A stretch of DNA of 64,000 bases, taken from Luteibacter rhizovicinus DSM 16549 (GTDB lineage: Bacteria; Pseudomonadota; Gammaproteobacteria; Xanthomonadales; Rhodanobacteraceae). Every line of letters begins with the position of its first letter. Positions within the stretch are counted from its first letter, which is position 1. Positions 1 through 64,000 of this stretch are shown here, one piece after another. The position numbers were made by a program, and so were the translations under genes. The notes under the pieces are model-generated. The model saw only the letters and a program-made list of their open reading frames with translations, did no database searches and was not told the origin of the DNA. The DNA is taken from positions 4,182,001 through 4,246,000 of the forward strand of contig NZ_CP017480.1 in the NCBI RefSeq assembly GCF_001887595.1. The letters are read 5' to 3'.

Positions 1-354
1 GACAACGGTGAAGCCTTTCGGGACGGGAGCTATGTCTCCACGATCCCGGAACGTGACCGTCAGGTTTACGCCTGCCGCAACGTAATATTCAGTCGCATCT
101 CCGGACTCCCTTAACGGGTATGGCATCTGCAGATCGTGACGCTTGTTTCCGTAATACGCGAACCCCTCTAGTCTCATATCGTCACGATCGCATGTCTTAT
201 GGCTATACAAGACTGGCTGATTGCCAACGATACGTACGCGAGCGCGCGCACCTGTCGTCGGCTCCTTATATGAGCGCAACTGGGCGCATCCACCCAAGGC
301 GAACAGGACGATCGTGGCGAGCAGAAGTAAGCAACACGCGGCGATTTTATTCAT
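1..354 (-). CDS. Putative lipoprotein, partial (cut by left edge)
   Basis: An open frame of 118 codons runs from an ATG at 352-354 to the window edge without a stop. It begins MNKIAACCLLLLATIVLFALGGC, a lipoprotein signal with the lipobox LGGC and acceptor Cys23, so the mature protein should be membrane anchored, facing the periplasm. The rest (VRIVGNQPVLYSHKTC, MRLEGFAYYGNKRHDLQMPY) matches no family I recognise. Its ATG overlaps the stop of the upstream lipoprotein gene by 8 bases (ATGAATAA), so the two are translationally coupled. Codon use is more A/T-rich than in the rest of the window. The C-terminus lies outside the window. Confidence 0.75.
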   Translation of the reverse strand, partial: MNKIAACCLLLLATIVLFALGGCAQLRSYKEPTTGARARVRIVGNQPVLYSHKTCDRDDMRLEGFAYYGNKRHDLQMPYPLRESGDATEYYVAAGVNLTVTFRDRGDIAPVPKGFTVV

Positions 355-1297
355 GGCCTGATAGCACCCGCGAACCCATGATCCACTCAACGGCACCGTA
401 TGGCGCAAGGTGATCGAGATTCGCCATCATCTTTCGGGCCCCTGCGTCATCTTTCTTGACGTATTTCAGGTAGGCGCCGCGAAAGAAGTAGAATTCCGCA
501 AGCGCATCTTGTCGATCGGCGTTGTTGGGGATCGCCGCGATCCGCTGCGCTACTTCTTCGCTGTTGTCGCTGCCGTTCCACATACTCAAGAGCGAGCTGC
601 GATAGCCGACATCATACGAAGCAAGCGCTGTCGCGTACGACTCGAGCTGGGAGCTGGTCGCCACGGGATCATTCGATCTCGCCTGCACATAACGGTAGTA
701 GAGCGCCTTGTAGGCCTGAAAAGATCGACCTTCCGTCAGGTCTTGCGAGTCTTCTAATGCACGGACCGCATCCTGCCACTGCTCTAGCTGCATATAGGCG
801 AGTGCTGCATCGAAGAATCCCTCTCTATTCAGGGTTCTCATGACAGCGACGTTAAGTCGATTCCTGCCGACCTCATCGTCCTTCGCTTGTGCGAGCAACG
901 GCTTGAGTATCGCCAAGGCGCCGTTCGGGTCATTGCGATTGAGAAGAATGCTGGCTTTGGTGAACGCAAACGGCTTCGGTAACGGCGAGGGAAGCAAGGA
1001 AGTTGCGCGATCAATCGCGTCAAGCGCCTCTTTTTGCCTGCCCAGTGAGTCTAGCGCCGCCGCCTGCGTCTTGACGGCCCTCGCCTTTTCGATCGGTGAC
1101 GTAGCTCCCGATTCCTGTTTACGTGCGGCGCGCAGCGTTTCTTCCCACGAGTCATGGAGATAGTTCGGGGTACTCGCTAATGACGAACCGGCCTGTACCA
1201 ACGGGCCGGCTTTTTGAATTTTCGATGCGCAGCCACCCAGGAATACGAGCGTGGAGGCGACGGCAATAAGAACGCGATTTGTTGGCATGCAACTCAC
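347..1297 (-). CDS. TPR-like lipoprotein of unknown function
   Basis: A 316-residue lipoprotein: signal peptide with lipobox LGGC and acceptor Cys23 when counted from the GTG at 1297; an ATG three codons in (1288) gives a more usual signal and is an equally good start. After the anchor come helical hairpins with TPR spacing (for example KTQAAALDSLGRQKEALDAI and neighbouring Ala/Leu-rich helices), suggesting a protein-binding solenoid in the periplasm. It overlaps the next lipoprotein gene by 8 bases and the two form an operon. Third codon positions are less G/C-rich than elsewhere here, a hint of horizontal acquisition. TPR lipoproteins of this type occur in envelope assembly and beside secreted-effector genes; nothing in view decides between these. 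Confidence 0.75.
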   Translation of the reverse strand: MSCMPTNRVLIAVASTLVFLGGCASKIQKAGPLVQAGSSLASTPNYLHDSWEETLRAARKQESGATSPIEKARAVKTQAAALDSLGRQKEALDAIDRATSLLPSPLPKPFAFTKASILLNRNDPNGALAILKPLLAQAKDDEVGRNRLNVAVMRTLNREGFFDAALAYMQLEQWQDAVRALEDSQDLTEGRSFQAYKALYYRYVQARSNDPVATSSQLESYATALASYDVGYRSSLLSMWNGSDNSEEVAQRIAAIPNNADRQDALAEFYFFRGAYLKYVKKDDAGARKMMANLDHLAPYGAVEWIMGSRVLSGHE

Positions 1298-1536
1298 TTG
1301 GTATCCATTCCTTGAAATTTTTCTATGTCACGAAATCAGCTGGGCCAATGATGCCGCCGACCGAAGGAGCACGTGCCTATCCGTGCTTGCGCCACGCAAA
1401 AAGTGCGGCATCGTCATCGACGATCCCTGGACGAACAACACACGCTTGTCGGATCGCCGTATCGGCCGTGGCCAGAGATTCTTTAGACCCTGGATAACGA
1501 CCCCGGCAGGCATGACCACGCATCTCGTGGTATGAA

Positions 1537-2355
1537 GTGCCGATGCCACATCCCCCCGCGCCCAGCATCCAAGCCGCCCTCGCCGCTCTGGCGGGTCGCG
1601 AATGTCGCAGTGCCGCGCGTGCGCTGGCCGATGTGAAGGACCGCCACCGCGGGATCCACGAGGCGCGCAAATCCTTACGACGACTGAAAAGCCTACTTAC
1701 GCTTGGGGCGGAACCCTTCGCCGCACAGCTGCCTGCCCTTACCGAACGCATCGGTAAGCTCGCCGCGGGCCTCTCCCCCTTGCGCGACGCTCATGTGGCG
1801 CTACATACCGCCCAAGTGCTCGCCGGTCCCGGCCCGTCGCCCGAATGGCAGGCAGCCATCCACGCGCTGGCGAACCGCCGGGACGGCCGCCTCGCTGCCG
1901 CGCTGACGAAGGACCCACGCTTCCTCAAACGCCGCCATCAGATTCGCGACCTCGGCGACGCCATCGAAGTCCTGCCCTGGAAGGCTGTCACCCGGCGCGC
2001 GATCGAACAGGCCATCGCGACCTCCGAGCGACGGGTGGCGAGGGCCGAGAAACGGGTACGCAAGGACGGCTCGGTGGCCAACCTGCACCGGTGGCGCCGA
2101 CGCGCCCGGCGCCTGCGCATGCAGCTGGAATTCTGGCGCAAGGTGTTGAAGGCAACAGGCAAGTCGGCGCACAAGCGCAGCGCCCACGACAAGGCAGCCG
2201 TGCATGGCATGTCGCGGATCTCCGACGCGCTGGGTGCGAAACAGGACCTGAGGGCCCTGCGCGCCACCTTGCGCTCGCTCAAGGCGCCGCTCACGCTGGA
2301 CCCGCTGCTCGAACGCATCGCCCACGAGCTCAAGGCGCACCGAAAGATCCGCTGA
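1537..2355 (+). CDS. CHAD domain-containing protein
   Basis: A 272-residue, very Arg/Lys/His-rich all-helical protein. The pattern VHEARKSLRRLKSLL-like (here IHEARKSLRRLKSLL, residues about 38-52) and the later LHRWRRRARRLRMQLEFW (about 187-204) are the two conserved basic helices of the CHAD (conserved histidine alpha-helical) family, which binds polyphosphate in studied members. Many CHAD proteins are fused or adjacent to a CYTH triphosphatase; none is visible here. The frame opens with GTG at 1537, and an ATG two codons later is an alternative. It is monocistronic or paired with the small gene 28 bases downstream. Confidence 0.85.
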   Translation: MPMPHPPAPSIQAALAALAGRECRSAARALADVKDRHRGIHEARKSLRRLKSLLTLGAEPFAAQLPALTERIGKLAAGLSPLRDAHVALHTAQVLAGPGPSPEWQAAIHALANRRDGRLAAALTKDPRFLKRRHQIRDLGDAIEVLPWKAVTRRAIEQAIATSERRVARAEKRVRKDGSVANLHRWRRRARRLRMQLEFWRKVLKATGKSAHKRSAHDKAAVHGMSRISDALGAKQDLRALRATLRSLKAPLTLDPLLERIAHELKAHRKIR

Positions 2356-2383
2356 CGCGGTCGCGATGCTCTAAGCTCGCTGG

Positions 2384-2710
2384 ATGACCAATCTCTCCCC
2401 GGCCGCATCGACGGCCCTGATCGACGTACGCAAGGCCGCCCAGGCCATGAAACAGGCCGCCACGGACACCGCGACGGTGGCCGACGAACTGCGCCGCTAC
2501 CAGAAGTTCGCCAAGCCCGGCCAACCTTCACCGCATCTGGTGCAGGTTCGCCAGAGCCAGGCGCGCGTGCGCCAGGCCAGCAACCAGGCAAAACAGGCTT
2601 TCCTCACCGCCTCGATGCGATTCGTCCGCGAGGCCGCGCTCAAGGTTCCGACGAAACTGTCGCTCGAGGCCTATGTCACGGCATGGCTGGCGGCGAACCC
2701 GGAGGCCTGA
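2384..2710 (+). CDS. Hypothetical small helical protein
   Basis: A 108-residue protein beginning MTNLSPAASTALIDVRKAAQ. It is rich in Ala, Gln and charged residues with heptad-like spacing (VRQSQARVRQASNQAKQAF), so it is predicted to be helical and cytoplasmic; no signal peptide or membrane segment is seen. It follows the CHAD gene by 28 bases on the same strand and may be cotranscribed. I do not recognise the family. Confidence 0.7.
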   Translation: MTNLSPAASTALIDVRKAAQAMKQAATDTATVADELRRYQKFAKPGQPSPHLVQVRQSQARVRQASNQAKQAFLTASMRFVREAALKVPTKLSLEAYVTAWLAANPEA

Positions 2711-2740
2711 GGCCTCCGCGCGCGGTCTCGTGGCGTAGCG

Positions 2741-3241
2741 TCAAGGCTTGTTGCCGCTGAGCGCCTGGAGAATCTCCGGATGAAACTTCCGGATGTCTAG
2801 GTCACCGGCCAGTTTTTCCGCGTGCGCGGCGAGGAACTTGCATCCATCCAGCGTGGTGGTACCCGCGTTTTCGCCGACGGCCATATCCGTCAACGCCTGA
2901 CGAACGCCAGGCTCCGACGAGGCGATCGTCGGCTGCAACCTGGCCATCACGGCCGCTTCCGAGATGCCGTGTGCCTGCAGGACCGACAAGGCCTTGGCAT
3001 ACGGCGCGGCGTGCTCATTGACGAACGTCGTCACGAAAACGCTCACGTCGACCGCCTGCTTGTCACAAACCTGCTTATAACCAAGACGGTTGAACGTGTA
3101 GAACGAAACAAACGATTTCGCCGCCTCGAACTGCGGATCGGCAGGCGCCTGGGTTGCCTGCGGCGAAGCGTTCGCAGCGGCGACGGAACTGGCAAAGGCC
3201 GCGATGAAGACCGCGGCGATCACGTTGAAACGGGACGGCAT
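2741..3241 (-). CDS. Secreted hypothetical protein
   Basis: A 166-residue protein with a clear signal peptide (MPSRFNVIAAVFIAAFASSVAAANA, cleavage near residue 25). The mature part carries three Cys (one in YKQVCDKQA, one in TTLDGCKFL) and is otherwise helical. The frame extends upstream, but the ATG at 3241 is preferred because AAAGGAG lies 10 bases before it and the signal peptide starts there. The gene is convergent with the 108-residue gene (30-base gap) and divergent from the chitinase. Function unknown; the signal peptide points to the periplasm. Confidence 0.75.
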   Translation of the reverse strand: MPSRFNVIAAVFIAAFASSVAAANASPQATQAPADPQFEAAKSFVSFYTFNRLGYKQVCDKQAVDVSVFVTTFVNEHAAPYAKALSVLQAHGISEAAVMARLQPTIASSEPGVRQALTDMAVGENAGTTTLDGCKFLAAHAEKLAGDLDIRKFHPEILQALSGNKP

Positions 3242-3516
3242 GAATCGTTGCTCCTTTCCGGATCGAATCCCGGTATGCCGCCACGGTGACATATTCGTCC
3301 CACTACGCCTACCCGAGGGCCGCAAACGGTGGCTTTCGTTGTCATTGGGGACAGTGGGACGAGACAAGACAATTTTCAGGCGCTGACGCGACGCATCAAA
3401 GCGTTCCCGCGGGCTTACCCCGCCATGCGAGCAAATGGCGCCATGACGCCGTTGCAGCGCCGCATCATCTGTTAAATCGGCCTTCACGTCGGGCGTCACA
3501 TTTCGCCAAATGGCAA

Positions 3517-3534
3517 ATAGACAACGTTGTCATC
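3517..3534. promoter_or_regulatory. NagR-like (LacI-family) operator upstream of chitinase
   Basis: The sequence ATAGACAACGTTGTCATC contains the perfect 12-bp palindrome GACAACGTTGTC (3520-3531) with the central CG typical of LacI-family operators. As I recall it, the box for the GlcNAc repressor NagR in Xanthomonas is AATGACARCGYTGTCATT; this site differs only in the outermost bases. It lies 46 bases before the chitinase ATG, a good place to block transcription. The rest of the 336-base gap between 3241 and 3578 shows no gene; the long reading frame entering it from the left lacks support. Confidence 0.65.
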
Positions 3535-3577
3535 GAGGACTAAATCAACGCCACCAACCCAAGGCAGGAGGCGTTCG

Positions 3578-4879
3578 ATGTTCACGAAGACGACAAAGGT
3601 TCGGTCCCATGCGCTGCTCGGCGGCTGCTCCGGCACGCTCGGTGTAGCGATCGCGCTGGCTCTTTCCGCCGCTGTACCGGTGCAGACGGCTCACGCCGCC
3701 GGCGCGTGTGCCGCCGCATGGAATGCCGGCTCGGTCTACACGGGCGGCAGCACGGCCAGCGAAAACGGGGTGAATTACCTCGCCAACTGGTGGACCCAGG
3801 GCGACGACCCCGCGACGCATAGCGGCGCGAGTGGCTCGGGCCAGCCGTGGACATCGCAGGGTTCCTGTACGGGCGGCACCACGCCACCCCCGGTCGACCC
3901 GCCGCCGCCGACCAATCCGCCGCCGGCCGCTGGCGACCTGCTGTTCAGTCCCTACAAGGACATCACGATCAACCTCGACTGGAACACCAACATCATGTCG
4001 ACGCTGGTCACCGGTACGCGTATTCCGGTCGTCGGCAGTGGCAGCCTCGTCTCGACCCAGGTGCCCAACCTCGGCGCGATCACCCTCGCCTTCGCGACCG
4101 GTGAATGCGGCAGCGAGAACTGGGGCGGCCTGCCCGCCGCGTCCTTCGCCAGTGCGAACATCAGCCGTCTGAACAGTGCCGGCATCAACTACGTCGTTTC
4201 TACCGGCGGCCAGGCCGGCAGCTTCACCTGCGGCAGCAATGCGGGCATGGCGAAGTTCATTTCGACGTACATGAGCCCACACATGGTCGGCGTCGACTTC
4301 GATATCGAAGCGGGCCAGACACCGGCGCAGATCAACTCGCTGATCGCGGGCGCGGTCGCTGCGCAGAGCCAGTATCCGAACCTGCGCTTCTCGTTCACCC
4401 TGGCGACGCTCGCTGCGTCGGACGGCAGCTTCGGTGGCGTCAACACCACCGGTGACATGGTGGTCCGCGCCGTGAAGGCCTCCTCGTTGGTCAACTACAC
4501 GATCAACCTGATGGCCATGGATTATGGCTCCGGAGCGAGCGCGGGTATCTGTGTGGTCAGTAACGGCAGCTGCGACATGGGCCAGTCCGCGATCCAGTCC
4601 GTGACCAATCTCCAGCACACCTACGGCATCCCACTGAGCAAGATCGAGATCACGCCGATGATCGGGGTGAACGACGCGTCGAGCGAGATCGTCAGCCTGG
4701 CCAACGTCGACAAGATCGCGGCCTACGCGTCGACCAACAAGCTCGCCGGCGTGCATTTCTGGTCGCTCGATCGCGACACGCCGTGTGCGGGCGGCTCGGC
4801 TTCGCCGACCTGCAATTCCGTGCCCAGCACCACGCCGCTGCAATACACCAAGCGTTTCCTGAGCGATCTCGGTCGCTGA
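3578..4879 (+). CDS. Secreted GH18 chitinase with CBM5/12 domain
   Basis: A 433-residue secreted enzyme predicted to hydrolyse beta-1,4 GlcNAc links in chitin. Order: long signal peptide cleaved after QTAHA (residue 40); chitin-binding CBM5/12 domain at about 42-97 (AWNAGSVYTGG..., NYLANWWTQGDDP); Pro/Thr-rich linker about 98-118; GH18 barrel from about 120 to the end. The catalytic DxDxE signature is D240-F-D-I-E244, with Glu244 the acid/base. The start at 3578 is chosen over an upstream TTG because AGGAGG sits 6 bases before it and the signal peptide begins there. A NagR-like operator lies upstream and a hairpin terminator follows, so it is probably a single-gene transcript induced by GlcNAc. 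Confidence 0.92.
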   Translation: MFTKTTKVRSHALLGGCSGTLGVAIALALSAAVPVQTAHAAGACAAAWNAGSVYTGGSTASENGVNYLANWWTQGDDPATHSGASGSGQPWTSQGSCTGGTTPPPVDPPPPTNPPPAAGDLLFSPYKDITINLDWNTNIMSTLVTGTRIPVVGSGSLVSTQVPNLGAITLAFATGECGSENWGGLPAASFASANISRLNSAGINYVVSTGGQAGSFTCGSNAGMAKFISTYMSPHMVGVDFDIEAGQTPAQINSLIAGAVAAQSQYPNLRFSFTLATLAASDGSFGGVNTTGDMVVRAVKASSLVNYTINLMAMDYGSGASAGICVVSNGSCDMGQSAIQSVTNLQHTYGIPLSKIEITPMIGVNDASSEIVSLANVDKIAAYASTNKLAGVHFWSLDRDTPCAGGSASPTCNSVPSTTPLQYTKRFLSDLGR

Positions 4880-4911
4880 TAGCGATCCGGCCAACCCTCA
4901 TGGCCAGCGCG

Positions 4912-4952
4912 TGTGCCCCGGATCCCGTCACGGGACCCGGGGCACATCGTTT
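4912..4952 (+). terminator. Rho-independent terminator after chitinase
   Basis: An outer 10-bp stem (TGTGCCCCGG at 4912-4921 with CCGGGGCACA at 4937-4946) and an inner TCCCG/CGGGA stem with a TCA loop form one long hairpin, followed by TCGTTT. It begins 32 bases after the chitinase stop. Confidence 0.75.
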
Positions 4953-5080
4953 GAGGCGCCAGCCGTCCACGTCCGAAGTGTTCGGACAGCGCCGCTACTT
5001 CTGTATCCCCACCCCGGACACACGTTTGGGGGCGTAGTGGCCACGTGCCGCCCGCCTTCCCTTCTGTCCGAGGTTCGTTC

Positions 5081-6070
5081 ATGTCACGCATCGTTCTGTT
5101 CGAAAGCTATGGCGCTCCCGACGTCCTCCAGTTCCGTGAGGTCGAGGTCGGCGCGCCCGGGCCGCGCGAGGTCCGCATCCAGGTGCGCGCGATCGGCCTG
5201 AATCGCGCCGAATCCATGTGGCGCAAAGGCAACTATGTGGAAGAGGTTCGCCTGCCCGCGCGCCTGGGCTACGAAGTCGCCGGCATCGTCGACGCGGTCG
5301 GCACCGAGGTCACTCATGTCAGACCCGGTGACGCCGTCACCACGATCCCCTCGTTCTCTCAGAACGATTACGGTCTCTATGGCGAAGTCGTCCTTGCACC
5401 CGCGCATGCCGTGGTGGCGATTCCCGCCGGCCTTTCCTTCGAAGAAGCCACGGCCATCTGGAACCCGTACATCACGCCATACGGTGCGTTCGCCGAGCGC
5501 CATCCGTTGACCGCGAGCGATGTCGTACTCGTTTCGTCCGCATCGAGCAGCGTCGGCCTCGGCGCGATCGAGATGATCAACATGCTGGGCGCCACACCCA
5601 TCGCCCTCACCCGCACGAGCGCAAAGCGCGATGCGCTGCTTGCGGCCGGCGCGAAGCACGTGATCGCGACCGAGGAACAGGACCTCGTCGCCGAGGTGAA
5701 GCGCCTCACCGACGGCAAGGGCGCGACGTTCGCTTTCGAAGCCGTGGGTGGCTCGCAGTTCCCGACCTTGCTCGCTGCGCTTGCGCATGGCGCGACCGTC
5801 TTCGTTTACGGCGCATTGAGTGACGACGTGACCCCGCTGCCCTTGCTCGACATCATTCCGAACGAGCCGGTGATCCGCGGCTACAACCTGTTCGGCACGA
5901 CGACCGACCCCGAGCGCCAGGCACGCGCCGTGGCCTTCATCAGTGAGGGTCTGGCCAGCGGCAAGCTCAAGCCGCGCATTGCGCAGACCTTCGCCTTCGA
6001 CGACATCGTCGAGGCGCACCGCACGCTGGAAAAGAACGAGCACATCGGCCGCATCGTCGTCACCGTGTGA
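5081..6070 (+). CDS. Zinc-free MDR-family NADPH:quinone reductase-like dehydrogenase
   Basis: A 329-residue medium-chain dehydrogenase/reductase. The N-terminal GroES-like part (about 1-125) contains GLNRAESMWRKGNY and LGYEVAGIVDAVG, the quinone-reductase pattern, without the Cys/His zinc ligands of alcohol dehydrogenases. The Rossmann part begins near residue 145 with SSASSSVGLGAIEM in place of the usual AAGGVG stretch and TRTSAKRDALLAAGA after it, so it should bind NADPH. Likely role: reduction of quinones or reactive enones in the cytoplasm. ATG 5081 is preferred over an in-frame ATG at 5045 because it has GAGG 7-8 bases upstream and matches the family start. Physiological substrate unknown. 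Confidence 0.85.
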   Translation: MSRIVLFESYGAPDVLQFREVEVGAPGPREVRIQVRAIGLNRAESMWRKGNYVEEVRLPARLGYEVAGIVDAVGTEVTHVRPGDAVTTIPSFSQNDYGLYGEVVLAPAHAVVAIPAGLSFEEATAIWNPYITPYGAFAERHPLTASDVVLVSSASSSVGLGAIEMINMLGATPIALTRTSAKRDALLAAGAKHVIATEEQDLVAEVKRLTDGKGATFAFEAVGGSQFPTLLAALAHGATVFVYGALSDDVTPLPLLDIIPNEPVIRGYNLFGTTTDPERQARAVAFISEGLASGKLKPRIAQTFAFDDIVEAHRTLEKNEHIGRIVVTV

Positions 6071-6091
6071 CCCCGGCTCGCCTGCGCCCTC

Positions 6092-6115
6092 TGTGAGAGC
6101 CGATTCATCGGCGAT
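6092..6115. repeat. REP element (degenerate core)
   Basis: TGTGAGAGCCG followed by ATTCATCGGCGAT, one base off the common core. It follows the dehydrogenase stop by 21 bases; the GCCGAT/ATCGGC arms form a short hairpin. Confidence 0.8.
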
Positions 6116-6192
6116 GCTCTCCCCCCTCCCGGACCGGGCCATCCCCGTCCGGGCAGGCTTCACCCCTAGGCGACTGTTGCAATCTCGATCAT

Positions 6193-6211
6193 AATACGAG
6201 CGATTCTCATT
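6193..6211 (+). promoter_or_regulatory. Fur-like box upstream of TonB receptor
   Basis: AATACGAGC-G-ATTCTCATT: the right half is a perfect Fur half-site (ATTCTCATT) and the left matches its inverse at 5 of 9 positions. It ends 27 bases before the receptor ATG, where a repressor would block transcription under iron-replete conditions. Single-site call by eye. Confidence 0.6.
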
Positions 6212-6238
6212 TCCATTCGCCTTTGATCGAGGCTTCCC

Positions 6239-8449
6239 ATGCCCAGGACCACCATGCACACCGCCCTCCCGGCTCGTCGCCGTCTGACCCTTTCCATCCG
6301 CGCCGCCGTGCTGGGAACCCTCCTGATCGCCGGTGCGGCCCATGCCGCCGACGAGACCGACGACACCCAGCGCAAGCCCCAGGACAACGCGACCACGTTG
6401 TCCGGCGTGCAGGTCCGGGCCGATGTCGTAGCGCCTACGGCCGCCTATGCCGGTGGCCAGGTCGCCCAGGGCGGCCGCTTTGGCGTCCTTGGCAACCAGG
6501 ACATGATGAACGTGCCGTTCGCCATGACCAGCTACACCGACAAGCTCATCCGCGACCAGCAGGCCCACACCCTGGGTGACGTCGTCGCCAACGATCCGGC
6601 CGTGCGCACGGGCTTCGGTTACGGCAACTACTCGCAGACCTTCGTGATCCGCGGGTTCCAGCTGTATAGCGACGACATCGGTTTCGACGGCCTCTATGGC
6701 CTGCTTCCCCGCCAGCTGCTCGCTCCCGAGCTGGTCAGCCGCGTTGAAGTCTTCAAGGGCGCAAGCGCCTTCCTCAACGGTGTCTCCCCCGGCGGATCCG
6801 GCATCGGTGGCAGCATCAACATCGCGCCCAAGCGCGCGACGGTCGACCCGATCACCCGCGTCGGCGTGGATTACGGCAGCGACGGCCAGATCGGTGCAAC
6901 CGCGGATATCGGGCGCCGCTTCGGCACGAACAACGAGTTCGGCGTGCGGGTCAACGCGGTGTCACGCAACGGCGGTACCGCGATCGACGGCGAGAACCAT
7001 CGCGTCAACGCCCTCGCCATCGGCTTCGACTACACGGGCGATCGCCTGCGGGTCACGACCGATCTCGGCTATCAGAAGCAGACCATCAATGGCGGTCGCT
7101 CGACCGTCTTCGTCGGCAGCGTCGTCCCGAAGGCGCCTTCGGCAAAGACCAACTACGCCCAGTCGTGGTCCGGCTCGCAGCTGGAAGACACCTTCGGCGT
7201 CGTCCGCGCGGAATACGACATCACGGACTGGTTGACGGGTTACGTCGCCGCCGGCGCGCACCATGGCAATGAGTTCGGCGACTACGTCAGCCCCACGGTC
7301 AGCGATGCGGCGGGTAACGCGACCGAGTCGCGCTTTACCGTGCCTTACGTGGCGAACACCGCCACCGGCGAAGCCGGTTTCAATGCGAAGTTCAACACGG
7401 GCGACGTCACGCACCGCGTCACGGTCGGCTTCTCCGCACTCAACACCCGGAAGAAGGTTGCCTATGAGTACTCGGGCACCTTCGCCACGAACATCTACGA
7501 TCCTATTGACGTGTCGCGCCCCGAGTACATCGGCGATTCCGGCGCGCCCGACATCACCGGACGCACCATCACACGAAGCCTGTCCGTGTCCGACACGCTG
7601 GGTTTCATGGACGACAAGCTGCAGGTGACGGCAGGCGTTCGTCGCCAGAAGATGCACGTCATTGGCTACGACTACACCAACCAGGGCGGCGCAAAGAACG
7701 CCGAGTACGAGCAGTACACCAACAGCCCGATCTTCGGCGTGAACTACCGCATCAACGAGCAGTTCTCGGTGTACGCGAACCACATCGAAGCGCTCACCCA
7801 GGGCGATACCGCACCGATCAAGTTCGGCAACACGGTGCTGACCAATGCCGGCAAGGTGTTTTCGCCGTTCAAGTCGAAGCAGAACGAAGTGGGCGTGAAG
7901 TGGGACGCGGGCGCCTTCGGCAGCACCTTCGGCCTGTACCAGATCAAGCAGCCCAGTGGTTATGTCGATACGACCACGAACACCTACGTCATCGCCGGCG
8001 AGCAGCGTAACCGTGGTGCCGAGTGGAGCTTCTTCGGGGAACCGACCCAGGGCGTGCGCGTACTCGGCGGTGCCAACTACATCCAGCCGGAGCTGACCAA
8101 GACCGACGGTGGCACCAACAACGGCAACGACGCCATCGGCGTGCCGCGCTTCCAGGCCAACCTCGGCGCGGAATGGGACATCCCGAACACGCCGGACATC
8201 ACGCTCAGCGCCCGCGCCGTTCGTACGGGCAAGCAGTACGTCAACGTGACCAACACGCTGGACATCCCGGCCTGGACGACGTTCGATGTCGGTGCCCGCG
8301 CCTCCAGCACGCTGGACGGCGTCCCGGTGACCTTCCGCCTCACCGTGCAGAACATCACCAACAAGGGCTACTGGGCCTCGGCCACGGGTGGCTACCTGAC
8401 CCAGGGCACGCCGCGGACGTTCCTGGTCTCGGCCTCGTTCGATTTCTGA
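6239..8449 (+). CDS. TonB-dependent siderophore receptor
   Basis: A 736-residue outer-membrane receptor. Signal peptide (cleavage after AHA, about residue 34), then a TonB-box-like stretch (TTLSGVQVRAD), plug domain at about 60-205 with the typical QTFVIRGFQLYSDDIGFDGLYG and RVEVFKGASAFLNG segments, followed by a 22-strand barrel ending FLVSASFDF with a terminal Phe, the BAM signal. Plug features and barrel length fit ferric siderophore receptors of the FhuA/FpvA type without an N-terminal signalling domain. ATG 6239 has GAGG 7 bases upstream; a second ATG five codons later is possible. A Fur-like box precedes it and a REP hairpin pair follows it. Ligand not deducible. Confidence 0.9.
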   Translation: MPRTTMHTALPARRRLTLSIRAAVLGTLLIAGAAHAADETDDTQRKPQDNATTLSGVQVRADVVAPTAAYAGGQVAQGGRFGVLGNQDMMNVPFAMTSYTDKLIRDQQAHTLGDVVANDPAVRTGFGYGNYSQTFVIRGFQLYSDDIGFDGLYGLLPRQLLAPELVSRVEVFKGASAFLNGVSPGGSGIGGSINIAPKRATVDPITRVGVDYGSDGQIGATADIGRRFGTNNEFGVRVNAVSRNGGTAIDGENHRVNALAIGFDYTGDRLRVTTDLGYQKQTINGGRSTVFVGSVVPKAPSAKTNYAQSWSGSQLEDTFGVVRAEYDITDWLTGYVAAGAHHGNEFGDYVSPTVSDAAGNATESRFTVPYVANTATGEAGFNAKFNTGDVTHRVTVGFSALNTRKKVAYEYSGTFATNIYDPIDVSRPEYIGDSGAPDITGRTITRSLSVSDTLGFMDDKLQVTAGVRRQKMHVIGYDYTNQGGAKNAEYEQYTNSPIFGVNYRINEQFSVYANHIEALTQGDTAPIKFGNTVLTNAGKVFSPFKSKQNEVGVKWDAGAFGSTFGLYQIKQPSGYVDTTTNTYVIAGEQRNRGAEWSFFGEPTQGVRVLGGANYIQPELTKTDGGTNNGNDAIGVPRFQANLGAEWDIPNTPDITLSARAVRTGKQYVNVTNTLDIPAWTTFDVGARASSTLDGVPVTFRLTVQNITNKGYWASATGGYLTQGTPRTFLVSASFDF

Positions 8450-8478
8450 TCGAACGCGTTCGATCGGAGTCACTGTTG

Positions 8479-8547
8479 TGTGGGAGCCGCTTCAGCGGCG
8501 ATGGGTGTGGTGGCAAGCACCCTATCGCCGCTGAAGCGGCTCCCACA
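8479..8547. repeat. REP pair (inverted, 24-bp arms)
   Basis: Two perfect inverted copies of the CTTCAGCGG-type core, 8479-8502 and 8524-8547, separated by 21 bases, form a BIME-like large hairpin in the gap between two convergent genes; it can act as a bidirectional terminator or mRNA-stabilising element. Confidence 0.9.
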
Positions 8548-8559
8548 TTTGCTTGACGG

Positions 8560-9441
8560 TTACCGCGCGGCGTGGATTTCCGCGATGTAACCACCAGGGA
8601 ACTGCAGCATCGCCGCATGGCGGTCACCTTCGTCGTGTGCCGGCACCAGGACCTGTGCGCCGGATTGCGTGGCACGTGCCAGGGCGGCGGCGAGATCATC
8701 CACCTCGTAACCCGTCACCTCGCGACCGTAGGGCCAGACGAGGTGTCCATCGGTGACCAGCACGCTCACCTTGCCGTAACCGGACTCGATCCGGATGCGA
8801 CGATAGGTACCCGACGTACCACCCAGCTCCGTCAACGAGGCCTTCGCGTCGTCGGACACGACCTTGCCGTGGGCGAAGCGCGTGAAGGCCTGGACGAACT
8901 TCGCCGCACTGGCCGCCGGCAGGTAGATACGATTCTCCGGGACATGACGCAGCGGTTCGTAGCTCGGCGTCTTCGTGTGCCAGTAGAGCTGCATATTCAC
9001 CCCGCCCGGCCAGCTGATCACCGCGTCGCGGCCGATCGGGTCGTCGAAGGCCGTGACCACGGTGGCCGCACCCGCTTGTTCGGCCGCCTTGATCGCGGCA
9101 TCGAGGTCCGTCACCAGATAGCCCGTACGCTCGAGGCCAAAGGGATACGGCACCGGGGTACGGAAGCCGAAGACGGACACCGCGCCCGATGGGCTCTGCA
9201 CCACCTGCGTCGAGGTGCTCGACGGCGTCGGCGTCACCGTGGCGATGCCCTGCTTCGTCGACTGTCCTTCGAACGTGGCGGCGAAACTGCGCACGAAGGC
9301 ATCGACATCCTGAGGTGCCAGGTAGACGTGCGTGGTGTCGTACTGCGGCCCCGCGGAGAAATCCGGCGTGGTAGCGGCAAGCACAGAGGCGGGTGCGGCG
9401 GCGACGAGTGCGATGCCGAGAAACAAGGAACGGAGACGCAT
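8560..9441 (-). CDS. Secreted VOC (glyoxalase/bleomycin-resistance fold) protein
   Basis: A 293-residue protein with signal peptide MRLRSLFLGIALVAAAPASVLA. The mature part holds two VOC-like modules (YDTTHVYLAPQDVDAFVRSF at about residue 34 and NRIYLPAASAAKFVQAFTRF at about 171), each followed by a module end such as FPGGYIAEIH. Such proteins bind a metal or small ligand; the reaction is not known. Export to the periplasm is unusual for the family and recurs in environmental proteobacteria. It lies just upstream of the NarL-type regulator gene's end on the same strand, convergent with the TonB receptor across a REP pair. Confidence 0.8.
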   Translation of the reverse strand: MRLRSLFLGIALVAAAPASVLAATTPDFSAGPQYDTTHVYLAPQDVDAFVRSFAATFEGQSTKQGIATVTPTPSSTSTQVVQSPSGAVSVFGFRTPVPYPFGLERTGYLVTDLDAAIKAAEQAGAATVVTAFDDPIGRDAVISWPGGVNMQLYWHTKTPSYEPLRHVPENRIYLPAASAAKFVQAFTRFAHGKVVSDDAKASLTELGGTSGTYRRIRIESGYGKVSVLVTDGHLVWPYGREVTGYEVDDLAAALARATQSGAQVLVPAHDEGDRHAAMLQFPGGYIAEIHAAR

Positions 9442-9483
9442 GGACGTTTTCCTGCAGGGTAAAAGGGATGAAACCCTGCGCGA

Positions 9484-10107
9484 TCAACGCAGGAAGCCGC
9501 GCTCCATGGCCAGCGCGATGGCATGCGCACGATTGCTTGCACGGAGTTTGCCCATCGCGTTCGAGAGGTACTCTTTGACGGTCTCGGCGGACAAGCCGAG
9601 GCGTGCGGCGATCTGCTTGTTTTCCAGGCCCAGTGCCACGCCACGCAATACGTCGAGTTCGCGTTCGGAGAGGGCCTGGTCGCCGTAGTGTTCGGTGAGG
9701 TCCTGCGCGACCTCCGCCGCGATGCGATGCTGTCCGGCATGCACGGCCTGGATGGTCCCGACGAGATCGTCCACCAACGAGGTCTTCAACAAATACCCAT
9801 TCGCGCCTGCTGCCAGCGCCCGACGCGCGTTGCCGTCGCCACCGTAGGTCGTCAGCACGATGACGCGAGCCGTCGGCGTATGTGCGCGGATGAGGGCGAT
9901 GACACGCGTGCCTTCCATGTCGGGCAGCTGCAGATCGACAAGAGCCACATCGGGCAGCAGCCGGCGCCAGGCTTCGATGCCTTCATGGCCCGTACCCGCC
10001 TGGCCGACCACGTCGAACCCGGGGCTGTCGTCGAGAATCGCTGCGACGCCCGCGCGGAACAGCGGGTGATCGTCGACGATGAGGACGCGGATGGGCTCGG
10101 AAGTCAT
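9484..10107 (-). CDS. NarL/LuxR-family response regulator
   Basis: A 207-residue regulator: receiver domain 1-120 with acidic pocket VDDHP and phosphoacceptor Asp58 (VALVDLQLPD), Thr in the LTTYG segment and Lys in GYLLKTS; LuxR-type helix-turn-helix at about 143-200 (LSERELDVLRGVALGLENKQIAARLGLS...). No histidine kinase is adjacent. Its ATG overlaps the stop of the upstream AraC gene (ATGA at 10104-10107), so the two regulators are made from one mRNA. The downstream secreted VOC gene starts 43 bases after its stop on the same strand and may belong to the operon. Confidence 0.92.
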   Translation of the reverse strand: MTSEPIRVLIVDDHPLFRAGVAAILDDSPGFDVVGQAGTGHEGIEAWRRLLPDVALVDLQLPDMEGTRVIALIRAHTPTARVIVLTTYGGDGNARRALAAGANGYLLKTSLVDDLVGTIQAVHAGQHRIAAEVAQDLTEHYGDQALSERELDVLRGVALGLENKQIAARLGLSAETVKEYLSNAMGKLRASNRAHAIALAMERGFLR

Positions 10108-10811
10108 GAGCCGAGCTTACCCGTCGGAACCGCGCTCTGTGTGGGAGCTGTGCTCTGCGTGAGAGCCGTGCTCTGTGTGGGAGCCGCTTCAGCGGCGATG
10201 GGTGCTGCGGCAGGCTGGCCCGCTGCCGCGGGATCGCCGATGAATCGGCTCCCACATGGAGCATCGCCGATGAATCGGCTCCTACACTGTGTGCGGAAGG
10301 CGTGGGGGGTGACGTTCGTGGCGATCTTGAAGGCGCGGGTGAAATGGGCCTGGTCGTTGAAGCCGCAGCTGATCGCGATCTCGGCGATCGGTCCGTCGGT
10401 CGCCCGCAACAAGGTCCGCGCGTGGTCGAGCCGATGGCGGTGGCGCCAGCGGTGCGGACTGACGCCGAAGGTGGCGTTGAAGGCGCGGGTGAAATAGCCA
10501 CGCGAAAGCCGGCACGCGGCCGCGAGCTCCCTGATCGACAAGGCCGCATCGAGGTTGGCCAGCGCCATCTCGTGGACCACGCGGATTTGCCAGGCAGCAA
10601 GCCCACTGGGGACCACATCGGCAGACACGGGCACCGCGTTGGTGTGAATCTGCAGGGCCAGCACGATGTAGCGCGCGCACGCGTCGCGATCCGGTGTATC
10701 GGTCGCGTCGATCTGCTGCAGTGCCTTGCGCAGCAGGCCCCGAACGCGCTCGGCGGTGGGATGCGCGACCCGGCGCGTGAGGACCGGCGCCGGTATCTGG
10801 GCGAAGTTCAT
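10104..10811 (-). CDS. AraC-family regulator with REP-encoded C-terminal tail
   Basis: A 235-residue protein. A short N-terminal helical region precedes the two AraC helix-turn-helix motifs at about 90-190 (SIRELAAACRLSRGYFTRAF and GPIAEIAISCGFNDQAHFTRAF), which end in NVTPHAFRTQC, the usual end of the family. The next about 50 residues (two RFIGD copies, then PIAAEAAPTQ and STALTQSTAPTQS) are the literal translation of REP elements and an 18-bp tandem repeat. The frame then stops on ATGA shared with the response-regulator start. Probably the ancestral stop was lost when REP DNA spread here. No ligand-binding cupin is seen. Confidence 0.85.
   Translation of the reverse strand: MNFAQIPAPVLTRRVAHPTAERVRGLLRKALQQIDATDTPDRDACARYIVLALQIHTNAVPVSADVVPSGLAAWQIRVVHEMALANLDAALSIRELAAACRLSRGYFTRAFNATFGVSPHRWRHRHRLDHARTLLRATDGPIAEIAISCGFNDQAHFTRAFKIATNVTPHAFRTQCRSRFIGDAPCGSRFIGDPAAAGQPAAAPIAAEAAPTQSTALTQSTAPTQSAVPTGKLGS
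10132..10286. repeat. REP cluster plus 18-bp tandem repeat, inside a coding region
   Basis: From left: three 18-bp units (10132-10149, 10150-10167, 10168-10185; type GTGCTCTGTGTGGGAGCC), a CTTCAGCGG-type REP core (10176-10199), and two ATGAATCGG-type cores in inverse orientation (10233-10256, 10263-10286). All of it lies inside the 3' end of the AraC gene. Confidence 0.9.
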
Positions 10812-10886
10812 GGCGGGGCTCGCAACGGGAGACGACCCGGATGCTAGACAGCGCCATGAAGGCGGTGACCCCCTGTTTGGGGGGTC

Positions 10887-12065
10887 TCAGTGCGTCGCCG
10901 GCACGCGATGCAGCAAACGCGAGACCAGCGCGATCGCGGCGAGGCCGCCACCAAGGACGCAAACGCCTGTCCAGCCGGCATGTCGCCACACTTCGGCAGC
11001 CGCGAACGAGCCGGTCGCGCCACCGAGGAACATCGTGGTCATGAACAGGGTATTGAGCCGACTCTTGAACTCGGGGTGCAGACCGTAGACCACATGCTGG
11101 TGGGAAACGAGTGCGATCTGCACGCCGAAGTCGAGCAGGATGACGCCGACGATCAACCCGACCAGCGTCGGCCACAGCGCAAAGACCACCCAGGCCAGTA
11201 CCGTTGCCAGCGCGCCGGCCGCGATCACCCGCCACGGCCCTCGGCGATCGGCGACGCGCCCGGCCAGCGGTGCCATCGCCACGCCGACGGCACCGACTAC
11301 GCCGAAGAGACCTGCCGAGGCGGCACCGAGATTCAGCGGCGGCTGCTCCAGACGCAGGGCCAGCACGGTCCAGAAGGCGGAGAAGGACGCGAAGATCACC
11401 GCCTGGGTCAGCGCGGCCCGGCGCAGCAAGGGCTCGCGACGCCACAGGGCAACCAGCGACGACATCAGTTCCCCGTAGCTCACCCGGCGCGTCGGATGGT
11501 GCTCGGGGAGGCGCACGCGCATGAGCACGGCCCCCATCAACGCGATGGGTACGCCCAGCCAGAACATCGCGCGCCACCCGGCGGCACTGGCGACGAAGCC
11601 TGCCACCGTACGGCTGAGCAGGATGCCGGTGAGCAGGCCGCTCATGACCGTGCCGACAGCGGCGCCGCGTTTGGACGGTTCGGCGAGGATGGCCGCGAAC
11701 GGCACGATCTGCTGTGCGGCGGTGGCCATCGCGCCGACCAGCACCGAGGCGATCGCCAGCGTGGCCAGGCCGGGCGCGAGTGCGGCCGCCGCCATGGCGA
11801 CGGCCAGCACGACGAATTGCACGACGATGAGCCTCCGCCGTTCCAGCGCGTCGCCCAGGGGAACGAGAAACAGCAGGCCGGCGGCATAGCCCAGCTGGGT
11901 AAGCGTCGGGATCCAGCGTTCCACGGCGCCATCGTGCAAATCGCGCGACATGATCCCGAGCATCGGCTGGTTGTAGTAGATGTTTGCGACGGCCAGGCCG
12001 GTCGCGAGGGCCATGGCGTAGAGCGTGCCGCGAGTCAGGACTCGCAGCGGGGTGGGATTATCCAT
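10887..12065 (-). CDS. MFS transporter (drug/sugar efflux type)
   Basis: A 392-residue protein with about 12 hydrophobic helices. The first loop has LGDALERRRLIVVQ, a variant of the MFS signature GxxxDRxGRR, and the second half repeats it as LAGRVADRRGPW. The start ATANIYYNQP-like (here GLAVANIYYNQPML, near residue 25) is typical of the YgaY/NepI-like exporters. Inner-membrane proton-coupled efflux is likely; the substrate is unknown. The frame can be extended upstream, but that part is REP DNA, so ATG 12065 (MDNPTPLRVLTRG) is chosen. It is transcribed away from the lipoprotein gene region but on the same strand as it. Confidence 0.88.
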   Translation of the reverse strand: MDNPTPLRVLTRGTLYAMALATGLAVANIYYNQPMLGIMSRDLHDGAVERWIPTLTQLGYAAGLLFLVPLGDALERRRLIVVQFVVLAVAMAAAALAPGLATLAIASVLVGAMATAAQQIVPFAAILAEPSKRGAAVGTVMSGLLTGILLSRTVAGFVASAAGWRAMFWLGVPIALMGAVLMRVRLPEHHPTRRVSYGELMSSLVALWRREPLLRRAALTQAVIFASFSAFWTVLALRLEQPPLNLGAASAGLFGVVGAVGVAMAPLAGRVADRRGPWRVIAAGALATVLAWVVFALWPTLVGLIVGVILLDFGVQIALVSHQHVVYGLHPEFKSRLNTLFMTTMFLGGATGSFAAAEVWRHAGWTGVCVLGGGLAAIALVSRLLHRVPATH

Positions 12066-12156
12066 TGTGTCGCGGCTCCGGGGTTTTGCGGACTGTGCCG
12101 CACGGAGCGACCTGGGGCTTGAAGGATACGCACGTCTGGCTTTCTCGGCGACGTGG

Positions 12157-12180
12157 ATCGCCGATGAATCGGCTCCTACA
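12157..12180. repeat. REP element
   Basis: One ATCGCCGATGAATCGGCTCC-type core, 92 bases upstream of the MFS start, ending TACA instead of CACA. Confidence 0.85.
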
Positions 12181-12213
12181 GGAGCGGCGCGGCGTCGTTC
12201 GTGGTGGGCCGGG

Positions 12214-12567
12214 CTATTTGTCGGCGACGGTCCAGACGAGGGGGAGGTGCAGGTCGTCACAGCCCTTCTTGCAGACGAAGGTGCCGTGCTCGCCGGCCAG
12301 GTTCAGACGCCGGCCGCCGCTCAGGGTCAGGTCCAGCGTGCCGTCCCAACCGCTGGGCGCATGCGAGAGGTCTTTCTTGTCCAGCGTAAAAGGCTGCGAA
12401 TACGCCTTGGGCCCCCAGTGCCAGCTCACTGTCCCCCGCTGGCCTTCCAGGACGATGTCGGCGCCATCGGCGGACTTGCCCGAGAGATGGAAGTCGTCGC
12501 CCATGCAGCCGGCGAGGAAAATGACGATGGAGCATACGAGCGGCAGGAGACGAAGCTTCACGGGCAT
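12214..12567 (-). CDS. Small lipoprotein
   Basis: A 117-residue protein with a lipoprotein signal (MPVKLRLLPLVCSIVIFLAGC, lipobox LAGC). The mature part is beta-rich (ADIVLEGQRGTVSWHWG, GTLDLTLSGGRRLNL) and holds a Cys pair (VCKKGC). Family unknown. It is divergent from the cioA gene, with 163 bases between the two starts that should hold both promoters; no factor site was recognised there. Confidence 0.75.
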   Translation of the reverse strand: MPVKLRLLPLVCSIVIFLAGCMGDDFHLSGKSADGADIVLEGQRGTVSWHWGPKAYSQPFTLDKKDLSHAPSGWDGTLDLTLSGGRRLNLAGEHGTFVCKKGCDDLHLPLVWTVADK

Positions 12568-12730
12568 TCCTTGTGCAAGGTCGCAGGATCATCGGCCTGC
12601 CGCCTGCAAAGTTAAGTGAGTCTGCCGAATCGGCGCGACGATCGGTCGCGCCCGCCGTGGCCGATTTGAACAATCCAGCGGCTCCGCAACTTGTGACACT
12701 AGAGGCCGGCTCCCACGCACGGACTCCCGA

Positions 12731-14155
12731 GTGAACGTATCCGACACGGCGCTTCTCCTTGCCCGGTGGCAGTTCGCCTTCACCGTGTCCTTTCACATCA
12801 TCTTCCCGGCGATCAGCATCGGGCTGGCCAGCTTCCTCGCCGTGCTGGAGGGCCTGTGGCTGAAGACCGGCAAGGTCGTCTACAAGGAACTGTTCTTCTT
12901 CTGGTCGAAGATCTTCGCCGTGGGCTTCGGCATGGGTGTCGTATCGGGCGTGGTGATGAGCTACGAGTTCGGCACGAACTGGTCGGGTTTCTCCGCATTC
13001 GCCGGCTCGGTCACCGGCCCCCTGCTCGCCTTCGAGGTGATGACGGCGTTCTTCCTCGAAGCCGGCTTCCTCGGCATCATGCTGTTCGGCTGGACGCGTG
13101 TGGGTCCGAAGGCGCATTTCTTCGCCACGCTGATGGTGGCCACCGGAACGCTCATCTCGACGTTCTGGATCCTTTCCTCGAACAGCTGGATGCAGACCCC
13201 GCAGGGCTATGAAGTGATCGGCGGACGGATCGTCCCGGTCGACTGGCTGAAGATCGTCTTCAACCCTTCGTTCCCTTACCGGCTCGTGCACATGGCACTG
13301 GCAGCCTTCATCGTCGCCGCCATGCTCGTCGGCGCCTGTGCGGCCTGGCACCTGCTGCGTGGCCGGCGCGATGCGGGCATCCGCAAGTCGTTCTCCATGG
13401 CGCTGTGGATGATGCTCGTCGTCGTGCCGATCCAGATCGCCGCAGGCGACGCGCATGGCCTCAACACACGCGAACATCAACCGGCGAAAATCGCCGCCAT
13501 CGAAGGCCTCTGGGAGACCGAACACGGCGGCACCTCGCTCAACCTCGTCGGCTGGCCCGACATGGAGAACGAGACCACGCATTACGCGATCAAGGTTCCG
13601 CACCTGGGCAGCCTGATCCTCACGCACACCTGGGACGGCGAGATCCAGGGACTGAAATCCTTCCCTCGCGAAGACCGGCCCAATTCGACGATCGTCTTCT
13701 GGAGCTTCCGGATCATGGTCGGCATGGGCCTGCTGATGCTCTTGCTTGCCGTGCTCGGCCTGCTGTTGAGGCGCAACGCGCGACTCTACGAGGCGCGATG
13801 GTTCCAGCGCTTCGCCCTGCTCATGGGTCCGAGTGGCCTGATCGCCCTGCTAGCCGGCTGGATTACCACCGAAGCCGGTCGCCAGCCGTGGGTCGTTTAC
13901 GGCGTGATGCGCACCCGCGACGCGGTGTCGACGGCGTTGACCGTGGACCAGGTCGGCACCTCGCTGATGATCTTCGTCATGGTGTATTTCCTGGTTTTCG
14001 GCACCGGCATCTACTACATGCTCAAGCTGATGGCCAAGGGTCCCAACCTGCCACGCGACGAAGCCGAAGGTTCCTCCTCCGGTGACACAGGCCTGGGTCG
14101 CGATCGCTTCGACCATCGTCCGCTTTCGCGCCCCACCGATCCCATCGACGAGTAA
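12731..14155 (+). CDS. cioA: Cyanide-insensitive bd-type ubiquinol oxidase subunit I
   Basis: A 474-residue, multi-helix inner-membrane protein that oxidises ubiquinol and reduces O2 with hemes b558, b595 and d. His22 in RWQFAFTVSFH matches the N-terminal heme ligand, FEVMTAFFLEAGFLG carries the two conserved Glu of the proton path, and the second His lies in LVHMALAAF; the Met ligand region is in the later QPWVVYGVMRT section. The quinol-binding loop is short, which marks the Cio (cyanide-insensitive) group rather than E. coli CydA. GTG start at 12731. It is followed after 7 bases by subunit II. Confidence 0.95.
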   Translation: MNVSDTALLLARWQFAFTVSFHIIFPAISIGLASFLAVLEGLWLKTGKVVYKELFFFWSKIFAVGFGMGVVSGVVMSYEFGTNWSGFSAFAGSVTGPLLAFEVMTAFFLEAGFLGIMLFGWTRVGPKAHFFATLMVATGTLISTFWILSSNSWMQTPQGYEVIGGRIVPVDWLKIVFNPSFPYRLVHMALAAFIVAAMLVGACAAWHLLRGRRDAGIRKSFSMALWMMLVVVPIQIAAGDAHGLNTREHQPAKIAAIEGLWETEHGGTSLNLVGWPDMENETTHYAIKVPHLGSLILTHTWDGEIQGLKSFPREDRPNSTIVFWSFRIMVGMGLLMLLLAVLGLLLRRNARLYEARWFQRFALLMGPSGLIALLAGWITTEAGRQPWVVYGVMRTRDAVSTALTVDQVGTSLMIFVMVYFLVFGTGIYYMLKLMAKGPNLPRDEAEGSSSGDTGLGRDRFDHRPLSRPTDPIDE

Positions 14156-14162
14156 CCACGCC

Positions 14163-15170
14163 ATGCATATCGACTTGCCCGTCATCTGGGCGGCCATCAT
14201 CGGCTTCGGCGTCTTCCTCTACGTCATGCTCGACGGATTCGATCTCGGTATCGGCCTGATCTTTCCGTTCTTCGATCGCGAAGGCGAACGCGAGGTCATG
14301 CTCAACACCGTGGCCCCGGTCTGGGACGGCAACGAAACCTGGATGGTCCTGGGCGGCGCCTGCCTGTACGCCGTGTTCCCCGTGGCCTATTCCGTCCTGC
14401 TGCCTGCCACCTACCTGCCCATCATCGCCATGCTTTGCGGACTCATTTTCCGTGGTGTGGCGTTCGAGATCCGGGCCAAGGCGCGGCGTACGCAACACCT
14501 CTGGGATCTCGCCTTCATCGCCGGCTCGGGCGTGGCGACGTTCGCCCAGGGTGTGATCCTCGGCAGCCTGCTGCAGGGTATCGACGTGCGTGACGGCAAG
14601 TTCGTCGGCGGCCCCTTCGACTGGTTCTCGCCGTTCAACCTGTTCACCGGCATCGGCCTGCTGCTGACCTACGCCACGCTGGGGTGCGGCTGGCTGTTGA
14701 TGAAGACCGAGGGCGAACTGCAACGGCGCATGGCCGTGCTGATGCGTCCCCTCACGCTGTGCCTTGCCGTGACGGTGGGGATCGTCAGCGTCTGGACCCT
14801 GCTCGGTCAGCCCGGCGTGGCCGCGCGCTGGCTGAGCATGCCGAACCTGCTGTTCTTCCTGCCGGTGCCTGTACTGGTCCTCGCCTGCGTGGTCGGCATC
14901 CTTGTCGCCGTGAAGCGCGGCGCGGAGCGACTGCCCTTCCTGCTCACCCTGGCCATCGTTTTCCTTGGCTACAGCGGCCTGCTGATCAGCATCTTTCCCA
15001 ACATCATTCCGCCCTCGCTCGATATCTGGGCTGCCTCCGCGCCGCGCTCGAGTCAGGTGTTCACCCTGGTCGGCGCGGCTATCGTCATTCCCATCATCCT
15101 GACCTACACCGTGCTCGCGTACTGGGTTTTCCGCGGGAAAGTGCGGCAGGGCGACGAAGGCTACCACTGA
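14163..15170 (+). CDS. cioB: Cyanide-insensitive bd-type ubiquinol oxidase subunit II
   Basis: A 335-residue membrane protein beginning MHIDLPVIWAAIIGFGVFLYVMLDGFDLG, the conserved opening of CydB/CioB. The pattern PVWDGNETWMVLGGACLYAVFP and the two similar halves of about four helices are typical. It supports subunit I, and binds no heme by itself in known structures. The ATG at 14163 was preferred to the longer frame because it matches the family start. Its stop shares bases with the start of the next gene (TGATG at 15168-15172). Confidence 0.95.
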   Translation: MHIDLPVIWAAIIGFGVFLYVMLDGFDLGIGLIFPFFDREGEREVMLNTVAPVWDGNETWMVLGGACLYAVFPVAYSVLLPATYLPIIAMLCGLIFRGVAFEIRAKARRTQHLWDLAFIAGSGVATFAQGVILGSLLQGIDVRDGKFVGGPFDWFSPFNLFTGIGLLLTYATLGCGWLLMKTEGELQRRMAVLMRPLTLCLAVTVGIVSVWTLLGQPGVAARWLSMPNLLFFLPVPVLVLACVVGILVAVKRGAERLPFLLTLAIVFLGYSGLLISIFPNIIPPSLDIWAASAPRSSQVFTLVGAAIVIPIILTYTVLAYWVFRGKVRQGDEGYH

Positions 15171-15283
15171 TGGCGAAGCGATCACGCCTGCGTCAGGCGG
15201 CCTGGTTCGTGACGCTTTATCTCGGAGGCGTCGCCGCGGTAGCCTGTGTTGCCGGGCTCTTCCGGCTGCTGGTACCGCACTAG
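15170..15283 (+). CDS. DUF2474 small membrane subunit of the bd oxidase (CydX-like)
   Basis: A 37-residue protein, MAKRSRLRQAAWFVTLY followed by a single hydrophobic helix (LGGVAAVACVAGLFRLL) and PH. Its position directly after cioB, size and one-helix layout match DUF2474, the small protein that accompanies Cio-type oxidases and corresponds in role to CydX in E. coli, which stabilises the heme site. The start overlaps the cioB stop by one base, so translation is coupled. Too short for ordinary gene finders. Confidence 0.88.
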   Translation: MAKRSRLRQAAWFVTLYLGGVAAVACVAGLFRLLVPH

Positions 15284-15311
15284 GTATCGCCAGGGTCGCA
15301 AGGAGCGCACC

Positions 15312-16073
15312 ATGAGCGGCATCACCGAGCTGCACGTGTCGAGCTACGCGCCAGGTGGCGCCATGGCCGCGCATGCCCACGACGAGGCCTCGTTCTGCCT
15401 GGTCGTCGCGGGCGGTTACGAGGAACGCATCCTCGGCGAAACCAACGAGCACGCACCGGGCGACCTGCTGTTCTGTCCGGCCCACGCGACACACGCACAG
15501 CGGTTCGGCCATGAAGGCGCTCGCAAGGTGATCTTCTCGCCCGATGCCGACACCACCGCCCTGCTCTCCAGCCACGCCACACGCCTCGACGGACGTCCGC
15601 TGCTTCGCCGTTCCCCGGCCTTGCTCGGACTGGGACGACGCATCGTCGACCAGCTTGCGCTGGGCGACGCCTTCGCCCAACTGTCTGCCCAGGGCCTGAC
15701 CCTGGAGGCCCTCGCGCTCGCCGCGGCAGGGCTGGACCAGCGGACGTGTCAGGAGCCGGCCTGGCTTCGACGCGTGCGCGAGTTTCTGCATGACGACCCG
15801 GCCCAGGAAGTGACACTGGAACAGCTCGCGCGCATCGCGGAGCGCCACCCCGTCCATCTGGCGCGCACCTTCCGCACGGTCCACGAATGCACGATCGGCG
15901 ACTACGTGCGCCGCCTGCGCGTCGAGCGTGCCGCGGCGCTCCTGCGCGCCACGCGACGTCCGCTGCTGGACATCGCCCTGGAATGCGGCTTCGCGGGCGC
16001 CGCGCAGTTTTCGCGTTCGTTCCGCGCGGTGCATGCGACCACACCGACCGCATGGCGACAGGCCGTGCGCTAA
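15312..16073 (+). CDS. AraC-family regulator with N-terminal cupin
   Basis: A 253-residue protein. Residues about 1-85 form a cupin-like sensor (GGAMAAHAHDEASFCLVVAGGYEE... APGDLLFCPAHATHAQRF), and two AraC helix-turn-helix motifs lie at about 165-250 (TLEQLARIAERHPVHLARTF; PLLDIALECGFAGAAQFSRSF). It starts 28 bases after the oxidase small-subunit gene with AAGGAG 7 bases before the ATG, so it is probably the last gene of the cio operon or overlaps its end. Whether it controls cioAB is inference. Ligand unknown. Confidence 0.88.
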   Translation: MSGITELHVSSYAPGGAMAAHAHDEASFCLVVAGGYEERILGETNEHAPGDLLFCPAHATHAQRFGHEGARKVIFSPDADTTALLSSHATRLDGRPLLRRSPALLGLGRRIVDQLALGDAFAQLSAQGLTLEALALAAAGLDQRTCQEPAWLRRVREFLHDDPAQEVTLEQLARIAERHPVHLARTFRTVHECTIGDYVRRLRVERAAALLRATRRPLLDIALECGFAGAAQFSRSFRAVHATTPTAWRQAVR

Positions 16074-16136
16074 GCGGAGTCAACACGCGTTAATCCGGGT
16101 AAAGCAGACCACCATCCCGCTTGCTACGGTGGGGCC

Positions 16137-17966
16137 ATGCAGACATCCCGCTGGCTCGCCGCCCTGATCCTCCTTCCCGGTCTCGCTCTCGCCGACGACT
16201 ACCGCATCGATGCGACGGCGTACTTTCCGTCGCCCACCGCCGAGGCGACCGAACGAACGGCACTCGAAGTGGACATCGCCGCCCTCCCCGTGCTCGCGGC
16301 ACCGTCACCACCCGACCTGCTCGCCTACCTGCGTCGCGCCGAGTCGCTGCTCGCCCGGGACCAGCGGCACGTCGCCTATCTGCACCTGCTTACGGCGCGC
16401 GACATCGACGACCACGCTGCGGCGGACGCGCATACCGCTGCGGGGTCCGACGCGGAAAACATCGTCATCAAGGTGCGCAATACATTGCGCGCGTTGGGTA
16501 AGACGGGCTTCGATGAGGCAGCCCGATCGGAACCGGGCTTGAATCACTATGCCTACGTGCTGGATCGCGCGGTCCGCGTCCTCCCGCATGAGTTACCTCC
16601 AGGCGAGCAGGCGATTCTGGACGATATCTCCGACCAGGGCAGCACGGCGTTGTGGAACACGTACCAGAAGACCCGCCGCGCGACGGTCTACGGCAGCGTG
16701 CACACGAGCGCCGGCGACCTCGATGCGGGCAAGGATGCGGATCGCCTGGGCACCGATCCGGATCGCCGCGTGAGGCAACAGGCGTGGCAGCAGAAGCAGG
16801 CAGCGAACGCGGCCCACGCCGAAACCTACGCCGCCCTGCTGGTCGGCATCGTGCGTCTCAACGACGCCACGGCGCATCGGCAGCATTTCGCCAATGGTCC
16901 CGAGGCTGCCTACTTTGCCCGTCAGTTCGATCGTGCGGATGTCGACGCCACGGCACACGCGGTGGAACAGCGTGCGTCGGTCCTGATGGACTATCAGCGA
17001 CTGCGGGCCCGCCAGATCGGTCGCACGGCGAACATCGCGAACGTGCACAGCTGGGACATCACGCTGCCGCCGTCGGGTTTTACGCCTCCTATCTTCGACT
17101 ACGCGCAGGTTCGCCGCATCGTTCCCGTCGCGCTCGCGCCGCTGGGTCGTGATTACGTGGCGCGTTTCACCGCCTTGCTGGATCCGTCCGCGCATCGCAC
17201 GGACCTCGCCGGGGCACGCGGCAACCGGATTCAGGACGCGTTCTCGATCGCGGCCCCCGGTGTGCCGCCGGGGCTGTTCCTCGGGCAATGGAATGCGGAT
17301 CTGAAGGGCGCGAGCGTCGTGGCACACGAAGGCGGTCATGCCCTGCACAGCGAGTTGATGAACGCACACGGGGTGTCGCCGTTCTACAACCACGGCCCCA
17401 GCTGGATGCACGAAGCCATCGCCATCCTCAACGAGATGCTGTTCTACGAATACCTCTACAAGCACGCGCCCGATGCGGCCACCCGGGCCTATTACCTGCA
17501 GGCGCAGCTCGATGAAATGACCTTCGAGATCTTCACGTCCGCCGAGGAGGCCCAGCTGGAAGAGGCCATCTACGACGGGGTGATCGCGGGCAAGATCCGT
17601 AACGCGGCCGACATCGATGCCCTTACCCTCGCCACGACCACCGGCTTCGAGATCTGGCCGGCCATCGATCCTGAACTGAAGCACGCCTGGATCGGCAAGC
17701 GGCTCATGTTCCAGGATCCGCTCTACCTCGCCAATTACCTCTACGCGGGGCTTCTGGCGACGAAGATGTTCGCCATGGCGACGAACGATCCCCGCGATTT
17801 CCAGAAGCGTTACGAGGCGATGATGGCCTCCGGCTTCGATGCGCCGCCGAAAGAGATCCTCGAGCGCTTCTTCGGTCGCGAGCTGACCCCCGCGGAACTG
17901 GTGGGCGCGGACATGGACGTGATCCAGGGCAAGACGGCTGCGCTGGCCAGGGTCTACGGCAACTGA
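16137..17966 (+). CDS. Secreted M3-family metallopeptidase (oligoendopeptidase F-like)
   Basis: A 609-residue peptidase with signal peptide MQTSRWLAALILLPGLALA. The zinc motif VVAHEGGHALHSE (HExxH about residues 396-400) is followed by a third ligand Glu in the helix MHEAIAILNEMLFYEYLY about 25-30 residues later, the M3 arrangement. The upstream all-helical part and the downstream YLANYLYAGLLATKMF segment fit oligoendopeptidase F/M3B. Predicted to cut short peptides in the periplasm. Most PepF proteins are cytoplasmic; export is a feature of this group. It stands alone between the AraC gene and a small hypothetical gene. Confidence 0.87.
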   Translation: MQTSRWLAALILLPGLALADDYRIDATAYFPSPTAEATERTALEVDIAALPVLAAPSPPDLLAYLRRAESLLARDQRHVAYLHLLTARDIDDHAAADAHTAAGSDAENIVIKVRNTLRALGKTGFDEAARSEPGLNHYAYVLDRAVRVLPHELPPGEQAILDDISDQGSTALWNTYQKTRRATVYGSVHTSAGDLDAGKDADRLGTDPDRRVRQQAWQQKQAANAAHAETYAALLVGIVRLNDATAHRQHFANGPEAAYFARQFDRADVDATAHAVEQRASVLMDYQRLRARQIGRTANIANVHSWDITLPPSGFTPPIFDYAQVRRIVPVALAPLGRDYVARFTALLDPSAHRTDLAGARGNRIQDAFSIAAPGVPPGLFLGQWNADLKGASVVAHEGGHALHSELMNAHGVSPFYNHGPSWMHEAIAILNEMLFYEYLYKHAPDAATRAYYLQAQLDEMTFEIFTSAEEAQLEEAIYDGVIAGKIRNAADIDALTLATTTGFEIWPAIDPELKHAWIGKRLMFQDPLYLANYLYAGLLATKMFAMATNDPRDFQKRYEAMMASGFDAPPKEILERFFGRELTPAELVGADMDVIQGKTAALARVYGN

Positions 17967-18081
17967 AAGTGGCCTGTCGCCGGGGCGATGTCGCAAAAGG
18001 CCGGCCAATTCACACTTTGATGACGCCTGCGGCGGCGCGCCCGCTGTATCCTTCTCCCGGGCCGAATCAGGGACTTACGAC

Positions 18082-18360
18082 GTGCACCGCCAGGAAACCG
18101 ATAGCCTCACCATGGGTGACATCATTTTCGACGCCGTGGCCATGAACGAGGCCGCGGTGGCGGGCGATCTTGACGAAAGCCGTTTTCGCGCACGCCGCAT
18201 CGCGTCCCTCGCCGCACCCGAAGGCTTCGACGGGATCGCCGAAGCCGCCTATCAACTCAGTCGCCTGCTCGGTCCGCCCGGCAGCGAGCCGCAGCCGGGT
18301 TACGGAGCGGCCATGGTGGCCATCTCCAACGAGATCGACCTGGTGTTCGGCGACGCCTGA
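18082..18360 (+). CDS. Hypothetical small cytoplasmic protein
   Basis: A 92-residue protein with GTG start at 18082 (AGGGA 9 bases upstream); an ATG ten codons in is an alternative. The sequence (VAMNEAAVAGDLDESRFRARR, GFDGIAEAAYQLSRLLG) is helical and acidic, without a signal peptide. I do not recognise a family. It is convergent with the NTF2-like gene, with 15 bases between their stops. Confidence 0.65.
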   Translation: MHRQETDSLTMGDIIFDAVAMNEAAVAGDLDESRFRARRIASLAAPEGFDGIAEAAYQLSRLLGPPGSEPQPGYGAAMVAISNEIDLVFGDA

Positions 18361-18375
18361 GTCGTCGTGCCCGGC

Positions 18376-18831
18376 CTAACGGGCCGGACAGGTATCCCGA
18401 CTGTTATCCGCGATGCCGGTAATCAGCCAGCGCCCATCGATGCGCACGAGGTTCACGGCATCGGTGCCGCAGTGCTTCACCTGCCCGTTGACCAGGAAGT
18501 CATACGGCGCCCATACGATGGCGATGTCGCCATCGATGCGGACCAGCGGATCGTAAATGCGCTCCTCGATGCGATCCTTCGCCGGCTTCATGTGGTCGGC
18601 AAACTCACCGAGCGTCATGCGCACCACCTTGCCCTTGCGCAGCAAGGCCACGCTGCCCTCGGGCTGCACCGTGGCGCGTATGGCGGCACTGTCGTATTTC
18701 GCCATGCCATCGAAGAAGGCCTGGACGGGTGCGAGCACGGCGCGTTCATCCGTATCGGCGGCTGACGAAGGCGTGGCCGTCGCCAGACCGAGGACGGTCA
18801 TGGCGACGGTAGCGAGGGACCTTGCTTTCAT
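18376..18831 (-). CDS. Periplasmic NTF2/SnoaL-like protein
   Basis: A 151-residue protein with signal peptide (MKARSLATVAMTVLGLATATPSSAA). The mature part begins VLAPVQAFFDGMAKYDSAAIRATVQPEGSV and ends NLVRIDGRWLITGIADN, the start and end of the NTF2-like (DUF4440) cone fold used for small-ligand binding or lyase/isomerase chemistry. No catalytic residues can be named. It follows katE in the same direction, 28 bases after that stop, and may be in its transcript. Confidence 0.8.
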   Translation of the reverse strand: MKARSLATVAMTVLGLATATPSSAADTDERAVLAPVQAFFDGMAKYDSAAIRATVQPEGSVALLRKGKVVRMTLGEFADHMKPAKDRIEERIYDPLVRIDGDIAIVWAPYDFLVNGQVKHCGTDAVNLVRIDGRWLITGIADNSRDTCPAR

Positions 18832-18859
18832 GGGCGACCCTTGGCGTGGTGGTGGGAGC

Positions 18860-20962
18860 TCACGCTAGCGTACGCACTTTCGCCTCGCGCGCGAACTGCC
18901 TGGTCGCCGCGAGTTTGGCGAAGGCCTCGGCATCCGACGCCTTGACCACACCGGCGTCGGCTTCCAGTCCTGCCTTGGCAAAGAGCGCGCGCCCCCCGTC
19001 ATCCAGGGCAAGCGCCTTCAGGTGACCGAAGGCATCGCGAACGAAGTCGATCGCGGCAGCTTCCTTCGTCAAGGCAGCGGCACCTTCCGTCGAAAGCAGG
19101 ACGGCAACCGCATCGAAGTTGATGGATGGCGTGCCGGCCAGCTGCCCGTCGGCGACGAGTAGCTGGCCGCCGGCAAGCTTTGCCCCACCCACCTTGGGGG
19201 CAACGATCTTTACGGTCGCGCCCGCCGCTTCAACGGCCTTGCGCAGCTTCGCCACCGCGGCGCCATCGGAGCCGTCGTTGACGAGTATGCCAACGACCCG
19301 ACCCTGCAGGGTCGCCTTCATCTTGCCGATGATCTGCAAGGCCGGGGATGGCTTCATCGGCACGACCGGCGCGGCCGCTTTCGGCGCCTTGGGCAAGGGC
19401 GACATGGCCAGCCCGGCGGCGACACGTTTCGCCAGATCCTCATCGACATGAAGCAGATGGCCGACGATCGCTTCGCGCACGTGCACCGCATCCACCTTCG
19501 ACAGCTCGAAGACAAAGGCCGAGGCGATATGCGCCTGCTCGAAGGCCGTCTGGCTGGTGAAGAACAGGCGGGCCTGGCTGTAGTGATCGGCGAAGGTTTC
19601 GGCACGTACGCGTTCGCGCGTGCCCTCTTCGTGCACGGCCGCGCTACGGAATCCGCGAGCGGGGTCCTCACGCGGGGAGTCCGCCTGCAACGAACTTGGC
19701 TCGTAGGCGACGCGGCCCTTGGGGACCTGCGTCTGCATGTGGCCATCACGCTGCTGGTTGGCAAACGGGCACTTCGGCGCATTGATCGGGAGCTGATGGA
19801 AATTGGGCGAGCCCAGGCGCGACAGCTGCGTGTCGAGGTAAGAAAAGAGGCGACCCTGGAGCAAGGGATCGTTGCTGAAATCGATGCCGGGGACGAGATG
19901 CGAGGGACAGAAGGCGACCTGCTCGGTTTCGGCAAAGAAATTGTCCGGCCAGCGATCGAGCACCATCCGGCCGACGATCTTCAGCGGGATGAGTTCCTCC
20001 GGGATGAGCTTGGTGGAATCGAGGTGATCGAACGGGAACTTCGCTGCCTGTGCCTCGGTAAAGAGCTGCACGCCGAGTTCCCATTCGGGGAAGTTGCCTG
20101 CCTGGATCGCCTCGAACAAGTCGCGACGATGGAAATCCGGATCGGCACCGGCGAGTTTCACCGCCTCATCCCACACCGTCGACTGCAGGCCGAGCTTCGG
20201 CCGCCAGTGGAACTTCACGAAGGTCGATTTGCCCTTCGCGTTGAGCAGGCGGAACGTATGAATGCCAAAGCCTTCCATCATGCGCAGCGAGCGCGGGATG
20301 GTGCGATCGGACATGGCCCACTGGATCATGTGCATCGATTCGGGCGTGAGCGAAATGAAATCCCAGAACGTGTCGTGCGCGCTGGCTGCCTGCGGGAAAC
20401 CACGATCTGGCTCCATCTTCACCGCATGGATCAGGTCGGGAAACTTGATCGCGTCCTGGATGAAGAACACCGGGATGTTGTTGCCGACCAGATCCCAGTT
20501 GCCCTCCTTCGTATAGAGCTTGACGGCGAAGCCGCGTACATCGCGCGGGGTATCGACCGAGCCCGAGCCACCGGCCACGGTGGAGAACCGCGTGAACAAG
20601 GGCGTGCGTTCACCGACCTCGGTCAGGACGCGAGCGGTGGTGTACTCGGCCAGGGAGGCGGTCAGCTCGAAGAAACCATGCGCCGCCGAGCCCCGCGCAT
20701 GCACGATGCGCTCGGGAATGCGCTCGTGGTCGAAGTGAGTGATTTTCTCGCGGAGGATGAAGTCCTCGAGCAGCGTCGGGCCACGCGCATGGGCCTTCAG
20801 CGAATTCTGGTTGTCGCCGACCACCAGGCCCTGATTGGTCGTCAGCGGCACGTGGCCGTCGCCAGCCGTCTGGTGGAGCTCATCGCCCTGCCCACGTCGG
20901 TCTTTGGCAGCGGCAGCTTTCGGCGCGGCAACATTTGCCGCCGACGGGGATTTCTTGGCCAT
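18860..20962 (-). CDS. katE: Large-subunit (clade 2) catalase HPII type
   Basis: A 700-residue heme catalase that turns H2O2 into water and O2. The heme site is intact: His88 in [19 protein letters not shown], Asn161 in [16 protein letters not shown], and the proximal Tyr375 in [14 protein letters not shown]. After the catalase core, residues about 545-700 form the flavodoxin/GATase-like C-terminal domain ([21 protein letters not shown]) that marks the large clade. The N-terminus is Ala/Lys-rich. GAGGTG precedes the ATG. It is single-gene or followed by the NTF2-like gene; regulation by a stationary-phase factor is usual for this type but not visible here. Confidence 0.95.
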
Positions 20963-21051
20963 GGCACACCTCAGCTAGGTTGAACGCCGACGATGCACCA
21001 TCTGCCGTCAAAGCGGCCTTCACCGGTGTGAACCGGCCTCGCCACGACGCA

Positions 21052-22005
21052 TCAGAGCGTCATCACCACCTTACCGATGGCGCGGCGACTTTCGAGGAAG
21101 GCATGCGCCTTGGCGCCATCACGCAGCGGAAACGTGCCGGCGATCGTCGGCACGAGGGAACCCTTGCGAATGAGTTCGAAGAGCTCTGCGGCGCGGTGCC
21201 GGCGAACCTCGGCGCTCACAAGTACGTTCCACAGATCGCCACCGGTCAGGGTGAGCGAGCGGTCCATCAACAGGCGCGGATCGACCGGGTCCGGGTCACC
21301 CGCGGCCATGCCGTAGAAGACCACCGTGCCGCCCGTACGCGTCGCCGCCAGACTGTCGCCGAGCGTGCGGCCGACCGAGTCGTAGGTCACATGCACGCCA
21401 GCGCCTTCGGTCGCGTCCTGCACACGCTCGACGAGGTCGTCATAACCCATGACCATGTCCGCCCCCGCGCGTCGCGCAGCGTCGCGCTTGACGTCCGACG
21501 AAGCCACACCGATCACCAGGACGCCCTTCGCGCGCAGCATCTGCACGAGCAGCAGACCGACGCCGCCGGCCGCTGCGTGCACAAGGGCGACCTGCCCGGG
21601 CTGCGGCCGGGAGCTGTCGGTCACCAGGTACTGCGCGGTGAGCCCCTGGAGCAGGACCGCCGCTGCCGTCTCGGAGGAAATGTCGTCCGGCAAGGGAATC
21701 AGCTTGTCGATGTCGACGGCGACCAGCTCGGCGTTGGCGAACGGCATGTCCGCGAAGCCGACGCGGGAGCCCTGCGGGTACGGGCTGCCCGGCGAGGCCA
21801 AGACGCCGGCGCCTTCGTAGCCGAGGATCCACGGCGCCTGCCCCGAGAGATGGTAGGTACCGTTGCGCCGATACACGTCCGCGAAGTTCAGGCCCACGGC
21901 CTGCGTGCGGACCAGTACCTGCCCGGGACCGGGAACGGGATCGGCCATGCTGTCCCAGCGGAGGACGTCGGTGCCGCCGAAGCGGTCGAACAGGAGGGCT
22001 TGCAT
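21052..22005 (-). CDS. NADPH:quinone oxidoreductase (QOR family)
   Basis: A 317-residue MDR enzyme without zinc ligands. GroES-like part with VGLNFADVYRRNGTYHLSGQAPWILGYEGAG; Rossmann fold with the QOR motif VALVHAAAGGVGLLLVQMLRAKG (about 135-157) and SSDVKRDAARRAGAD for NADPH binding. Expected to reduce quinones in one- or two-electron steps in the cytoplasm. It is more typical of QOR1 than the enzyme at 5081. It is divergent from the DUF3224 gene, with about 117 bases between starts. Confidence 0.88.
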   Translation of the reverse strand: MQALLFDRFGGTDVLRWDSMADPVPGPGQVLVRTQAVGLNFADVYRRNGTYHLSGQAPWILGYEGAGVLASPGSPYPQGSRVGFADMPFANAELVAVDIDKLIPLPDDISSETAAAVLLQGLTAQYLVTDSSRPQPGQVALVHAAAGGVGLLLVQMLRAKGVLVIGVASSDVKRDAARRAGADMVMGYDDLVERVQDATEGAGVHVTYDSVGRTLGDSLAATRTGGTVVFYGMAAGDPDPVDPRLLMDRSLTLTGGDLWNVLVSAEVRRHRAAELFELIRKGSLVPTIAGTFPLRDGAKAHAFLESRRAIGKVVMTL

Positions 22006-22122
22006 GGGCGGACCTGGGCCTGGTGGTGGGACGTGGGCCGTATGTTAGGGCAGATGTCGCCCCGCGCGCCCGGCCGGCGTATAACCCGTGGAACCCTTCC
22101 AACCGCCATGCCCGGGGACTCC

Positions 22123-22542
22123 ATGAACAGCCATGCCTCTTTGCAGCACGCCAGGGGAAGCTTCAACGTCGAGGTGAAACCGCAGACGCCGGATAACCCC
22201 GCCGCCGAGGGATCCGGACTGGCACGCCTGTCCCTGCGGAAGCAGTTCCAGGGCGATCTCGAGGGCAGCGGACAGGGCGAGATGCTCGGCGCCGGCGATG
22301 GCAAGACCTCGGGTGGCTACGTGGCACTGGAAAAGATCAGCGGCACGCTGGCCGGGCACAAGGGCAGCTTCGTGATGATCCATCGCGCCCTGATGGTCGG
22401 CGGCGTTCCGACGGAATGGACCATCGATGTCGTTCCTGACTCCGGCACCGAGGATCTGAAGGGACTCAGCGGCTCGATGAAGATCGTCATCGCCGACGGT
22501 AAGCACCACTATGAGTTCACCTATTCGCTGGCCAACGGCTGA
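22123..22542 (+). CDS. DUF3224 family protein
   Basis: A 139-residue protein. ARGSFNVEVKPQTPDN, LARLSLRKQFQGDLEGSGQGEML and GSFVMIHRALMVGG are the hallmarks of DUF3224, a small beta-barrel family of unknown function. An ATG five codons upstream is possible, but 22123 follows GGGGA. The very long frame that continues upstream is antisense to the quinone oxidoreductase and is not real. REP DNA follows the stop. Confidence 0.85.
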   Translation: MNSHASLQHARGSFNVEVKPQTPDNPAAEGSGLARLSLRKQFQGDLEGSGQGEMLGAGDGKTSGGYVALEKISGTLAGHKGSFVMIHRALMVGGVPTEWTIDVVPDSGTEDLKGLSGSMKIVIADGKHHYEFTYSLANG

Positions 22543-22551
22543 TCCGCTTTG

Positions 22552-22632
22552 TGTGGGAGCCGCTTCAGCGGCGAAAAGCCAACGGTGCGGCGAAGCCGCA
22601 CCGTTGAATCGCCGATAAATCGGCTCCCACAT
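22552..22632. repeat. REP pair with internal hairpin
   Basis: A CTTCAGCGG-type core (22552-22574) and an inverted ATAAATCGG-type core (22609-22632) enclose a perfect 12-bp stem, CAACGGTGCGGC/GCCGCACCGTTG with a GAA loop (22580-22606). It sits between the convergent DUF3224 and DUF2252 genes. Confidence 0.85.
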
Positions 22633-22640
22633 GTCTGTTA

Positions 22641-23834
22641 TCAGGCCAGTGCTCCGGCGTATTTGCGACAGTGCTCGAGATAGCCGCCCTCATGGGCCTG
22701 GACCAGTTCGACCACGCTACGCCATAGCCACGACGGCGCGTCGATATTCTGCGGACGGTTACGTGCGAGTTCGCTGAGCCAGCTCTTGCGCTGCTCGCGA
22801 CTCAACTGGGCGGCGTGCGCCCGGCCGACCACGTTGCCGAGATAGCGGGCGACCTCCATCGCATCGTCGGGGGCCATCTGCTCGAGATCGATCTTGAGAT
22901 CCTGTGGACGCAGTTCTCGAACGAAGACGGTCTTGCCCTGGATGCGCGAGGCCATCATGCGCTGGCCGAGATTGGGGGCGAGATGGAGCGCACCTTCCTT
23001 CACACGGAGCGCGTTGTCCCGAGGCATGTCGGCCGTCGCGCTGCGCGGTGCGGCGGCGCGCAAGGCCTCCTTGATATCGACCAGGCATAGTTCCTTGCGA
23101 CCGCTGACGCGTATCAGCAGCGCATAGCGCAGTCGTCCCAGCGAGCTACAGCCCTTCACCCAGTACTTCGCATCGACCAGTTCCACCCTGGCATCGTCCT
23201 CGCGGTGGACCAGCTGGGTGACCAGTTTCTGCATGCCGTCGCTCAAGGCGAGCGTCTCCAGCTCGGCGCGCTCTTCGTCGGTGACCGGCCAGAAGCGGCG
23301 GCCCAACGGAATGGTCGGCTTCGAGCCTTCGATGCGTTCATCGGCAAGATGCTTCCAGCGGCGCTTGGTCGCTGCCTTCATGACCACGCTGATGCACGAC
23401 GGACGATCGACGAGACGATACTCTTTTCGTCCGCTTCCCATGGCCCGCTCGTAGCCATCGATCAGCTGCTCGACCATGCGTGCCGTAATCACACCGGGAA
23501 GATCGGAGCCCCGGGCGGCGGTGGCGAGGGAGACCGCAAGACGCACGATGTCGTGCGCGGGATTGCCCATGACGGTCTGGTCGAGATCGCGAATCTGGAT
23601 GTCGATGCCGCCGTTGTTGTCGGCCACCGGGCCTATGTTGCTGACGTGGCAGTCGCCGCAGATCCAGATATCGGGACCCTTTGGCAGGGTGTGACCGGCT
23701 TGCTCGAGCCAGTCGTAGAACTGGATGGTATTGCCGCGCACGAAGGCGTGCGCGGAGCGTGCCATTTTCAGATGGCGTAGCGCGGTGAGATTCTCTGCGC
23801 GATCCTGCGGTTCGACGATTCCCTTGACTGGCAT
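22641..23834 (-). CDS. DUF2252 family protein
   Basis: A 397-residue protein. The sequence HLKMARSAHAFVRGNTIQFYDWL, DIWICGDCHVSNIGP, DIQIRDLDQTVMGNPAHDIVRLAVSL and YWVKGCSSLGRLRYALLI contains the kinase-like motifs of DUF2252 (a predicted phosphotransferase related to aminoglycoside kinases: GDCHxxN as catalytic loop, D in IRDLDQT as metal ligand). Substrate unknown. ATG 23834 has GAGG 7 bases before it. The frame is open further upstream to 24002 but that stretch translates REP DNA (LWEPIHRR twice) and is not counted. Confidence 0.85.
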   Translation of the reverse strand: MPVKGIVEPQDRAENLTALRHLKMARSAHAFVRGNTIQFYDWLEQAGHTLPKGPDIWICGDCHVSNIGPVADNNGGIDIQIRDLDQTVMGNPAHDIVRLAVSLATAARGSDLPGVITARMVEQLIDGYERAMGSGRKEYRLVDRPSCISVVMKAATKRRWKHLADERIEGSKPTIPLGRRFWPVTDEERAELETLALSDGMQKLVTQLVHREDDARVELVDAKYWVKGCSSLGRLRYALLIRVSGRKELCLVDIKEALRAAAPRSATADMPRDNALRVKEGALHLAPNLGQRMMASRIQGKTVFVRELRPQDLKIDLEQMAPDDAMEVARYLGNVVGRAHAAQLSREQRKSWLSELARNRPQNIDAPSWLWRSVVELVQAHEGGYLEHCRKYAGALA

Positions 23835-23947
23835 GACGCGCCTCGTAAGTTCTTGCGCATCGATGTTGAGCGCGGATAACGGGAAAGCGTGTCGTGAGGG
23901 GCGTGAAGTTGTTGAGACGTCGAGGCGAGGTTGCTCGCTGCCGCGAG

Positions 23948-23995
23948 ATCGCCGATGAATCGGCTCCCACAATCGCCGATGAATCGGCTCCCACA
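23948..23995. repeat. Two tandem REP cores
   Basis: Two identical directly repeated ATCGCCGATGAATCGGCTCC-type cores (23948-23971, 23972-23995) with no spacer, 114 bases upstream of the DUF2252 start and 11 bases after the LytTR gene stop. Confidence 0.9.
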
Positions 23996-24006
23996 GGGTC
24001 AAAAGA

Positions 24007-24783
24007 TCAGTTGGCGGTGCGGGTGGAGACGAGGCGGAGGAAGGCTTCGTGTTGGTAGCGGCTCATGCGCAGCTTTTGTCCCGTGTCCATGGTGACGACG
24101 TGGTGGCCGTTGAACCACGGATGGATGGCCTGCACACGACGGACGTTGATGATCGCGGAACGGTGGATGCGCGCGAACTGGTTGGGATTGAGACGTTCGG
24201 CAAGACCGGCCATCGTTTCGCGCAGTTCGTACTGGCGGTCGGCGAGGTGGAGCTGCACGACATTGCCGTCCGCCTTGATCCAGACGATGTCGCCGACATC
24301 GACGAAGGCCACGTGCTCGCCGGTACGCACCGGAATGCGCTCCAGGTAATTGTCGCGCTGGCGCAGGGCGTCGAGCACCTGCTGTATGCCGGCGCCACCC
24401 GCCGCGTGCACCGCGGCAGCGGACAGCCGGGCCTTGGCGCGCTGCAGGGTCTCGGTGAAGCGTTGCCGGCTGAAAGGCTTGACGAGATAGTCCACGGCGT
24501 TGGCTTCGAACGCCTTGACGGCGTAGTGCTCGAAGGCCGTCACGAAAACCGTCGCCGGCATGCGATCTGCGCCGATGGTCGCCACCACGTCCATGCCCTG
24601 GATGCCCGGCATCTGGATGTCGAGAAAGACGAGATCCGGCGATTGCTCGCGAATGGCCCTGACTGCCGAGACACCGTCACCGCATTCGCCAATCACCTCG
24701 ATATCCGTGTCGTCGCGCAGCAGCCGCACGATAGCGCTTCGAGCCAGTGGCTCATCGTCGACGACCAGGGCGGTGATCGTCAT
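24007..24783 (-). CDS. LytTR-family response regulator
   Basis: A 258-residue regulator. Receiver domain with phosphoacceptor Asp55 (LVFLDIQMPG), Thr in FVTAFEHYA and Lys in DYLVKPF; then a LytTR DNA-binding domain at about 145-250 (ERIPVRTGEHVAFVDVGDIVWIKADGNVVQLHL, NQFARIHRSAIINVRRV). It starts inside the end of the kinase gene (ATGA at 24780-24783), so both come from one mRNA. Target genes unknown. Confidence 0.93.
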   Translation of the reverse strand: MTITALVVDDEPLARSAIVRLLRDDTDIEVIGECGDGVSAVRAIREQSPDLVFLDIQMPGIQGMDVVATIGADRMPATVFVTAFEHYAVKAFEANAVDYLVKPFSRQRFTETLQRAKARLSAAAVHAAGGAGIQQVLDALRQRDNYLERIPVRTGEHVAFVDVGDIVWIKADGNVVQLHLADRQYELRETMAGLAERLNPNQFARIHRSAIINVRRVQAIHPWFNGHHVVTMDTGQKLRMSRYQHEAFLRLVSTRTAN

Positions 24784-25901
24784 GCCGTGACGACCTCGGG
24801 CGCATCGTCGATCTCCTCGATGTCGCGGTACGGCAACTCGATGCGACAGACAACGCCTTCCGGCCAGATCATGTCCAGGCGCACCTGGGCCGCATCGCCG
24901 TAGAGCTCGCGAAGGCGCAGCGCCGTATTCGACAGGCCTATGCCATGCCCTGCCGACTTACCGATGGCCTGTCCCTCCTTCTCCAGCGTGCTGTTGCGGT
25001 TGCGTACTTCGATGCGCAAGGTGTCGCCATCGCGGCGACTCTCGATCTCGACGCAGTCGACGCCCAGGCGCTCACCGATACCATGGCGAATCGCATTCTC
25101 GACGATCGGTTGCAGGATCAGGCTGGGCACGGCGCAATCGAGCGTGTCGGGCGCGACGTAGATGCGCGTCGTCAGGCGATCCTTGAAACGCATCTGCTGG
25201 ATGCCGAGGTAGAGGTCCAGCAACACCAGCTCCCGTCGAAGGCTGATTTCCTGGCCGTCGTAATCCTCCAGGAAGGCACGCAGCAGGTCGCTCAGGCGCA
25301 GCAGCATGTCTTCCGCGGATAGCGCGTCTTCCTTGAGCAAGGTGGCGATGGCATGCAGTGTGTTGAACAGGAAATGCGGCTGCAACTGGGACTTCAAGGC
25401 CTGCAGGCGCGACTGTGCGAGTTCGGTGGCCAGGCGGCTGGCCTCGACGTCACGGCGCGTCTTCTCGTCGTGATAATGCATGGCCTGCTGGATCGCAAAC
25501 AGCGCCCAGTAGGTCAACAACCCCGTGGCGAAATGCTGGCCGACGAACTGGTTCAGCTGCTCGCCCAGCGAGTTTCCCTCGGTGAACATCGAAACGAAGG
25601 CGCCGACCACCTGCGCCAGCATCGTCACGCCCAGGCTCAGCGGCAGCTGCATGCCGAGGCCACGCAAGCGGACCGGCGGACGGATCGGATAGCGCGCTGC
25701 CAGCCGGAAGATGAGGGGAGCCAGCGCCGCCCACGTGTACCACTGGATCAGCGACCAGCGCAGGTAGTCGAGGGCGCCCCATGTGTGGCCGGTGAGATCG
25801 TCCTGCAGGTGGCGCTGCACCGCGAACACCACGGCCACGATCGTCCACAAGCCGACGTAACGAGCGAGTCCGATCTGTGTGCTGCCGAGGCGAACCTTCA
25901 T
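24780..25901 (-). CDS. LytS/YehU-type sensor histidine kinase
   Basis: A 373-residue kinase. About four membrane helices in residues 1-140, then the His_kinase domain with phosphoacceptor His176 in QLQPHFLFNTLHAIATLL, and an ATPase end with LQPIVENAIRHGIG (N box) and HGIGLSNTALRLRELYG (G box). It pairs with the LytTR regulator, overlapping it by 4 bases. The transmembrane input domain has no extracytoplasmic loop large enough to be a classical sensor domain. Confidence 0.93.
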   Translation of the reverse strand: MKVRLGSTQIGLARYVGLWTIVAVVFAVQRHLQDDLTGHTWGALDYLRWSLIQWYTWAALAPLIFRLAARYPIRPPVRLRGLGMQLPLSLGVTMLAQVVGAFVSMFTEGNSLGEQLNQFVGQHFATGLLTYWALFAIQQAMHYHDEKTRRDVEASRLATELAQSRLQALKSQLQPHFLFNTLHAIATLLKEDALSAEDMLLRLSDLLRAFLEDYDGQEISLRRELVLLDLYLGIQQMRFKDRLTTRIYVAPDTLDCAVPSLILQPIVENAIRHGIGERLGVDCVEIESRRDGDTLRIEVRNRNSTLEKEGQAIGKSAGHGIGLSNTALRLRELYGDAAQVRLDMIWPEGVVCRIELPYRDIEEIDDAPEVVTA

Positions 25902-26077
25902 GGCGATGCGTCCGAGCGGAGATAGCGACCCATCTTAGGGCCCGCCCCTGGCGGCGGGAAGCGTGACGTATGGCCCACTACGTTTCGTCCGCCTGCCACG
26001 ACGATTCATCACAAACGACTTTTCGGGGTGGCGCAAAGCACGTTCCCTGAGGCCTCCCACCGCCACGGAGAGCCCCC

Positions 26078-26455
26078 ATGTGCAAACACCCCGCCCGCCT
26101 CGTCTACGCCCTGACGGCACTTGCTCTCCTCGCGGCGACGGCGCCCGCCGTCGCCGCCGACCGCCAGCCCCGCGAACAGCCCGGTCGCCTCTTTCGTATC
26201 GTCAATGCGACGTTCGACAGCGTGACCGCACTCGAGATCGCCGACGATTCGACCAGCAGCTTCCAGCCCATCAACCTGGGCGAGCCACTCCAGGGCGGGC
26301 TCACTTCGACGACGGTACGGCTACCCGATGGTGCCTGCCTCCGTGATGTGCGAGCGACGTTTCGCGACGGACGACACGAGGTCTACCACGCCATCGACGT
26401 GTGCAAGTCGACCGGACTTCGGCTATCCGCCCACGGCCTACCAGCCGCGCACTAG
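26078..26455 (+). CDS. Secreted hypothetical protein
   Basis: A 125-residue protein with a clear signal peptide (MCKHPARLVYALTALALLAATAPAVAA). The mature part (RLFRIVNATFDSVTALEIADDSTSSFQPINLGEPLQGG) is beta-rich with two Cys (ACLRDVR, DVCKST) that could form a disulfide. No family recognised. Its last 18 bases overlap the end of the convergent RMD1-type gene. Confidence 0.75.
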   Translation: MCKHPARLVYALTALALLAATAPAVAADRQPREQPGRLFRIVNATFDSVTALEIADDSTSSFQPINLGEPLQGGLTSTTVRLPDGACLRDVRATFRDGRHEVYHAIDVCKSTGLRLSAHGLPAAH

Positions 26456-27565
26456 GGTGATCGTGATTTCCAGCATGATCAGGACGACGATGGCGATCTC
26501 CAGCAGCTCCGCGCGACGGCTGGACGCCTCTTCGTACAGCGCGGCGTAGGTGTCGCGGATGATCGCGAGCTTGCGATCCACCGATGCACCGAGCGTGGGT
26601 ACACGGAACAGTGCCAGCGCCGTGCTGTAGACGCGTGCCAGGTAAACGTCCTCGGTGACCTGCAACGCGTTGTCCACGCGCTCCGTCAACTCGGTCACTT
26701 CGGCGACGAGCGTGTACAACCGGCGCGCCAGGTTGGCGAAGCGCCGCGATGCGAAGACCGAGGCGGCACCGCGCGCGTTCTCCACGCGGTCGTACATCCG
26801 CGGCAACTCGTCGTCGAGCAAGGTGTCGTAATAGCGGAACTCGACGAGCTGGGCATTGGCCACCTCGATCACATCGGCCACGTCCGAATCGCGACGCGGC
26901 TCGTAGATGAAGGCGCGGTCCCAGGTGAGGACCACCAGGTCGTCCGCGTAGTAGGAGAAGCTGCGCGACATCAGTTCCTTGCGTGCCGCCGGTGACAGAC
27001 GTCGCTTCTCGCCGGAAAGCAGGCTGGTCAGGTCGACCCGCTCCTTCAACGCCGTGGCGTCCATCGGCTCGTCGAAGGCATGGACCGTGCCGATCAGGTA
27101 GTCCTCCTCGAGCGACGCATCGATGGCGGGACGATCCAGCGCCGGTGAAATGATGTCGCGCACACGGGCGAGCAGATCGGTCCAGAACGTGGCCGGCGCC
27201 TCGGCGCCGAGCAGGCGGTCGAGGCCGTCGAAATCGGTGACGAACTGACTCCAGGGCTGGTCCTTGACCTTGACGCGTGCCGCCAGCGCCGCCACGCCGA
27301 AGTCGTAGAGGCGGACCGAAAGATCGAGTACCACCGCTGTCGACCCGAGCGCCAGCTCCGTCTGGCCAAGGGCCAGCCACAGGGGGGCCACGCCGAAAGC
27401 CACGGCCTTGGGCGGCGTGCTGCTCAGGTGCGAGCGACTGAACGCACTGCTGGCCCGGGCGGCCCAGAGGGTTTCAGCCTGTACGAGGTCGATGGTGTAA
27501 GCGATGTCGATCAACCGCAGCGCGGTCAGCTCGCCAGACGAGACAATCGGTTCCTGGGACGTCAC
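26438..27565 (-). CDS. RMD1/DUF155 (YagE) family protein
   Basis: A 375-residue protein. VVLTWDRAFIYEPRRDSDVADVIEVANAQLVEFRYYDTLLD is the typical DUF155 segment and is followed by two coiled-coil-like helices and a hydrophobic C-terminal helix (IAIVVLIMLEITITLV) that should anchor it in the inner membrane. Relatives act in mitochondrial translation in yeast; the bacterial role is unknown. The longer frame upstream has no homologous sequence; GTG at 27565 (VTSQEPIV) is chosen, with AGG 8 bases before it. The start is the weakest part of the call. Confidence 0.82.
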   Translation of the reverse strand: MTSQEPIVSSGELTALRLIDIAYTIDLVQAETLWAARASSAFSRSHLSSTPPKAVAFGVAPLWLALGQTELALGSTAVVLDLSVRLYDFGVAALAARVKVKDQPWSQFVTDFDGLDRLLGAEAPATFWTDLLARVRDIISPALDRPAIDASLEEDYLIGTVHAFDEPMDATALKERVDLTSLLSGEKRRLSPAARKELMSRSFSYYADDLVVLTWDRAFIYEPRRDSDVADVIEVANAQLVEFRYYDTLLDDELPRMYDRVENARGAASVFASRRFANLARRLYTLVAEVTELTERVDNALQVTEDVYLARVYSTALALFRVPTLGASVDRKLAIIRDTYAALYEEASSRRAELLEIAIVVLIMLEITITLVRGW

Positions 27566-27746
27566 CGGGGCAACCTGAAGCAAAAGACGGCCCAGTCTAG
27601 ACCCGGTTCGTGACACCCGGGCGGGTGAGTCTCGACCCGGCGCCGTCAGTGGCGCTTTGTGCAAGAGGTTATGGCTGCGCCACGCTAGCGTGGGAAGGTA
27701 TGCTGGGCCACGACCCGGCCGTCCCCACCCTGCTCCGGAGTTCCCC

Positions 27747-28451
27747 ATGTTCGTCATTCGCCATGCCGCCGACCGTGGCCACGCCAACCACGGCTGGCTC
27801 GATTCGCACCACAGCTTCTCGTTTGCCGATTATCGCGACGAGGACCACATGAACTTCGGGCCGCTTCGCGTCATCAACGAAGACCGCGTCGCCGCCGGTG
27901 CCGGTTTCGGCACGCATTCCCATCGCGACATGGAAATCATCAGCTACGTGCTCGAAGGCGAGCTTGCCCACAGCGACTCCATGGGCAACAAGGTGGTGAT
28001 CCGTCCCGGTGAAGTGCAGATCATGTCCGCGGGTAGCGGCGTGACGCACGCCGAGGAAAACCACGCCGACACGCTCACCCACTTCCTGCAGATCTGGATC
28101 ATCCCCAACGAGCTGCACCTTAAGCCCGGCTACGAGCAGAAGACGTTTCCCGATAGCGAGAAGCGCGGCAAGCTCCGCCTCGTCGCCAGCCAGCGCGGCG
28201 AGCACGGATCGGTGACCGTGCACCAGGACGTGCGCATCTATGCCGGCCTGTTCGGTCCGGACGAAACCGCGCATCACACGATCGACTACGAGCGTCTGGT
28301 CTACGTCCACGTGGTACGTGGCACGGTGCACGTCAACGGCCATCCGCTGTCGGCGGGCGATGCGGCAAAGATCACCGCCGAGGATCGCGTGGTGTTCAGT
28401 GACGGCGTCGACGGCGAAGTCCTGCTGTTCGACATGGCGCCGCTGGACTGA
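27747..28451 (+). CDS. Pirin-family protein (quercetinase type)
   Basis: A 234-residue two-domain cupin. N-terminal cupin contains GFGTHSHRDMEIISYVLEGELAHSDSMGN, giving the His/His/His/Glu metal site of the pirins; LRVINEDRVAAGAGFG and GEVQIMSAGSGVTHAEEN fit YhhW-type enzymes that can cleave quercetin-like flavonols. The C-terminal cupin lacks the full metal set. Start at 27747 (MFVIRHAADRG) matches the family. The DUF1275 gene follows 5 bases later on the same strand. Confidence 0.9.
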   Translation: MFVIRHAADRGHANHGWLDSHHSFSFADYRDEDHMNFGPLRVINEDRVAAGAGFGTHSHRDMEIISYVLEGELAHSDSMGNKVVIRPGEVQIMSAGSGVTHAEENHADTLTHFLQIWIIPNELHLKPGYEQKTFPDSEKRGKLRLVASQRGEHGSVTVHQDVRIYAGLFGPDETAHHTIDYERLVYVHVVRGTVHVNGHPLSAGDAAKITAEDRVVFSDGVDGEVLLFDMAPLD

Positions 28452-28456
28452 CGCCT

Positions 28457-29143
28457 GTGCCTGCACCGGCAGCGATGACCGATCGCGACCCGCTGGTCGT
28501 CCTGCTCACCCTGCTTTCGCTCAGCACCGGGATCGTCGATGCGACGAGCGTGCTCGGCCTGGGCAAGGTGTTCGTGGCGAACATGACGGGCAACGTGGTT
28601 TTCCTGGGCTTTGCGGCGGCGGGCGCGCCCGGATTTCACTGGGAACTCTACGTGCTCGCCCTGCTCGCTTTCGGTTTTGGTGCGGTGGCTTCCGGACGCC
28701 TGGGCCGGTCATCCATCGCCCGCAGCCGTCGCCGCTGGCTCGTCATCGCAGCCACGGTCGAAGCCGGCCTGCTGTGGATCGCCGCGGCCTGCGCCTTCGC
28801 CGCTCCATCGGACACCGCCACCTGGCTGCGTTATCTGCTCATCGCGCTGGTCGCCATCGCGATGGGCTCACGCAATGCGACGGTTCGGCAGCTGAATGTG
28901 CCGGACCTGACCACCACCGTGGTCACCCGGACGATTACCGGGCTGGCCGCCGACTCACGTCTGGCCGGTGGACCCGGGCGCCATCTCGGCCGCCGGTTGC
29001 GCGCGATCCTGGCCCTGTTCGTCGGCGCGGCACTGGGCGCCTTCATGGTGCTGCGATGGGGGCTTGCGCCGCCGCTCGCGCTCGCCGGTGCGACGGTGCT
29101 GGTCTTCACCCTGATGCTTGCGAAGGACGAAGCGCAGGATTGA
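28457..29143 (+). CDS. DUF1275 (YoaK) membrane protein
   Basis: A 228-residue protein with about six membrane helices. LLSLSTGIVDATSVLGLGKVFVANMTGNVVFLGFA is the DUF1275 signature near the N-terminus. Function unknown in this family; a transport role has been suggested. GTG at 28457 opens the frame; ATG at 28475 (MTDRDPLV) is an alternative. It follows the pirin gene closely and is probably cotranscribed. Confidence 0.87.
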   Translation: MPAPAAMTDRDPLVVLLTLLSLSTGIVDATSVLGLGKVFVANMTGNVVFLGFAAAGAPGFHWELYVLALLAFGFGAVASGRLGRSSIARSRRRWLVIAATVEAGLLWIAAACAFAAPSDTATWLRYLLIALVAIAMGSRNATVRQLNVPDLTTTVVTRTITGLAADSRLAGGPGRHLGRRLRAILALFVGAALGAFMVLRWGLAPPLALAGATVLVFTLMLAKDEAQD

Positions 29144-29156
29144 CGCTACCCAGGCC

Positions 29157-32114
29157 TCAGCGCCGCAGCCAGGCCCGGAGCCTCGCCAGGATGCCGGGCG
29201 GTTTCCAGTAAGCGAGATGTGCCGGCACACGCAAGCGGACGAAGGTGCCTTTACCCGGTGAGCTCGACGTTCGCAGCTCGCCAGACAAGCGCCCTGCCCG
29301 TTCCCGCATGCCGACCAGCCCCCAGCCGGAACGTGGGTCCTGCAGATCGGCGCTGCCGGCCGGCATGCCCACGCCATCGTCGCGAACCGATAGCTCGAAG
29401 TACCGCACGCTGAAGTCCAGGGTGACGGTCACCGTATGCGCACCCGCGTGGCGGAACGCGTTGCTCAGCAACTCCGAGGCGATCGCGTAGATGTCTTCTT
29501 CCGCCGGCGCACACAGCGCCTGCGCCGCTCCACGAAGTTCGAGCACCACCCGACTCGACTGGCCATCACCGAGCGCGGCGGCGAGCCGTTCGACGCGTTC
29601 CGGAAAATCGTGGACAGGCGGTCGCTCCTCGCGCAGCTGGGAAACCTTGTCACGCCCCTCTTCCACGGCCTGCCGTGTGACTTCCATGGCCTTCTGCAAC
29701 TTGGCCTGAGCATCGGGATCGGTGACGGCCTTCGACGCCAGGTGCACGCGCAAGAGCAGCGCATGCAGGTTCTGCAACAAGGTGTCGTGGAGGTCCCGCG
29801 CGATACTCTCGCGCTCGATGGACCGCGCGCTCATGAGGATGCGCAGGCTCCGCACCCGCGTCAGGTAAAGCAGCCATAGCAGCGCGGCGAACGCGGCGGC
29901 ACACAGCAGTCGGAACCACCCCGTCTGGTAGAACGCCGGCGCGATCGAAAAACCGGTCGATGCCACGGACGTCGACCACAGTCCATCGCCGTTAGTGGCC
30001 TTGACCTCGAACCGGTAGGCACCCGGCGCAAGATTCGCGTAGCTGATGCGCCGGTTCGATGTTTCCTGCCAGACGTCGGAGTCCGCACCGAGAAGACGCA
30101 GCATGAAGCGCGCCTCACCCGGCCGATCCAGCACCGCCGCAGTGAAATCGATATCCACGCGCTGTGTCGTCGCCGGCAGGCGCATGTCATGTGCACTCAC
30201 GGGCATATCGTTGATGGCGTCGATGACCGGCGTCGCGGGGAAGGCATTCCGCGCGACATGCAAGGTATCGATCCGGGACACGCCGCGCGCCGATGCGACA
30301 AAGAGCGTATGACCGTCCGTGCTGGCCAGCGACGGACCGCTGTATGCCTTGGCGATGCCCTGCCTTCCGTCCTGCTCGTCGAACAGCTCGAATCGCACGC
30401 GTGTCGTCGGCGCCGCTTCCCACGCGCGGATGTCTTCCGCCGGGACCCGATACAGCCCTCGCACGGCATTTAACCAGAGCTCGCCGTCCGCACGTTCCCA
30501 GATCCCGGAGACGTTGCTGAATCGCTCGCCGCCCACGCCCGTGAGCGTGACGAACCGCCTGTCACGCATGCGCTGCACACCCAGCTCGCCACCCACCCAG
30601 ACACGGTCCGTCGAGGTCGGGTGCAGCGACAGCACGTTGCCCACGGCCAGGCCTTCGGGCCGCCCCAGAACACGAACCTGCCTGTCGGGCTCATCCACTC
30701 GCGCCAGCCGGTCCGACGTGTAGCCAATCCATACCGTGTCGCCCCGCGCGGCCATGGCCGTTGGAGGTGCCTCGTGACCAGGAAGCCCGGGGATCTGCCT
30801 CTGGTCGAGCCACGCGCCGTGATCGAAGCGCCAGGTGCCCATGTGCCCGAGCCATAGCGCGCCACTGGCCGTCACGGCCATCGTGTTGCTTCCCACACGC
30901 ATGGCCTTGAGCAAGGCGAAGTCCGGCGGGAGCGGTACGGGCGTGGTCACGCCGTTGTCCAGCCGGACCAGTCCCTCCGGCCCGAGAGCCCAGACCGCGG
31001 CATCCGGAGCCACGGCGAGTCGCTCCACGCGACTGCCGAGTTCCGGATGACGTACGGCGCCGTCCGTGTAGCGGACAACGGGGACGTTCGAAAGGGAATC
31101 GATCCACAGGCCGCCTGAGCTGTCGGCGAAAATGGCCGGGGTATACGGCGCCGGAACGATCGCCAGGGGGATCAGCTTGCCGACCCTGAAGCGATCGATT
31201 CCCCCGCTGGTCGTCACCCAGATCGCACCGTCCCGATCGGCGAACGCGTTCTCGGCTTCCTGGCCGGTGAGTCCGTCCTCGCGCTTCACCCACTCCTCGA
31301 CCGGCGCTCCCGCGGCAGGCTTATCCGCGGGCCAGTGCAGGCGCACGAGGCCGCGAAAGGTCGGAATCCACAAGGCGCCATCGGCATCCACCTGCTCATC
31401 GCTGGTCAGGTCGTTGGGACGCCACGACGTGCCGGGCCGATCCAGCATGGCGTCCTTCGCGGCTTCCAGCGTTTCCGGGACGAAACGCGCGGCGCCCGGG
31501 TCGTGGCGATAGGCCTTCTGCTCGGTGAGCAGCCAGATTCTCTGGTGTCGGTCCCCGTACGCCTGGAACAGTGGCTCCGTCGGCGTGCCGTCCGCCTCCG
31601 GGGTATACCGCCGCCATGTCCCATCACGGAAGCTTTGCGCACCGGAAACGGTGATGACCCAGAGCGTGCCGTCGCGCGCCTGCGACAGGTACATCACCGT
31701 GGCCCGCAGCAACGTCGGCGGCGCGTACGTAGTGACTGCGCCATCGCTGGCGATATGCGTTACCGACCCGTAGCGATCGCCAGTCCAGAGTGACCCGTCG
31801 CCGGCCGCATACAGCGCCGTGATCGGCGTGGCCGGAAGCTGATCGGCGAACATGCGGACAAAGCGGACCCCGTCGAAGCGGGTCAGGCCTTCTTCGCTGC
31901 CGAACCAGAGGAAGCCATCGCGATCCTGCGCGATGGCTCGCACACCGAGGGGCGCGCCATCCTTCGTCGTAAAGGTCGTGTGTGCCCACTGTTCGAGGGT
32001 GAGAAACGGCCGGGCGAACGTGACCGTGGAAACCAGGCAGCCGACGGCGAAGAGCACGACCACCGGCCATCCAAACCGCGAACGGTTCGCCAGGGCCTGC
32101 ACATTCAGGGGCAT
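29157..32114 (-). CDS. Propeller-sensor hybrid histidine kinase (Reg_prop / Y_Y_Y / HisKA_3)
   Basis: A 985-residue protein. Signal/anchor at about 15-35; Reg_prop beta-propeller repeats from about 55 to 640 (repeated pattern DGFLWFGSEEGLTRFDG, DGSLWTGDRYG, DGTLWVITVSG, DGALWIPTFRGLVRL); Y_Y_Y domain about 660-740 (AARFMLRLLG... ANLAPGAYRFEVKATNGDGLWS); one transmembrane helix (LLCAAAFAALLWLLYL) about 755-775; then HisKA_3 with SIARDLHDTLLQNLHALLLRV (His about 800) and HATPase with SELLSNAFRHAGA and GWGLVGMRERAGRL. This NarX-like kinase lacks a receiver and no response regulator lies next to it, so it is an orphan. Confidence 0.92.
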   Translation of the reverse strand: MPLNVQALANRSRFGWPVVVLFAVGCLVSTVTFARPFLTLEQWAHTTFTTKDGAPLGVRAIAQDRDGFLWFGSEEGLTRFDGVRFVRMFADQLPATPITALYAAGDGSLWTGDRYGSVTHIASDGAVTTYAPPTLLRATVMYLSQARDGTLWVITVSGAQSFRDGTWRRYTPEADGTPTEPLFQAYGDRHQRIWLLTEQKAYRHDPGAARFVPETLEAAKDAMLDRPGTSWRPNDLTSDEQVDADGALWIPTFRGLVRLHWPADKPAAGAPVEEWVKREDGLTGQEAENAFADRDGAIWVTTSGGIDRFRVGKLIPLAIVPAPYTPAIFADSSGGLWIDSLSNVPVVRYTDGAVRHPELGSRVERLAVAPDAAVWALGPEGLVRLDNGVTTPVPLPPDFALLKAMRVGSNTMAVTASGALWLGHMGTWRFDHGAWLDQRQIPGLPGHEAPPTAMAARGDTVWIGYTSDRLARVDEPDRQVRVLGRPEGLAVGNVLSLHPTSTDRVWVGGELGVQRMRDRRFVTLTGVGGERFSNVSGIWERADGELWLNAVRGLYRVPAEDIRAWEAAPTTRVRFELFDEQDGRQGIAKAYSGPSLASTDGHTLFVASARGVSRIDTLHVARNAFPATPVIDAINDMPVSAHDMRLPATTQRVDIDFTAAVLDRPGEARFMLRLLGADSDVWQETSNRRISYANLAPGAYRFEVKATNGDGLWSTSVASTGFSIAPAFYQTGWFRLLCAAAFAALLWLLYLTRVRSLRILMSARSIERESIARDLHDTLLQNLHALLLRVHLASKAVTDPDAQAKLQKAMEVTRQAVEEGRDKVSQLREERPPVHDFPERVERLAAALGDGQSSRVVLELRGAAQALCAPAEEDIYAIASELLSNAFRHAGAHTVTVTLDFSVRYFELSVRDDGVGMPAGSADLQDPRSGWGLVGMRERAGRLSGELRTSSSPGKGTFVRLRVPAHLAYWKPPGILARLRAWLRR

Positions 32115-32244
32115 CGACGATCTCTGGGTAGCCGGCCCTGAAATATAGCGGCTAACCGCCGGACATGGCGCTGCGACAAACGGTCCGCGACCTTAAAGCG
32201 ACGCCAGGTGTACGTTAGCGCCAGCCAACACGACGAGGTCGAGC

Positions 32245-32679
32245 ATGTACAGGCACATCATGATTGCGACAGACGGTTCGGACGCCGCCGGCCGCGCCGC
32301 GGATCAGGCGATCGAACTGGCGGCCGGGATCGGGGCGAAGGTCTTCGTCCTCTGCGTGGAGCCGCCCCTACCCGCCTTCGCCGTCGTCGCCGAAGCGATC
32401 CAGGGCGCGGATGCCCTGCCGGAAGCGACGGCACGGCGGTCGGAGGGCTATCTGCGACAGGTGTGCGACAAGGCCCGGTCGGCCGGCGTGCCATTCACCA
32501 GCCAGACCGTGATCGACAACCGGCCGTACTGCGAGATCGTCAGCATCGCCGCACGGGAAGGCTGCGATCTCATCGTGATGGGTTCGCACGGCACACGCGG
32601 GCTGGACCGGCTATTGCTCGGCAGCGAAACGCACAAGGTGCTGCTGAGTACCGATATCCCCGTGCTGGTCTGCCACTAG
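32245..32679 (+). CDS. Universal stress protein (UspA family)
   Basis: A 144-residue USP: opening YRHIMIATDGSDAAGRAAD and the ATP-binding pattern Gx2Gx9GS in GSHGTRGLDRLLLGSETHKVL, so it belongs to the ATP-binding subgroup. Cytoplasmic stress factor. Its stop TAG (32677-32679) shares the CTAG with the stop of the convergent small gene. Confidence 0.92.
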   Translation: MYRHIMIATDGSDAAGRAADQAIELAAGIGAKVFVLCVEPPLPAFAVVAEAIQGADALPEATARRSEGYLRQVCDKARSAGVPFTSQTVIDNRPYCEIVSIAAREGCDLIVMGSHGTRGLDRLLLGSETHKVLLSTDIPVLVCH

Positions 32680-32930
32680 CTGCTGGCCCGCTTGCCCTGG
32701 TTGGCCCGGGCGATGAGCCGGCCCGCCGGCGTGATCCTCCAGTACTCGTCCGCTTCCCTGAGCACCAGGCCGAGTCGGGCCAGGCGGGCGCATGCGGCGC
32801 AGTCCAGGTGGCCGATGGCGAGGAAGCGGGTGTCGTCGAGCTGGCGCAGCGTGGCGACATCCTGTTCGTCGAGTGTGTTGGCCGGCGACCTGTGTTCGGC
32901 GCCGTGAGGTGATCGATGTTGCCCTGGCAT
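32676..32930 (-). CDS. Hypothetical small protein, winged-helix-like
   Basis: An 84-residue protein from ATG 32930, which follows AGGGAGAA by 5 bases; earlier in-frame starts have weaker sites. DEQDVATLRQLDDTRFLAIGHLDCAACARLARLGLVLREADEYWRITPAGRLIARANQGK suggests a helical/wing layout of a DNA-binding or regulatory domain with a single Cys pair (DCAAC). Family not recognised. It is convergent with the USP gene. Confidence 0.6.
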   Translation of the reverse strand: MPGQHRSPHGAEHRSPANTLDEQDVATLRQLDDTRFLAIGHLDCAACARLARLGLVLREADEYWRITPAGRLIARANQGKRASS

Positions 32931-33030
32931 ACGTTCTCCCTGTCCCGCGCCCATCATGGCGTCGGCGGGAGGGCCCGATGTAGGCATTTCCGGGAAGTTG
33001 CCGAATTTGCGCCAGGATCGGGCGCACGGT

Positions 33031-33681
33031 TCAGGAGAGCGAGCTGTCCAGCACCCGCGCGCCGGTAATGATCATGCGCAGCATCTGCGAGATCTCCTCG
33101 ATCAGCGCCGGATCGCGCTCGGGCGGCTGGTCCATGGCCACGGCGCCCATGGCGAAGACCAGGCGGGTGATCGCCTTGGACACCAGTGCAGGCTCATGGA
33201 GCCTTGCGCCTTCGGCGGCCGCCAACCGGATCAGGTCGACCCGCAATTCATCCTCGAAATAGCTGAGTTCGCGCTCGACGGCCTGCTTGAACGCGTCCGA
33301 ACCGACGGCACCTTCGCGCAGAAGCACGTGCAACAGCTTGTCGTCCGCACGCAGCTGTTCCATGAAGGTCTCGACCGAGACGCGAATCACGCTGCGATCG
33401 GTCGACGTCGCGCGCTCGCGCGCCTGACCGATGATCGTGCGCAACGAGCGGCCCGCCAGGTCGATCAAGGCGATGGCCAGCTCGTCCATGTCGCGGAACT
33501 GACGATAGAAGCTGTTCGGCGAGATACCGGCCTCCCGCGTCACCTCGCGCAGGCTCACCGTCGACAGGCTGCGATGCGGTCCGATCAGCTTGAGGGCCGC
33601 CACGATCAGGTCCTCGCGCGCGATCGCCGTTTTCCGCGGCGGCGGGAGGTCGGATGACGGGGTCAGGATGATCGAGGTCAT
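33031..33681 (-). CDS. TetR-family regulator, FabR/DesT-like
   Basis: A 216-residue regulator. Its helix-turn-helix STVSLREVTREAGISPNSFYRQFRDMDELAIAL closely resembles E. coli FabR ([20 protein letters not shown]) and the following VIRVSVETFMEQL...LHVLLREGAVGSDAFKQAVERELSYFEDEL also does. FabR and the related DesT sense the acyl-chain pool and repress unsaturated-fatty-acid genes. It is divergent from a ferredoxin reductase/desaturase pair and a 24-bp palindrome lies between the starts, so it most likely controls that pair and itself. The start at 33681 lacks a Shine-Dalgarno; the longer frame is rejected because it runs through the shared promoter. Confidence 0.9.
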   Translation of the reverse strand: MTSIILTPSSDLPPPRKTAIAREDLIVAALKLIGPHRSLSTVSLREVTREAGISPNSFYRQFRDMDELAIALIDLAGRSLRTIIGQARERATSTDRSVIRVSVETFMEQLRADDKLLHVLLREGAVGSDAFKQAVERELSYFEDELRVDLIRLAAAEGARLHEPALVSKAITRLVFAMGAVAMDQPPERDPALIEEISQMLRMIITGARVLDSSLS

Positions 33682-33708
33682 GGGATGGCGGCAGCGGGCG
33701 TGGCCTGA

Positions 33709-33736
33709 ATCATAACCCGATGCCGAGAATGCACAA
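33709..33736 (-). promoter_or_regulatory. Putative promoter of the TetR gene
   Basis: On the minus strand TTGTGC (33731-33736), a 16-base spacer and TATGAT (33709-33714). The -35 hexamer is the left arm of the neighbouring palindrome, which would give autorepression. Hexamer calls by eye. Confidence 0.45.
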
Positions 33737-33754
33737 CTGTATACACAGCTGTGC
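33731..33754. promoter_or_regulatory. 24-bp palindromic operator, FabR/DesT-like module
   Basis: GCACAACTGT + ATAC + ACAGCTGTGC: a near-perfect inverted repeat (20 of 24 positions pair; two mismatched pairs). It lies between divergent TetR and desaturase genes, 21 bases before the ferredoxin-reductase ATG (33776), and ends 9 bases upstream of a TATAGT -10-like hexamer at 33764-33769. That fits a regulator blocking both directions. Confidence 0.65.
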
Positions 33755-33775
33755 GTGCATGCGTATAGTAGCCCC

Positions 33776-34846
33776 ATGAATGCGATCCTCGCCCCCCGGC
33801 CCCTGTGGCCTGTCCGCCTGGCCCGGCACGTGGTCTCACCCGCCCTGTTCGACTTCTGGTCGACCCGGATCAATCCCCTGTGGACGCTGGAGCAGCCGCT
33901 GGCGAGGATCGTCTCGCGCGTACAGGCCAGCCGTGACGCGGTCACCCTGGTGCTCCGGCCCAACCGTCACTGGAAGGGCATGCATGCCGGCCAGCACGTC
34001 AATCTTGGCGTGGAGATCGAAGGCAGGCGCCTGCAGCGCAGCTACAGCCCGACGGTCCTGGGCGACGGCAACCTGGCGATCACGGTCAAGGCGATCACCG
34101 GCGGCCTGGTCAGCGGCCATCTGGCGCGCGATGCGCGCATTGGCACGGTGGTCTCGCTGGATACGGCCTTCGGCGAGATGGTGCTCCCGGGCGGGACCGA
34201 CAACCTGCTGCTCCTCGCGGCCGGTAGCGGCATCACGCCCATGCGCGCCCTGCTTCGTTCGCTCGCCGGGCGCGGTATGCCGGTCGATGTGGACTTGATG
34301 TATTGGGCGCGCCGACGCGACGAGTTGTGCTTCGTCGACGAGCTGGACGCGTTGGCCGCGGCGCACCCACGCCTGCGAGTGAGCTACCTGATCACCCGCG
34401 ACGATGCCTCGCCGGATCCGCGTATCGATACCGTGTCGCTCGATGCCATCACCGCGCTGGCCGGACGTCGCGTCCTCGCCTGCGGCCCCGGCGGCTTCGT
34501 GCAGGCGGCTCGCAGCCGCCTCGAGGGCCAGGTGGCGCATTTCGCAGCCGAAGCCTTCAGCGTTCCGGTGCGCGCCGACGGCGACGAGGGTGAGGTGCAG
34601 GTGCACCTCGCACGTAGTGGCCGCACGCTGAGCCTGCCTCGCGGCACGTCCCTGCTGGAAGGCCTCGAAGCACAGGGCATTCGTCCGCGCCACGGCTGCC
34701 GCATGGGCATCTGCAATACCTGCGCGTGTGGCCGCCAGTCGGGCACCACACGTCAACTCCTTACCGGTGACCTCAGCAGCGAGCCTTCTTCGCAAGTGCG
34801 CTTGTGCATCAGCGCGCCGAGCACCGACCTGATCCTGGACCTCTGA
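33776..34846 (+). CDS. Ferredoxin reductase with C-terminal 2Fe-2S domain (DesC-like)
   Basis: A 356-residue electron-transfer protein. Flavin/NADH part: GQHVNLGVEIEGRRLQRSYSP (flavin), LLLLAAGSGITPMRALL (NADH). C-terminal plant-type 2Fe-2S domain with ligands Cys308, Cys313, Cys316 (HGCRMGICNTC) and Cys344 (RLCIS). It should pass electrons from NAD(P)H to the adjacent desaturase. The stop is followed 8 bases later by that gene's ATG. The 7-base gap between TATAGT and the ATG, with no Shine-Dalgarno, raises the possibility of leaderless translation. In P. aeruginosa the desB-desC pair under DesT has the same make-up. Confidence 0.9.
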   Translation: MNAILAPRPLWPVRLARHVVSPALFDFWSTRINPLWTLEQPLARIVSRVQASRDAVTLVLRPNRHWKGMHAGQHVNLGVEIEGRRLQRSYSPTVLGDGNLAITVKAITGGLVSGHLARDARIGTVVSLDTAFGEMVLPGGTDNLLLLAAGSGITPMRALLRSLAGRGMPVDVDLMYWARRRDELCFVDELDALAAAHPRLRVSYLITRDDASPDPRIDTVSLDAITALAGRRVLACGPGGFVQAARSRLEGQVAHFAAEAFSVPVRADGDEGEVQVHLARSGRTLSLPRGTSLLEGLEAQGIRPRHGCRMGICNTCACGRQSGTTRQLLTGDLSSEPSSQVRLCISAPSTDLILDL

Positions 34847-34854
34847 GTATCCTT

Positions 34855-35979
34855 ATGAGCCGTGTCCGCAACCGCCCCCTCTCGTCCGCCGAGCTACAGG
34901 CTTTCGGCGATGAACTCGACGCCATCCGCGCTCGGGTCACCGCCGACATCGGCGAACGCGATGCAACGTACATCCGGCGTATCGTCGCCTCGGTGCGCTG
35001 GTGTGGCGTTGCTGGCCGCGCGCTGCTCTTCCTCGGGGCTTTCGTGCACAGCGTGCTGATTCCCGCGTGGATCGCCGGCGTCGTGCTGCTTGCGCTGTCC
35101 AAGATCCTCGAGAACATGGAGCTGGGTCACAACGTCATGCACGGCCAGTACGACTGGATGAACGATCCCAAGCTAAATGGCCATACCTATGAATGGGACA
35201 TCGTCGCGACCGGCGAAAACTGGCGCAAGACGCACAACTTCCAGCACCACACCTACACCAACGTCCGCGGCATGGACGACGACATCGGCTATGGCTTGCT
35301 GCGCATCTTCCCCGAGCAGCGGTGGCGCCCGTTCTACCTGATGCAGCCCTTGATCGCGATGGTCTTCATGGTGCTGTTCCAGTGGGGCGTGGCCATCCAG
35401 GAGCTTCGCGTGGGTCGCTGGTTCGCCGGCAAGAAGTCGACGGCGCAGATGCGCGAGGATTTCCGCCCGGTGCGCCGCAAGATGGGTCGTCAGCTGCTCA
35501 AGGACTATGTCGTGTTCCCGCTGCTGGCCGGGCCGTTCTTCCTGCCCGTCCTCCTGGGCAACATGCTCGCCAACACCCTGCGCAGCATCTGGACCTTCGT
35601 CATCATTTTCTGCGGCCATTTCACCGCCGATGCCGAGGTCTTTCCGAAGGAGTCGATTCGTAATGAATCGCGCGGCCACTGGTACCTGCGCCAGTTGCGC
35701 GGTTCGTCCAATATCGCCGGCGGCAAGCTGATCAACGTGTTGTCGGGCAACCTCAGCCACCAGATCGAACACCACTTCTATCCCGACCTGCCGGCGAATC
35801 GTTACGCCGCGATCGCCGTGGAAGTGAAAGCGATCTGCGCGCGCTATGGCCAGAACTACAACACCGGCTCCCTGCCCCGTCAGTTCGGCCAGGTCATCTG
35901 GCGCATCTGGCGGCACGCGCTGCCCAGCCGTCCCGGCAGGAAGCTGCGGGCGGGCGAGCCGGCGCTTCAGGGCGGCTGA
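34855..35979 (+). CDS. Membrane fatty-acid desaturase (DesB-like)
   Basis: A 374-residue di-iron desaturase. All His boxes are present: GHNVMHGQ (His92, His96), THNFQHH (His127, His131, His132) and SHQIEHH (His302, His306, His307). Hydrophobic segments at about 50-85 and 215-255 place it in the inner membrane. It inserts double bonds into acyl chains of phospholipid or acyl-CoA using O2 and electrons from the preceding reductase. QIEHH is shared with front-end and acyl-lipid types, so the position of the double bond is not fixed by sequence. It is convergent with the MscS-type gene after 24 bases. Confidence 0.9.
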   Translation: MSRVRNRPLSSAELQAFGDELDAIRARVTADIGERDATYIRRIVASVRWCGVAGRALLFLGAFVHSVLIPAWIAGVVLLALSKILENMELGHNVMHGQYDWMNDPKLNGHTYEWDIVATGENWRKTHNFQHHTYTNVRGMDDDIGYGLLRIFPEQRWRPFYLMQPLIAMVFMVLFQWGVAIQELRVGRWFAGKKSTAQMREDFRPVRRKMGRQLLKDYVVFPLLAGPFFLPVLLGNMLANTLRSIWTFVIIFCGHFTADAEVFPKESIRNESRGHWYLRQLRGSSNIAGGKLINVLSGNLSHQIEHHFYPDLPANRYAAIAVEVKAICARYGQNYNTGSLPRQFGQVIWRIWRHALPSRPGRKLRAGEPALQGG

Positions 35980-36003
35980 GCGCCACCCGGGCAGAGACCA
36001 TGA

Positions 36004-37476
36004 TCAATGCCTGGGCGTCAGGCTATGCAGGCGACGCATGCTCGCCAACAGGCGGTGGAAGATATCCGCATGCGAATCCGCATGCACCGGCAGGTCCTTG
36101 AACGCTTCGGACGCGATCGCCTGGAAGGCGACGAGTCCATCGAGCATGTCCTGCCCCGCCGCGGGATTGGCCTGCAGGATCGGCGTCAGTGCCGCCTTCG
36201 GCACCCAGGCGACCGAGACATGGCCGATGGCGCAGAGCTTGATGGGCACGCTCTCACCGGTAAGGATGCCTGCCCTGCCCACGGCATCGCCCGGTGAAAG
36301 GCGGGCGATCTCGACGTAGCGCCCGGCGTGCTCGGCCAGGAGACAAGCCACCCCGGACGTGACGATGTACAGCGCACGGCGCTCATCCGGGCAGGTGGTA
36401 CCCACTTCGTAGATCATCTGGCCCGGCTCGAACTGCTTGCGCTCCATCGCTTCGGCGAGCTGCGTCAGTTCCGCTTCGCTCAGCGCCCGGAACATGTCGA
36501 TCTCGCGGAGCAGGCTCACCGCGTCACGGGAAAGATCGTGCACCGGCTCACCGGAGGACAGCGGAATACCGTTGGCAAGGAAATGCCGGTGGATCTGATC
36601 GATCAGTTGATTGCGTACCTTGATCTTCGCGCTCATCGCGTCGACGTAGACGACCACGCGATAATCGACGTGTTTTCCGCGGAGACCGACAGCCGTTACG
36701 GTCGGTGCAGGCATGGCGAGAATGCCGCGAGTGCTGGTCACCGCATCCGTCAGTGCGGCGATGACGGTCGCCGGTCGCGCATGGGTGGTGACCTGGACAG
36801 GCACATCCACACCGTGCGTCTTTTCCGGCCGGCTCTGGTTGATGATGTTCAACTTGGCTGCGGAACTGTTCGGCACGATGACCGTATTCCCGTCGCCATT
36901 GAGCAGGGTCGTCGCCCGCCAGTTGCTCTCGATGACCTCGCCCTGGATGTCGCCGATGGTGACCGAGTCGCCGATACTGAAAGGCTCGGTCGCACTCAGC
37001 ACGACGCCAGAGAAGACGTCCGCCAGGGTGCTCTGTACAGCCAGGCCGATCACGATGGCCACGGCACCCGACGTGGCGAGGAGGCCGCCGATCGGCATGT
37101 TGACGACAAAGCCCAGACCGGCCACCAGCGCGCCGGTGAACGTCAGGGCCTGGACCACGTCACGGAAGAGTTTTTCGCGCAGCCCCTGCGGAAGGATGAA
37201 GGCGCTCATCAGGGCCGTGGCGATCTGCGCGAATTGCAGCCACCAGGTCAACTCGAGCACCTGGGCCACGACGTGCCGGAAGGGGTCGTCTTTCCAGGGC
37301 GCCTCGGCGAACGGCACCATCCCATGGGTCCACAGGACATAGGACAGCAGGAGAAACAGGGGTATCCGTACGAATGTGTGTCCTTTCCGGCCGCCGAAGC
37401 GAAGGAAGCGCCACGACAGGAAGTCGAGGACGAGAACACCGACGCCGAGAAGCATCGCGCTATCTAGGAAGGTCAC
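36004..37476 (-). CDS. MscS-family channel with cyclic-nucleotide-binding domain
   Basis: A 490-residue inner-membrane protein. About four helices in residues 1-150, the last being the MscS pore helix region (GGLLATSGAVAIVIGLAVQSTLADVFSGVVLS), then the MscS beta domain (FSIGDSVTIGDIQGEVIESNWRATTL) and C-terminal alpha/beta part to about 335. Residues about 345-470 form a cNMP-binding cradle (MFRALSEAELTQLAEAMERKQFEPGQMIYEVG ... LYIVTSGVACLLAE ... ARLSPGDAVGRAGILTGE). This is the bCNG channel layout: a mechanosensitive pore gated or modulated by cyclic nucleotide. The start is supported by family alignment. Confidence 0.88.
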   Translation of the reverse strand: MTFLDSAMLLGVGVLVLDFLSWRFLRFGGRKGHTFVRIPLFLLLSYVLWTHGMVPFAEAPWKDDPFRHVVAQVLELTWWLQFAQIATALMSAFILPQGLREKLFRDVVQALTFTGALVAGLGFVVNMPIGGLLATSGAVAIVIGLAVQSTLADVFSGVVLSATEPFSIGDSVTIGDIQGEVIESNWRATTLLNGDGNTVIVPNSSAAKLNIINQSRPEKTHGVDVPVQVTTHARPATVIAALTDAVTSTRGILAMPAPTVTAVGLRGKHVDYRVVVYVDAMSAKIKVRNQLIDQIHRHFLANGIPLSSGEPVHDLSRDAVSLLREIDMFRALSEAELTQLAEAMERKQFEPGQMIYEVGTTCPDERRALYIVTSGVACLLAEHAGRYVEIARLSPGDAVGRAGILTGESVPIKLCAIGHVSVAWVPKAALTPILQANPAAGQDMLDGLVAFQAIASEAFKDLPVHADSHADIFHRLLASMRRLHSLTPRH

Positions 37477-37549
37477 CTGTCATGCACCTGGGCTTGGATG
37501 GCAGCGTCCCTGCTTTCAGACTAGCCCGGACATCCTTTCACGGAATCGT

Positions 37550-38527
37550 TCAGTGATCCAGCCCGTGATCCCTCAAGGTCAGCGAAATGTCGAAGCGCCA
37601 GATGTTGCGCGAACCGTTCTCGGGTGACGACAGGCGACGCTGGAGCGAGGCCAGGTCATCGCGCGCCTTCGGATAGCGCGGACCGTCCGAACGATTGCTC
37701 GAAAGGTACAGCTCACCGAACACGCGGCCTGGCGCGGGGGCGATATCCAGCGAGGCACTGTTGATGTCACCCGGCAACCGCTCGGGCTTGCCCCAGGTGC
37801 CGTCCACGCCGCGGAAGCTGATGTAGATATCCGCGCTGCCGACCGAATCGCCCTCGTTGCCGGAGTAGACGATGTAGCGCTCCTGGGGGTCGATGCCCGG
37901 GTCCATCCGATTCTTCGCCACGTCGCCCAGATCGACGCGCTCGGGTGCCGCATAACCCGACGCCGTGCGACGCGCCACGTACAGCTGGTACAACTTCCCC
38001 GAGTCCGCACGGTGCGCGGAGAAATAAATATTGCCGCTTGCCGCGATGGAGGGGTTGTAGATCTGCGCGCCGTCGTTGAGTTCACCATCGACGTGCGTGG
38101 CAGGACCCCACTGGCCATGGGCTTGTTGTTCCACGTACCACAGGTTGGTACCGGGGAATTGCTTGCCATCCATCTCGGCGACCAGCGCCGCGTCCCCGGC
38201 CCTCACCGGGCGGTTCGACACGAAGTAGAGGCGCTTGCCGTCAGGCGAAATCGCTGGCTCGGAATCGTGCCACTGACCGGAGAATGGCGCGACCTCCGGT
38301 AGCGACCATTGCTTCCCGTCACGGTGCGAGACCAGGATCGTGTCGTCCTTTTCGGCGAAATCCGAACGCATGAAATACACGGTCTTCCCGTCCGGCATCA
38401 TCGCGGCGGACGTTTCCTGAAGCCCCGTGGACACGATGCCCGGGGCCAGCAATTCACCGGCCATCGCCGTGGCTCCGATCAGGCCGAGCACGAGCGTGGA
38501 AGTCAGAAGGTATGTGCTCGATCGCAT
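37550..38527 (-). CDS. Periplasmic PD40/TolB-like beta-propeller protein
   Basis: A 325-residue protein with signal peptide (MRSSTYLLTSTLVLGLIGATAMAGE). PD40 repeats recur: AAMMPDGKTVYFMRSDF, EPAISPDGKRLYFVSNR, NPSIAASGNIYFSAHR, DPGIDPQERYIVYSGN, ASLDIAPAPGRVFGELYLSSNR. It is a six-bladed propeller exported to the periplasm, typically a binding protein; no catalytic residues recognised. ATG 38527 has GAGGAA 8 bases before it. It follows the MscS-type gene in the reverse direction order of transcription and is separate from the LytTR gene by 128 bases. Confidence 0.83.
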   Translation of the reverse strand: MRSSTYLLTSTLVLGLIGATAMAGELLAPGIVSTGLQETSAAMMPDGKTVYFMRSDFAEKDDTILVSHRDGKQWSLPEVAPFSGQWHDSEPAISPDGKRLYFVSNRPVRAGDAALVAEMDGKQFPGTNLWYVEQQAHGQWGPATHVDGELNDGAQIYNPSIAASGNIYFSAHRADSGKLYQLYVARRTASGYAAPERVDLGDVAKNRMDPGIDPQERYIVYSGNEGDSVGSADIYISFRGVDGTWGKPERLPGDINSASLDIAPAPGRVFGELYLSSNRSDGPRYPKARDDLASLQRRLSSPENGSRNIWRFDISLTLRDHGLDH

Positions 38528-38655
38528 GACTACGTTCCTCGTCACAGAGTGTGTTTGACCCTGTAAACGATGCACCGACCGGAGCGACGCCGCATGCAGG
38601 ATGTGATCGATGGTGTGCTGTCCGGGACGAGCGGTGGGTGACGTGGTGCGAGCGG

Positions 38656-39396
38656 TCAGCTCATGCCGAGGGCATGACGGGCGCTGGCGCGGAAGCGACG
38701 ACTCAGGTTGAGTCGCGTGCCGTCGTGCAGCACGACTTCGGCACTGCCCTGGAACAGGGGATGGACCTCGGCGATGCGGTCGACGTTCACCACGATGCCA
38801 CGATGGATACGGAGGAACCGCGCGGGATCGAGCGTCGCCAGCAGACCGGTCAGCGGTTCGCGGTGCAGGTGCGAGGTACCGGCCGCATGGATGCGCACGT
38901 AGTTGCCATCGGCACGGATCCAGTCGATGTCGGCGGTCGCAATGACCCGGATGCGCTCGCCGCTGGGCACGCTGATACGTTGCAGGTACGCCGTCGGTGC
39001 AGGCGTCGGCGCCATGTTCAGGCCCTGCCAGTGCTGACGCACCCGGCACATGGCCTGGTCGAAACGCGCCTGGTCGATCGGTTTCAGCAGGTAATCGATG
39101 GCATTCGCATCGAACGCCCGCAGGGCGTGCTGCCCGTACGCCGTCGCGAAGACGACCATGGGCAGGCTGCTGCGCTGCATGCCGTGCAGCAACCGGAAGC
39201 CGTCCATCCCCGGCATGCGGATATCCAGGAACAGGAGCTCCGGCTCGAGCGCCGCGATCGCCTGCTTCGCTTCGGCGGCATTGCCGCATTCGCCGACGAT
39301 GGCGATGTCCGGATGCGAGGCGAGCGCCTGGCGCAGCGCGAGACGAGCCAGCACTTCATCGTCGACCAGCAGTGCGCGGATAGCGGGCGTGCTCAT
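38656..39396 (-). CDS. LytTR-family response regulator (second pair)
   Basis: A 246-residue regulator: receiver with Asp58 (LLFLDIRMPGMDG), FATAYGQHA and DYLLKPI; LytTR DNA-binding domain at about 135-240 (RISVPSGERIRVIATADIDWIRADGNYVRIHA, ARFLRIHRGIVVNVDRI). Its ATG lies in the end of the kinase gene (ATGA at 39393-39396). Same arrangement as the 24-kb pair, with low sequence identity between the DNA-binding parts, so a separate target is likely. Confidence 0.93.
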   Translation of the reverse strand: MSTPAIRALLVDDEVLARLALRQALASHPDIAIVGECGNAAEAKQAIAALEPELLFLDIRMPGMDGFRLLHGMQRSSLPMVVFATAYGQHALRAFDANAIDYLLKPIDQARFDQAMCRVRQHWQGLNMAPTPAPTAYLQRISVPSGERIRVIATADIDWIRADGNYVRIHAAGTSHLHREPLTGLLATLDPARFLRIHRGIVVNVDRIAEVHPLFQGSAEVVLHDGTRLNLSRRFRASARHALGMS

Positions 39397-40559
39397 GCCG
39401 CCTGCTCCCGGTACGGAAAGCGCATGTCGACACGCGTACCGCCGTCGGGTCGCCGCGACAGCTCCAACGTGGCCGAGCCGCCGAAGAGCATGTCCAGGCG
39501 GGTTCGCGTGTTGCCCAGACCGATGCCGTCGGTGGGGCCCTCCGGTGGCAGGCCAAGCCCGTCGTCGTCGACCTGCACGTGCAAATCGTCGCCATCCCGG
39601 CGCGTCAGGATATGCAGGGTGCCGCGCTCGGGTTTGTCCAGCAGTCCATGGCGCAGCGCGTTTTCCACGAGCGGCTGCAGGATCATGTTCGGCACGAGGG
39701 CGTGAACGGTATTGCCTGCGACATCCATATGCGTGATCAGACGATCCTGGAAGCGCACCTGCTGGATGCCGAGATAGCACTCGAGGAACTCGATCTCACG
39801 CGAGAGCGGCACCTGTTGCGAGTGGCGCTCTTCCAGGGTGAGACGGAGGAAATCGCTCAGGCGCGAAATCATCAGGCGTGCCTGCATCGGGTCGGCAAGT
39901 GCGAGCGCGGAGATGGCGTTCAAGGTATTGAAGAGAAAATGCGGTTGCAGCTGCACGCGAAGGGTCTGCAGCTGGGACTGCACCAGCTGTGTTTCCAGAT
40001 GCGAATTACGCATTCGCTCGTCGCGCAGACGCTGCTGCGAGTGAATCGCGCGGAGCAGCACGAGCAAGACACCGTAGGTGATGAAGCTCAGGTGGGTGTT
40101 GTAGACGAACTGCATGCGCACGAAGGCCGCAAACGTCATGTCCTTCATCGATGCCGACGGCCCGCAGATCGCCCAGTAAAGCGACAGGGTCAGCGACACC
40201 TGTATCGTCGCCAGCATCAGCCCTGCCGGCACATGGATGGCGAAGAACCTTCCCCAGCTCTCTCGCGCCGTCGTCCGACCGAGCCAGGCGACCAGGGGCG
40301 TCAGGAACATCCACAGGTAGAAGTCGAGGAAGGTCCAGACCAGCGGCCGGAACCAGCCGCCCGGATGGCCTTCGGCGCGAGCGGAGACGACCGAACTGGC
40401 CGCGTAGGAAACCGCCAGCACGGTCCACACGGCCCACACCAGCGCCCATTTTTTCCACGTTGGCCATGTCATGGGATCGGTCACGACGTTCTTCCCGGCG
40501 GGGCGCGCCAAGTATGAGAGTCGCTCCACGTCGAGAACAGTGCCGTCAGTCGGGTGCAT
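39393..40559 (-). CDS. LytS/YehU-type sensor histidine kinase (second pair)
   Basis: A 388-residue kinase. Membrane helices in residues about 40-170 (KKWALVWAVWTVLAV, LVWTFLDFYLWMFLTPLVAWL, GLMLATIQVSLTLSLYWAI, ITYGVLLVLLRAI), His_kinase domain with His207 in VQLQPHFLFNTLNAISALA, ATPase with LQPLVENALRHGLLD and GIGLGNTRTRLDMLFG. A shorter start at codon 30 (MTWPTWKKW, 40472) is plausible; neither start has a strong ribosome site. Overlaps its regulator by 4 bases. Confidence 0.9.
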   Translation of the reverse strand: MHPTDGTVLDVERLSYLARPAGKNVVTDPMTWPTWKKWALVWAVWTVLAVSYAASSVVSARAEGHPGGWFRPLVWTFLDFYLWMFLTPLVAWLGRTTARESWGRFFAIHVPAGLMLATIQVSLTLSLYWAICGPSASMKDMTFAAFVRMQFVYNTHLSFITYGVLLVLLRAIHSQQRLRDERMRNSHLETQLVQSQLQTLRVQLQPHFLFNTLNAISALALADPMQARLMISRLSDFLRLTLEERHSQQVPLSREIEFLECYLGIQQVRFQDRLITHMDVAGNTVHALVPNMILQPLVENALRHGLLDKPERGTLHILTRRDGDDLHVQVDDDGLGLPPEGPTDGIGLGNTRTRLDMLFGGSATLELSRRPDGGTRVDMRFPYREQAA

Positions 40560-40660
40560 GGTCGAACGCTACGTCAAACGCCTCTTCCCGTCGTGCGCGG
40601 CAGGATGGACGGCACGGTCCGAGGGACGAGCGGTCCGAAACCCGTGTCGAACGGTCGCCG

Positions 40661-41386
40661 CTAAAGCGAACGGATGAAGGTCACCCACTCGCTCGCCGCC
40701 GGGGTGAACGCGATCGGCCCGGTGATCACCATGCTGACCATGATCGTCGAGACGCCCCAGAGGTAGGCCGGGTGCACGCGGCGACGGATGATGATGTCGT
40801 AGATCGGCCCGGCCAGGCCAAACGCCAGGATCGCGGCGAACATCACCATGGGCGCCGCGCGGCCGAACGATTCCATCGGCAACAACCTTCCGAGACCCGG
40901 GCCCAGAATCGATATGGTCGCGCAGAGCATCAGGCGCTTGTGCCACTCGGCTTTTTTGCGCAGCGTCACGCCAGCCGCAACCATGCCGCCGAAGACCGCG
41001 ATGCCTATCGTATTCATCACCAGGAACAGCGGCGCCGGGAAGAAGGAAGGCATGTGATTGGAGTGGATCGCGTAGAACGTCGCCGCCAGGCCCATGAGCA
41101 CCATCGCGGCGGCAAGTCCCGCTCCGATCCATCCGACCCGGCGATGAAGCTTGAGCGAGCCGCGTGCGACGATCGCCGGTTGCGCGACGAAGAGCACGAT
41201 CCACAGGGTAAACACCATGCCGTGGATGGCGAGGAGTAGCGGAAATTTGGGTCCGGCCGCGACATCGTCCGGTACCGTCGTGGAGAACCCCCCGATGATC
41301 ACCGCGGCCATGGCCAGCGACATGACAAGATAGAACGGTGGCCGCACGACCCTCGACGAGGTCCGGCCAATATCGACGCTGCTCAT
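40661..41386 (-). CDS. Multi-pass membrane protein, unknown function
   Basis: A 241-residue protein with six to seven hydrophobic helices (AAVIIGGFS, LLLAIHGMVFTLWIVLFVAQP, IGAGLAAAMVLMGLAATFYAI, LFLVMNTIGIAVFGGMVAAGV, and later). Conserved-looking HGMVFTLW and KLHRRVGW-like segments resemble uncharacterised heme-free membrane proteins related to DUF2306; assignment uncertain. It sits 101 bases after the LytS-type gene start on the same strand. Confidence 0.75.
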   Translation of the reverse strand: MSSVDIGRTSSRVVRPPFYLVMSLAMAAVIIGGFSTTVPDDVAAGPKFPLLLAIHGMVFTLWIVLFVAQPAIVARGSLKLHRRVGWIGAGLAAAMVLMGLAATFYAIHSNHMPSFFPAPLFLVMNTIGIAVFGGMVAAGVTLRKKAEWHKRLMLCATISILGPGLGRLLPMESFGRAAPMVMFAAILAFGLAGPIYDIIIRRRVHPAYLWGVSTIMVSMVITGPIAFTPAASEWVTFIRSL

Positions 41387-41484
41387 TCCATTTCCCCGGG
41401 CAAGTTGCCACGGACGAGCCTAGCCACGATCCTGGCCCGCCGGTAGCACCCAAAAGTCCGATACGGAGAGGTATGTCGCAAGGA

Positions 41485-42879
41485 TTACTGCGACTCGCGC
41501 CGCCCGTGCAGGGCCGCGATGATCCGAGCGACCACGTCGCCTATGCCGGTGCCCCCGTTGACGCTGATGCCCAGGCGCGCGACCACCAGGTGTTCCGACG
41601 GTACGATCACGATGTACTGGCCGAACGCGCCCCGGGCGAAGAACATGTCCTTCGGCAGTTCCGGCAGGCCCCACGGCGCGCCCCAGACCGGCACGGTGCC
41701 GTGCTCGACCAGGTTCGTCCAGAAGCCAGCGCCATAGCCGGTATCGAGCGTCTGCGAGTGGCTGTATGCCACCCAGCCCTCGGGCAGGATCCGCCGGCCA
41801 TCGACGACGCCGTCGTCCAGATAGAGCTGGCCGAAGCGGGCAAAATCGCGGGTGGATGCATACACATGGCTCGACCCGACCGGGGTCCCCGCTACATCGG
41901 TCTCGATCACCGCGTGACGCATGCCGAGCGGAGCGAACAGTTCGTCTCGAACGAAGGTTTCGGCCGCCACGGCGTCGCGGGCACCGGCGGCATCCATGGC
42001 GACCCGCGACAGCAATACGTAGCCGAGATTGCTGTACGCCCACGCGGTGCCGGGTGCGTGGATCAGGGGCACGGTTTCCGCGTACCCGGCCATGTCGCTT
42101 TCGAGGAAGAACATACGCGTCATCGGGTTGAGCGGACCGTCGGTCTCGTCGAAAGGCAGGCCGCTGTCCATACGAAGCAACTGGTCGACGGTGACGTCCG
42201 GATGAGCCGATAGTCCCGCCTTCTGATCCACACGAAGCTTGCCTTCACGCACGAGAATACCGACCAGCGCCTGGGTCAGCGATTTCGACAGGGAATGACC
42301 CCAGATCGGGGTGTCGGGACCGTAGCCGGGGGCATAGCGCTCCGCGATCAGCTTGCCATCGTGAAGCACGACGATGCCCTTGGTGTGCCGCGGACTCTGG
42401 GGATTGGGTTCGGAAAAGGCGAGATCCAGCGCCGCACGAATGGCAGGGTCGGTCGTCTCGACCACGGCGGCGCCCCACGGGTCAGGGTCATCGCTGGAGG
42501 CATCGCTCAGCGTGCCGGCGAAGCCGGCCGGATTCGGCGTCGCATCATCACCGTGCAGGAGAACGCAGCCCAAACCTCGCCGATAAACCGCACGCGCACC
42601 GAACCCGCCGAGGACCGTCGTGCGGACGTCGTGCCGTTCGCGATCGACCCGGTAACGCAACGCCCAACCGATGGAGCGCATGTTGGGCAACTGCTCTTCA
42701 CGAAAGAGGCGATCCGGGTCGACGTGCGAAATAAAGGCCGCACCGCAGAGGGAGCGACTGACCGAGTTGGTCGCCGTTCTAAACAGGTCCCCGACCGAGA
42801 GCGCATGAAAGGCGACGACGGCCGCCACGAGAACCAACGCCGCCGTGCCAGCGACGATCGTGATGCTGCGAGACACCAT
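41485..42879 (-). CDS. Serine hydrolase, beta-lactamase/transpeptidase-like (class C fold)
   Basis: A 464-residue protein. N-terminal membrane anchor (ITIVAGTAALVLVAAVVAFHAL) then the beta-lactamase fold: SxxK motif in GHSLSKSLTQALVGILV (Ser about 247), YxN as YSNLGY, and a late FFARGAFGQYIVIVPSEHLVVARLG segment as the third box. Such proteins include esterases and D-amino-acid hydrolases; actual substrate unknown. ATG 42879 is preferred over an upstream start because GGAGGG lies 6 bases before it. Divergent from the ATP-grasp gene. Confidence 0.87.
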   Translation of the reverse strand: MVSRSITIVAGTAALVLVAAVVAFHALSVGDLFRTATNSVSRSLCGAAFISHVDPDRLFREEQLPNMRSIGWALRYRVDRERHDVRTTVLGGFGARAVYRRGLGCVLLHGDDATPNPAGFAGTLSDASSDDPDPWGAAVVETTDPAIRAALDLAFSEPNPQSPRHTKGIVVLHDGKLIAERYAPGYGPDTPIWGHSLSKSLTQALVGILVREGKLRVDQKAGLSAHPDVTVDQLLRMDSGLPFDETDGPLNPMTRMFFLESDMAGYAETVPLIHAPGTAWAYSNLGYVLLSRVAMDAAGARDAVAAETFVRDELFAPLGMRHAVIETDVAGTPVGSSHVYASTRDFARFGQLYLDDGVVDGRRILPEGWVAYSHSQTLDTGYGAGFWTNLVEHGTVPVWGAPWGLPELPKDMFFARGAFGQYIVIVPSEHLVVARLGISVNGGTGIGDVVARIIAALHGRRESQ

Positions 42880-43062
42880 ACGTGCCCTCCCCTCCCGTGG
42901 ACCAGGCAGCACTCTCTCCCTTTCCGGCCGCCGTTGCCATCCGAAAGGGACGAAAGGCGCCCATGCAGGGACGAACGGGGACGCGCATCGGAAGATCATG
43001 CGAACGTTAAGACGTCCAGACTTCCATCTTCACTTGACTTTGTACCCGGGCCATGTGAATTC

Positions 43063-43080
43063 TCTGTAAGTCCTTACAGA
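43063..43080. promoter_or_regulatory. 18-bp palindrome upstream of ATP-grasp operon
   Basis: TCTGTAAGTCCTTACAGA: perfect 8-bp arms around TC, ending 13 bases before the ATP-grasp ATG. Not matched to any regulator I know. It can also fold as a weak hairpin in the leader RNA. Nothing else is seen in the 214-base divergent gap except a TTGACT (43034-43039) with no convincing partner. Confidence 0.5.
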
Positions 43081-43093
43081 TCGAAACCCACGC

Positions 43094-44026
43094 ATGTCGA
43101 ACGCACCGTCGCTGGCGATCGTTTACGAACACCCCGAATGGTTCAAGCCACTTTTCGCCGCCCTCGATCGCCGCGGCGTGACTTACCAGGCCATCTCGTT
43201 CCAGGATCATGGCTTCGATATCGCACAGAAGAAGGCGCCCGCCCCGCTCGTCTTCAGTCGGCTGGCCATGAGTTCCTTCCTGCGCCAGGACGAACATCCC
43301 ATCTTCTACGCTCAGTCGCTCTACGCGCACTGGGAGTTGAATGGAACGCGTGTGATCAACGGCACCCCTGCCCTCGCGATCGATGCCTCGAAGGCGCGGC
43401 AGATGTCGGTGATCACGTCGCTGGGGCTGGACATCCCCGCCACGCATGTCGTTCACCGACAGGCCGACATCGTCGCAGCCACCAGGGGACTGCGTTTTCC
43501 GGTCATCGTCAAGGTGAATATCGGCGGATCGGGGGCCGGCGTGTCGCGCTACGACACACTGGAAGAACTGGCACAGGCCGTCGCCGATGGCACCACGCCG
43601 AAAGGTATCGACAGCGTCACCCTGGTGCAGGAATACGTGCCGGCGCGCGACCAGCGCATGGTCCGCATGGAGACCCTGGACGGCAAGTTCCTCTACGCCA
43701 TCTCACTCAATACGGACGGCGGAACCTTCGACCTGTGTCCCGCCGACGTCTGCCTGATCGACAAACCGACGGTCACGGTGAGCGAGTACACCCCGGATGC
43801 CGAGGCGATACGCGCCGTCGAGGCGATAGCGCGTGCGGCAAAGCTCGATATCGGCGGCATCGAATTCATGATCGACGACCGCGACGGCGCCCGTCGCTTC
43901 TACGACATCAACGGTCTCTCCAACTTCGTGGCCGACCCGCTCAACGTGCTCGGCTGGGATCCGCACGAAAAACTGGTCGACTACCTGACCCACGCCATCG
44001 ATGCCACCACGGGGAAAGCAGCATGA
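43094..44026 (+). CDS. ATP-grasp (RimK-like) ligase
   Basis: A 310-residue ATP-grasp protein. N-terminal preATP-grasp part (LAIVYEHPEWFKPLFAALDRRGVTYQAIS), ATP-binding loop FPVIVKVNIGGSGAGVSRYD with Lys and the Gly-rich lid (about 133-160), nucleotide-binding VQEYVPARDQRMVRM, and metal-binding end IGGIEFMIDDRDGARRFYDINGLSNF (Glu and Asn of the Mg site). The family joins an acid, through an acyl-phosphate, to an amine or thiol. Substrates unknown. Its stop overlaps the next gene's start (ATGA at 44023-44026), so it is coupled to the flavin monooxygenase. Confidence 0.85.
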   Translation: MSNAPSLAIVYEHPEWFKPLFAALDRRGVTYQAISFQDHGFDIAQKKAPAPLVFSRLAMSSFLRQDEHPIFYAQSLYAHWELNGTRVINGTPALAIDASKARQMSVITSLGLDIPATHVVHRQADIVAATRGLRFPVIVKVNIGGSGAGVSRYDTLEELAQAVADGTTPKGIDSVTLVQEYVPARDQRMVRMETLDGKFLYAISLNTDGGTFDLCPADVCLIDKPTVTVSEYTPDAEAIRAVEAIARAAKLDIGGIEFMIDDRDGARRFYDINGLSNFVADPLNVLGWDPHEKLVDYLTHAIDATTGKAA

Positions 44027-45054
44027 GGTATGGATTCTGGGCGCCGGTCTTCGGCGGATGGCTGCGCAATATCCGCGACGAGAACATGGAGGCCAGCTGG
44101 GAATACCTCAGCCATCTGTGTCGGCGCGCCGAAGAAATCGGCTACGACCTCACGCTCATCGCCGAGTTGAACCTCAACGACATCAAGGGCGTCACCGAGC
44201 CGGCGCTCGATGCCTGGTCGAGTGCGGCCGCGCTTGCCGCGGTGACGAAGAAGCTGGAAATCATGGTGGCCGTGCGCCCCAACTTTCATCAGCCGGCCCT
44301 CTTCGCCAAGCAGGCCGCCAACATCGATCGCATCTCGGGCGGCCGACTGGCCCTGAACGTGGTGTCGTCCTGGTGGGCCGATGAAGCCAACCAGTACGGC
44401 CTGCAGTTCGATCAACATGACGACCGTTATGCCCGCACCAGCGAATGGTTGCAGGTGGTCGACGGCCTGTGGTCGCAGACACCCTTCACCTTCACCGGCG
44501 AACGCTACCAGCTGAAAGACGCCATCTGCGAACCGAAACCGCTGTCGTCGCCGCGACCGACCATCTACGCCGGTGGCGAATCGGAGGCCGCCAAGTCGCT
44601 GATCGCCCTGCGCTGCGATGCCTATGTCATGCACGGCGACGAGCCGGAGTTCATCGCCGAGAAGATCGCGGACATGCGTGCGCGTCGCGAGCGCAATGGT
44701 TTGCCCCCCATGCAGTACGGCATGGCCGCTTATGCGATCGTCCGCGACACCGAAGAAGACGCCCAGGCCGAGGTCGAGCGCATCACCGCACTGGACACCG
44801 AGGCCCCCGGCTTCGCCAACTTCGAACAGTGGCTGTCCGGAACGCAACTCGAGCGCGAACTGAAGATCAAGGAATACTCGGTATCCAATCGCGGTCTTCG
44901 CCCGGGCCTGGTGGGAACGCCCGCGCAGGTGCGTGCACGCATCGCCGAATTCTCCGCTGCGGGACTCGACCTGCTGTTGTTGCAGATGAGCCCGCAACTG
45001 GAGGAAATGGAGCGCTTCTCGCGGCAGGTGATCCAGGTCACCAGCGATAGCTGA
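44023..45054 (+). CDS. LLM-class flavin-dependent monooxygenase (SsuD/SfnG-like)
   Basis: A 343-residue bacterial-luciferase-like enzyme. Starts MRYGFWAPVFGGWLRNI and contains AAALAAVTKKLEIMVAVRPNFHQPALFAKQAANIDRISGGRLALNVVSSWWADEANQYG, the pattern of alkanesulfonate monooxygenase SsuD and SfnG/MsuD; FMNH2- and O2-dependent C-S bond cleavage or related oxidation is likely. The reduced flavin would come from a separate NAD(P)H:FMN reductase not visible here. The start is fixed by ATGA overlap with the ATP-grasp gene. Its end overlaps the convergent TonB receptor by 17 bases. Organosulfur substrate is inference. Confidence 0.87.
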   Translation: MRYGFWAPVFGGWLRNIRDENMEASWEYLSHLCRRAEEIGYDLTLIAELNLNDIKGVTEPALDAWSSAAALAAVTKKLEIMVAVRPNFHQPALFAKQAANIDRISGGRLALNVVSSWWADEANQYGLQFDQHDDRYARTSEWLQVVDGLWSQTPFTFTGERYQLKDAICEPKPLSSPRPTIYAGGESEAAKSLIALRCDAYVMHGDEPEFIAEKIADMRARRERNGLPPMQYGMAAYAIVRDTEEDAQAEVERITALDTEAPGFANFEQWLSGTQLERELKIKEYSVSNRGLRPGLVGTPAQVRARIAEFSAAGLDLLLLQMSPQLEEMERFSRQVIQVTSDS

Positions 45055-47452
45055 CCCTCGTATACAGGTAGCGACCGCTGTACCCGAACGGCGAATAGTC
45101 CGGGTACGGCCACGTCCCGCCGACGGCACCGTCGCTACCGGCCTTGTACTTCTGCGGATAGACATTGGTCAGGTTGTCGGCGCCCGCGGTGAACGTCCAG
45201 CCGCTGACCGCATAGCTTGCCGACAGGTCGAGCAGCCAGCGTGCCGGGAACACCTGATCGAAGCCCGGATTGCTCACCGGGTCCTGGTTGACGGTGAACT
45301 GGCCGTATCGCGTCAGCGCACCGTGGAGGTTCCAGTGACCCAGCCCGTAATCGGTACCCAGGGCGATCTTGTCGCGAGGCGCGCCATCGGTGATGTAGCC
45401 CTGGGCGATGTGTCCCACGCGCACCAGCTCCAGCCCACTGGCGGCCAGTGACGGCGGATTCGGCGCCACGGACAGGATCGACGTATGGTTGCGGTTGTAC
45501 GCCGCCGTGAACTGCAGCGTACCGGCCGTGCCCAGGTCCAGGCGATAGCCGCTGCTGAAGTCCACGCCGCGCGTGCGCGTCTTCAAGGCATTGGTGAAGT
45601 AGCTGCCGCCTTGGATATTCGCGAAGCCCTGGCTCGAGAGATACGCCTGAACCTGGTCACCGACGAGGTTCTCGGAAGGCACGATCCGGTCGCCGATGGT
45701 GATCTGGTAGAGATCCAGCGAAAGGGTCCATGCGCCCGGCGCGTACACCGCGCCCAGCGTGTAGTTGTGCGACTTCTCGGCCTTCAACGGTTCCGCGCCC
45801 AACGCCTGGGCGACCGGGTTGCCGACCGCGAAGTTACGGATCTGCGTGGGCACGCCACCGATCACATTGGTCGACGTCGTCGAGTAGAACTGCTGCGGCA
45901 AGGACGGCGCGCGGAAGCCCGTGGCGGCCGTGCCACGCAGCGCAAAGCTGTCGGTAAAGTCGTAGCGCGCGGACAAGGTGCCAGACGTCGTGTTGCCGAA
46001 GTCGGTGTAATCCTCATGGCGCAGGGCCAGCGAACCGCTCAGCTTGTCGGTAATCTGGTTCTCCAGGCTCAGGTACTCGGCGATGTCGTGCCGGGTGTTC
46101 TTGCCCGCGTCACCCGGCTGGAAGCCCGGAAAGCCCTGTGAACCCGTGCCGAAATACGAGGCCGGATCGCCCGGCTCGATCTCGTACGCCTGGTGAAGAT
46201 ACTCGACGCCGAACGCCAGCGTGACCGGATTATCCAGCCAGCCGAGGGTGAGATCGCGAGCGATATCGACATCGAACGCCTTCTGCGTCGCGATCAGGCG
46301 GCCCGCGTTGAACCGGGTGGGACTGGCCGCGCCGAGATCGACGTTGAGCGTGTGAATCGGGTCGATGCTGACCCGATTGCGGCCGTAGTTGCCGCTGATA
46401 TCCCAGCGCCAACCACCCTCGGTCGTGCCACGCACACCGGCCACGACGGCGCTGTCGATCGAGCGCACGTCGTTGAGTGGCAGGTAACCATCGGGATAAA
46501 TCGAAGGCACGTTGCGCGCGCTGTTGTACGTACGGAACAGCGCGGGTGAGGTACCTTCGCGGCTACTGGTGTCGGCGAAGGCATAGAAATCGATGTTCGA
46601 CGCGAGCGCGTACTGGACGTTCAACAAAGCCTGGTGTGTCGTGATGTCCGGCTCGCCGATGCGCTGCGTCTTCTGGCCATACACGGGCGAGGTGGGATCG
46701 CGGTAGTCGCGCCCTCCCCGGTCCGTCGCATCCGCGTGCCCGTCGACCACGCTGATGCGTGCCCACCCCTTGTCACCGCCGAGCGGAACGCCCAGGCTCG
46801 CATCGCCCTGCCACTGCTTGCCGTCACCGGCGCTGTATCGGCCCGCCGTGACACTCGCCTCGTTGGTTCCCTTGCCTGCGGCGCCCTTCAGCACGATGTT
46901 GATCACGCCCGCGATGGCGTCCGAGCCGTACTGTGCCGACGCGCCGTCGCGCAGGATCTCGATGTGGTCGATGGCCGAGATCGGAATCGAGTTGAGGTCG
47001 GCAGGTGCGGAACCCCGCCCGAGCGCACCCTGCAGGTTGAGCAAGGCCCCCGTGTGCCAGCGTTTACCATTGACCAGGACCAGCGTCTCGTCGGGCGAAA
47101 GGCCGCGCAAGGCGGCCGGGCGCACGATGCCTGAGCCATCGTTACCGGGCGCACGCGGGAAATTCAGTGACGGCGCGAGACGCGACAGGACGGCGCCGAG
47201 CTGCGTATCGCCGAAGGACTGCAGATCCTGCGAGGAAACGACATCGATCGGCGAGAGGGAGCTGCTCTGGCTGCGATTGACCGAGCGGGTGCCGGTGACC
47301 ACGACGGTCTGCAACTTGGTGGCGGCACCGCTGGGGTCGCCGGGATGGCTGGGGCTACCGGCCTGTGTGTCCTGGGCGTGGGCGCCTCCGGCATATAACG
47401 CGGCAGCAATGAACAGGGACAGGGCGACGCGCGAGGGCGGGAAAGGCCGCAT
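45038..47452 (-). CDS. TonB-dependent receptor
   Basis: An 804-residue outer-membrane receptor. Signal peptide (cleavage after GAHA, about 27), TonB-box-like LQTVVVTGTR (about 48-57), plug at about 60-200 (DVVSSQDLQSFGDTQLGAVLSRLAPSLNF, RPAALRGLSPDETLVLVNGKRWHTGALLN, IEILRDGASAQYGSDAIAGVINIVLK), then a 22-strand barrel ending LYTRVSYRW with aromatic terminus. The plug resembles the colicin I/vitamin-type or oligomer receptors rather than siderophore ones. GAAGGAA precedes the ATG. Its upstream gap holds two palindromes. It is convergent with the flavin monooxygenase, so a link to that operon is possible. Confidence 0.9.
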   Translation of the reverse strand: MRPFPPSRVALSLFIAAALYAGGAHAQDTQAGSPSHPGDPSGAATKLQTVVVTGTRSVNRSQSSSLSPIDVVSSQDLQSFGDTQLGAVLSRLAPSLNFPRAPGNDGSGIVRPAALRGLSPDETLVLVNGKRWHTGALLNLQGALGRGSAPADLNSIPISAIDHIEILRDGASAQYGSDAIAGVINIVLKGAAGKGTNEASVTAGRYSAGDGKQWQGDASLGVPLGGDKGWARISVVDGHADATDRGGRDYRDPTSPVYGQKTQRIGEPDITTHQALLNVQYALASNIDFYAFADTSSREGTSPALFRTYNSARNVPSIYPDGYLPLNDVRSIDSAVVAGVRGTTEGGWRWDISGNYGRNRVSIDPIHTLNVDLGAASPTRFNAGRLIATQKAFDVDIARDLTLGWLDNPVTLAFGVEYLHQAYEIEPGDPASYFGTGSQGFPGFQPGDAGKNTRHDIAEYLSLENQITDKLSGSLALRHEDYTDFGNTTSGTLSARYDFTDSFALRGTAATGFRAPSLPQQFYSTTSTNVIGGVPTQIRNFAVGNPVAQALGAEPLKAEKSHNYTLGAVYAPGAWTLSLDLYQITIGDRIVPSENLVGDQVQAYLSSQGFANIQGGSYFTNALKTRTRGVDFSSGYRLDLGTAGTLQFTAAYNRNHTSILSVAPNPPSLAASGLELVRVGHIAQGYITDGAPRDKIALGTDYGLGHWNLHGALTRYGQFTVNQDPVSNPGFDQVFPARWLLDLSASYAVSGWTFTAGADNLTNVYPQKYKAGSDGAVGGTWPYPDYSPFGYSGRYLYTRVSYRW

Positions 47453-47476
47453 GGGGAGTTCCTTCGTTTTCAGGCA

Positions 47477-47488
47477 ACGTCATGACGT
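47477..47488. promoter_or_regulatory. 12-bp palindrome in TonB-receptor leader
   Basis: ACGTCATGACGT, perfect, 25 bases upstream of the receptor ATG (47452). Short enough to occur by chance in a GC-rich genome; reported for its position. Confidence 0.3.
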
Positions 47489-47692
47489 CGCGGCAGGCAG
47501 CCGCGTGTGACGTGGGATCAGGGCAAGCGAACCGCCAGGGTGACGGCAGGGCTCAGCGCCTCAGCGCTGGCGGATCAGGCAGTACGGCGACAACAACACG
47601 CAGCGATCGACGTAGCGACGGCTGTGGAATGCGTGTTGGTGAGCTGCTGCGGGATCAAAAGGGTGTTGCCTCGCGATGTGTCCAGGGGGACG

Positions 47693-47708
47693 GGACGTTT
47701 AGATGTCC
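47693..47708. promoter_or_regulatory. 16-bp imperfect palindrome, met-box-like
   Basis: GGACGTTTAGATGTCC: arms pair at 12 of 16 positions. Read on the receptor strand it is GGACATCT+AAACGTCC, two adjacent 8-mers each two bases from the MetJ met-box AGACGTCT. It lies 240 bases before the receptor ATG and 37 bases after the acyltransferase stop, in a 293-base gap with no gene. MetJ has not been shown in this organism group, so this is a shape match only. Confidence 0.35.
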
Positions 47709-47745
47709 GAACCTCGTCACATGCTGCTGGACGAAGTTACGAATG

Positions 47746-48855
47746 TCAAATACCTGCCGGGACCCGCCCAGGGGCGATTCTTGAGGCACGCCTGCCAAGG
47801 GCATTGGCGGGTAATTCGACGTAGACATGCACAAGACAGGCGACAAGAATTGCCAGACCGACGCACGCGAGGGAAGCAAGGGAGTAGGACATACCACGGT
47901 CGATCAGTATCGGCATGGTCACGTACCCGATCATCGAATGCACCAGGTAGAGCGGGAAGCTTATGTCCGCGAGGAAATCGAGGATCCGGTTCTTCCTGAA
48001 GGTGTCCCTGAGCCGATAACACAGCGCGAACAGAACGAGGGCGTACGTGTAATTTTTCACCAGCGGCCCGAACACCTGCGCCTCGTGCATGGCGCCGATC
48101 GCCGCGAACAGAACGAAGATGAGCGTGCCATAGCCAAAGGCTGAACGTGCGTCGAGTTCATCGTAGAGCACGTAGTAGAAAAGGCAGCCCAGGAACATGA
48201 AGCTCATGTACTTCATGTCGGAGACCAGGTACGCGATAAACGAATCCGGAGAGGCGCCATGCGTCGTCAGGTATGTGGCAACGCAACACATGGTGAGCAG
48301 CCCGATGGAAAGCCGGACTACCTGCCGTGCGTCCTTCCCGATCAGTACGATCAGTGCGAACACGACATAGAACTTCACTTCCACCGCCAGCGACCAGCAG
48401 ACGAAATCCAGCGACGGTATGCCGGCTGCTCTGTGTAGCAGCAGAAGGTTGCTCGCCACGTAAGACACGCTCACCCGGTCGGACAACGGCGTCGACCAAT
48501 ACCAGGCGCTCACGCCGTACATGGCCAGGCTGATCAGCAGGCAGAACCAGTACACCGGATAGATGCGGAAGAAGCGGCGTATCAGGAACTGCCCTGTCGA
48601 AAGCTGCCGAAGGCTGATCGGGATGACGAAGCCGCTGATGAGGAAGAACACGCCGACGCCGAAAGCGCCGTAGAGAAAACCACCTGCCCCCGGCGCAAGC
48701 ACGTGCCGCGTATATTCCGGCTGCACCGGCACGAAGCTCGCCGGTACGCCGACGATCGCCCGCACCACAGGCGAGAAGAAGATTCCCCAGTAGTGATTCA
48801 CCACGACCGACAACGCCGCCAAGGCACGGAGTTGGTGAGCAAAAACAAGCTTCAT
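47746..48855 (-). CDS. Acyltransferase 3 family membrane protein
   Basis: A 369-residue protein with about ten membrane helices. Opening FAHQLRALAALSVVVNHYWG, with the His of the H/RxxxH active site, then GVGVFFLISGFVIPISLRQL and RRFFRIYPVYWFCLLISL, the conserved features of AT3 proteins (OafA/ExoZ type). It O-acetylates or otherwise acylates a cell-surface glycan using a cytoplasmic acyl donor. Start at 48855 has AGGGGC nearby; the longer frame is REP DNA. A REP core ends 10 bases before the ATG. No glycan cluster is adjacent. Confidence 0.87.
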   Translation of the reverse strand: MKLVFAHQLRALAALSVVVNHYWGIFFSPVVRAIVGVPASFVPVQPEYTRHVLAPGAGGFLYGAFGVGVFFLISGFVIPISLRQLSTGQFLIRRFFRIYPVYWFCLLISLAMYGVSAWYWSTPLSDRVSVSYVASNLLLLHRAAGIPSLDFVCWSLAVEVKFYVVFALIVLIGKDARQVVRLSIGLLTMCCVATYLTTHGASPDSFIAYLVSDMKYMSFMFLGCLFYYVLYDELDARSAFGYGTLIFVLFAAIGAMHEAQVFGPLVKNYTYALVLFALCYRLRDTFRKNRILDFLADISFPLYLVHSMIGYVTMPILIDRGMSYSLASLACVGLAILVACLVHVYVELPANALGRRASRIAPGRVPAGI

Positions 48856-48864
48856 ACCTGCCCC

Positions 48865-48990
48865 TGTGGGAGCCGATTCATCGGCGATCGGGTGCTCGCG
48901 ATAACCTGCCCCCTGTGGGAGCCGATTCATCGGCGATCGGGTGCTCGCGATGAACTGGCCCGCTGCCGCGGGATCGCCGGTAAAACCGGC
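48865..48990. repeat. Tandem REP cores upstream of acyltransferase
   Basis: Two direct copies of the ATTCATCGG core (48865-48888, 48914-48937), 49 bases apart with shared flanks (CGGGTGCTCGCGAT), then a GC-rich inverted segment with CCGGTAAAACCGG (48978-48990). It covers the leader of the acyltransferase gene, with the first REP only 10 bases from its ATG. Confidence 0.85.
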
Positions 48991-49037
48991 TCATACCGGG
49001 GTGCGTGCCCTTGGGGGGCTAAAAGGTTGTCGACCTC

Positions 49038-50603
49038 TCAGCCAACCTGCGCGCGCTCCAGCTGTGTTACGAAGGCAAGCGCCTGCTGCAGCTCGCCGTA
49101 GCCCACCGGCTTGACCAGGTGGTAGTCGAAGCCCGCCCGGGCGGTCGCCGCCTTGTCGGCTTCCTGGCCCCAGCCGGTCTGCGCAATGATCGGCAGGAAC
49201 CTGAGACCCGGGTCCTCACGGAATGCCCGGCACACCGCGTAGCCGTCGATCGTGGGCATGCCGATATCCAGCAGGACCACATCCGGCTCGAAGTCGCGAG
49301 CGGCATCGAGGGCCGTCCGTCCGTCGAGCACCAGGCGATGCATGTGGCCCATGTCGCTCAACAGCCAGCCGATGGTTTCGGCGATATCCGCGTTGTCGTC
49401 GATAACGAGGATGCGCAGCGCCTGTCCATTCGGGGCGACGGCGCCGGCCGTGCGCGACGACACCTCATCGTCATGAGCGACCAGAAGCGGAAGGCGCACG
49501 GTAAACGTGCTGCCCAGGTTTTCGCCATCGCTGCTCACGGCGATCGATCCCTCGTGCATCGACACGAGCTGCTTCACCAGGGCGAGGCCGATGCCGAGAC
49601 CACCCTGGGAGCGCGTCAGATGCTCACCGACCTGGGTGAAGAGCTCGAAGATGTTCGACTGCATCGATAGCGGTATGCCCATGCCGTTATCCGACACGGC
49701 AATGACCACGTCCTGCTCGTCGCGATACGCGTTGAGAGTGAGGGTGCCGCCCGATGGCGTGTACTTGGCCGCATTGTTGAGGAGGTTTCCCACGACCTGG
49801 GTCAAGCGGGTCTTGTCGCCGCTGACCCACAGGGCATGCGGCGCCACCGTGACGCGCAGCGTATGGTTGCCGCCTTCGACGAAGGGCTGGCTGGCCTCGA
49901 GCGCCGCCTGGACGATGTCGGCAATCTCGACTTTCTCGCGCTTGAGCACGACCTTGCCCTGGCTGACTCGCGACACATCGAGCAGGTCGTCCACCAGGCG
50001 CACCAGGTGGACCAGCTGACGGTCCATGACGCCGTGGATCTGCGTCGTTCGCTCGGGTGTGGGCTGGCCCCTGAGCACGTCCAGCCCCATGCGCAACGGC
50101 GTAAGCGGGTTGCGTAGTTCGTGGGCAAGAATGGCCAGGAACTGGTCCTTGTAGCGATCCGACCGGGTGAGCGTCTCGGCGTAGGCTTCGAGTTCGTCGC
50201 GCTGCGCCGCGATCTGCTGCTTCTGGCGATGCAGGTCGAAGAACACCTTCGTCTTGCTGCGCAGGATGTCCCACTCGACCGGCTTCTGGATGAAGTCGAC
50301 CGCGCCGGCCTCATAGCCCCGGAACTTCCGGTGGTTATCGGTATTGCTCGCGGTCAGGAAGATGATCGGCACGTTGCGCGTGCGCTCGTTGCCACGCATG
50401 AGTTCGGCCAGCTCGAAGCCGTCCATGCCGGGCATCTGCACATCGAGCAGCCCCAATGCCACGTCGTGCACGAGCAGGAGCTCGAGGGCTTCTTCTCCCG
50501 AACGTGCCTTGAGCAAGACCAGGTCGTCGCGACGCAACAGTGCCTCGAGCGCAACGAGGTTGTCTTCGAGGTCGTCCACGAGAAGAAAATGTACCGGGCT
50601 CAT
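49038..50603 (-). CDS. Response regulator-histidine kinase-response regulator hybrid
   Basis: A 521-residue cytoplasmic protein: N-terminal receiver (FLLVDDLEDN, Asp54 in GLLDVQMPG) to about 120; coiled coil; HisKA with His161 in FLAILAHELRNPLTPLRMG; ATPase with GNLLNNAAKYTPSGG and GGLGIGLALVKQLV; C-terminal receiver from about 398 (LRILVIDDNADIAE, Asp in VVLLDIGMPTIDGY). No membrane segment. It is likely to receive phosphate from the big hybrid kinase upstream. ATG 50603 has AAGGA 10 bases before it. It follows cheR after 37 bases. Confidence 0.9.
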   Translation of the reverse strand: MSPVHFLLVDDLEDNLVALEALLRRDDLVLLKARSGEEALELLLVHDVALGLLDVQMPGMDGFELAELMRGNERTRNVPIIFLTASNTDNHRKFRGYEAGAVDFIQKPVEWDILRSKTKVFFDLHRQKQQIAAQRDELEAYAETLTRSDRYKDQFLAILAHELRNPLTPLRMGLDVLRGQPTPERTTQIHGVMDRQLVHLVRLVDDLLDVSRVSQGKVVLKREKVEIADIVQAALEASQPFVEGGNHTLRVTVAPHALWVSGDKTRLTQVVGNLLNNAAKYTPSGGTLTLNAYRDEQDVVIAVSDNGMGIPLSMQSNIFELFTQVGEHLTRSQGGLGIGLALVKQLVSMHEGSIAVSSDGENLGSTFTVRLPLLVAHDDEVSSRTAGAVAPNGQALRILVIDDNADIAETIGWLLSDMGHMHRLVLDGRTALDAARDFEPDVVLLDIGMPTIDGYAVCRAFREDPGLRFLPIIAQTGWGQEADKAATARAGFDYHLVKPVGYGELQQALAFVTQLERAQVG

Positions 50604-50640
50604 GGTGGCCGCGTCCTTACCGATGATGGGAGAAACCACG

Positions 50641-51498
50641 TCAATGGTCCTGCTTCTGGTAGATCCGTTCCTCGAGGACAAAGTCCTGGAACGCATCGGC
50701 ATGGGCGGAGAAGCGCAGACTTTCCTTCGAGCCGAGGCCGAGGAATCCCTTGCGTATGAGCGAATCGCTGAAAAGCCCGATGGTGCGGTCCTGCAGCGAG
50801 TTGTCGAAATAGATCAGCACGTTGCGGCAGGAAATCAGGTGCATCTCGCCGAACACCGCATCGGTCACCAGGCTGTGGTCGGCGAATACCACCCGCTCCC
50901 GCAGCGAACGATCGAACGAGGCCTTGCCGTAAGCCGCCGTGTAGTAATCCGACAACGAGGACCGGCCGCCGGACTGTTGATGGTTTTCCGTGAAGCCACG
51001 GATGCGATCGAGGTTGTACACCCCGGCGGATGCCGCCTCGAGTGCCCCGGCGTTGATATCCGTCGCGTAGAACATGGTCCGTTGCTCCAGGCCTTCCTCA
51101 CGAAACAGAATCGCCAGCGAGTAGAACTCCTCACCGCTGCTACAACCCGCGACCCACACCTTCAGCGACGGATAGGTGCGCAGGTGCGGCACGACATGCT
51201 CGCGCAAGGCACGGAAGTAGGATGGGTCGCGGAACATCTCACTGACCTGGACGGTCAGGTAGCTCACGACCTGGGGGCCAATGGACGGATCGTGCAGGAG
51301 CGCTTCCAGCATGGCCGACAGCGTGCGATAGCCAAGCTTGTCGCGCAATTGCCGCAGACGCCGGGTGACCGACGCCCGCGAATAGCCGCGGAAATCGTAG
51401 TGGAAGCGCTGGAACAGCGCCTGCAGGATCAGCTCGATCTCGATCGCCTCGAGACGATCGGCCGCGCTGTCTTCCATCGTCGTCACTGCGCGAGCCAT
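50641..51498 (-). CDS. CheR-type methyltransferase
   Basis: A 285-residue protein (or 278 from a second start at 51477). N-terminal helical domain about 20-80 (LQALFQRFHYDFRGYSRASVTRRLRQLRDKLG), then the SAM-binding domain with VWVAGCSSGEEFYSLAILFRE (AdoMet motif I), FYATDINAGALEAASAGVYNL and HLISCRNVLIYFDN. It would methylate Glu side chains of a receptor. There is no CheB and no chemoreceptor nearby; GCSSGEE and SCRNVLIYF are intact. Overlaps the big kinase gene by 16 bases if started at 51498, and does not overlap if started at 51477. Confidence 0.87.
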   Translation of the reverse strand: MARAVTTMEDSAADRLEAIEIELILQALFQRFHYDFRGYSRASVTRRLRQLRDKLGYRTLSAMLEALLHDPSIGPQVVSYLTVQVSEMFRDPSYFRALREHVVPHLRTYPSLKVWVAGCSSGEEFYSLAILFREEGLEQRTMFYATDINAGALEAASAGVYNLDRIRGFTENHQQSGGRSSLSDYYTAAYGKASFDRSLRERVVFADHSLVTDAVFGEMHLISCRNVLIYFDNSLQDRTIGLFSDSLIRKGFLGLGSKESLRFSAHADAFQDFVLEERIYQKQDH

Positions 51499-54400
51499 AC
51501 GCGCACCAGCGAAAGCAGCTTGTCGACATCCAGCGGCTTGGCCATGTAATCGCTCGCACCGGCCTTCAGGCAGTTTTCCTGATCGTCCGGCATGGCCTTG
51601 GCGGTGAGCGCGATGATCGGCATCTTCTTCCAGCGAGGATCGTTGCGGATCGCCCGCGTGGCGGTCAGGCCATCCATGACCGGCATCATCACATCCATCA
51701 GCACGAGGTCGATGTCCTGTCCCGAGCCGTCGCTGGCCTTGTTCAGCGCGTCGATCGCCTCCTGTCCGTTGCGGGCGACGGTGAGTACACAGCCACGCGG
51801 CTCCAGGATATTGATCAGCGCGTACACGTTACGCACATCGTCCTCGACCACCAGGATGCGCCGACCTTCGAGCAAGGCATCGCGGTGCTGCGCTTCCTGG
51901 ATCATCTTCTGGTGTTCCGCCGGCAGTTCGGTCACGACCTGGTGGAGGAACAGCGACACCTCGTCCAGCAGGCGCTCCGGTGACTTCGCACCCTTGATGA
52001 TGATCGATCGGGAATAGATACGCAGGCGTGCTTCTTCGTCGGCCGTGAGGTCCCGACCGGTGTAGACGATGACCGGCGGGAAGGCATGGATCCCCTCCCC
52101 GCTCAGCGTCTCGAGCAGCGTGAAGCCGGAGGCGTCAGGCAGCGAGAGGTCGAGCACCATGCAGTCGAAGGTCTGGCTCTTGAGATGTTCGAGGCACTCC
52201 GCCGCCGTCGCGGCGGCCACGGTTTCGACATCGGCCGACGCGAGAAGCTGGCGAATCGCATCGCGCTGGACGTCATCGTCTTCCACCACGAGGACGCGCC
52301 GCACCGCTTGCGAGAGCCTGGCGTCGAGCTTGCCCAGCACTTCGGCCAGCTGCGCGCGCTTGACCGGCTTGAGCAGGTAGCCCACCGCGCCCATCGACAT
52401 CGCGGCATGGGAGTGATCCGTCGCCGAAACGACGTGGATGGGAATGTGGCGGGTGCGGACGTCGCGCTTGAGGATGTCGAGCACGGAAAGGCCCGACTGG
52501 TCGGGCAGGCCCACGTCCAGCACGATCGCCTGCGGCAGATGGTGCCGGGCCAGGGCGAGCGCTTCCTGCGCACTGGTGGCGATCAGGCAGCGGAAATTCA
52601 TCTCGCGCGCCAGTTCGAGGAGGATCTGGGCGAACCGCTCGTCGTCCTCGACAACCAGGATCGCCCGCCGGTGATCGGCCGGTTCGAAGCGGTCGTCGGG
52701 TACCTTCGGTGCGGGAACCGGAACCGGGAGCGCGACATCGTCGCGCGATGGCGTGTTGGCCAGGGCAACCGGGGCGGTCGACTCGCCAGCGCCCGGCGCA
52801 CGAACCGATCCCAGCAGCGGCGGCAGGGTCAGGCTGAAGGTGCTGCCCCTGCCCACCTGGCTGTCGACCGCGATGCTGCCGCCGAGAAGGCGCGACAGCT
52901 CCAGCGAAATGGACAGGCCCAGGCCCGTGCCGCCGTACTTGCGGCTGATCGTGCCATCGGCCTGCTGGAAGGCATCGAAGATGCGTGTCTGTTGCTCGGC
53001 CGAGATACCGATACCGGTATCGCTCACGGCGAAGACGAAATCGCCGTGGGCATCGCACGACACATGCAACTGGACGCTGCCCTGCTCGGTGAACTTGAAG
53101 GCGTTGGACAGCAGGTTCTTGAGCACCTGCTCCAGGCGCTGACGATCGGTCTCGACGATCGGCGGGCAATCCGGTGACGTCGACACCTCGAAGATCAGGC
53201 CCTTCTGCTCGGCCACTGGCTGGAACTGCGGAACAAGACCCTTGATCAACCGCTCGACGGACAGCGACTCGGCGTGGATCTCGATATGACCCGCCTCGAT
53301 CTTGGACAGGTCGAGAATGTCGTTGATCAACGTAAGCAGATCGTTGCCGGACGAGTGGATCGTATTGGCGAACTTGATCTGCTCCTCGGTCAGGTTGCCA
53401 CGCGGATTGTCGGCGAGAAGCTTGGAAAGGATCAGCGCCGAATTCAGCGGCGTGCGCAACTCGTGCGACATGTTGGCGAGGAAGTCCGACTTGTAGCGGC
53501 TTGCGCGCAGCACCTCCTTCGCCTTGTTCTCGATGACTTCATTCGCGCGGGCCAGATCGTCGCGCTGCGATTCGAGCTGATTGGCCTGCTCTTCGAGGTG
53601 GGCGTTGGTCTGCTCCAGCTCCGCCTGCTGTTGCTCGAGCTCGTGCTGGGACTGCTTGAGCGCGCGGCTCTGTTCCTCCAGTTCTTCGTTGGACACGCGG
53701 AGCTCTTCGCCCTGCATCTGCAACGAGTCGGACTGCCGACGGGTTTCTTCCAGGAGCCGGCTGAGGTCGGCACGATAGGTCGCCGAGCGGAGCGCGACAC
53801 CGATGGCGGCGGAAGCCTGTTCGAGAAGCGTGATGGCGTCCTCATCCACGGCACTGAAGAAGCCGAGCTCGAGTACGCCGTTGACGTCGCCGTCGACAAC
53901 GGTCGGCAACAGGACCAGATGGCGTGGCTTGTCCTGGCCCAGGGCCGAACCGATCGCGAGGTAACCGTCCGGTACGTCGTCGATGACGAAGGTCCTGCGT
54001 TCCGCGACGGCCTGCCCGAGGAGGCCTTCCCCCGGCAGGAAACGCGCGACGACCTCGTGACCGGCGGCAAGACCGTAGACCCCGATGCGCTCGTAGAAAC
54101 TCTCCGAGTTGACGAACAACGCTCCCGCTTGCGCGTCGACGAAACGCCCGAGGAACGCCAGGATGTTCGCACCGAGGGCCTCCGTTTCCTGATCGCCGGC
54201 CATGACGGCCGCCAGCTCGAGCTGTCCGGCTTGCAACCACGTCGCCCGCTGACGCGTACGCGACGCATTGCGGATCATCACCGCCACGAAGACAGTCAAT
54301 GCGACGCCGAGGAGACCGCTGAGGAGGCCACTGGTCAGGGCGTTGCCATAGGCGGCCGTCATCTCCACGACGCGCTTGTCGCGCAGTGACGACTCCTCCG

Positions 54401-54911
54401 CCTGCATGCTGGCCAGCTGGTTGCGCACGGCATCCATGGCCGCCTTGCCGCGATCGCTGTTGACCAGTACCAGCGCGGCATCGAGCCCACGGGCACGCCG
54501 CACCTCGATCGTGTCCTTGAGCTCGGCGAGCTTGTCGTCGAGGCGAACGGTGAGTTCCTTCAGCCGCACCTGCTGGCCGACGTTATCCCGGGTCGTGGCG
54601 TGGATGGACTCCAGACGCGCCGGGATGCTCGCCAGCGCGGCCCGATAAGGCTCGAGATAACGCTCGTTCCCCGTCAGCAGGAAACCGCGTTGCCCGGTTT
54701 CCGCGTCCTGCGCCGCGGAGAGGATCTCGCTGAGCGCAGTGACCGTCTGCTGCGACTGGATGACCTTTTCGTTGCCATCCCGGATGGTCCGGATGTTCAG
54801 GTACGCAAGCGCGCCGCTGACCACGAAAAAAACGATAACAGCGGCCAGCGCGATGGACGTGCGCTGATCCATCGCGCGTGAGCGCGACGCACGGGGTACG
54901 GGTGAGCTCAT
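51483..54911 (-). CDS. CHASE3-GAF hybrid histidine kinase with three receivers
   Basis: A 1142-residue sensor. Membrane helix 18-38; CHASE3-like periplasmic part about 40-190 with a helix at 194-213; GAF about 235-378 (AGALFVNSESFYERIGVYGLAAGHEV); long coiled coil 385-470; HisKA with His483 (FLANMSHELRTPLNS); HATPase with LKNLLSNAFKFTEQG and GGTGLGLSISLELSRLLGG; then three receivers, opening at about 749 (ILVVEDDERFAQ), 867 (VLVVEDDDVQRD) and 1015 (ILVVEDDVRNVY). The multi-receiver tail suits a phosphorelay. CheR and a second hybrid lie downstream on the same strand. Confidence 0.93.
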   Translation of the reverse strand: MSSPVPRASRSRAMDQRTSIALAAVIVFFVVSGALAYLNIRTIRDGNEKVIQSQQTVTALSEILSAAQDAETGQRGFLLTGNERYLEPYRAALASIPARLESIHATTRDNVGQQVRLKELTVRLDDKLAELKDTIEVRRARGLDAALVLVNSDRGKAAMDAVRNQLASMQAEESSLRDKRVVEMTAAYGNALTSGLLSGLLGVALTVFVAVMIRNASRTRQRATWLQAGQLELAAVMAGDQETEALGANILAFLGRFVDAQAGALFVNSESFYERIGVYGLAAGHEVVARFLPGEGLLGQAVAERRTFVIDDVPDGYLAIGSALGQDKPRHLVLLPTVVDGDVNGVLELGFFSAVDEDAITLLEQASAAIGVALRSATYRADLSRLLEETRRQSDSLQMQGEELRVSNEELEEQSRALKQSQHELEQQQAELEQTNAHLEEQANQLESQRDDLARANEVIENKAKEVLRASRYKSDFLANMSHELRTPLNSALILSKLLADNPRGNLTEEQIKFANTIHSSGNDLLTLINDILDLSKIEAGHIEIHAESLSVERLIKGLVPQFQPVAEQKGLIFEVSTSPDCPPIVETDRQRLEQVLKNLLSNAFKFTEQGSVQLHVSCDAHGDFVFAVSDTGIGISAEQQTRIFDAFQQADGTISRKYGGTGLGLSISLELSRLLGGSIAVDSQVGRGSTFSLTLPPLLGSVRAPGAGESTAPVALANTPSRDDVALPVPVPAPKVPDDRFEPADHRRAILVVEDDERFAQILLELAREMNFRCLIATSAQEALALARHHLPQAIVLDVGLPDQSGLSVLDILKRDVRTRHIPIHVVSATDHSHAAMSMGAVGYLLKPVKRAQLAEVLGKLDARLSQAVRRVLVVEDDDVQRDAIRQLLASADVETVAAATAAECLEHLKSQTFDCMVLDLSLPDASGFTLLETLSGEGIHAFPPVIVYTGRDLTADEEARLRIYSRSIIIKGAKSPERLLDEVSLFLHQVVTELPAEHQKMIQEAQHRDALLEGRRILVVEDDVRNVYALINILEPRGCVLTVARNGQEAIDALNKASDGSGQDIDLVLMDVMMPVMDGLTATRAIRNDPRWKKMPIIALTAKAMPDDQENCLKAGASDYMAKPLDVDKLLSLVRVWLAQ

Positions 54912-55037
54912 GATGACCAGGCTTGTTAGCTGTCGTAGCGGGTAAATATATCATCAAGCAACGGTTATCAACCGGCTCCCGCCATAGCAAAAAACCCTGC
55001 GAAATCCGCCTCTTCAGCGCCTTAATTCACCTAGGTT

Positions 55038-55526
55038 TCACGACGTTTCGGGCAACGGCAAGGGCAATTCGAGGACGGGAAGCACCCGGTCGTCGGCGCC
55101 TTCGATCGGCGCGGGTACCTCGCCGACGCGAACGGCGCCGCAAGCAAGATAGAAGGCTTCGGCGTAGGGATCGGACTCGATACTGAGGCGCTCGGCGCCG
55201 AGATCCCCGGCCCTTCCGGCAGCGTTTGCCAGCATGGCCCGCCCGAACCCTCTCCCCATGAACGCGGACAGGAGCCAGAAGTGCTCCAGCCGCATGATTC
55301 CCTCCACCCCGCTCCTGAGTTGGTAGAACCCCACCACCGTGTCACCCGACCGTGCGATCACGGTGGGGCAGCCGGCCATCTCCAACGGCGTGACCTCGAG
55401 GGCAGGTGCCCAGCGCTTTAACTGGGCGACCGGATAGGGCCAGTGCGATTTGGAGGCGAACGCCAGTTTCGTGAGCAACGGGGCTTCCGAGACGAGCGCG
55501 CGTTGAAATACAAGCACGTGGGACAT
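55038..55526 (-). CDS. GNAT-family acetyltransferase
   Basis: A 162-residue acetyltransferase. FYQLRSGVEGIMRLEHFWLLSAFMGRGFGRAMLANAAGRAGDLGAERLSIESDPYAEAFYLACGAVRVGE contains the acetyl-CoA loop GRGFGRAM and the usual C-terminal AxxFYxxxG strand. Substrate unknown. It lies 126 bases upstream of the hybrid kinase gene on the same strand. Confidence 0.88.
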   Translation of the reverse strand: MSHVLVFQRALVSEAPLLTKLAFASKSHWPYPVAQLKRWAPALEVTPLEMAGCPTVIARSGDTVVGFYQLRSGVEGIMRLEHFWLLSAFMGRGFGRAMLANAAGRAGDLGAERLSIESDPYAEAFYLACGAVRVGEVPAPIEGADDRVLPVLELPLPLPETS

Positions 55527-55543
55527 CGCACCACTCTGCCTCG

Positions 55544-55567
55544 TGTGGAAGCCGATTCATCGGCGAT
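55544..55567. repeat. REP element
   Basis: TGTGGAAGCCG + ATTCATCGGCGAT, one base off the core; between the GNAT and transaldolase genes, 17 bases from the GNAT start. Confidence 0.8.
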
Positions 55568-55571
55568 GGGC

Positions 55572-56642
55572 CTAGACGGTGACCTTGCCTTCGACGCGTG
55601 TGATCAACTCGTCCCACGCGGTGACGAAGGCGGCGCCACCGTCGATCTGCAGTTGCCTGGCCAGGGCAACCACATCGAGGCCGCCCTCGGTGGCGGCGCG
55701 CCGGACGGCGGCACCCGCATCGCGATCGAGACCCACCTTGTCTGGCACTTTGCCGTGATCGGCGAAGGCGCGCAACGTCGCATCGGGCATGGTGTCGATC
55801 GTGTCGGGTGCGGCGAGCGCGGTGATGTACAGCGTGTCGTCGGCGTCGGGATCTTTCACACCGGTGCTTGCCCAGAGCAGGGTCTGGGGCATCGCACCCG
55901 CGGAAGCCAGCGTCTTCCAGCGTTCGGACGCGAGCACGCCCTGGTAGCCATCCCACACATCGGCGGCGACAGCGAGCCCGAGCTTGTTGCGCAAGTCCGT
56001 CCGCCCCTGCTTCGCCGCAGCGGCATCCCAGCGGCTGACGAACACCGACGCCACCGAGCGGACTTTCGGGTCGAGCCCGGCAAGAATGCGCCGCTCGATC
56101 CCACGCATGTACGCCTCGGCCACGGCCAGGTATTGATCGCGTGAGAACAACAGCGTCACGTTGATCGCGATGCCCTGGAAGATGGCTTCCTCGATGGCGA
56201 CGGCGCCTTGTGGCGAGCCGGGAACCTTGACGAAGGCATTAGCACGATTCATTTGCGCATGAAGCGTCTGCGCCCATTGCAGCGAACCCTTCGCATCGTC
56301 GAGCAGATGGGGCGACACTTCGATCGAAACCCAACCGTCCCTGCCACCAGTCGTCGCGTGAATCGGTGCGAACAGATCCGCCGCGCGCTGGAGATCCTTG
56401 ACCATGAGACGGAACACGATCTCTTCGGGCGTTGCGCCCGTCGCGCGCTCGGTGGCGATCTGGGCGTCGTAGTCGGTCCCACCCGTGATCGCCTTGGTGA
56501 AGATCGACGGATTCGAGGTCAGCCCCGTAATCGAAAAGTCGCGGATATACGTCTCGAGCTGCCCCGTGTCGAGCATGTCCCGGGAGATGTTGTCGAGCCA
56601 GAGGCTCTGGCCGATGTGCTGGAGTTTCGCGGTCGCGTTCAT
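55572..56642 (-). CDS. tal: Transaldolase
   Basis: A 356-residue enzyme of the pentose phosphate path, moving a dihydroxyacetone unit between sugar phosphates. SITGLTSNPSIFTKAI near the start and NAFVKVPGS with Schiff-base Lys139 are the two signatures; the INVTLLFSRDQYLAVAEAYMRGIE segment marks the long mycobacterial/actinobacterial-type form. ATG 56642 is preferred over a longer frame because it starts at the family N-terminus. The next gene upstream is 131 bases away. Confidence 0.93.
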   Translation of the reverse strand: MNATAKLQHIGQSLWLDNISRDMLDTGQLETYIRDFSITGLTSNPSIFTKAITGGTDYDAQIATERATGATPEEIVFRLMVKDLQRAADLFAPIHATTGGRDGWVSIEVSPHLLDDAKGSLQWAQTLHAQMNRANAFVKVPGSPQGAVAIEEAIFQGIAINVTLLFSRDQYLAVAEAYMRGIERRILAGLDPKVRSVASVFVSRWDAAAAKQGRTDLRNKLGLAVAADVWDGYQGVLASERWKTLASAGAMPQTLLWASTGVKDPDADDTLYITALAAPDTIDTMPDATLRAFADHGKVPDKVGLDRDAGAAVRRAATEGGLDVVALARQLQIDGGAAFVTAWDELITRVEGKVTV

Positions 56643-56773
56643 GGGCTGTCCCGATCCAGGTGACGAACGACGGCGCACATGGCCAGGCGCCGGACTGAAA
56701 GCCATCGAACGCTAGCCCAGGCCATTCGCGGCGTCTTGAAGAAACCTCTGTCCTGGCACTGCCGGGCCCGTCG

Positions 56774-58093
56774 TTACTTCGCGGGCGACGGCTGGACCGG
56801 CTTGCCCAGATTCGACAGCAAGGCCTTGTCCAGGCTCGCCGCGACGCCCACGCTGCGGCCGGCAAGATTCGCGACCGAATAATGCACGGCACTGCCCAAC
56901 ACCTGCGCCGCATCGGACAGGCTCAGACCGTAGTCCTGGGCGAGCCATTTGACCAATCCGGTCGTCGCCGCGCGCGTGGCTTCGTCGATCGACCCGGCCT
57001 GCCCCAGCGCCATGATCTGCGTCGGTGATTCGACACGCGGCATGGCGATGGTCTTGCCATGGATCACGTCGACCGATAGCTCGACGTCCATCGACGTCTC
57101 CAACGCGTATTGGGACGTCTCACCGTCGCCCTGTAGCGCATGCGCATCGCCGAAGTACAACAGTGCACCGGGCTGGTACACCGGCAGGTAGACTGTGTTG
57201 CCTTCGATCACCTGGTTGAAATCCATGTTGCCACCGGAGCGCCCCGTGTCCCCCGTGGACATCGCAGGCGAACCGAAGCCGGGAGCGACCGCCATGCCAC
57301 CCAGCATCGGCCGCACTGGCACGCGGTAATGCGCGAGCGCAGGCGACGGGCTCATGGGGCTCGCGACCCCGTTCGCGAGATCGAGCTTCCAGCGGATCGG
57401 CTTGCCTAGCTCCTGCGCCTTGCCTGCAAGCGACTGTCCCAGTGCCGGCCCGACGATGCTGTCCAGGCTGTCCGCGTAGTCACGGTTGAGGCGAAGGCGC
57501 TTGATGTGGACAACCAGCGTGTCGCCCGGCTCAGCCGACATGACATAGAACGGGCCCACCTGTGGATTGCCGAACAGCGCCACCGTATCGCCCTTCTCAT
57601 CCACCCCACCGGAATCGATGGTGCGTGTACGGACGCCATCGCCCGGCCAGAGCGTGAGCACCGGCGCACGACTCGCGGAGAATTCGTTGGCATAGTCCTT
57701 GGGCGTGAACGTGACCACCTGGGGCGAGGCACGGGAGCGCTCGGGCAAGCGACGACCCGTGAACGCATGGCTCACACGCCTGCCGGGATGGTTGGTGTCG
57801 GGATCGTCCGCGACGCCCACCATCGCTTCGCCATCGATGGTCGCCTTCAAGTGATGGGTCGCCTTGTCGGCGTCCGTCACTGTCACGTCCAGCGACGGGC
57901 CGTGCCGCGTTCCCACCAACCTGTCACCGTCGAAGGTTCCACTCAACGTGTCGCCGTTCCGGCTCAGCGATAGCGTCTGATAAGCCGTATTGCCCCAGAG
58001 GTCGGTCTTGACCAGCCAGGTCTCCACAGGGGTATCCGTGGCATAGGCCGCGAGAGGAAGGCACAGACCAAGCAAGGCAAGACGACGGAGCAT
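56774..58093 (-). CDS. Periplasmic acetamidase/formamidase-family protein with N-terminal beta domain
   Basis: A 439-residue protein. Signal peptide (MLRRLALLGLCLPLAAYA), a beta-rich module of about 95 residues (VETWLVKTDLWGNTAYQTLSLSRNGDTLSGTFDGDRLVG), then the FmdA/AmdA domain from about 125 (VVTFTPKDYANEFSASRAPVLTLWPGDGVRTRTIDSGG, SAEPGDTLVVHIKRLRL, DTGRSGGNMDFNQVIEGNTVYLPVYQPGALLYFGDAHALQGDGE). The Asp/His metal residues of the family are kept. It would hydrolyse amides, but export and the extra domain are not normal for acetamidases, so the substrate may differ. Confidence 0.85.
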   Translation of the reverse strand: MLRRLALLGLCLPLAAYATDTPVETWLVKTDLWGNTAYQTLSLSRNGDTLSGTFDGDRLVGTRHGPSLDVTVTDADKATHHLKATIDGEAMVGVADDPDTNHPGRRVSHAFTGRRLPERSRASPQVVTFTPKDYANEFSASRAPVLTLWPGDGVRTRTIDSGGVDEKGDTVALFGNPQVGPFYVMSAEPGDTLVVHIKRLRLNRDYADSLDSIVGPALGQSLAGKAQELGKPIRWKLDLANGVASPMSPSPALAHYRVPVRPMLGGMAVAPGFGSPAMSTGDTGRSGGNMDFNQVIEGNTVYLPVYQPGALLYFGDAHALQGDGETSQYALETSMDVELSVDVIHGKTIAMPRVESPTQIMALGQAGSIDEATRAATTGLVKWLAQDYGLSLSDAAQVLGSAVHYSVANLAGRSVGVAASLDKALLSNLGKPVQPSPAK

Positions 58094-58260
58094 GGCGTTG
58101 CTTCACGTGCGGCGGGCATCCAGCCTAACAGCGCCTACGACGGAGTCGCATGTGACTGATGGGCCAGGACGCGACGGCATGACTACCCGGACATGCTGGA
58201 CGTAATCTCTTACCGAAAGCGTGAATCCAGACACGTTCGAACCTGGGCAGGCGGGCCACG

Positions 58261-59919
58261 ATGCATCACCCCGCCACCCATCGGACACCCATGTCATTCA
58301 GAAAAACTCTCGCCGCGATGATCGCGCTCGCGTGCTTCCAGCCAGTGATGGCATCGGCTGCCGACGTCGCCGATACCTCGACCGTGCTCGACAAGGTGTT
58401 CGCGGCCTATCAGGGATGGTTCCACTGTCCGGGTGCACCAAGCCCCGAGAGCAACTGGTTCCACTGGACCTATATCTCGCAGATCGACCCCACGGCCACG
58501 AACAGCTCGATCCCGACCTTCCCCATCACCGATGAATATCCCGCCGAGGCCCTCTGCCCTGCCCCGGGACTCACGATCGGTGGCAAGCAGGCGAACTTCT
58601 TCTCGTCGTTGAATGCAGGCACTGCACAGACGCACTTCCGCTGGATGCGCGAATACGGCGTTGATGGTGCGATCCTCCAGCGCTTCCTGGGCTCGCTCGA
58701 CATGCTGTACCAGGAAAACGACATCGTGCTGCGCAACGCCATGCAGGCGGCCGGAGACAATGGCCGCTCGTTCTTCATCGAGTACGACGTCAGCGGTCAG
58801 TTCGAGAACACCAGCACCCAGGCCGACGAAGACGCCATCTTCAACAAGCTGACGAGCGACTGGCTGCATCTGGTCAACGACCTCCACGTCACCCAGAGCG
58901 CGATGTACCAGCAACAGGGCGGCCGCCCCGTCGTCTCCCTCTGGGGCATCGACCAGGGCGGTAGCGAGACGACCTGGCAGATGAAGCCGGCGCTGGCGTC
59001 GCGGGTGATCGACTGGTTCCACAACGTGGCCCATGCGACCGTGATGGGTGGCGTGAGCAACACCTATCTCGAACAGCCGGCCTACGCGGACGTCGTCAAG
59101 AAGTTCGACATCATCCAGCCGTGGAACGTCGGCGTGTATCAGGACAGCGACCTCGACTGGTACGAGACCAACCGTACACGCGTGCACCTGGCGGCTACTG
59201 CCGCGAACGGGCAGATCTACATGCCGACGATTCTCCCGGCGTCGTCCAGCCGCGACCAGACCAAGGGCAACCTGCCGTCGGAAGGCGCAAAGAGCCTCGG
59301 CGGAAAGTTCTTTTGGGACCAGGCGTACCGGGATCGCAGTGCGGGCGTCCGCACCGTGAAGATCGCCATGTTCGACGAACTCGGCGAAGGCACCTCGCTG
59401 CTCAAGGTCGCCTCGAATGCCTCGCAGGCTCCGTCGCAATACCCGTGGCTGACGCTCGATGTCGACGGATACAAGCTACCGACCGACTGGAACCTGCGCG
59501 TGACGCACGAGATCGCTGCCATGTTCCACGGCGCCAGTCCGGTGACCGCCACGATGCCGACCGATCCGGGTCCGTTCGATGTCGTGCCGGAGTGTGGCGT
59601 GCTTCATCCGAATGAGATCCTCGCCCCCGCGCATCCGCTGACCTCGTGCGATGGCCACATCAGCCTGGCACAGGACGCGAATGGCGACCTCACCGTCTAC
59701 CGTGATGGCACGCGACTCTATTCGAGCGGCACGGCGGGTCAGCCGATCAAGACGACGATCATGCAGGGCGACGGCAACCTGGTCGAATACGACCAGAGCG
59801 GTCAGCCACGCTGGGCCAGTGGCTCGGCGGGACACCCGGGCGCGTACCTGTATCTGCGCAACGATGGCACCACGTGGATCGTCGACGGCGGCAAACCCAT
59901 CTGGCAAGCCACGCCCTGA
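58261..59919 (+). CDS. Secreted GH71/GH99-like glycosidase with bulb-lectin tail
   Basis: A 552-residue secreted protein. Signal peptide FRKTLAAMIALACFQPVMASAA, starting at the ATG 58261 or, more typically for the peptide, at 58291. The main part, VFAAYQGWFHCPG..., HFRWMREYGVDGAILQRFLGS, RSFFIEYDVSGQF, VSLWGIDQGG, is the barrel of the GH99/GH71 superfamily (alpha-mannan/alpha-glucan endo-enzymes; Glu in IEYD and in the later DELGEG as candidates). Residues about 455-550 are a bulb-type mannose-binding lectin (HISLAQDANGDLTVYRDGTRLYSSG, TIMQGDGNLVEYDQSGQPRWAS, WIVDGGKPIWQA). A REP core and strong terminator follow. Confidence 0.82.
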   Translation: MHHPATHRTPMSFRKTLAAMIALACFQPVMASAADVADTSTVLDKVFAAYQGWFHCPGAPSPESNWFHWTYISQIDPTATNSSIPTFPITDEYPAEALCPAPGLTIGGKQANFFSSLNAGTAQTHFRWMREYGVDGAILQRFLGSLDMLYQENDIVLRNAMQAAGDNGRSFFIEYDVSGQFENTSTQADEDAIFNKLTSDWLHLVNDLHVTQSAMYQQQGGRPVVSLWGIDQGGSETTWQMKPALASRVIDWFHNVAHATVMGGVSNTYLEQPAYADVVKKFDIIQPWNVGVYQDSDLDWYETNRTRVHLAATAANGQIYMPTILPASSSRDQTKGNLPSEGAKSLGGKFFWDQAYRDRSAGVRTVKIAMFDELGEGTSLLKVASNASQAPSQYPWLTLDVDGYKLPTDWNLRVTHEIAAMFHGASPVTATMPTDPGPFDVVPECGVLHPNEILAPAHPLTSCDGHISLAQDANGDLTVYRDGTRLYSSGTAGQPIKTTIMQGDGNLVEYDQSGQPRWASGSAGHPGAYLYLRNDGTTWIVDGGKPIWQATP

Positions 59920-59930
59920 TCCAGCGCTTA

Positions 59931-59955
59931 TGTGGGAGCCGGCTTCGCCGGCGAT
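59931..59955. repeat. REP element (GGCTTCGCC variant)
   Basis: TGTGGGAGCCGGCTTCGCCGGCGAT; third core variant in the window, with a longer GCCGGC stem. Confidence 0.85.
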
Positions 59956-59964
59956 GCTTCTGAA

Positions 59965-59999
59965 GACAGCGCCCGGATATAACCGGGCGCTGTCCTTTG
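59965..59999. terminator. Bidirectional terminator, 12-bp stem
   Basis: GACAGCGCCCGG + ATATAA + CCGGGCGCTGTC, perfect 12-bp stem, followed by CTTTGC. It lies between the convergent GH99-like gene and the small Gly/His/Thr-rich protein gene and probably serves both. Confidence 0.8.
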
Positions 60000-60001
60000 C
60001 T

Positions 60002-60283
60002 TCAGGCGATACCCAACAGATTCTGCAGCTGCGAAGCCACGGTCGAAGCAAGCGTCGTGGCCGTCGAAGCCGTGCTCGATGCCGCCGTCGTGGCAGCCGT
60101 CGGCGCAGCGGTCAGCGGGTCGGTCGCCGTCGCCGAGGTCAGGCTATCGGTAAACGGCGAGTCCGTCGTCGTATCGGTATCCGTGTTGAGCAGACCCTTG
60201 CCGCCGCCGTGGCCACCGTGGCCGCCGCGAACGTGCATCTGGGGCATGGGATTGACGCTGGTCGTCGAACCAATCGTAGTCAT
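60002..60283 (-). CDS. Small low-complexity protein (Gly/His and Thr/Ala-rich)
   Basis: A 93-residue protein with AAGGAA 8 bases before the ATG. It reads MTTIGSTTSVNPMPQMHVRG, then HGGHGGGKGLLN, then a long Thr/Ala/Ser-Asp repeat-like tail (TDTDTTTDSPFTDS, TAATTAASSTASTATTLAST) and ends QLQNLLGIA. No signal peptide, no known family. The clean Shine-Dalgarno and shared terminator argue that it is expressed. It could be a structural, secreted or peptide-precursor protein; none is supported. Confidence 0.65.
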   Translation of the reverse strand: MTTIGSTTSVNPMPQMHVRGGHGGHGGGKGLLNTDTDTTTDSPFTDSLTSATATDPLTAAPTAATTAASSTASTATTLASTVASQLQNLLGIA

Positions 60284-60349
60284 TTACGGTTTCCTTGCTG
60301 TGGTGGTCTTTTGTGTCAGCAATGGGCGTGCCAAGTTTGGATCAAGAGC

Positions 60350-60373
60350 ATCGCCGATGAATCGGCTCCTACA
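60350..60373. repeat. REP element
   Basis: ATCGCCGATGAATCGGCTCC + TACA, upstream of the small protein gene. The 227-base gap 60284-60510 otherwise holds the terminator below. Confidence 0.85.
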
Positions 60374-60407
60374 AATTGCGGGGGATTCAACGGTTCTTCG
60401 TTACGAA

Positions 60408-60437
60408 CGAGGCCGCTGCATCGCTGCAACGGCCTCG
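60408..60437 (-). terminator. Possible terminator of alpha/beta hydrolase gene
   Basis: CGAGGCCG and CGGCCTCG form a perfect 8-bp stem with a 14-base loop, 73 bases after the stop of the hydrolase; on the minus strand it is followed by only TTCGTAACG, so it is a weak call. Confidence 0.45.
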
Positions 60438-60510
60438 TGTGTCGGTAGATTGACTACGTGTGTCAATTTATAGCCGGCGATTACTTGCGGCTTGCGTGAG
60501 AGACTGCGAA

Positions 60511-61338
60511 TCAGCCCTTGATAAACGCAAGCAAATCCGCGTTGATCGTGTCCGCATGCGTGGTCGGCATGCCGTGCGGGAAGCCTTCGTAGATCTTCAG
60601 CGTGCCGTTCTTCAGTACCTTGGCCGACAGCACGCCGGCATCCTTGTATGGAACGATCTGGTCGTCGTCGCCATGAAGGACGAGCGCCGGCTGCTCGATC
60701 TTCTTCAGGTCGTCGTTGAAATCGGTTTCCGAGAATGCCTTGATGCAATCGTAATGGGCCTTGGTGCCACCCATCATGCCCTGGCGCCACCAGTTGGTGA
60801 TGATGCCCTGCGACGGCTTCGCGCCGGGACGGTTGTAGCCATAGAAGGGACCGGACGCCACGTCGAAATAGAATTGCGAGCGGTTGGCCGCCAGGGCGGA
60901 GCGCAGGCCATCGAACACCTCGATGGGCAGGCCGTCGGGATTGGCCGCCGTCTTCACCATGATCGGCGGTACCGCGCTGAGCAAGGCGATCTTCGCCGTA
61001 CGCTGCTGGCCGTACTGGGCGACGTAGCGTGCCACTTCGCCGCCACCGGTCGAATGCCCGATATGCACGGCGTCGCGCAGGTCCAGGTGTTCGGTGAGCG
61101 CGGCGAGGTCCGCCGCGTAATGATCCATGTCGTTGCCGTCTTCGGTCTGGCTCGAGCGACCATGACCACGGCGATCATGGGCGATCACCCGGAAACCCTG
61201 CTCCAGGAAGAACAGCATCTGGGTATCCCAGTCGTCGGCCGACAGGGGCCAACCATGGCTGAAGACGATCGGCTGGCCCGTGCCCCAATCCTTGTAATAG
61301 ATGGATACGCCGTCTTTCGTAGTAATCGTGCCGTCCAT
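60511..61338 (-). CDS. Alpha/beta hydrolase (non-heme chloroperoxidase/esterase type)
   Basis: A 275-residue enzyme. Oxyanion strand [16 protein letters not shown], nucleophile Ser96 in GHSTGGGE, acid in HGDDDQIVP (about 224-226) and His255 in GFPHGMP complete the triad. The close match to cofactor-free haloperoxidases ([24 protein letters not shown]) suggests an esterase/perhydrolase; halogenation in these enzymes is a side activity. Cytoplasmic, no signal peptide. ATG 61338 has AGGAG 6 bases before it. Confidence 0.92.
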
Positions 61339-61520
61339 ACAACGCTCCTGAATCGTGGGGTGGTGGAAATGCATGAAATGTTTGTGGATTCGACCGGGGT
61401 TTTATTGAACAAACGTCTTTTTGCACGGAGGCCAAAGCCAAGCTTATTACCTCGAACGTAATTGCCGCACATCGGCCGCGATCGAATACTTCGCCTACTT
61501 TCCCTCGCGAGATCATCCCG

Positions 61521-62117
61521 ATGAACACCGTACCCGCCAGGTTCAGCGAGTTCGTATTCAGTGCTCAGCCCGGCTTCGATGAGCCGACGATGCGCGAAGC
61601 GTTCTCGCATGCCGTGCCACTGAAGAGCATCGTCATCTACTGTTACGACCCGCGCGTCCGCGAGATTCCAGGCGCCGTCGCCCAGTTTCTCGGCGACCAG
61701 GTCTATCCCGGCGAAGTCGTCTTCAACGAGACGGGTAACCGCGTCGGCTCCACGACGACCATGGGCACCGTTTCCGTCGCCGCCGGGCGTGCCGTGGATG
61801 CCCTGCGTTCGGTCACGGTCGGCGAATTCCTCTTCGGGATCGAAACGGTCGTCGTCGTGCATCACTCGAACTGTGGCGCCACCTCGTACTCGACCGACGG
61901 CATGATCACGGCCTTTCGCCATGAGCACGGCGCCGACCTTTCGCGCGTCTACGACCGCGGCAGCATCAGCATCACCGACTACGAGGCGTCGCTGAAGTAC
62001 GATACCGACCTGCTCCGTGCCAGCCCGGGCGTGCCCAGGCATGCCGAGATCCTTGGGCTGTTCTACAACACGGACACCGGTGAGCTCACCGAGGTGATCC
62101 GGAACAAGGGCGAGTAA
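61521..62117 (+). CDS. Beta-class carbonic anhydrase-like protein
   Basis: A 198-residue protein. The zinc site is present as C41-Y-D43-P-R45 (VIYCYDPRV) and H115-S-N-C118 (VVVHHSNCGA), the CxDxR and HxxC motifs of beta-carbonic anhydrases, here in a compact form. It would interconvert CO2 and bicarbonate. The GITDY-like C-terminal part (ASLKYDTDLLRASPGVPRHAEILGLFYNTDTGELTEV) is shorter than in the plant enzymes. Its stop lies 24 bases before the XRE regulator on the same strand. Confidence 0.87.
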   Translation: MNTVPARFSEFVFSAQPGFDEPTMREAFSHAVPLKSIVIYCYDPRVREIPGAVAQFLGDQVYPGEVVFNETGNRVGSTTTMGTVSVAAGRAVDALRSVTVGEFLFGIETVVVVHHSNCGATSYSTDGMITAFRHEHGADLSRVYDRGSISITDYEASLKYDTDLLRASPGVPRHAEILGLFYNTDTGELTEVIRNKGE

Positions 62118-62141
62118 CCCCAGAATGGCGAGGACCGCGAC

Positions 62142-62948
62142 ATGACCACGCACGCCGACGCTTCCGCAAGCGAGCTCGGACGCATCCTGAAGGCGTGGCG
62201 TGGCATGCGCGGCCTCAGCCAGCTCGAGCTTTCCCTCGAAACCGGCGTCTCGCAACGCCACCTCAGCTTCATCGAAAGTGGGCGCAGTGCACCGACGCGG
62301 CAGATGCTGATGGTCGTGGCGGACGGCCTGGACATGCCGTTTCGTGAACGTAACCAGCTGCTGCTCGCCGCCGGCTACGCGCCGATCTACGCGGAGGAGT
62401 CGTGGGATGCAGCCTCGTTCGCGATCGTCCGCCATGCACTGGAAGGCATGCTCGCCCACCACGAGCCCTTCCCCGCCCTGGTGATGGACCGTTACTGGAA
62501 CGTCGTGATGGCCAACGAGGCGACCAGGCGCATGCTCGGTTCCTTCATCGACCTCGACCGCTGGGCGCGTCCGCGCAACATGCTTCGACTGATCTTCGAT
62601 CCCGAGGGATTGCGGCCGTTTGTCGCGGACTGGGACGACATCTCCGCCGCCCTGCTGCAACGGGTGCGTCGCGAGTCGGTGGGTGGCGTGATCGACGACG
62701 CCACGCGGGAACTCGTCACCTCCCTGCACGCGTACCCCGACATCGACGCCAGCACGATGGACGACCCGGCAGGCGACCTGCCGGTCATTCCGTTGACACT
62801 TGCCGACGCCGACCATCGCCTGAGCTATTTTTCCCTGGTCACCACGGTCGGTACGCCGCGTAGCCCAGGCCCGCAGGAACTGCGCGTCGAATGCCTGGTG
62901 CCGGTCGACGAGGCCACGAAGGCCTGGCACCGGCATCTCAGGGACTAG
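62142..62948 (+). CDS. XRE-family regulator with MmyB-like ligand domain
   Basis: A 268-residue regulator. Helix-turn-helix at about 12-66 (LGRILKAWRGMRGLSQLELSLETGVSQRHLSFIESGRSAPTRQML) followed by the MmyB-like ligand domain from about 105 (HEPFPALVMDRYWNVVMANEATRRMLG, NMLRLIFDPEGLRPFVADWDDI). These regulators bind small lipophilic or metabolite ligands and usually control a neighbouring oxidoreductase. Here the neighbours are carbonic anhydrase and an efflux factor. Its end overlaps the convergent efflux gene by 11 bases. Confidence 0.87.
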   Translation: MTTHADASASELGRILKAWRGMRGLSQLELSLETGVSQRHLSFIESGRSAPTRQMLMVVADGLDMPFRERNQLLLAAGYAPIYAEESWDAASFAIVRHALEGMLAHHEPFPALVMDRYWNVVMANEATRRMLGSFIDLDRWARPRNMLRLIFDPEGLRPFVADWDDISAALLQRVRRESVGGVIDDATRELVTSLHAYPDIDASTMDDPAGDLPVIPLTLADADHRLSYFSLVTTVGTPRSPGPQELRVECLVPVDEATKAWHRHLRD

Positions 62949-64000
62949 CGACCGACGCGACACCGTTCTGCGGATCCCAGCCGCCACCCAGTGCCCGGAA
63001 CGCGGCTACCGCGGTACGCGCCGAGCCGGCCTGTGCCTGCACCTTCGCATCGCGGGTAGCCAGCAGGCGCGAGTTCGCATCCAGCACTTCGATCAGACTC
63101 ACCGCCCCGCCTTTGTATGCCGCCTCCGAGGCTATCTCGGCCTGCTGCAGCGAGACTTCGCCGCCCGCGAGGATAGTCGCCTCCTGCTGTCGCTTGTCCA
63201 GCGCAACGAGCGCGTCTTCGACGTCCTCCGACGCGCGCAACACGGATAGTCGGTACGTCGCCAGCGCCTCCGCATCCCGCGCCCTGGCCGCCTTGATTTC
63301 CGCATCGACGCGGCCGAAATCGAAGAGACGCCAGCGCAGGCCAAGCACCCCCTGCGCCTGGTTGGCCGGACCGGAGAACTGCTGGCCCGCCGTCGTCGTC
63401 GCCGTGCCGATCAGCGCCGAAAGAGAGAACTTCGGGTAGTACTCGGCGATCGCCTGGCCGATGCGCGCGTTCGACGCTGCCAGCTGCCGCTCGGCGGCGA
63501 TCAGGTCGGGGCGTCGACGCAGCAGGTCGGCCGGTCCGCCGGCGTCCGCAAGCGACGGCGCCTGCGGAATCGGTTCGATCGCGGCGAGTTCGACCTGGGA
63601 CTCACCGGGTTGCCGGGCAAGCATGACGTCGAGCGCGTTCATCGCACTGGCCAACGCCGACTCGAGCGCCGGTACCGTGGCTTCGACCTGCGACAGCGCG
63701 CCCTCGGCCTGGTGTAACTGAAGCGCGGGTGCGATGCCGGCCTCGAACTGCAGGCGAATGGTGTGGGTCAGCCGCGTCTGCGTGTCGACCTGCTCACGGG
63801 CCACGGCGAGTCGCTGCTGCAGTCCACGAATGGCGAGATAGTCGTCGGCCACCTGCGCCTGCACTTCGAGCGTGGCGGCGGCGTAGCCGGCTTGCGCGGC
63901 TTCAAGGTCGTCCACCGCGCCTTCGCGTCCACGCCGGAGGCCGCCGAAGAGGTCCAGCTCCCAGCCGGCCACGAGGTCTCCCTCGTAGGCGTTGCCGAAC
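62938..64000 (-). CDS. Outer-membrane efflux channel (NodT/OprM type), partial
   Basis: The frame is open through the right edge (FGNAYEGDLVAGWELDLFGGLRR), so the N-terminus is outside. The visible 354 residues carry the TolC-like repeats: AGYAAATLEVQAQVADDYLAIRGLQQRLAVAREQVDTQTRLTHTIRLQFEAGIAPALQLHQAEGALSQVEATVPALESALASAMNALDVMLARQPGE and the second copy AASNARIGQAIAEYYPKFSLSALIG. It is the outer-membrane partner of an RND or MFS tripartite pump. The rest of the pump should lie to the right. Convergent with the XRE gene by an 11-base overlap. Confidence 0.92.
   Translation of the reverse strand, partial: FGNAYEGDLVAGWELDLFGGLRRGREGAVDDLEAAQAGYAAATLEVQAQVADDYLAIRGLQQRLAVAREQVDTQTRLTHTIRLQFEAGIAPALQLHQAEGALSQVEATVPALESALASAMNALDVMLARQPGESQVELAAIEPIPQAPSLADAGGPADLLRRRPDLIAAERQLAASNARIGQAIAEYYPKFSLSALIGTATTTAGQQFSGPANQAQGVLGLRWRLFDFGRVDAEIKAARARDAEALATYRLSVLRASEDVEDALVALDKRQQEATILAGGEVSLQQAEIASEAAYKGGAVSLIEVLDANSRLLATRDAKVQAQAGSARTAVAAFRALGGGWDPQNGVASVASP

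Follow-up and report, generated by a model that had tools for sequence, protein, structure and literature searches.

An AraC-family regulator gene of Luteibacter rhizovicinus whose reading frame continues through a cluster of REP elements

The reading frame of an AraC-family regulator gene in Luteibacter rhizovicinus DSM 16549 runs past the point at which most of its relatives stop, crosses a cluster of repetitive extragenic palindromic (REP) elements and closes on the start codon of the gene downstream. We analyzed this gene within a window of 64,000 nucleotides (contig NZ_CP017480.1, positions 4,182,001 to 4,246,000), to which all positions below refer unless a genome is named. Most related genes have short 3′ ends with no REP cores around them, and other genes of the same genome read REP DNA in different frames. 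Most likely, a REP cluster displaced the stop codon of the AraC gene by inserting or growing there, giving a tail that is translated, unstructured and probably neutral. We infer three things here: insertion displaced the stop, the protein actually includes the tail, and the tail matters little.

The AraC-family regulator is a 235-aa ORF (10104..10811, minus strand) identified from the ORF list, a Pfam HTH_18 match at residues 96-174 and an ortholog alignment; HTH_AraC also matches, and the Pfam match and orthologs place the REP DNA within an ORF that has homologs. Residues 1-176 are conserved and residues 177-235 constitute the REP-derived tail. After Cys176 the frame continues for 59 codons to a TGA stop at 10106-10104 (extension at 10104..10283, minus strand, characterized by sequence reading, codon score and pLDDT), crossing in order two REP cores of the same orientation, a GC-rich spacer, a core of opposite orientation and an 18-bp tandem array. 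The first core (GTAGGAGCCGATTCATCGGCGAT; 10263..10285, minus strand) is read (C)RSRFIGD, the second (GTGGGAGCCGATTCATCGGCGAT; 10233..10255, minus strand) CGSRFIGD, and the third (10177..10199, plus strand) is read by the AraC frame as IAAEAAPT. The third core forms a 31-nt, 87% complementary inverted pair with 10233-10263, and its end is overlapped by the array (10126..10186, 3.4 copies by TRF), which is read TQSTA(L/P). The initial annotation had described the tail as translated REP DNA that closes on the ATGA with which a response regulator gene begins, and both its coordinates and its sequence hold; RFIGD is indeed read twice, but the two cores concerned, which it had called inverted, are direct repeats, the third core being the inverted one.

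The AraC stop (TGA, 10106-10104) and the response regulator start (ATG, 10107-10105) share a 4-nt overlap. The regulator (9484..10107, minus strand) carries a receiver and a LuxR-type helix-turn-helix domain, as identified by Pfam and by its relatives. On the minus strand the gene order is an MFS transporter (10887..12260), the AraC-type regulator, the response regulator and a glyoxalase-like gene (8560..9441), the last designated from a sub-threshold Pfam match only. As a separate observation, the longest ORFs at 10887-12260, 22641-24002 and 47746-48930, all on the minus strand, start within REP cores or immediately ahead of them (REP-related positions 12157-12179, 23948-23994 and 48866-48937, respectively), and their true starts probably lie further downstream.

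All three cores in the AraC gene display a GTRG head and a short imperfect palindrome, as in the GTAG/GTGG class of REPs. The genome contains 441 exact REP cores (227 + 214) compared with none for a backwards-read control pattern, which places the identity of the cluster as REP DNA far beyond chance. A single Y1_Tnp transposase gene exceeds the Pfam cut-off in this genome; within its 3.3-kb locus an inverted REP pair lies 3′ of the gene and none was found on the other side with up to 3 mismatches. Distribution of the REP in the genus is patchy, with 9 of 23 genomes containing it. REP clusters are repeats and as such prone to mis-assembly, which raises the idea that an assembly or sequencing error placed REP DNA at the AraC gene. 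This explanation is hardly credible given a single contig of 4.77 Mb that is 99.98% complete and a cluster of only about 180 bp with a tandem unit of its own, for which, allowing one mismatch, no match was found at the other sampled REP loci of the genome.

We searched 23 genomes of the genus and recovered 10 AraC orthologs (53-61% identity, none higher) in 9 other genomes, measuring the length of each tail from the residue aligned with Arg173. Eight of the ten end 5-10 residues past this position, largely bearing out the expectation of the initial annotation that relatives devoid of REP DNA would end near the same site. A ninth ortholog (L078) extends 23 residues past it, and in the tenth (L075, genome G002) the frame does not close at the end of AraC, a stop-to-stop stretch of 573 codons taking in the regulator gene that follows. 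A long REP tail occurs in none of the ten and was found only in the AraC gene of the window; neither was any REP core detected, with up to 3 mismatches, in 13 regions fetched around the AraC and/or regulator genes of relatives, while four of the nine ortholog genomes (G002, G006, G007 and G015) contain the same REP elsewhere. A long tail without REP DNA in relatives, which the initial annotation had named as evidence against its reading, was seen once, in G002, where the frame enters the regulator gene. Because L078 carries 23 residues and L075 runs on without REP DNA, the 3′ end of this gene varies for other reasons as well. Two further sequences lie outside the count of ten, L087 (40% identity, 26 residues) and L077, a truncated gene. 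Among 197 genomes drawn from the family, no other genus matched the AraC protein at E ≤ 1e-35. A pattern-based scan of contigs, which may omit records very near the window's own, returned three Luteibacter AraC loci of 55-60% identity.

Two of these relatives have an organization of their own. In L075 (G002:C1:2496000-2503500, minus strand), one unbroken frame holds both AraC and the response regulator of the same direction, with no REP core nearby, and the species may make an AraC-regulator fusion protein. In L077 (G009:C1:2087000-2092000, minus strand), the related AraC gene breaks off within its second helix-turn-helix, where it joins a regulator match missing its first 53 residues, as if a deletion had occurred.

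The surroundings of the gene also differ between species. Judged from fdhD and from the glyoxalase-like gene (89-90%), G017 and G013 are the two closest species. In G017, the MFS gene is directly followed by the glyoxalase-like gene, with no AraC or regulator gene between them; in G013, the glyoxalase-like gene is present and no match to the MFS, AraC or regulator genes was found within the 7 kb fetched. G001 has the MFS gene followed by AraC, and G007 has AraC, another ORF and the regulator; in both, the glyoxalase-like gene lies further down on the same strand. These gene orders suggest that the AraC gene is old here and was lost in G017.

An open frame through the cluster requires little explanation. 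Two of the three minus-strand frames are open across it, and the mean over both strands of 74 REP clusters of the genome is 1.86 of 3 (1.35 when only the 20 cluster-strands measuring 90-130 bp are taken), so that the open frame is about what chance would provide. The AraC frame ends at ATGA because the regulator starts with ATGA, and nine of ten related regulators that are not downstream of AraC also start with ATGA, which is probably the regulator's own start. In G009, 86 bp separate the AraC stop from the first in-frame regulator ATG, the co-directional pair of G007 has an extra ORF between the genes, and that of G002 forms one continuous frame; with these arrangements there is no shared overlap for a REP insertion to respect. 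The claim of the initial annotation that REP DNA had entered the operon without breaking translational coupling consequently finds no footing in these pairs. As for the ancestry of the regulator, in a tree of 17 regulators the one in the window pairs with one long branch and does not group clearly with either the co-directional or the divergent type of relatives; it may be a recombinant of the two types, an idea that we weighed by 30-column identities.

A different interpretation of the same region is that the insertion rewired the operon. An intergenic hairpin would have become coding, and read-through across the REP hairpin would bring ribosomes to the ATGA for re-initiation, making regulator translation dependent on AraC translation, unlike in relatives with separate genes. 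Besides the 4-nt overlap itself, the RNA of the region folds strongly (-94 kcal/mol, z of -4.7 against shuffles), such that an earlier stop would leave the hairpin intergenic, and the Shine-Dalgarno pairing of the regulator is weak (-3.8 kcal/mol); together, this fold and this pairing make a newly created coupling possible. The single frame in G002 indicates that linked translation of such pairs can arise. However, regulators of the three relatives that were checked pair no more strongly (-2.5, -2.6 and -3.3 kcal/mol), and the ATGA starts of regulators not located downstream of AraC mean that the overlap needs no selection. Stop/start overlaps are also common, being reported in PMC7538156 for over 30% of E. 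coli gene pairs. We consider both this re-initiation and the rewiring of the operon unlikely; insertion of a REP cluster into a frame that happened to be open remains our preferred interpretation.

We next consider the tail as protein. Its codon usage is not coding-like: the score per codon is -0.14 compared with +0.24 for the conserved part of AraC, the real frame being the least bad of the three (-0.27 and -0.23 for the other two), and G+C content at third positions is below that at second positions. The score was trained on window ORFs chosen by their G+C pattern, one of which (9523-10497, plus strand) is probably spurious. An AlphaFold2 model built from 13 aligned sequences (pTM of 0.48) gives block means of pLDDT that are 87-96 over residues 71-170 and drop to 42-60 past residue 180. 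It shows no secondary structure once residue 181 is passed, and the tail is accordingly predicted to be disordered. The last predicted helix (169-181) includes the first five REP-encoded residues. A tail of 59 in-frame residues in which a tandem expansion yields TQSTA repeats, and whose first five residues may lengthen the last helix in this model, could be taken for a peptide recruited to serve AraC, for instance in stability or in a protein contact. Such a role is very improbable considering the predicted disorder, the codon usage and the way in which other genes read REP DNA in whichever frame is open; nothing in our analysis shows an effect of the tail on the regulator, which the initial annotation had raised as a possibility. 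The tail is most likely a harmless by-product and not a new mechanism.

Read-through into REP DNA is a recurrent event in this genome. We surveyed 74 REP clusters with exact cores. Six of them lie in the window and the others come from matches on the plus strand within the genome's first 1.8 Mb, after dropping duplicates and clusters within 400 bp of the end of a stretch. Using as thresholds at least 60 upstream codons, a codon score over a set limit and at least 23 bp of reading into the cluster, 11 ORFs were found to read into REP clusters, five of them supported by Pfam. Besides AraC, these are a BD-FAE esterase, an SBF-like transporter and an RND pump, whose residues from the REP onward number 30, 12 and 8, respectively; the fifth is fdhD, in which a REP pair is internal to the protein. 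Because AraC prompted the survey, the fair figure for recurrence is 4 of the 73 other clusters. The six remaining ORFs, in none of which a Pfam match was found, were left out of the gene count.

The esterase offers a series of homologous 3′ ends, which we read by eye at 25 loci (L184-L208, two of which are second copies). The G000 esterase ends VVGADSSAI..., and in the 81% identical esterase of G017 a REP pair starts 9 nt past the stop. Homologs of 60-61% identity end LWEPIHRR (G013) and CGSRFSGDGYSRQ... (G021), which are other REP frames or variants, and these two may correspond to a neighbouring paralog. In G018 and G004, a TAG stop is immediately followed by what is apparently another REP. 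Across several species, the stop codon of this gene coincides with or lies close to REP-like elements, of which there are at least two kinds, either read in differing frames or adjoining a TAG. Since the homologs read REP DNA differently and the REP of G017 lies past the stop, no particular peptide is kept. REPs that repeatedly lie near stops and are read in any open frame fit a neutral origin of the AraC tail, and the esterase homologs provide natural material for the study of REP insertion at gene ends.

Neutrality need not extend to all REP-encoded protein, as illustrated by fdhD (G000:C1:852923-853792; L125 / L159). Here FdhD contains the in-frame translation of an inverted REP pair, just before the CxxC motif. 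The loop of the second REP arm carries an extra base relative to the genome consensus, so that the arm measures 24 instead of 23. The insert is common to G000, G017 and G013, being expanded in G013 by copies of a unit ending in GSYK, and visual inspection suggests different REP-like DNA at this site in G007 and G021. Between G000 and G017, dN/dS is 0.53 for the insert (40 codons; bootstrap interval of pN/pS of 0.28-1.41) and 0.03 for the rest of the gene (222 codons), and over the first 33 codons of the insert it is 0.38 between G000 and G013 and 0.28 between G017 and G013. From these alignments, the REP-encoded segment, in frame in three species, is under far weaker constraint than the remainder of FdhD, though perhaps not free. 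With dN/dS values of 0.28-0.53 for the fdhD insert, REP-encoded residues need not always be free of constraint, and fdhD is a better place than the AraC tail for measuring selection on REP-encoded protein.

The sequence of events that we favor for AraC is the following. A REP cluster of the GTAG/GTGG class, whose movement is attributed to REP-associated tyrosine transposases, would have inserted or grown at the 3′ end of the gene, taking the place of the stop codon and of the few codons ahead of it. As AraC happens to enter the cluster in an open frame, ribosomes would read through the cluster and the tandem array as far as the first in-frame stop, located inside the ATGA of the next gene, and the product would be an AraC protein with an unstructured, probably neutral C-terminal tail. 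The tail represents a clean, checkable example of mobile palindromes adding amino acids to proteins, and the recurrence of the process in this genome without one frame being kept calls for caution before functions are given to REP-encoded tails. Liang, Rudd and Deutscher (2015) reportedly found that REPs near stop codons lower translation.

Several known systems resemble this one. REPs and BIMEs associated with RAYTs in Pseudomonas and xanthomonads are described in PMC2817692, which lists those of Pseudomonas and Xanthomonas as bearing a GTGGGAGC or GTAGGAGC head. The elements studied here share with them the TGTGGGAGC / GTAGGAGC head, a short palindrome, inverted pairs, more than 100 copies and a Y1 transposase gene, and differ from that description in that a REP pair was found on one side only of the transposase gene. 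The palindromic elements of Rickettsia (Ogata et al. 2000, 2002, cited in PMC10969869) are likewise palindromic mobile DNA read in frame in host proteins; as reviewed there, they are different elements of greater length (about 150 bp) in another organism. Among the papers listed on REP read-through and REPs in coding regions we found nothing closer to the AraC tail than PMC3733652, whose main text mentions neither Luteibacter nor AraC; those listed for Luteibacter with repetitive extragenic palindromic sequences concern isolates, judging from titles and abstracts. Section 15 of PMC3733652 reports REPs at the ends of coding regions, with REP termini often supplying the stop codon, and intragenic GTAG/CGTC-tagged REPs are described there as encoding 20-30 aa when in dimers or groups and 43-82 aa when in clusters. 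The initial annotation had considered such an arrangement seldom described, but REPs at coding-region ends were already in print in that section, and the REP-encoded AraC tail is an instance of a known phenomenon. As in the cases presented there, a GTAG-class REP lies inside an ORF; unlike in those cases, the extension of AraC runs into the start codon of the gene that follows.
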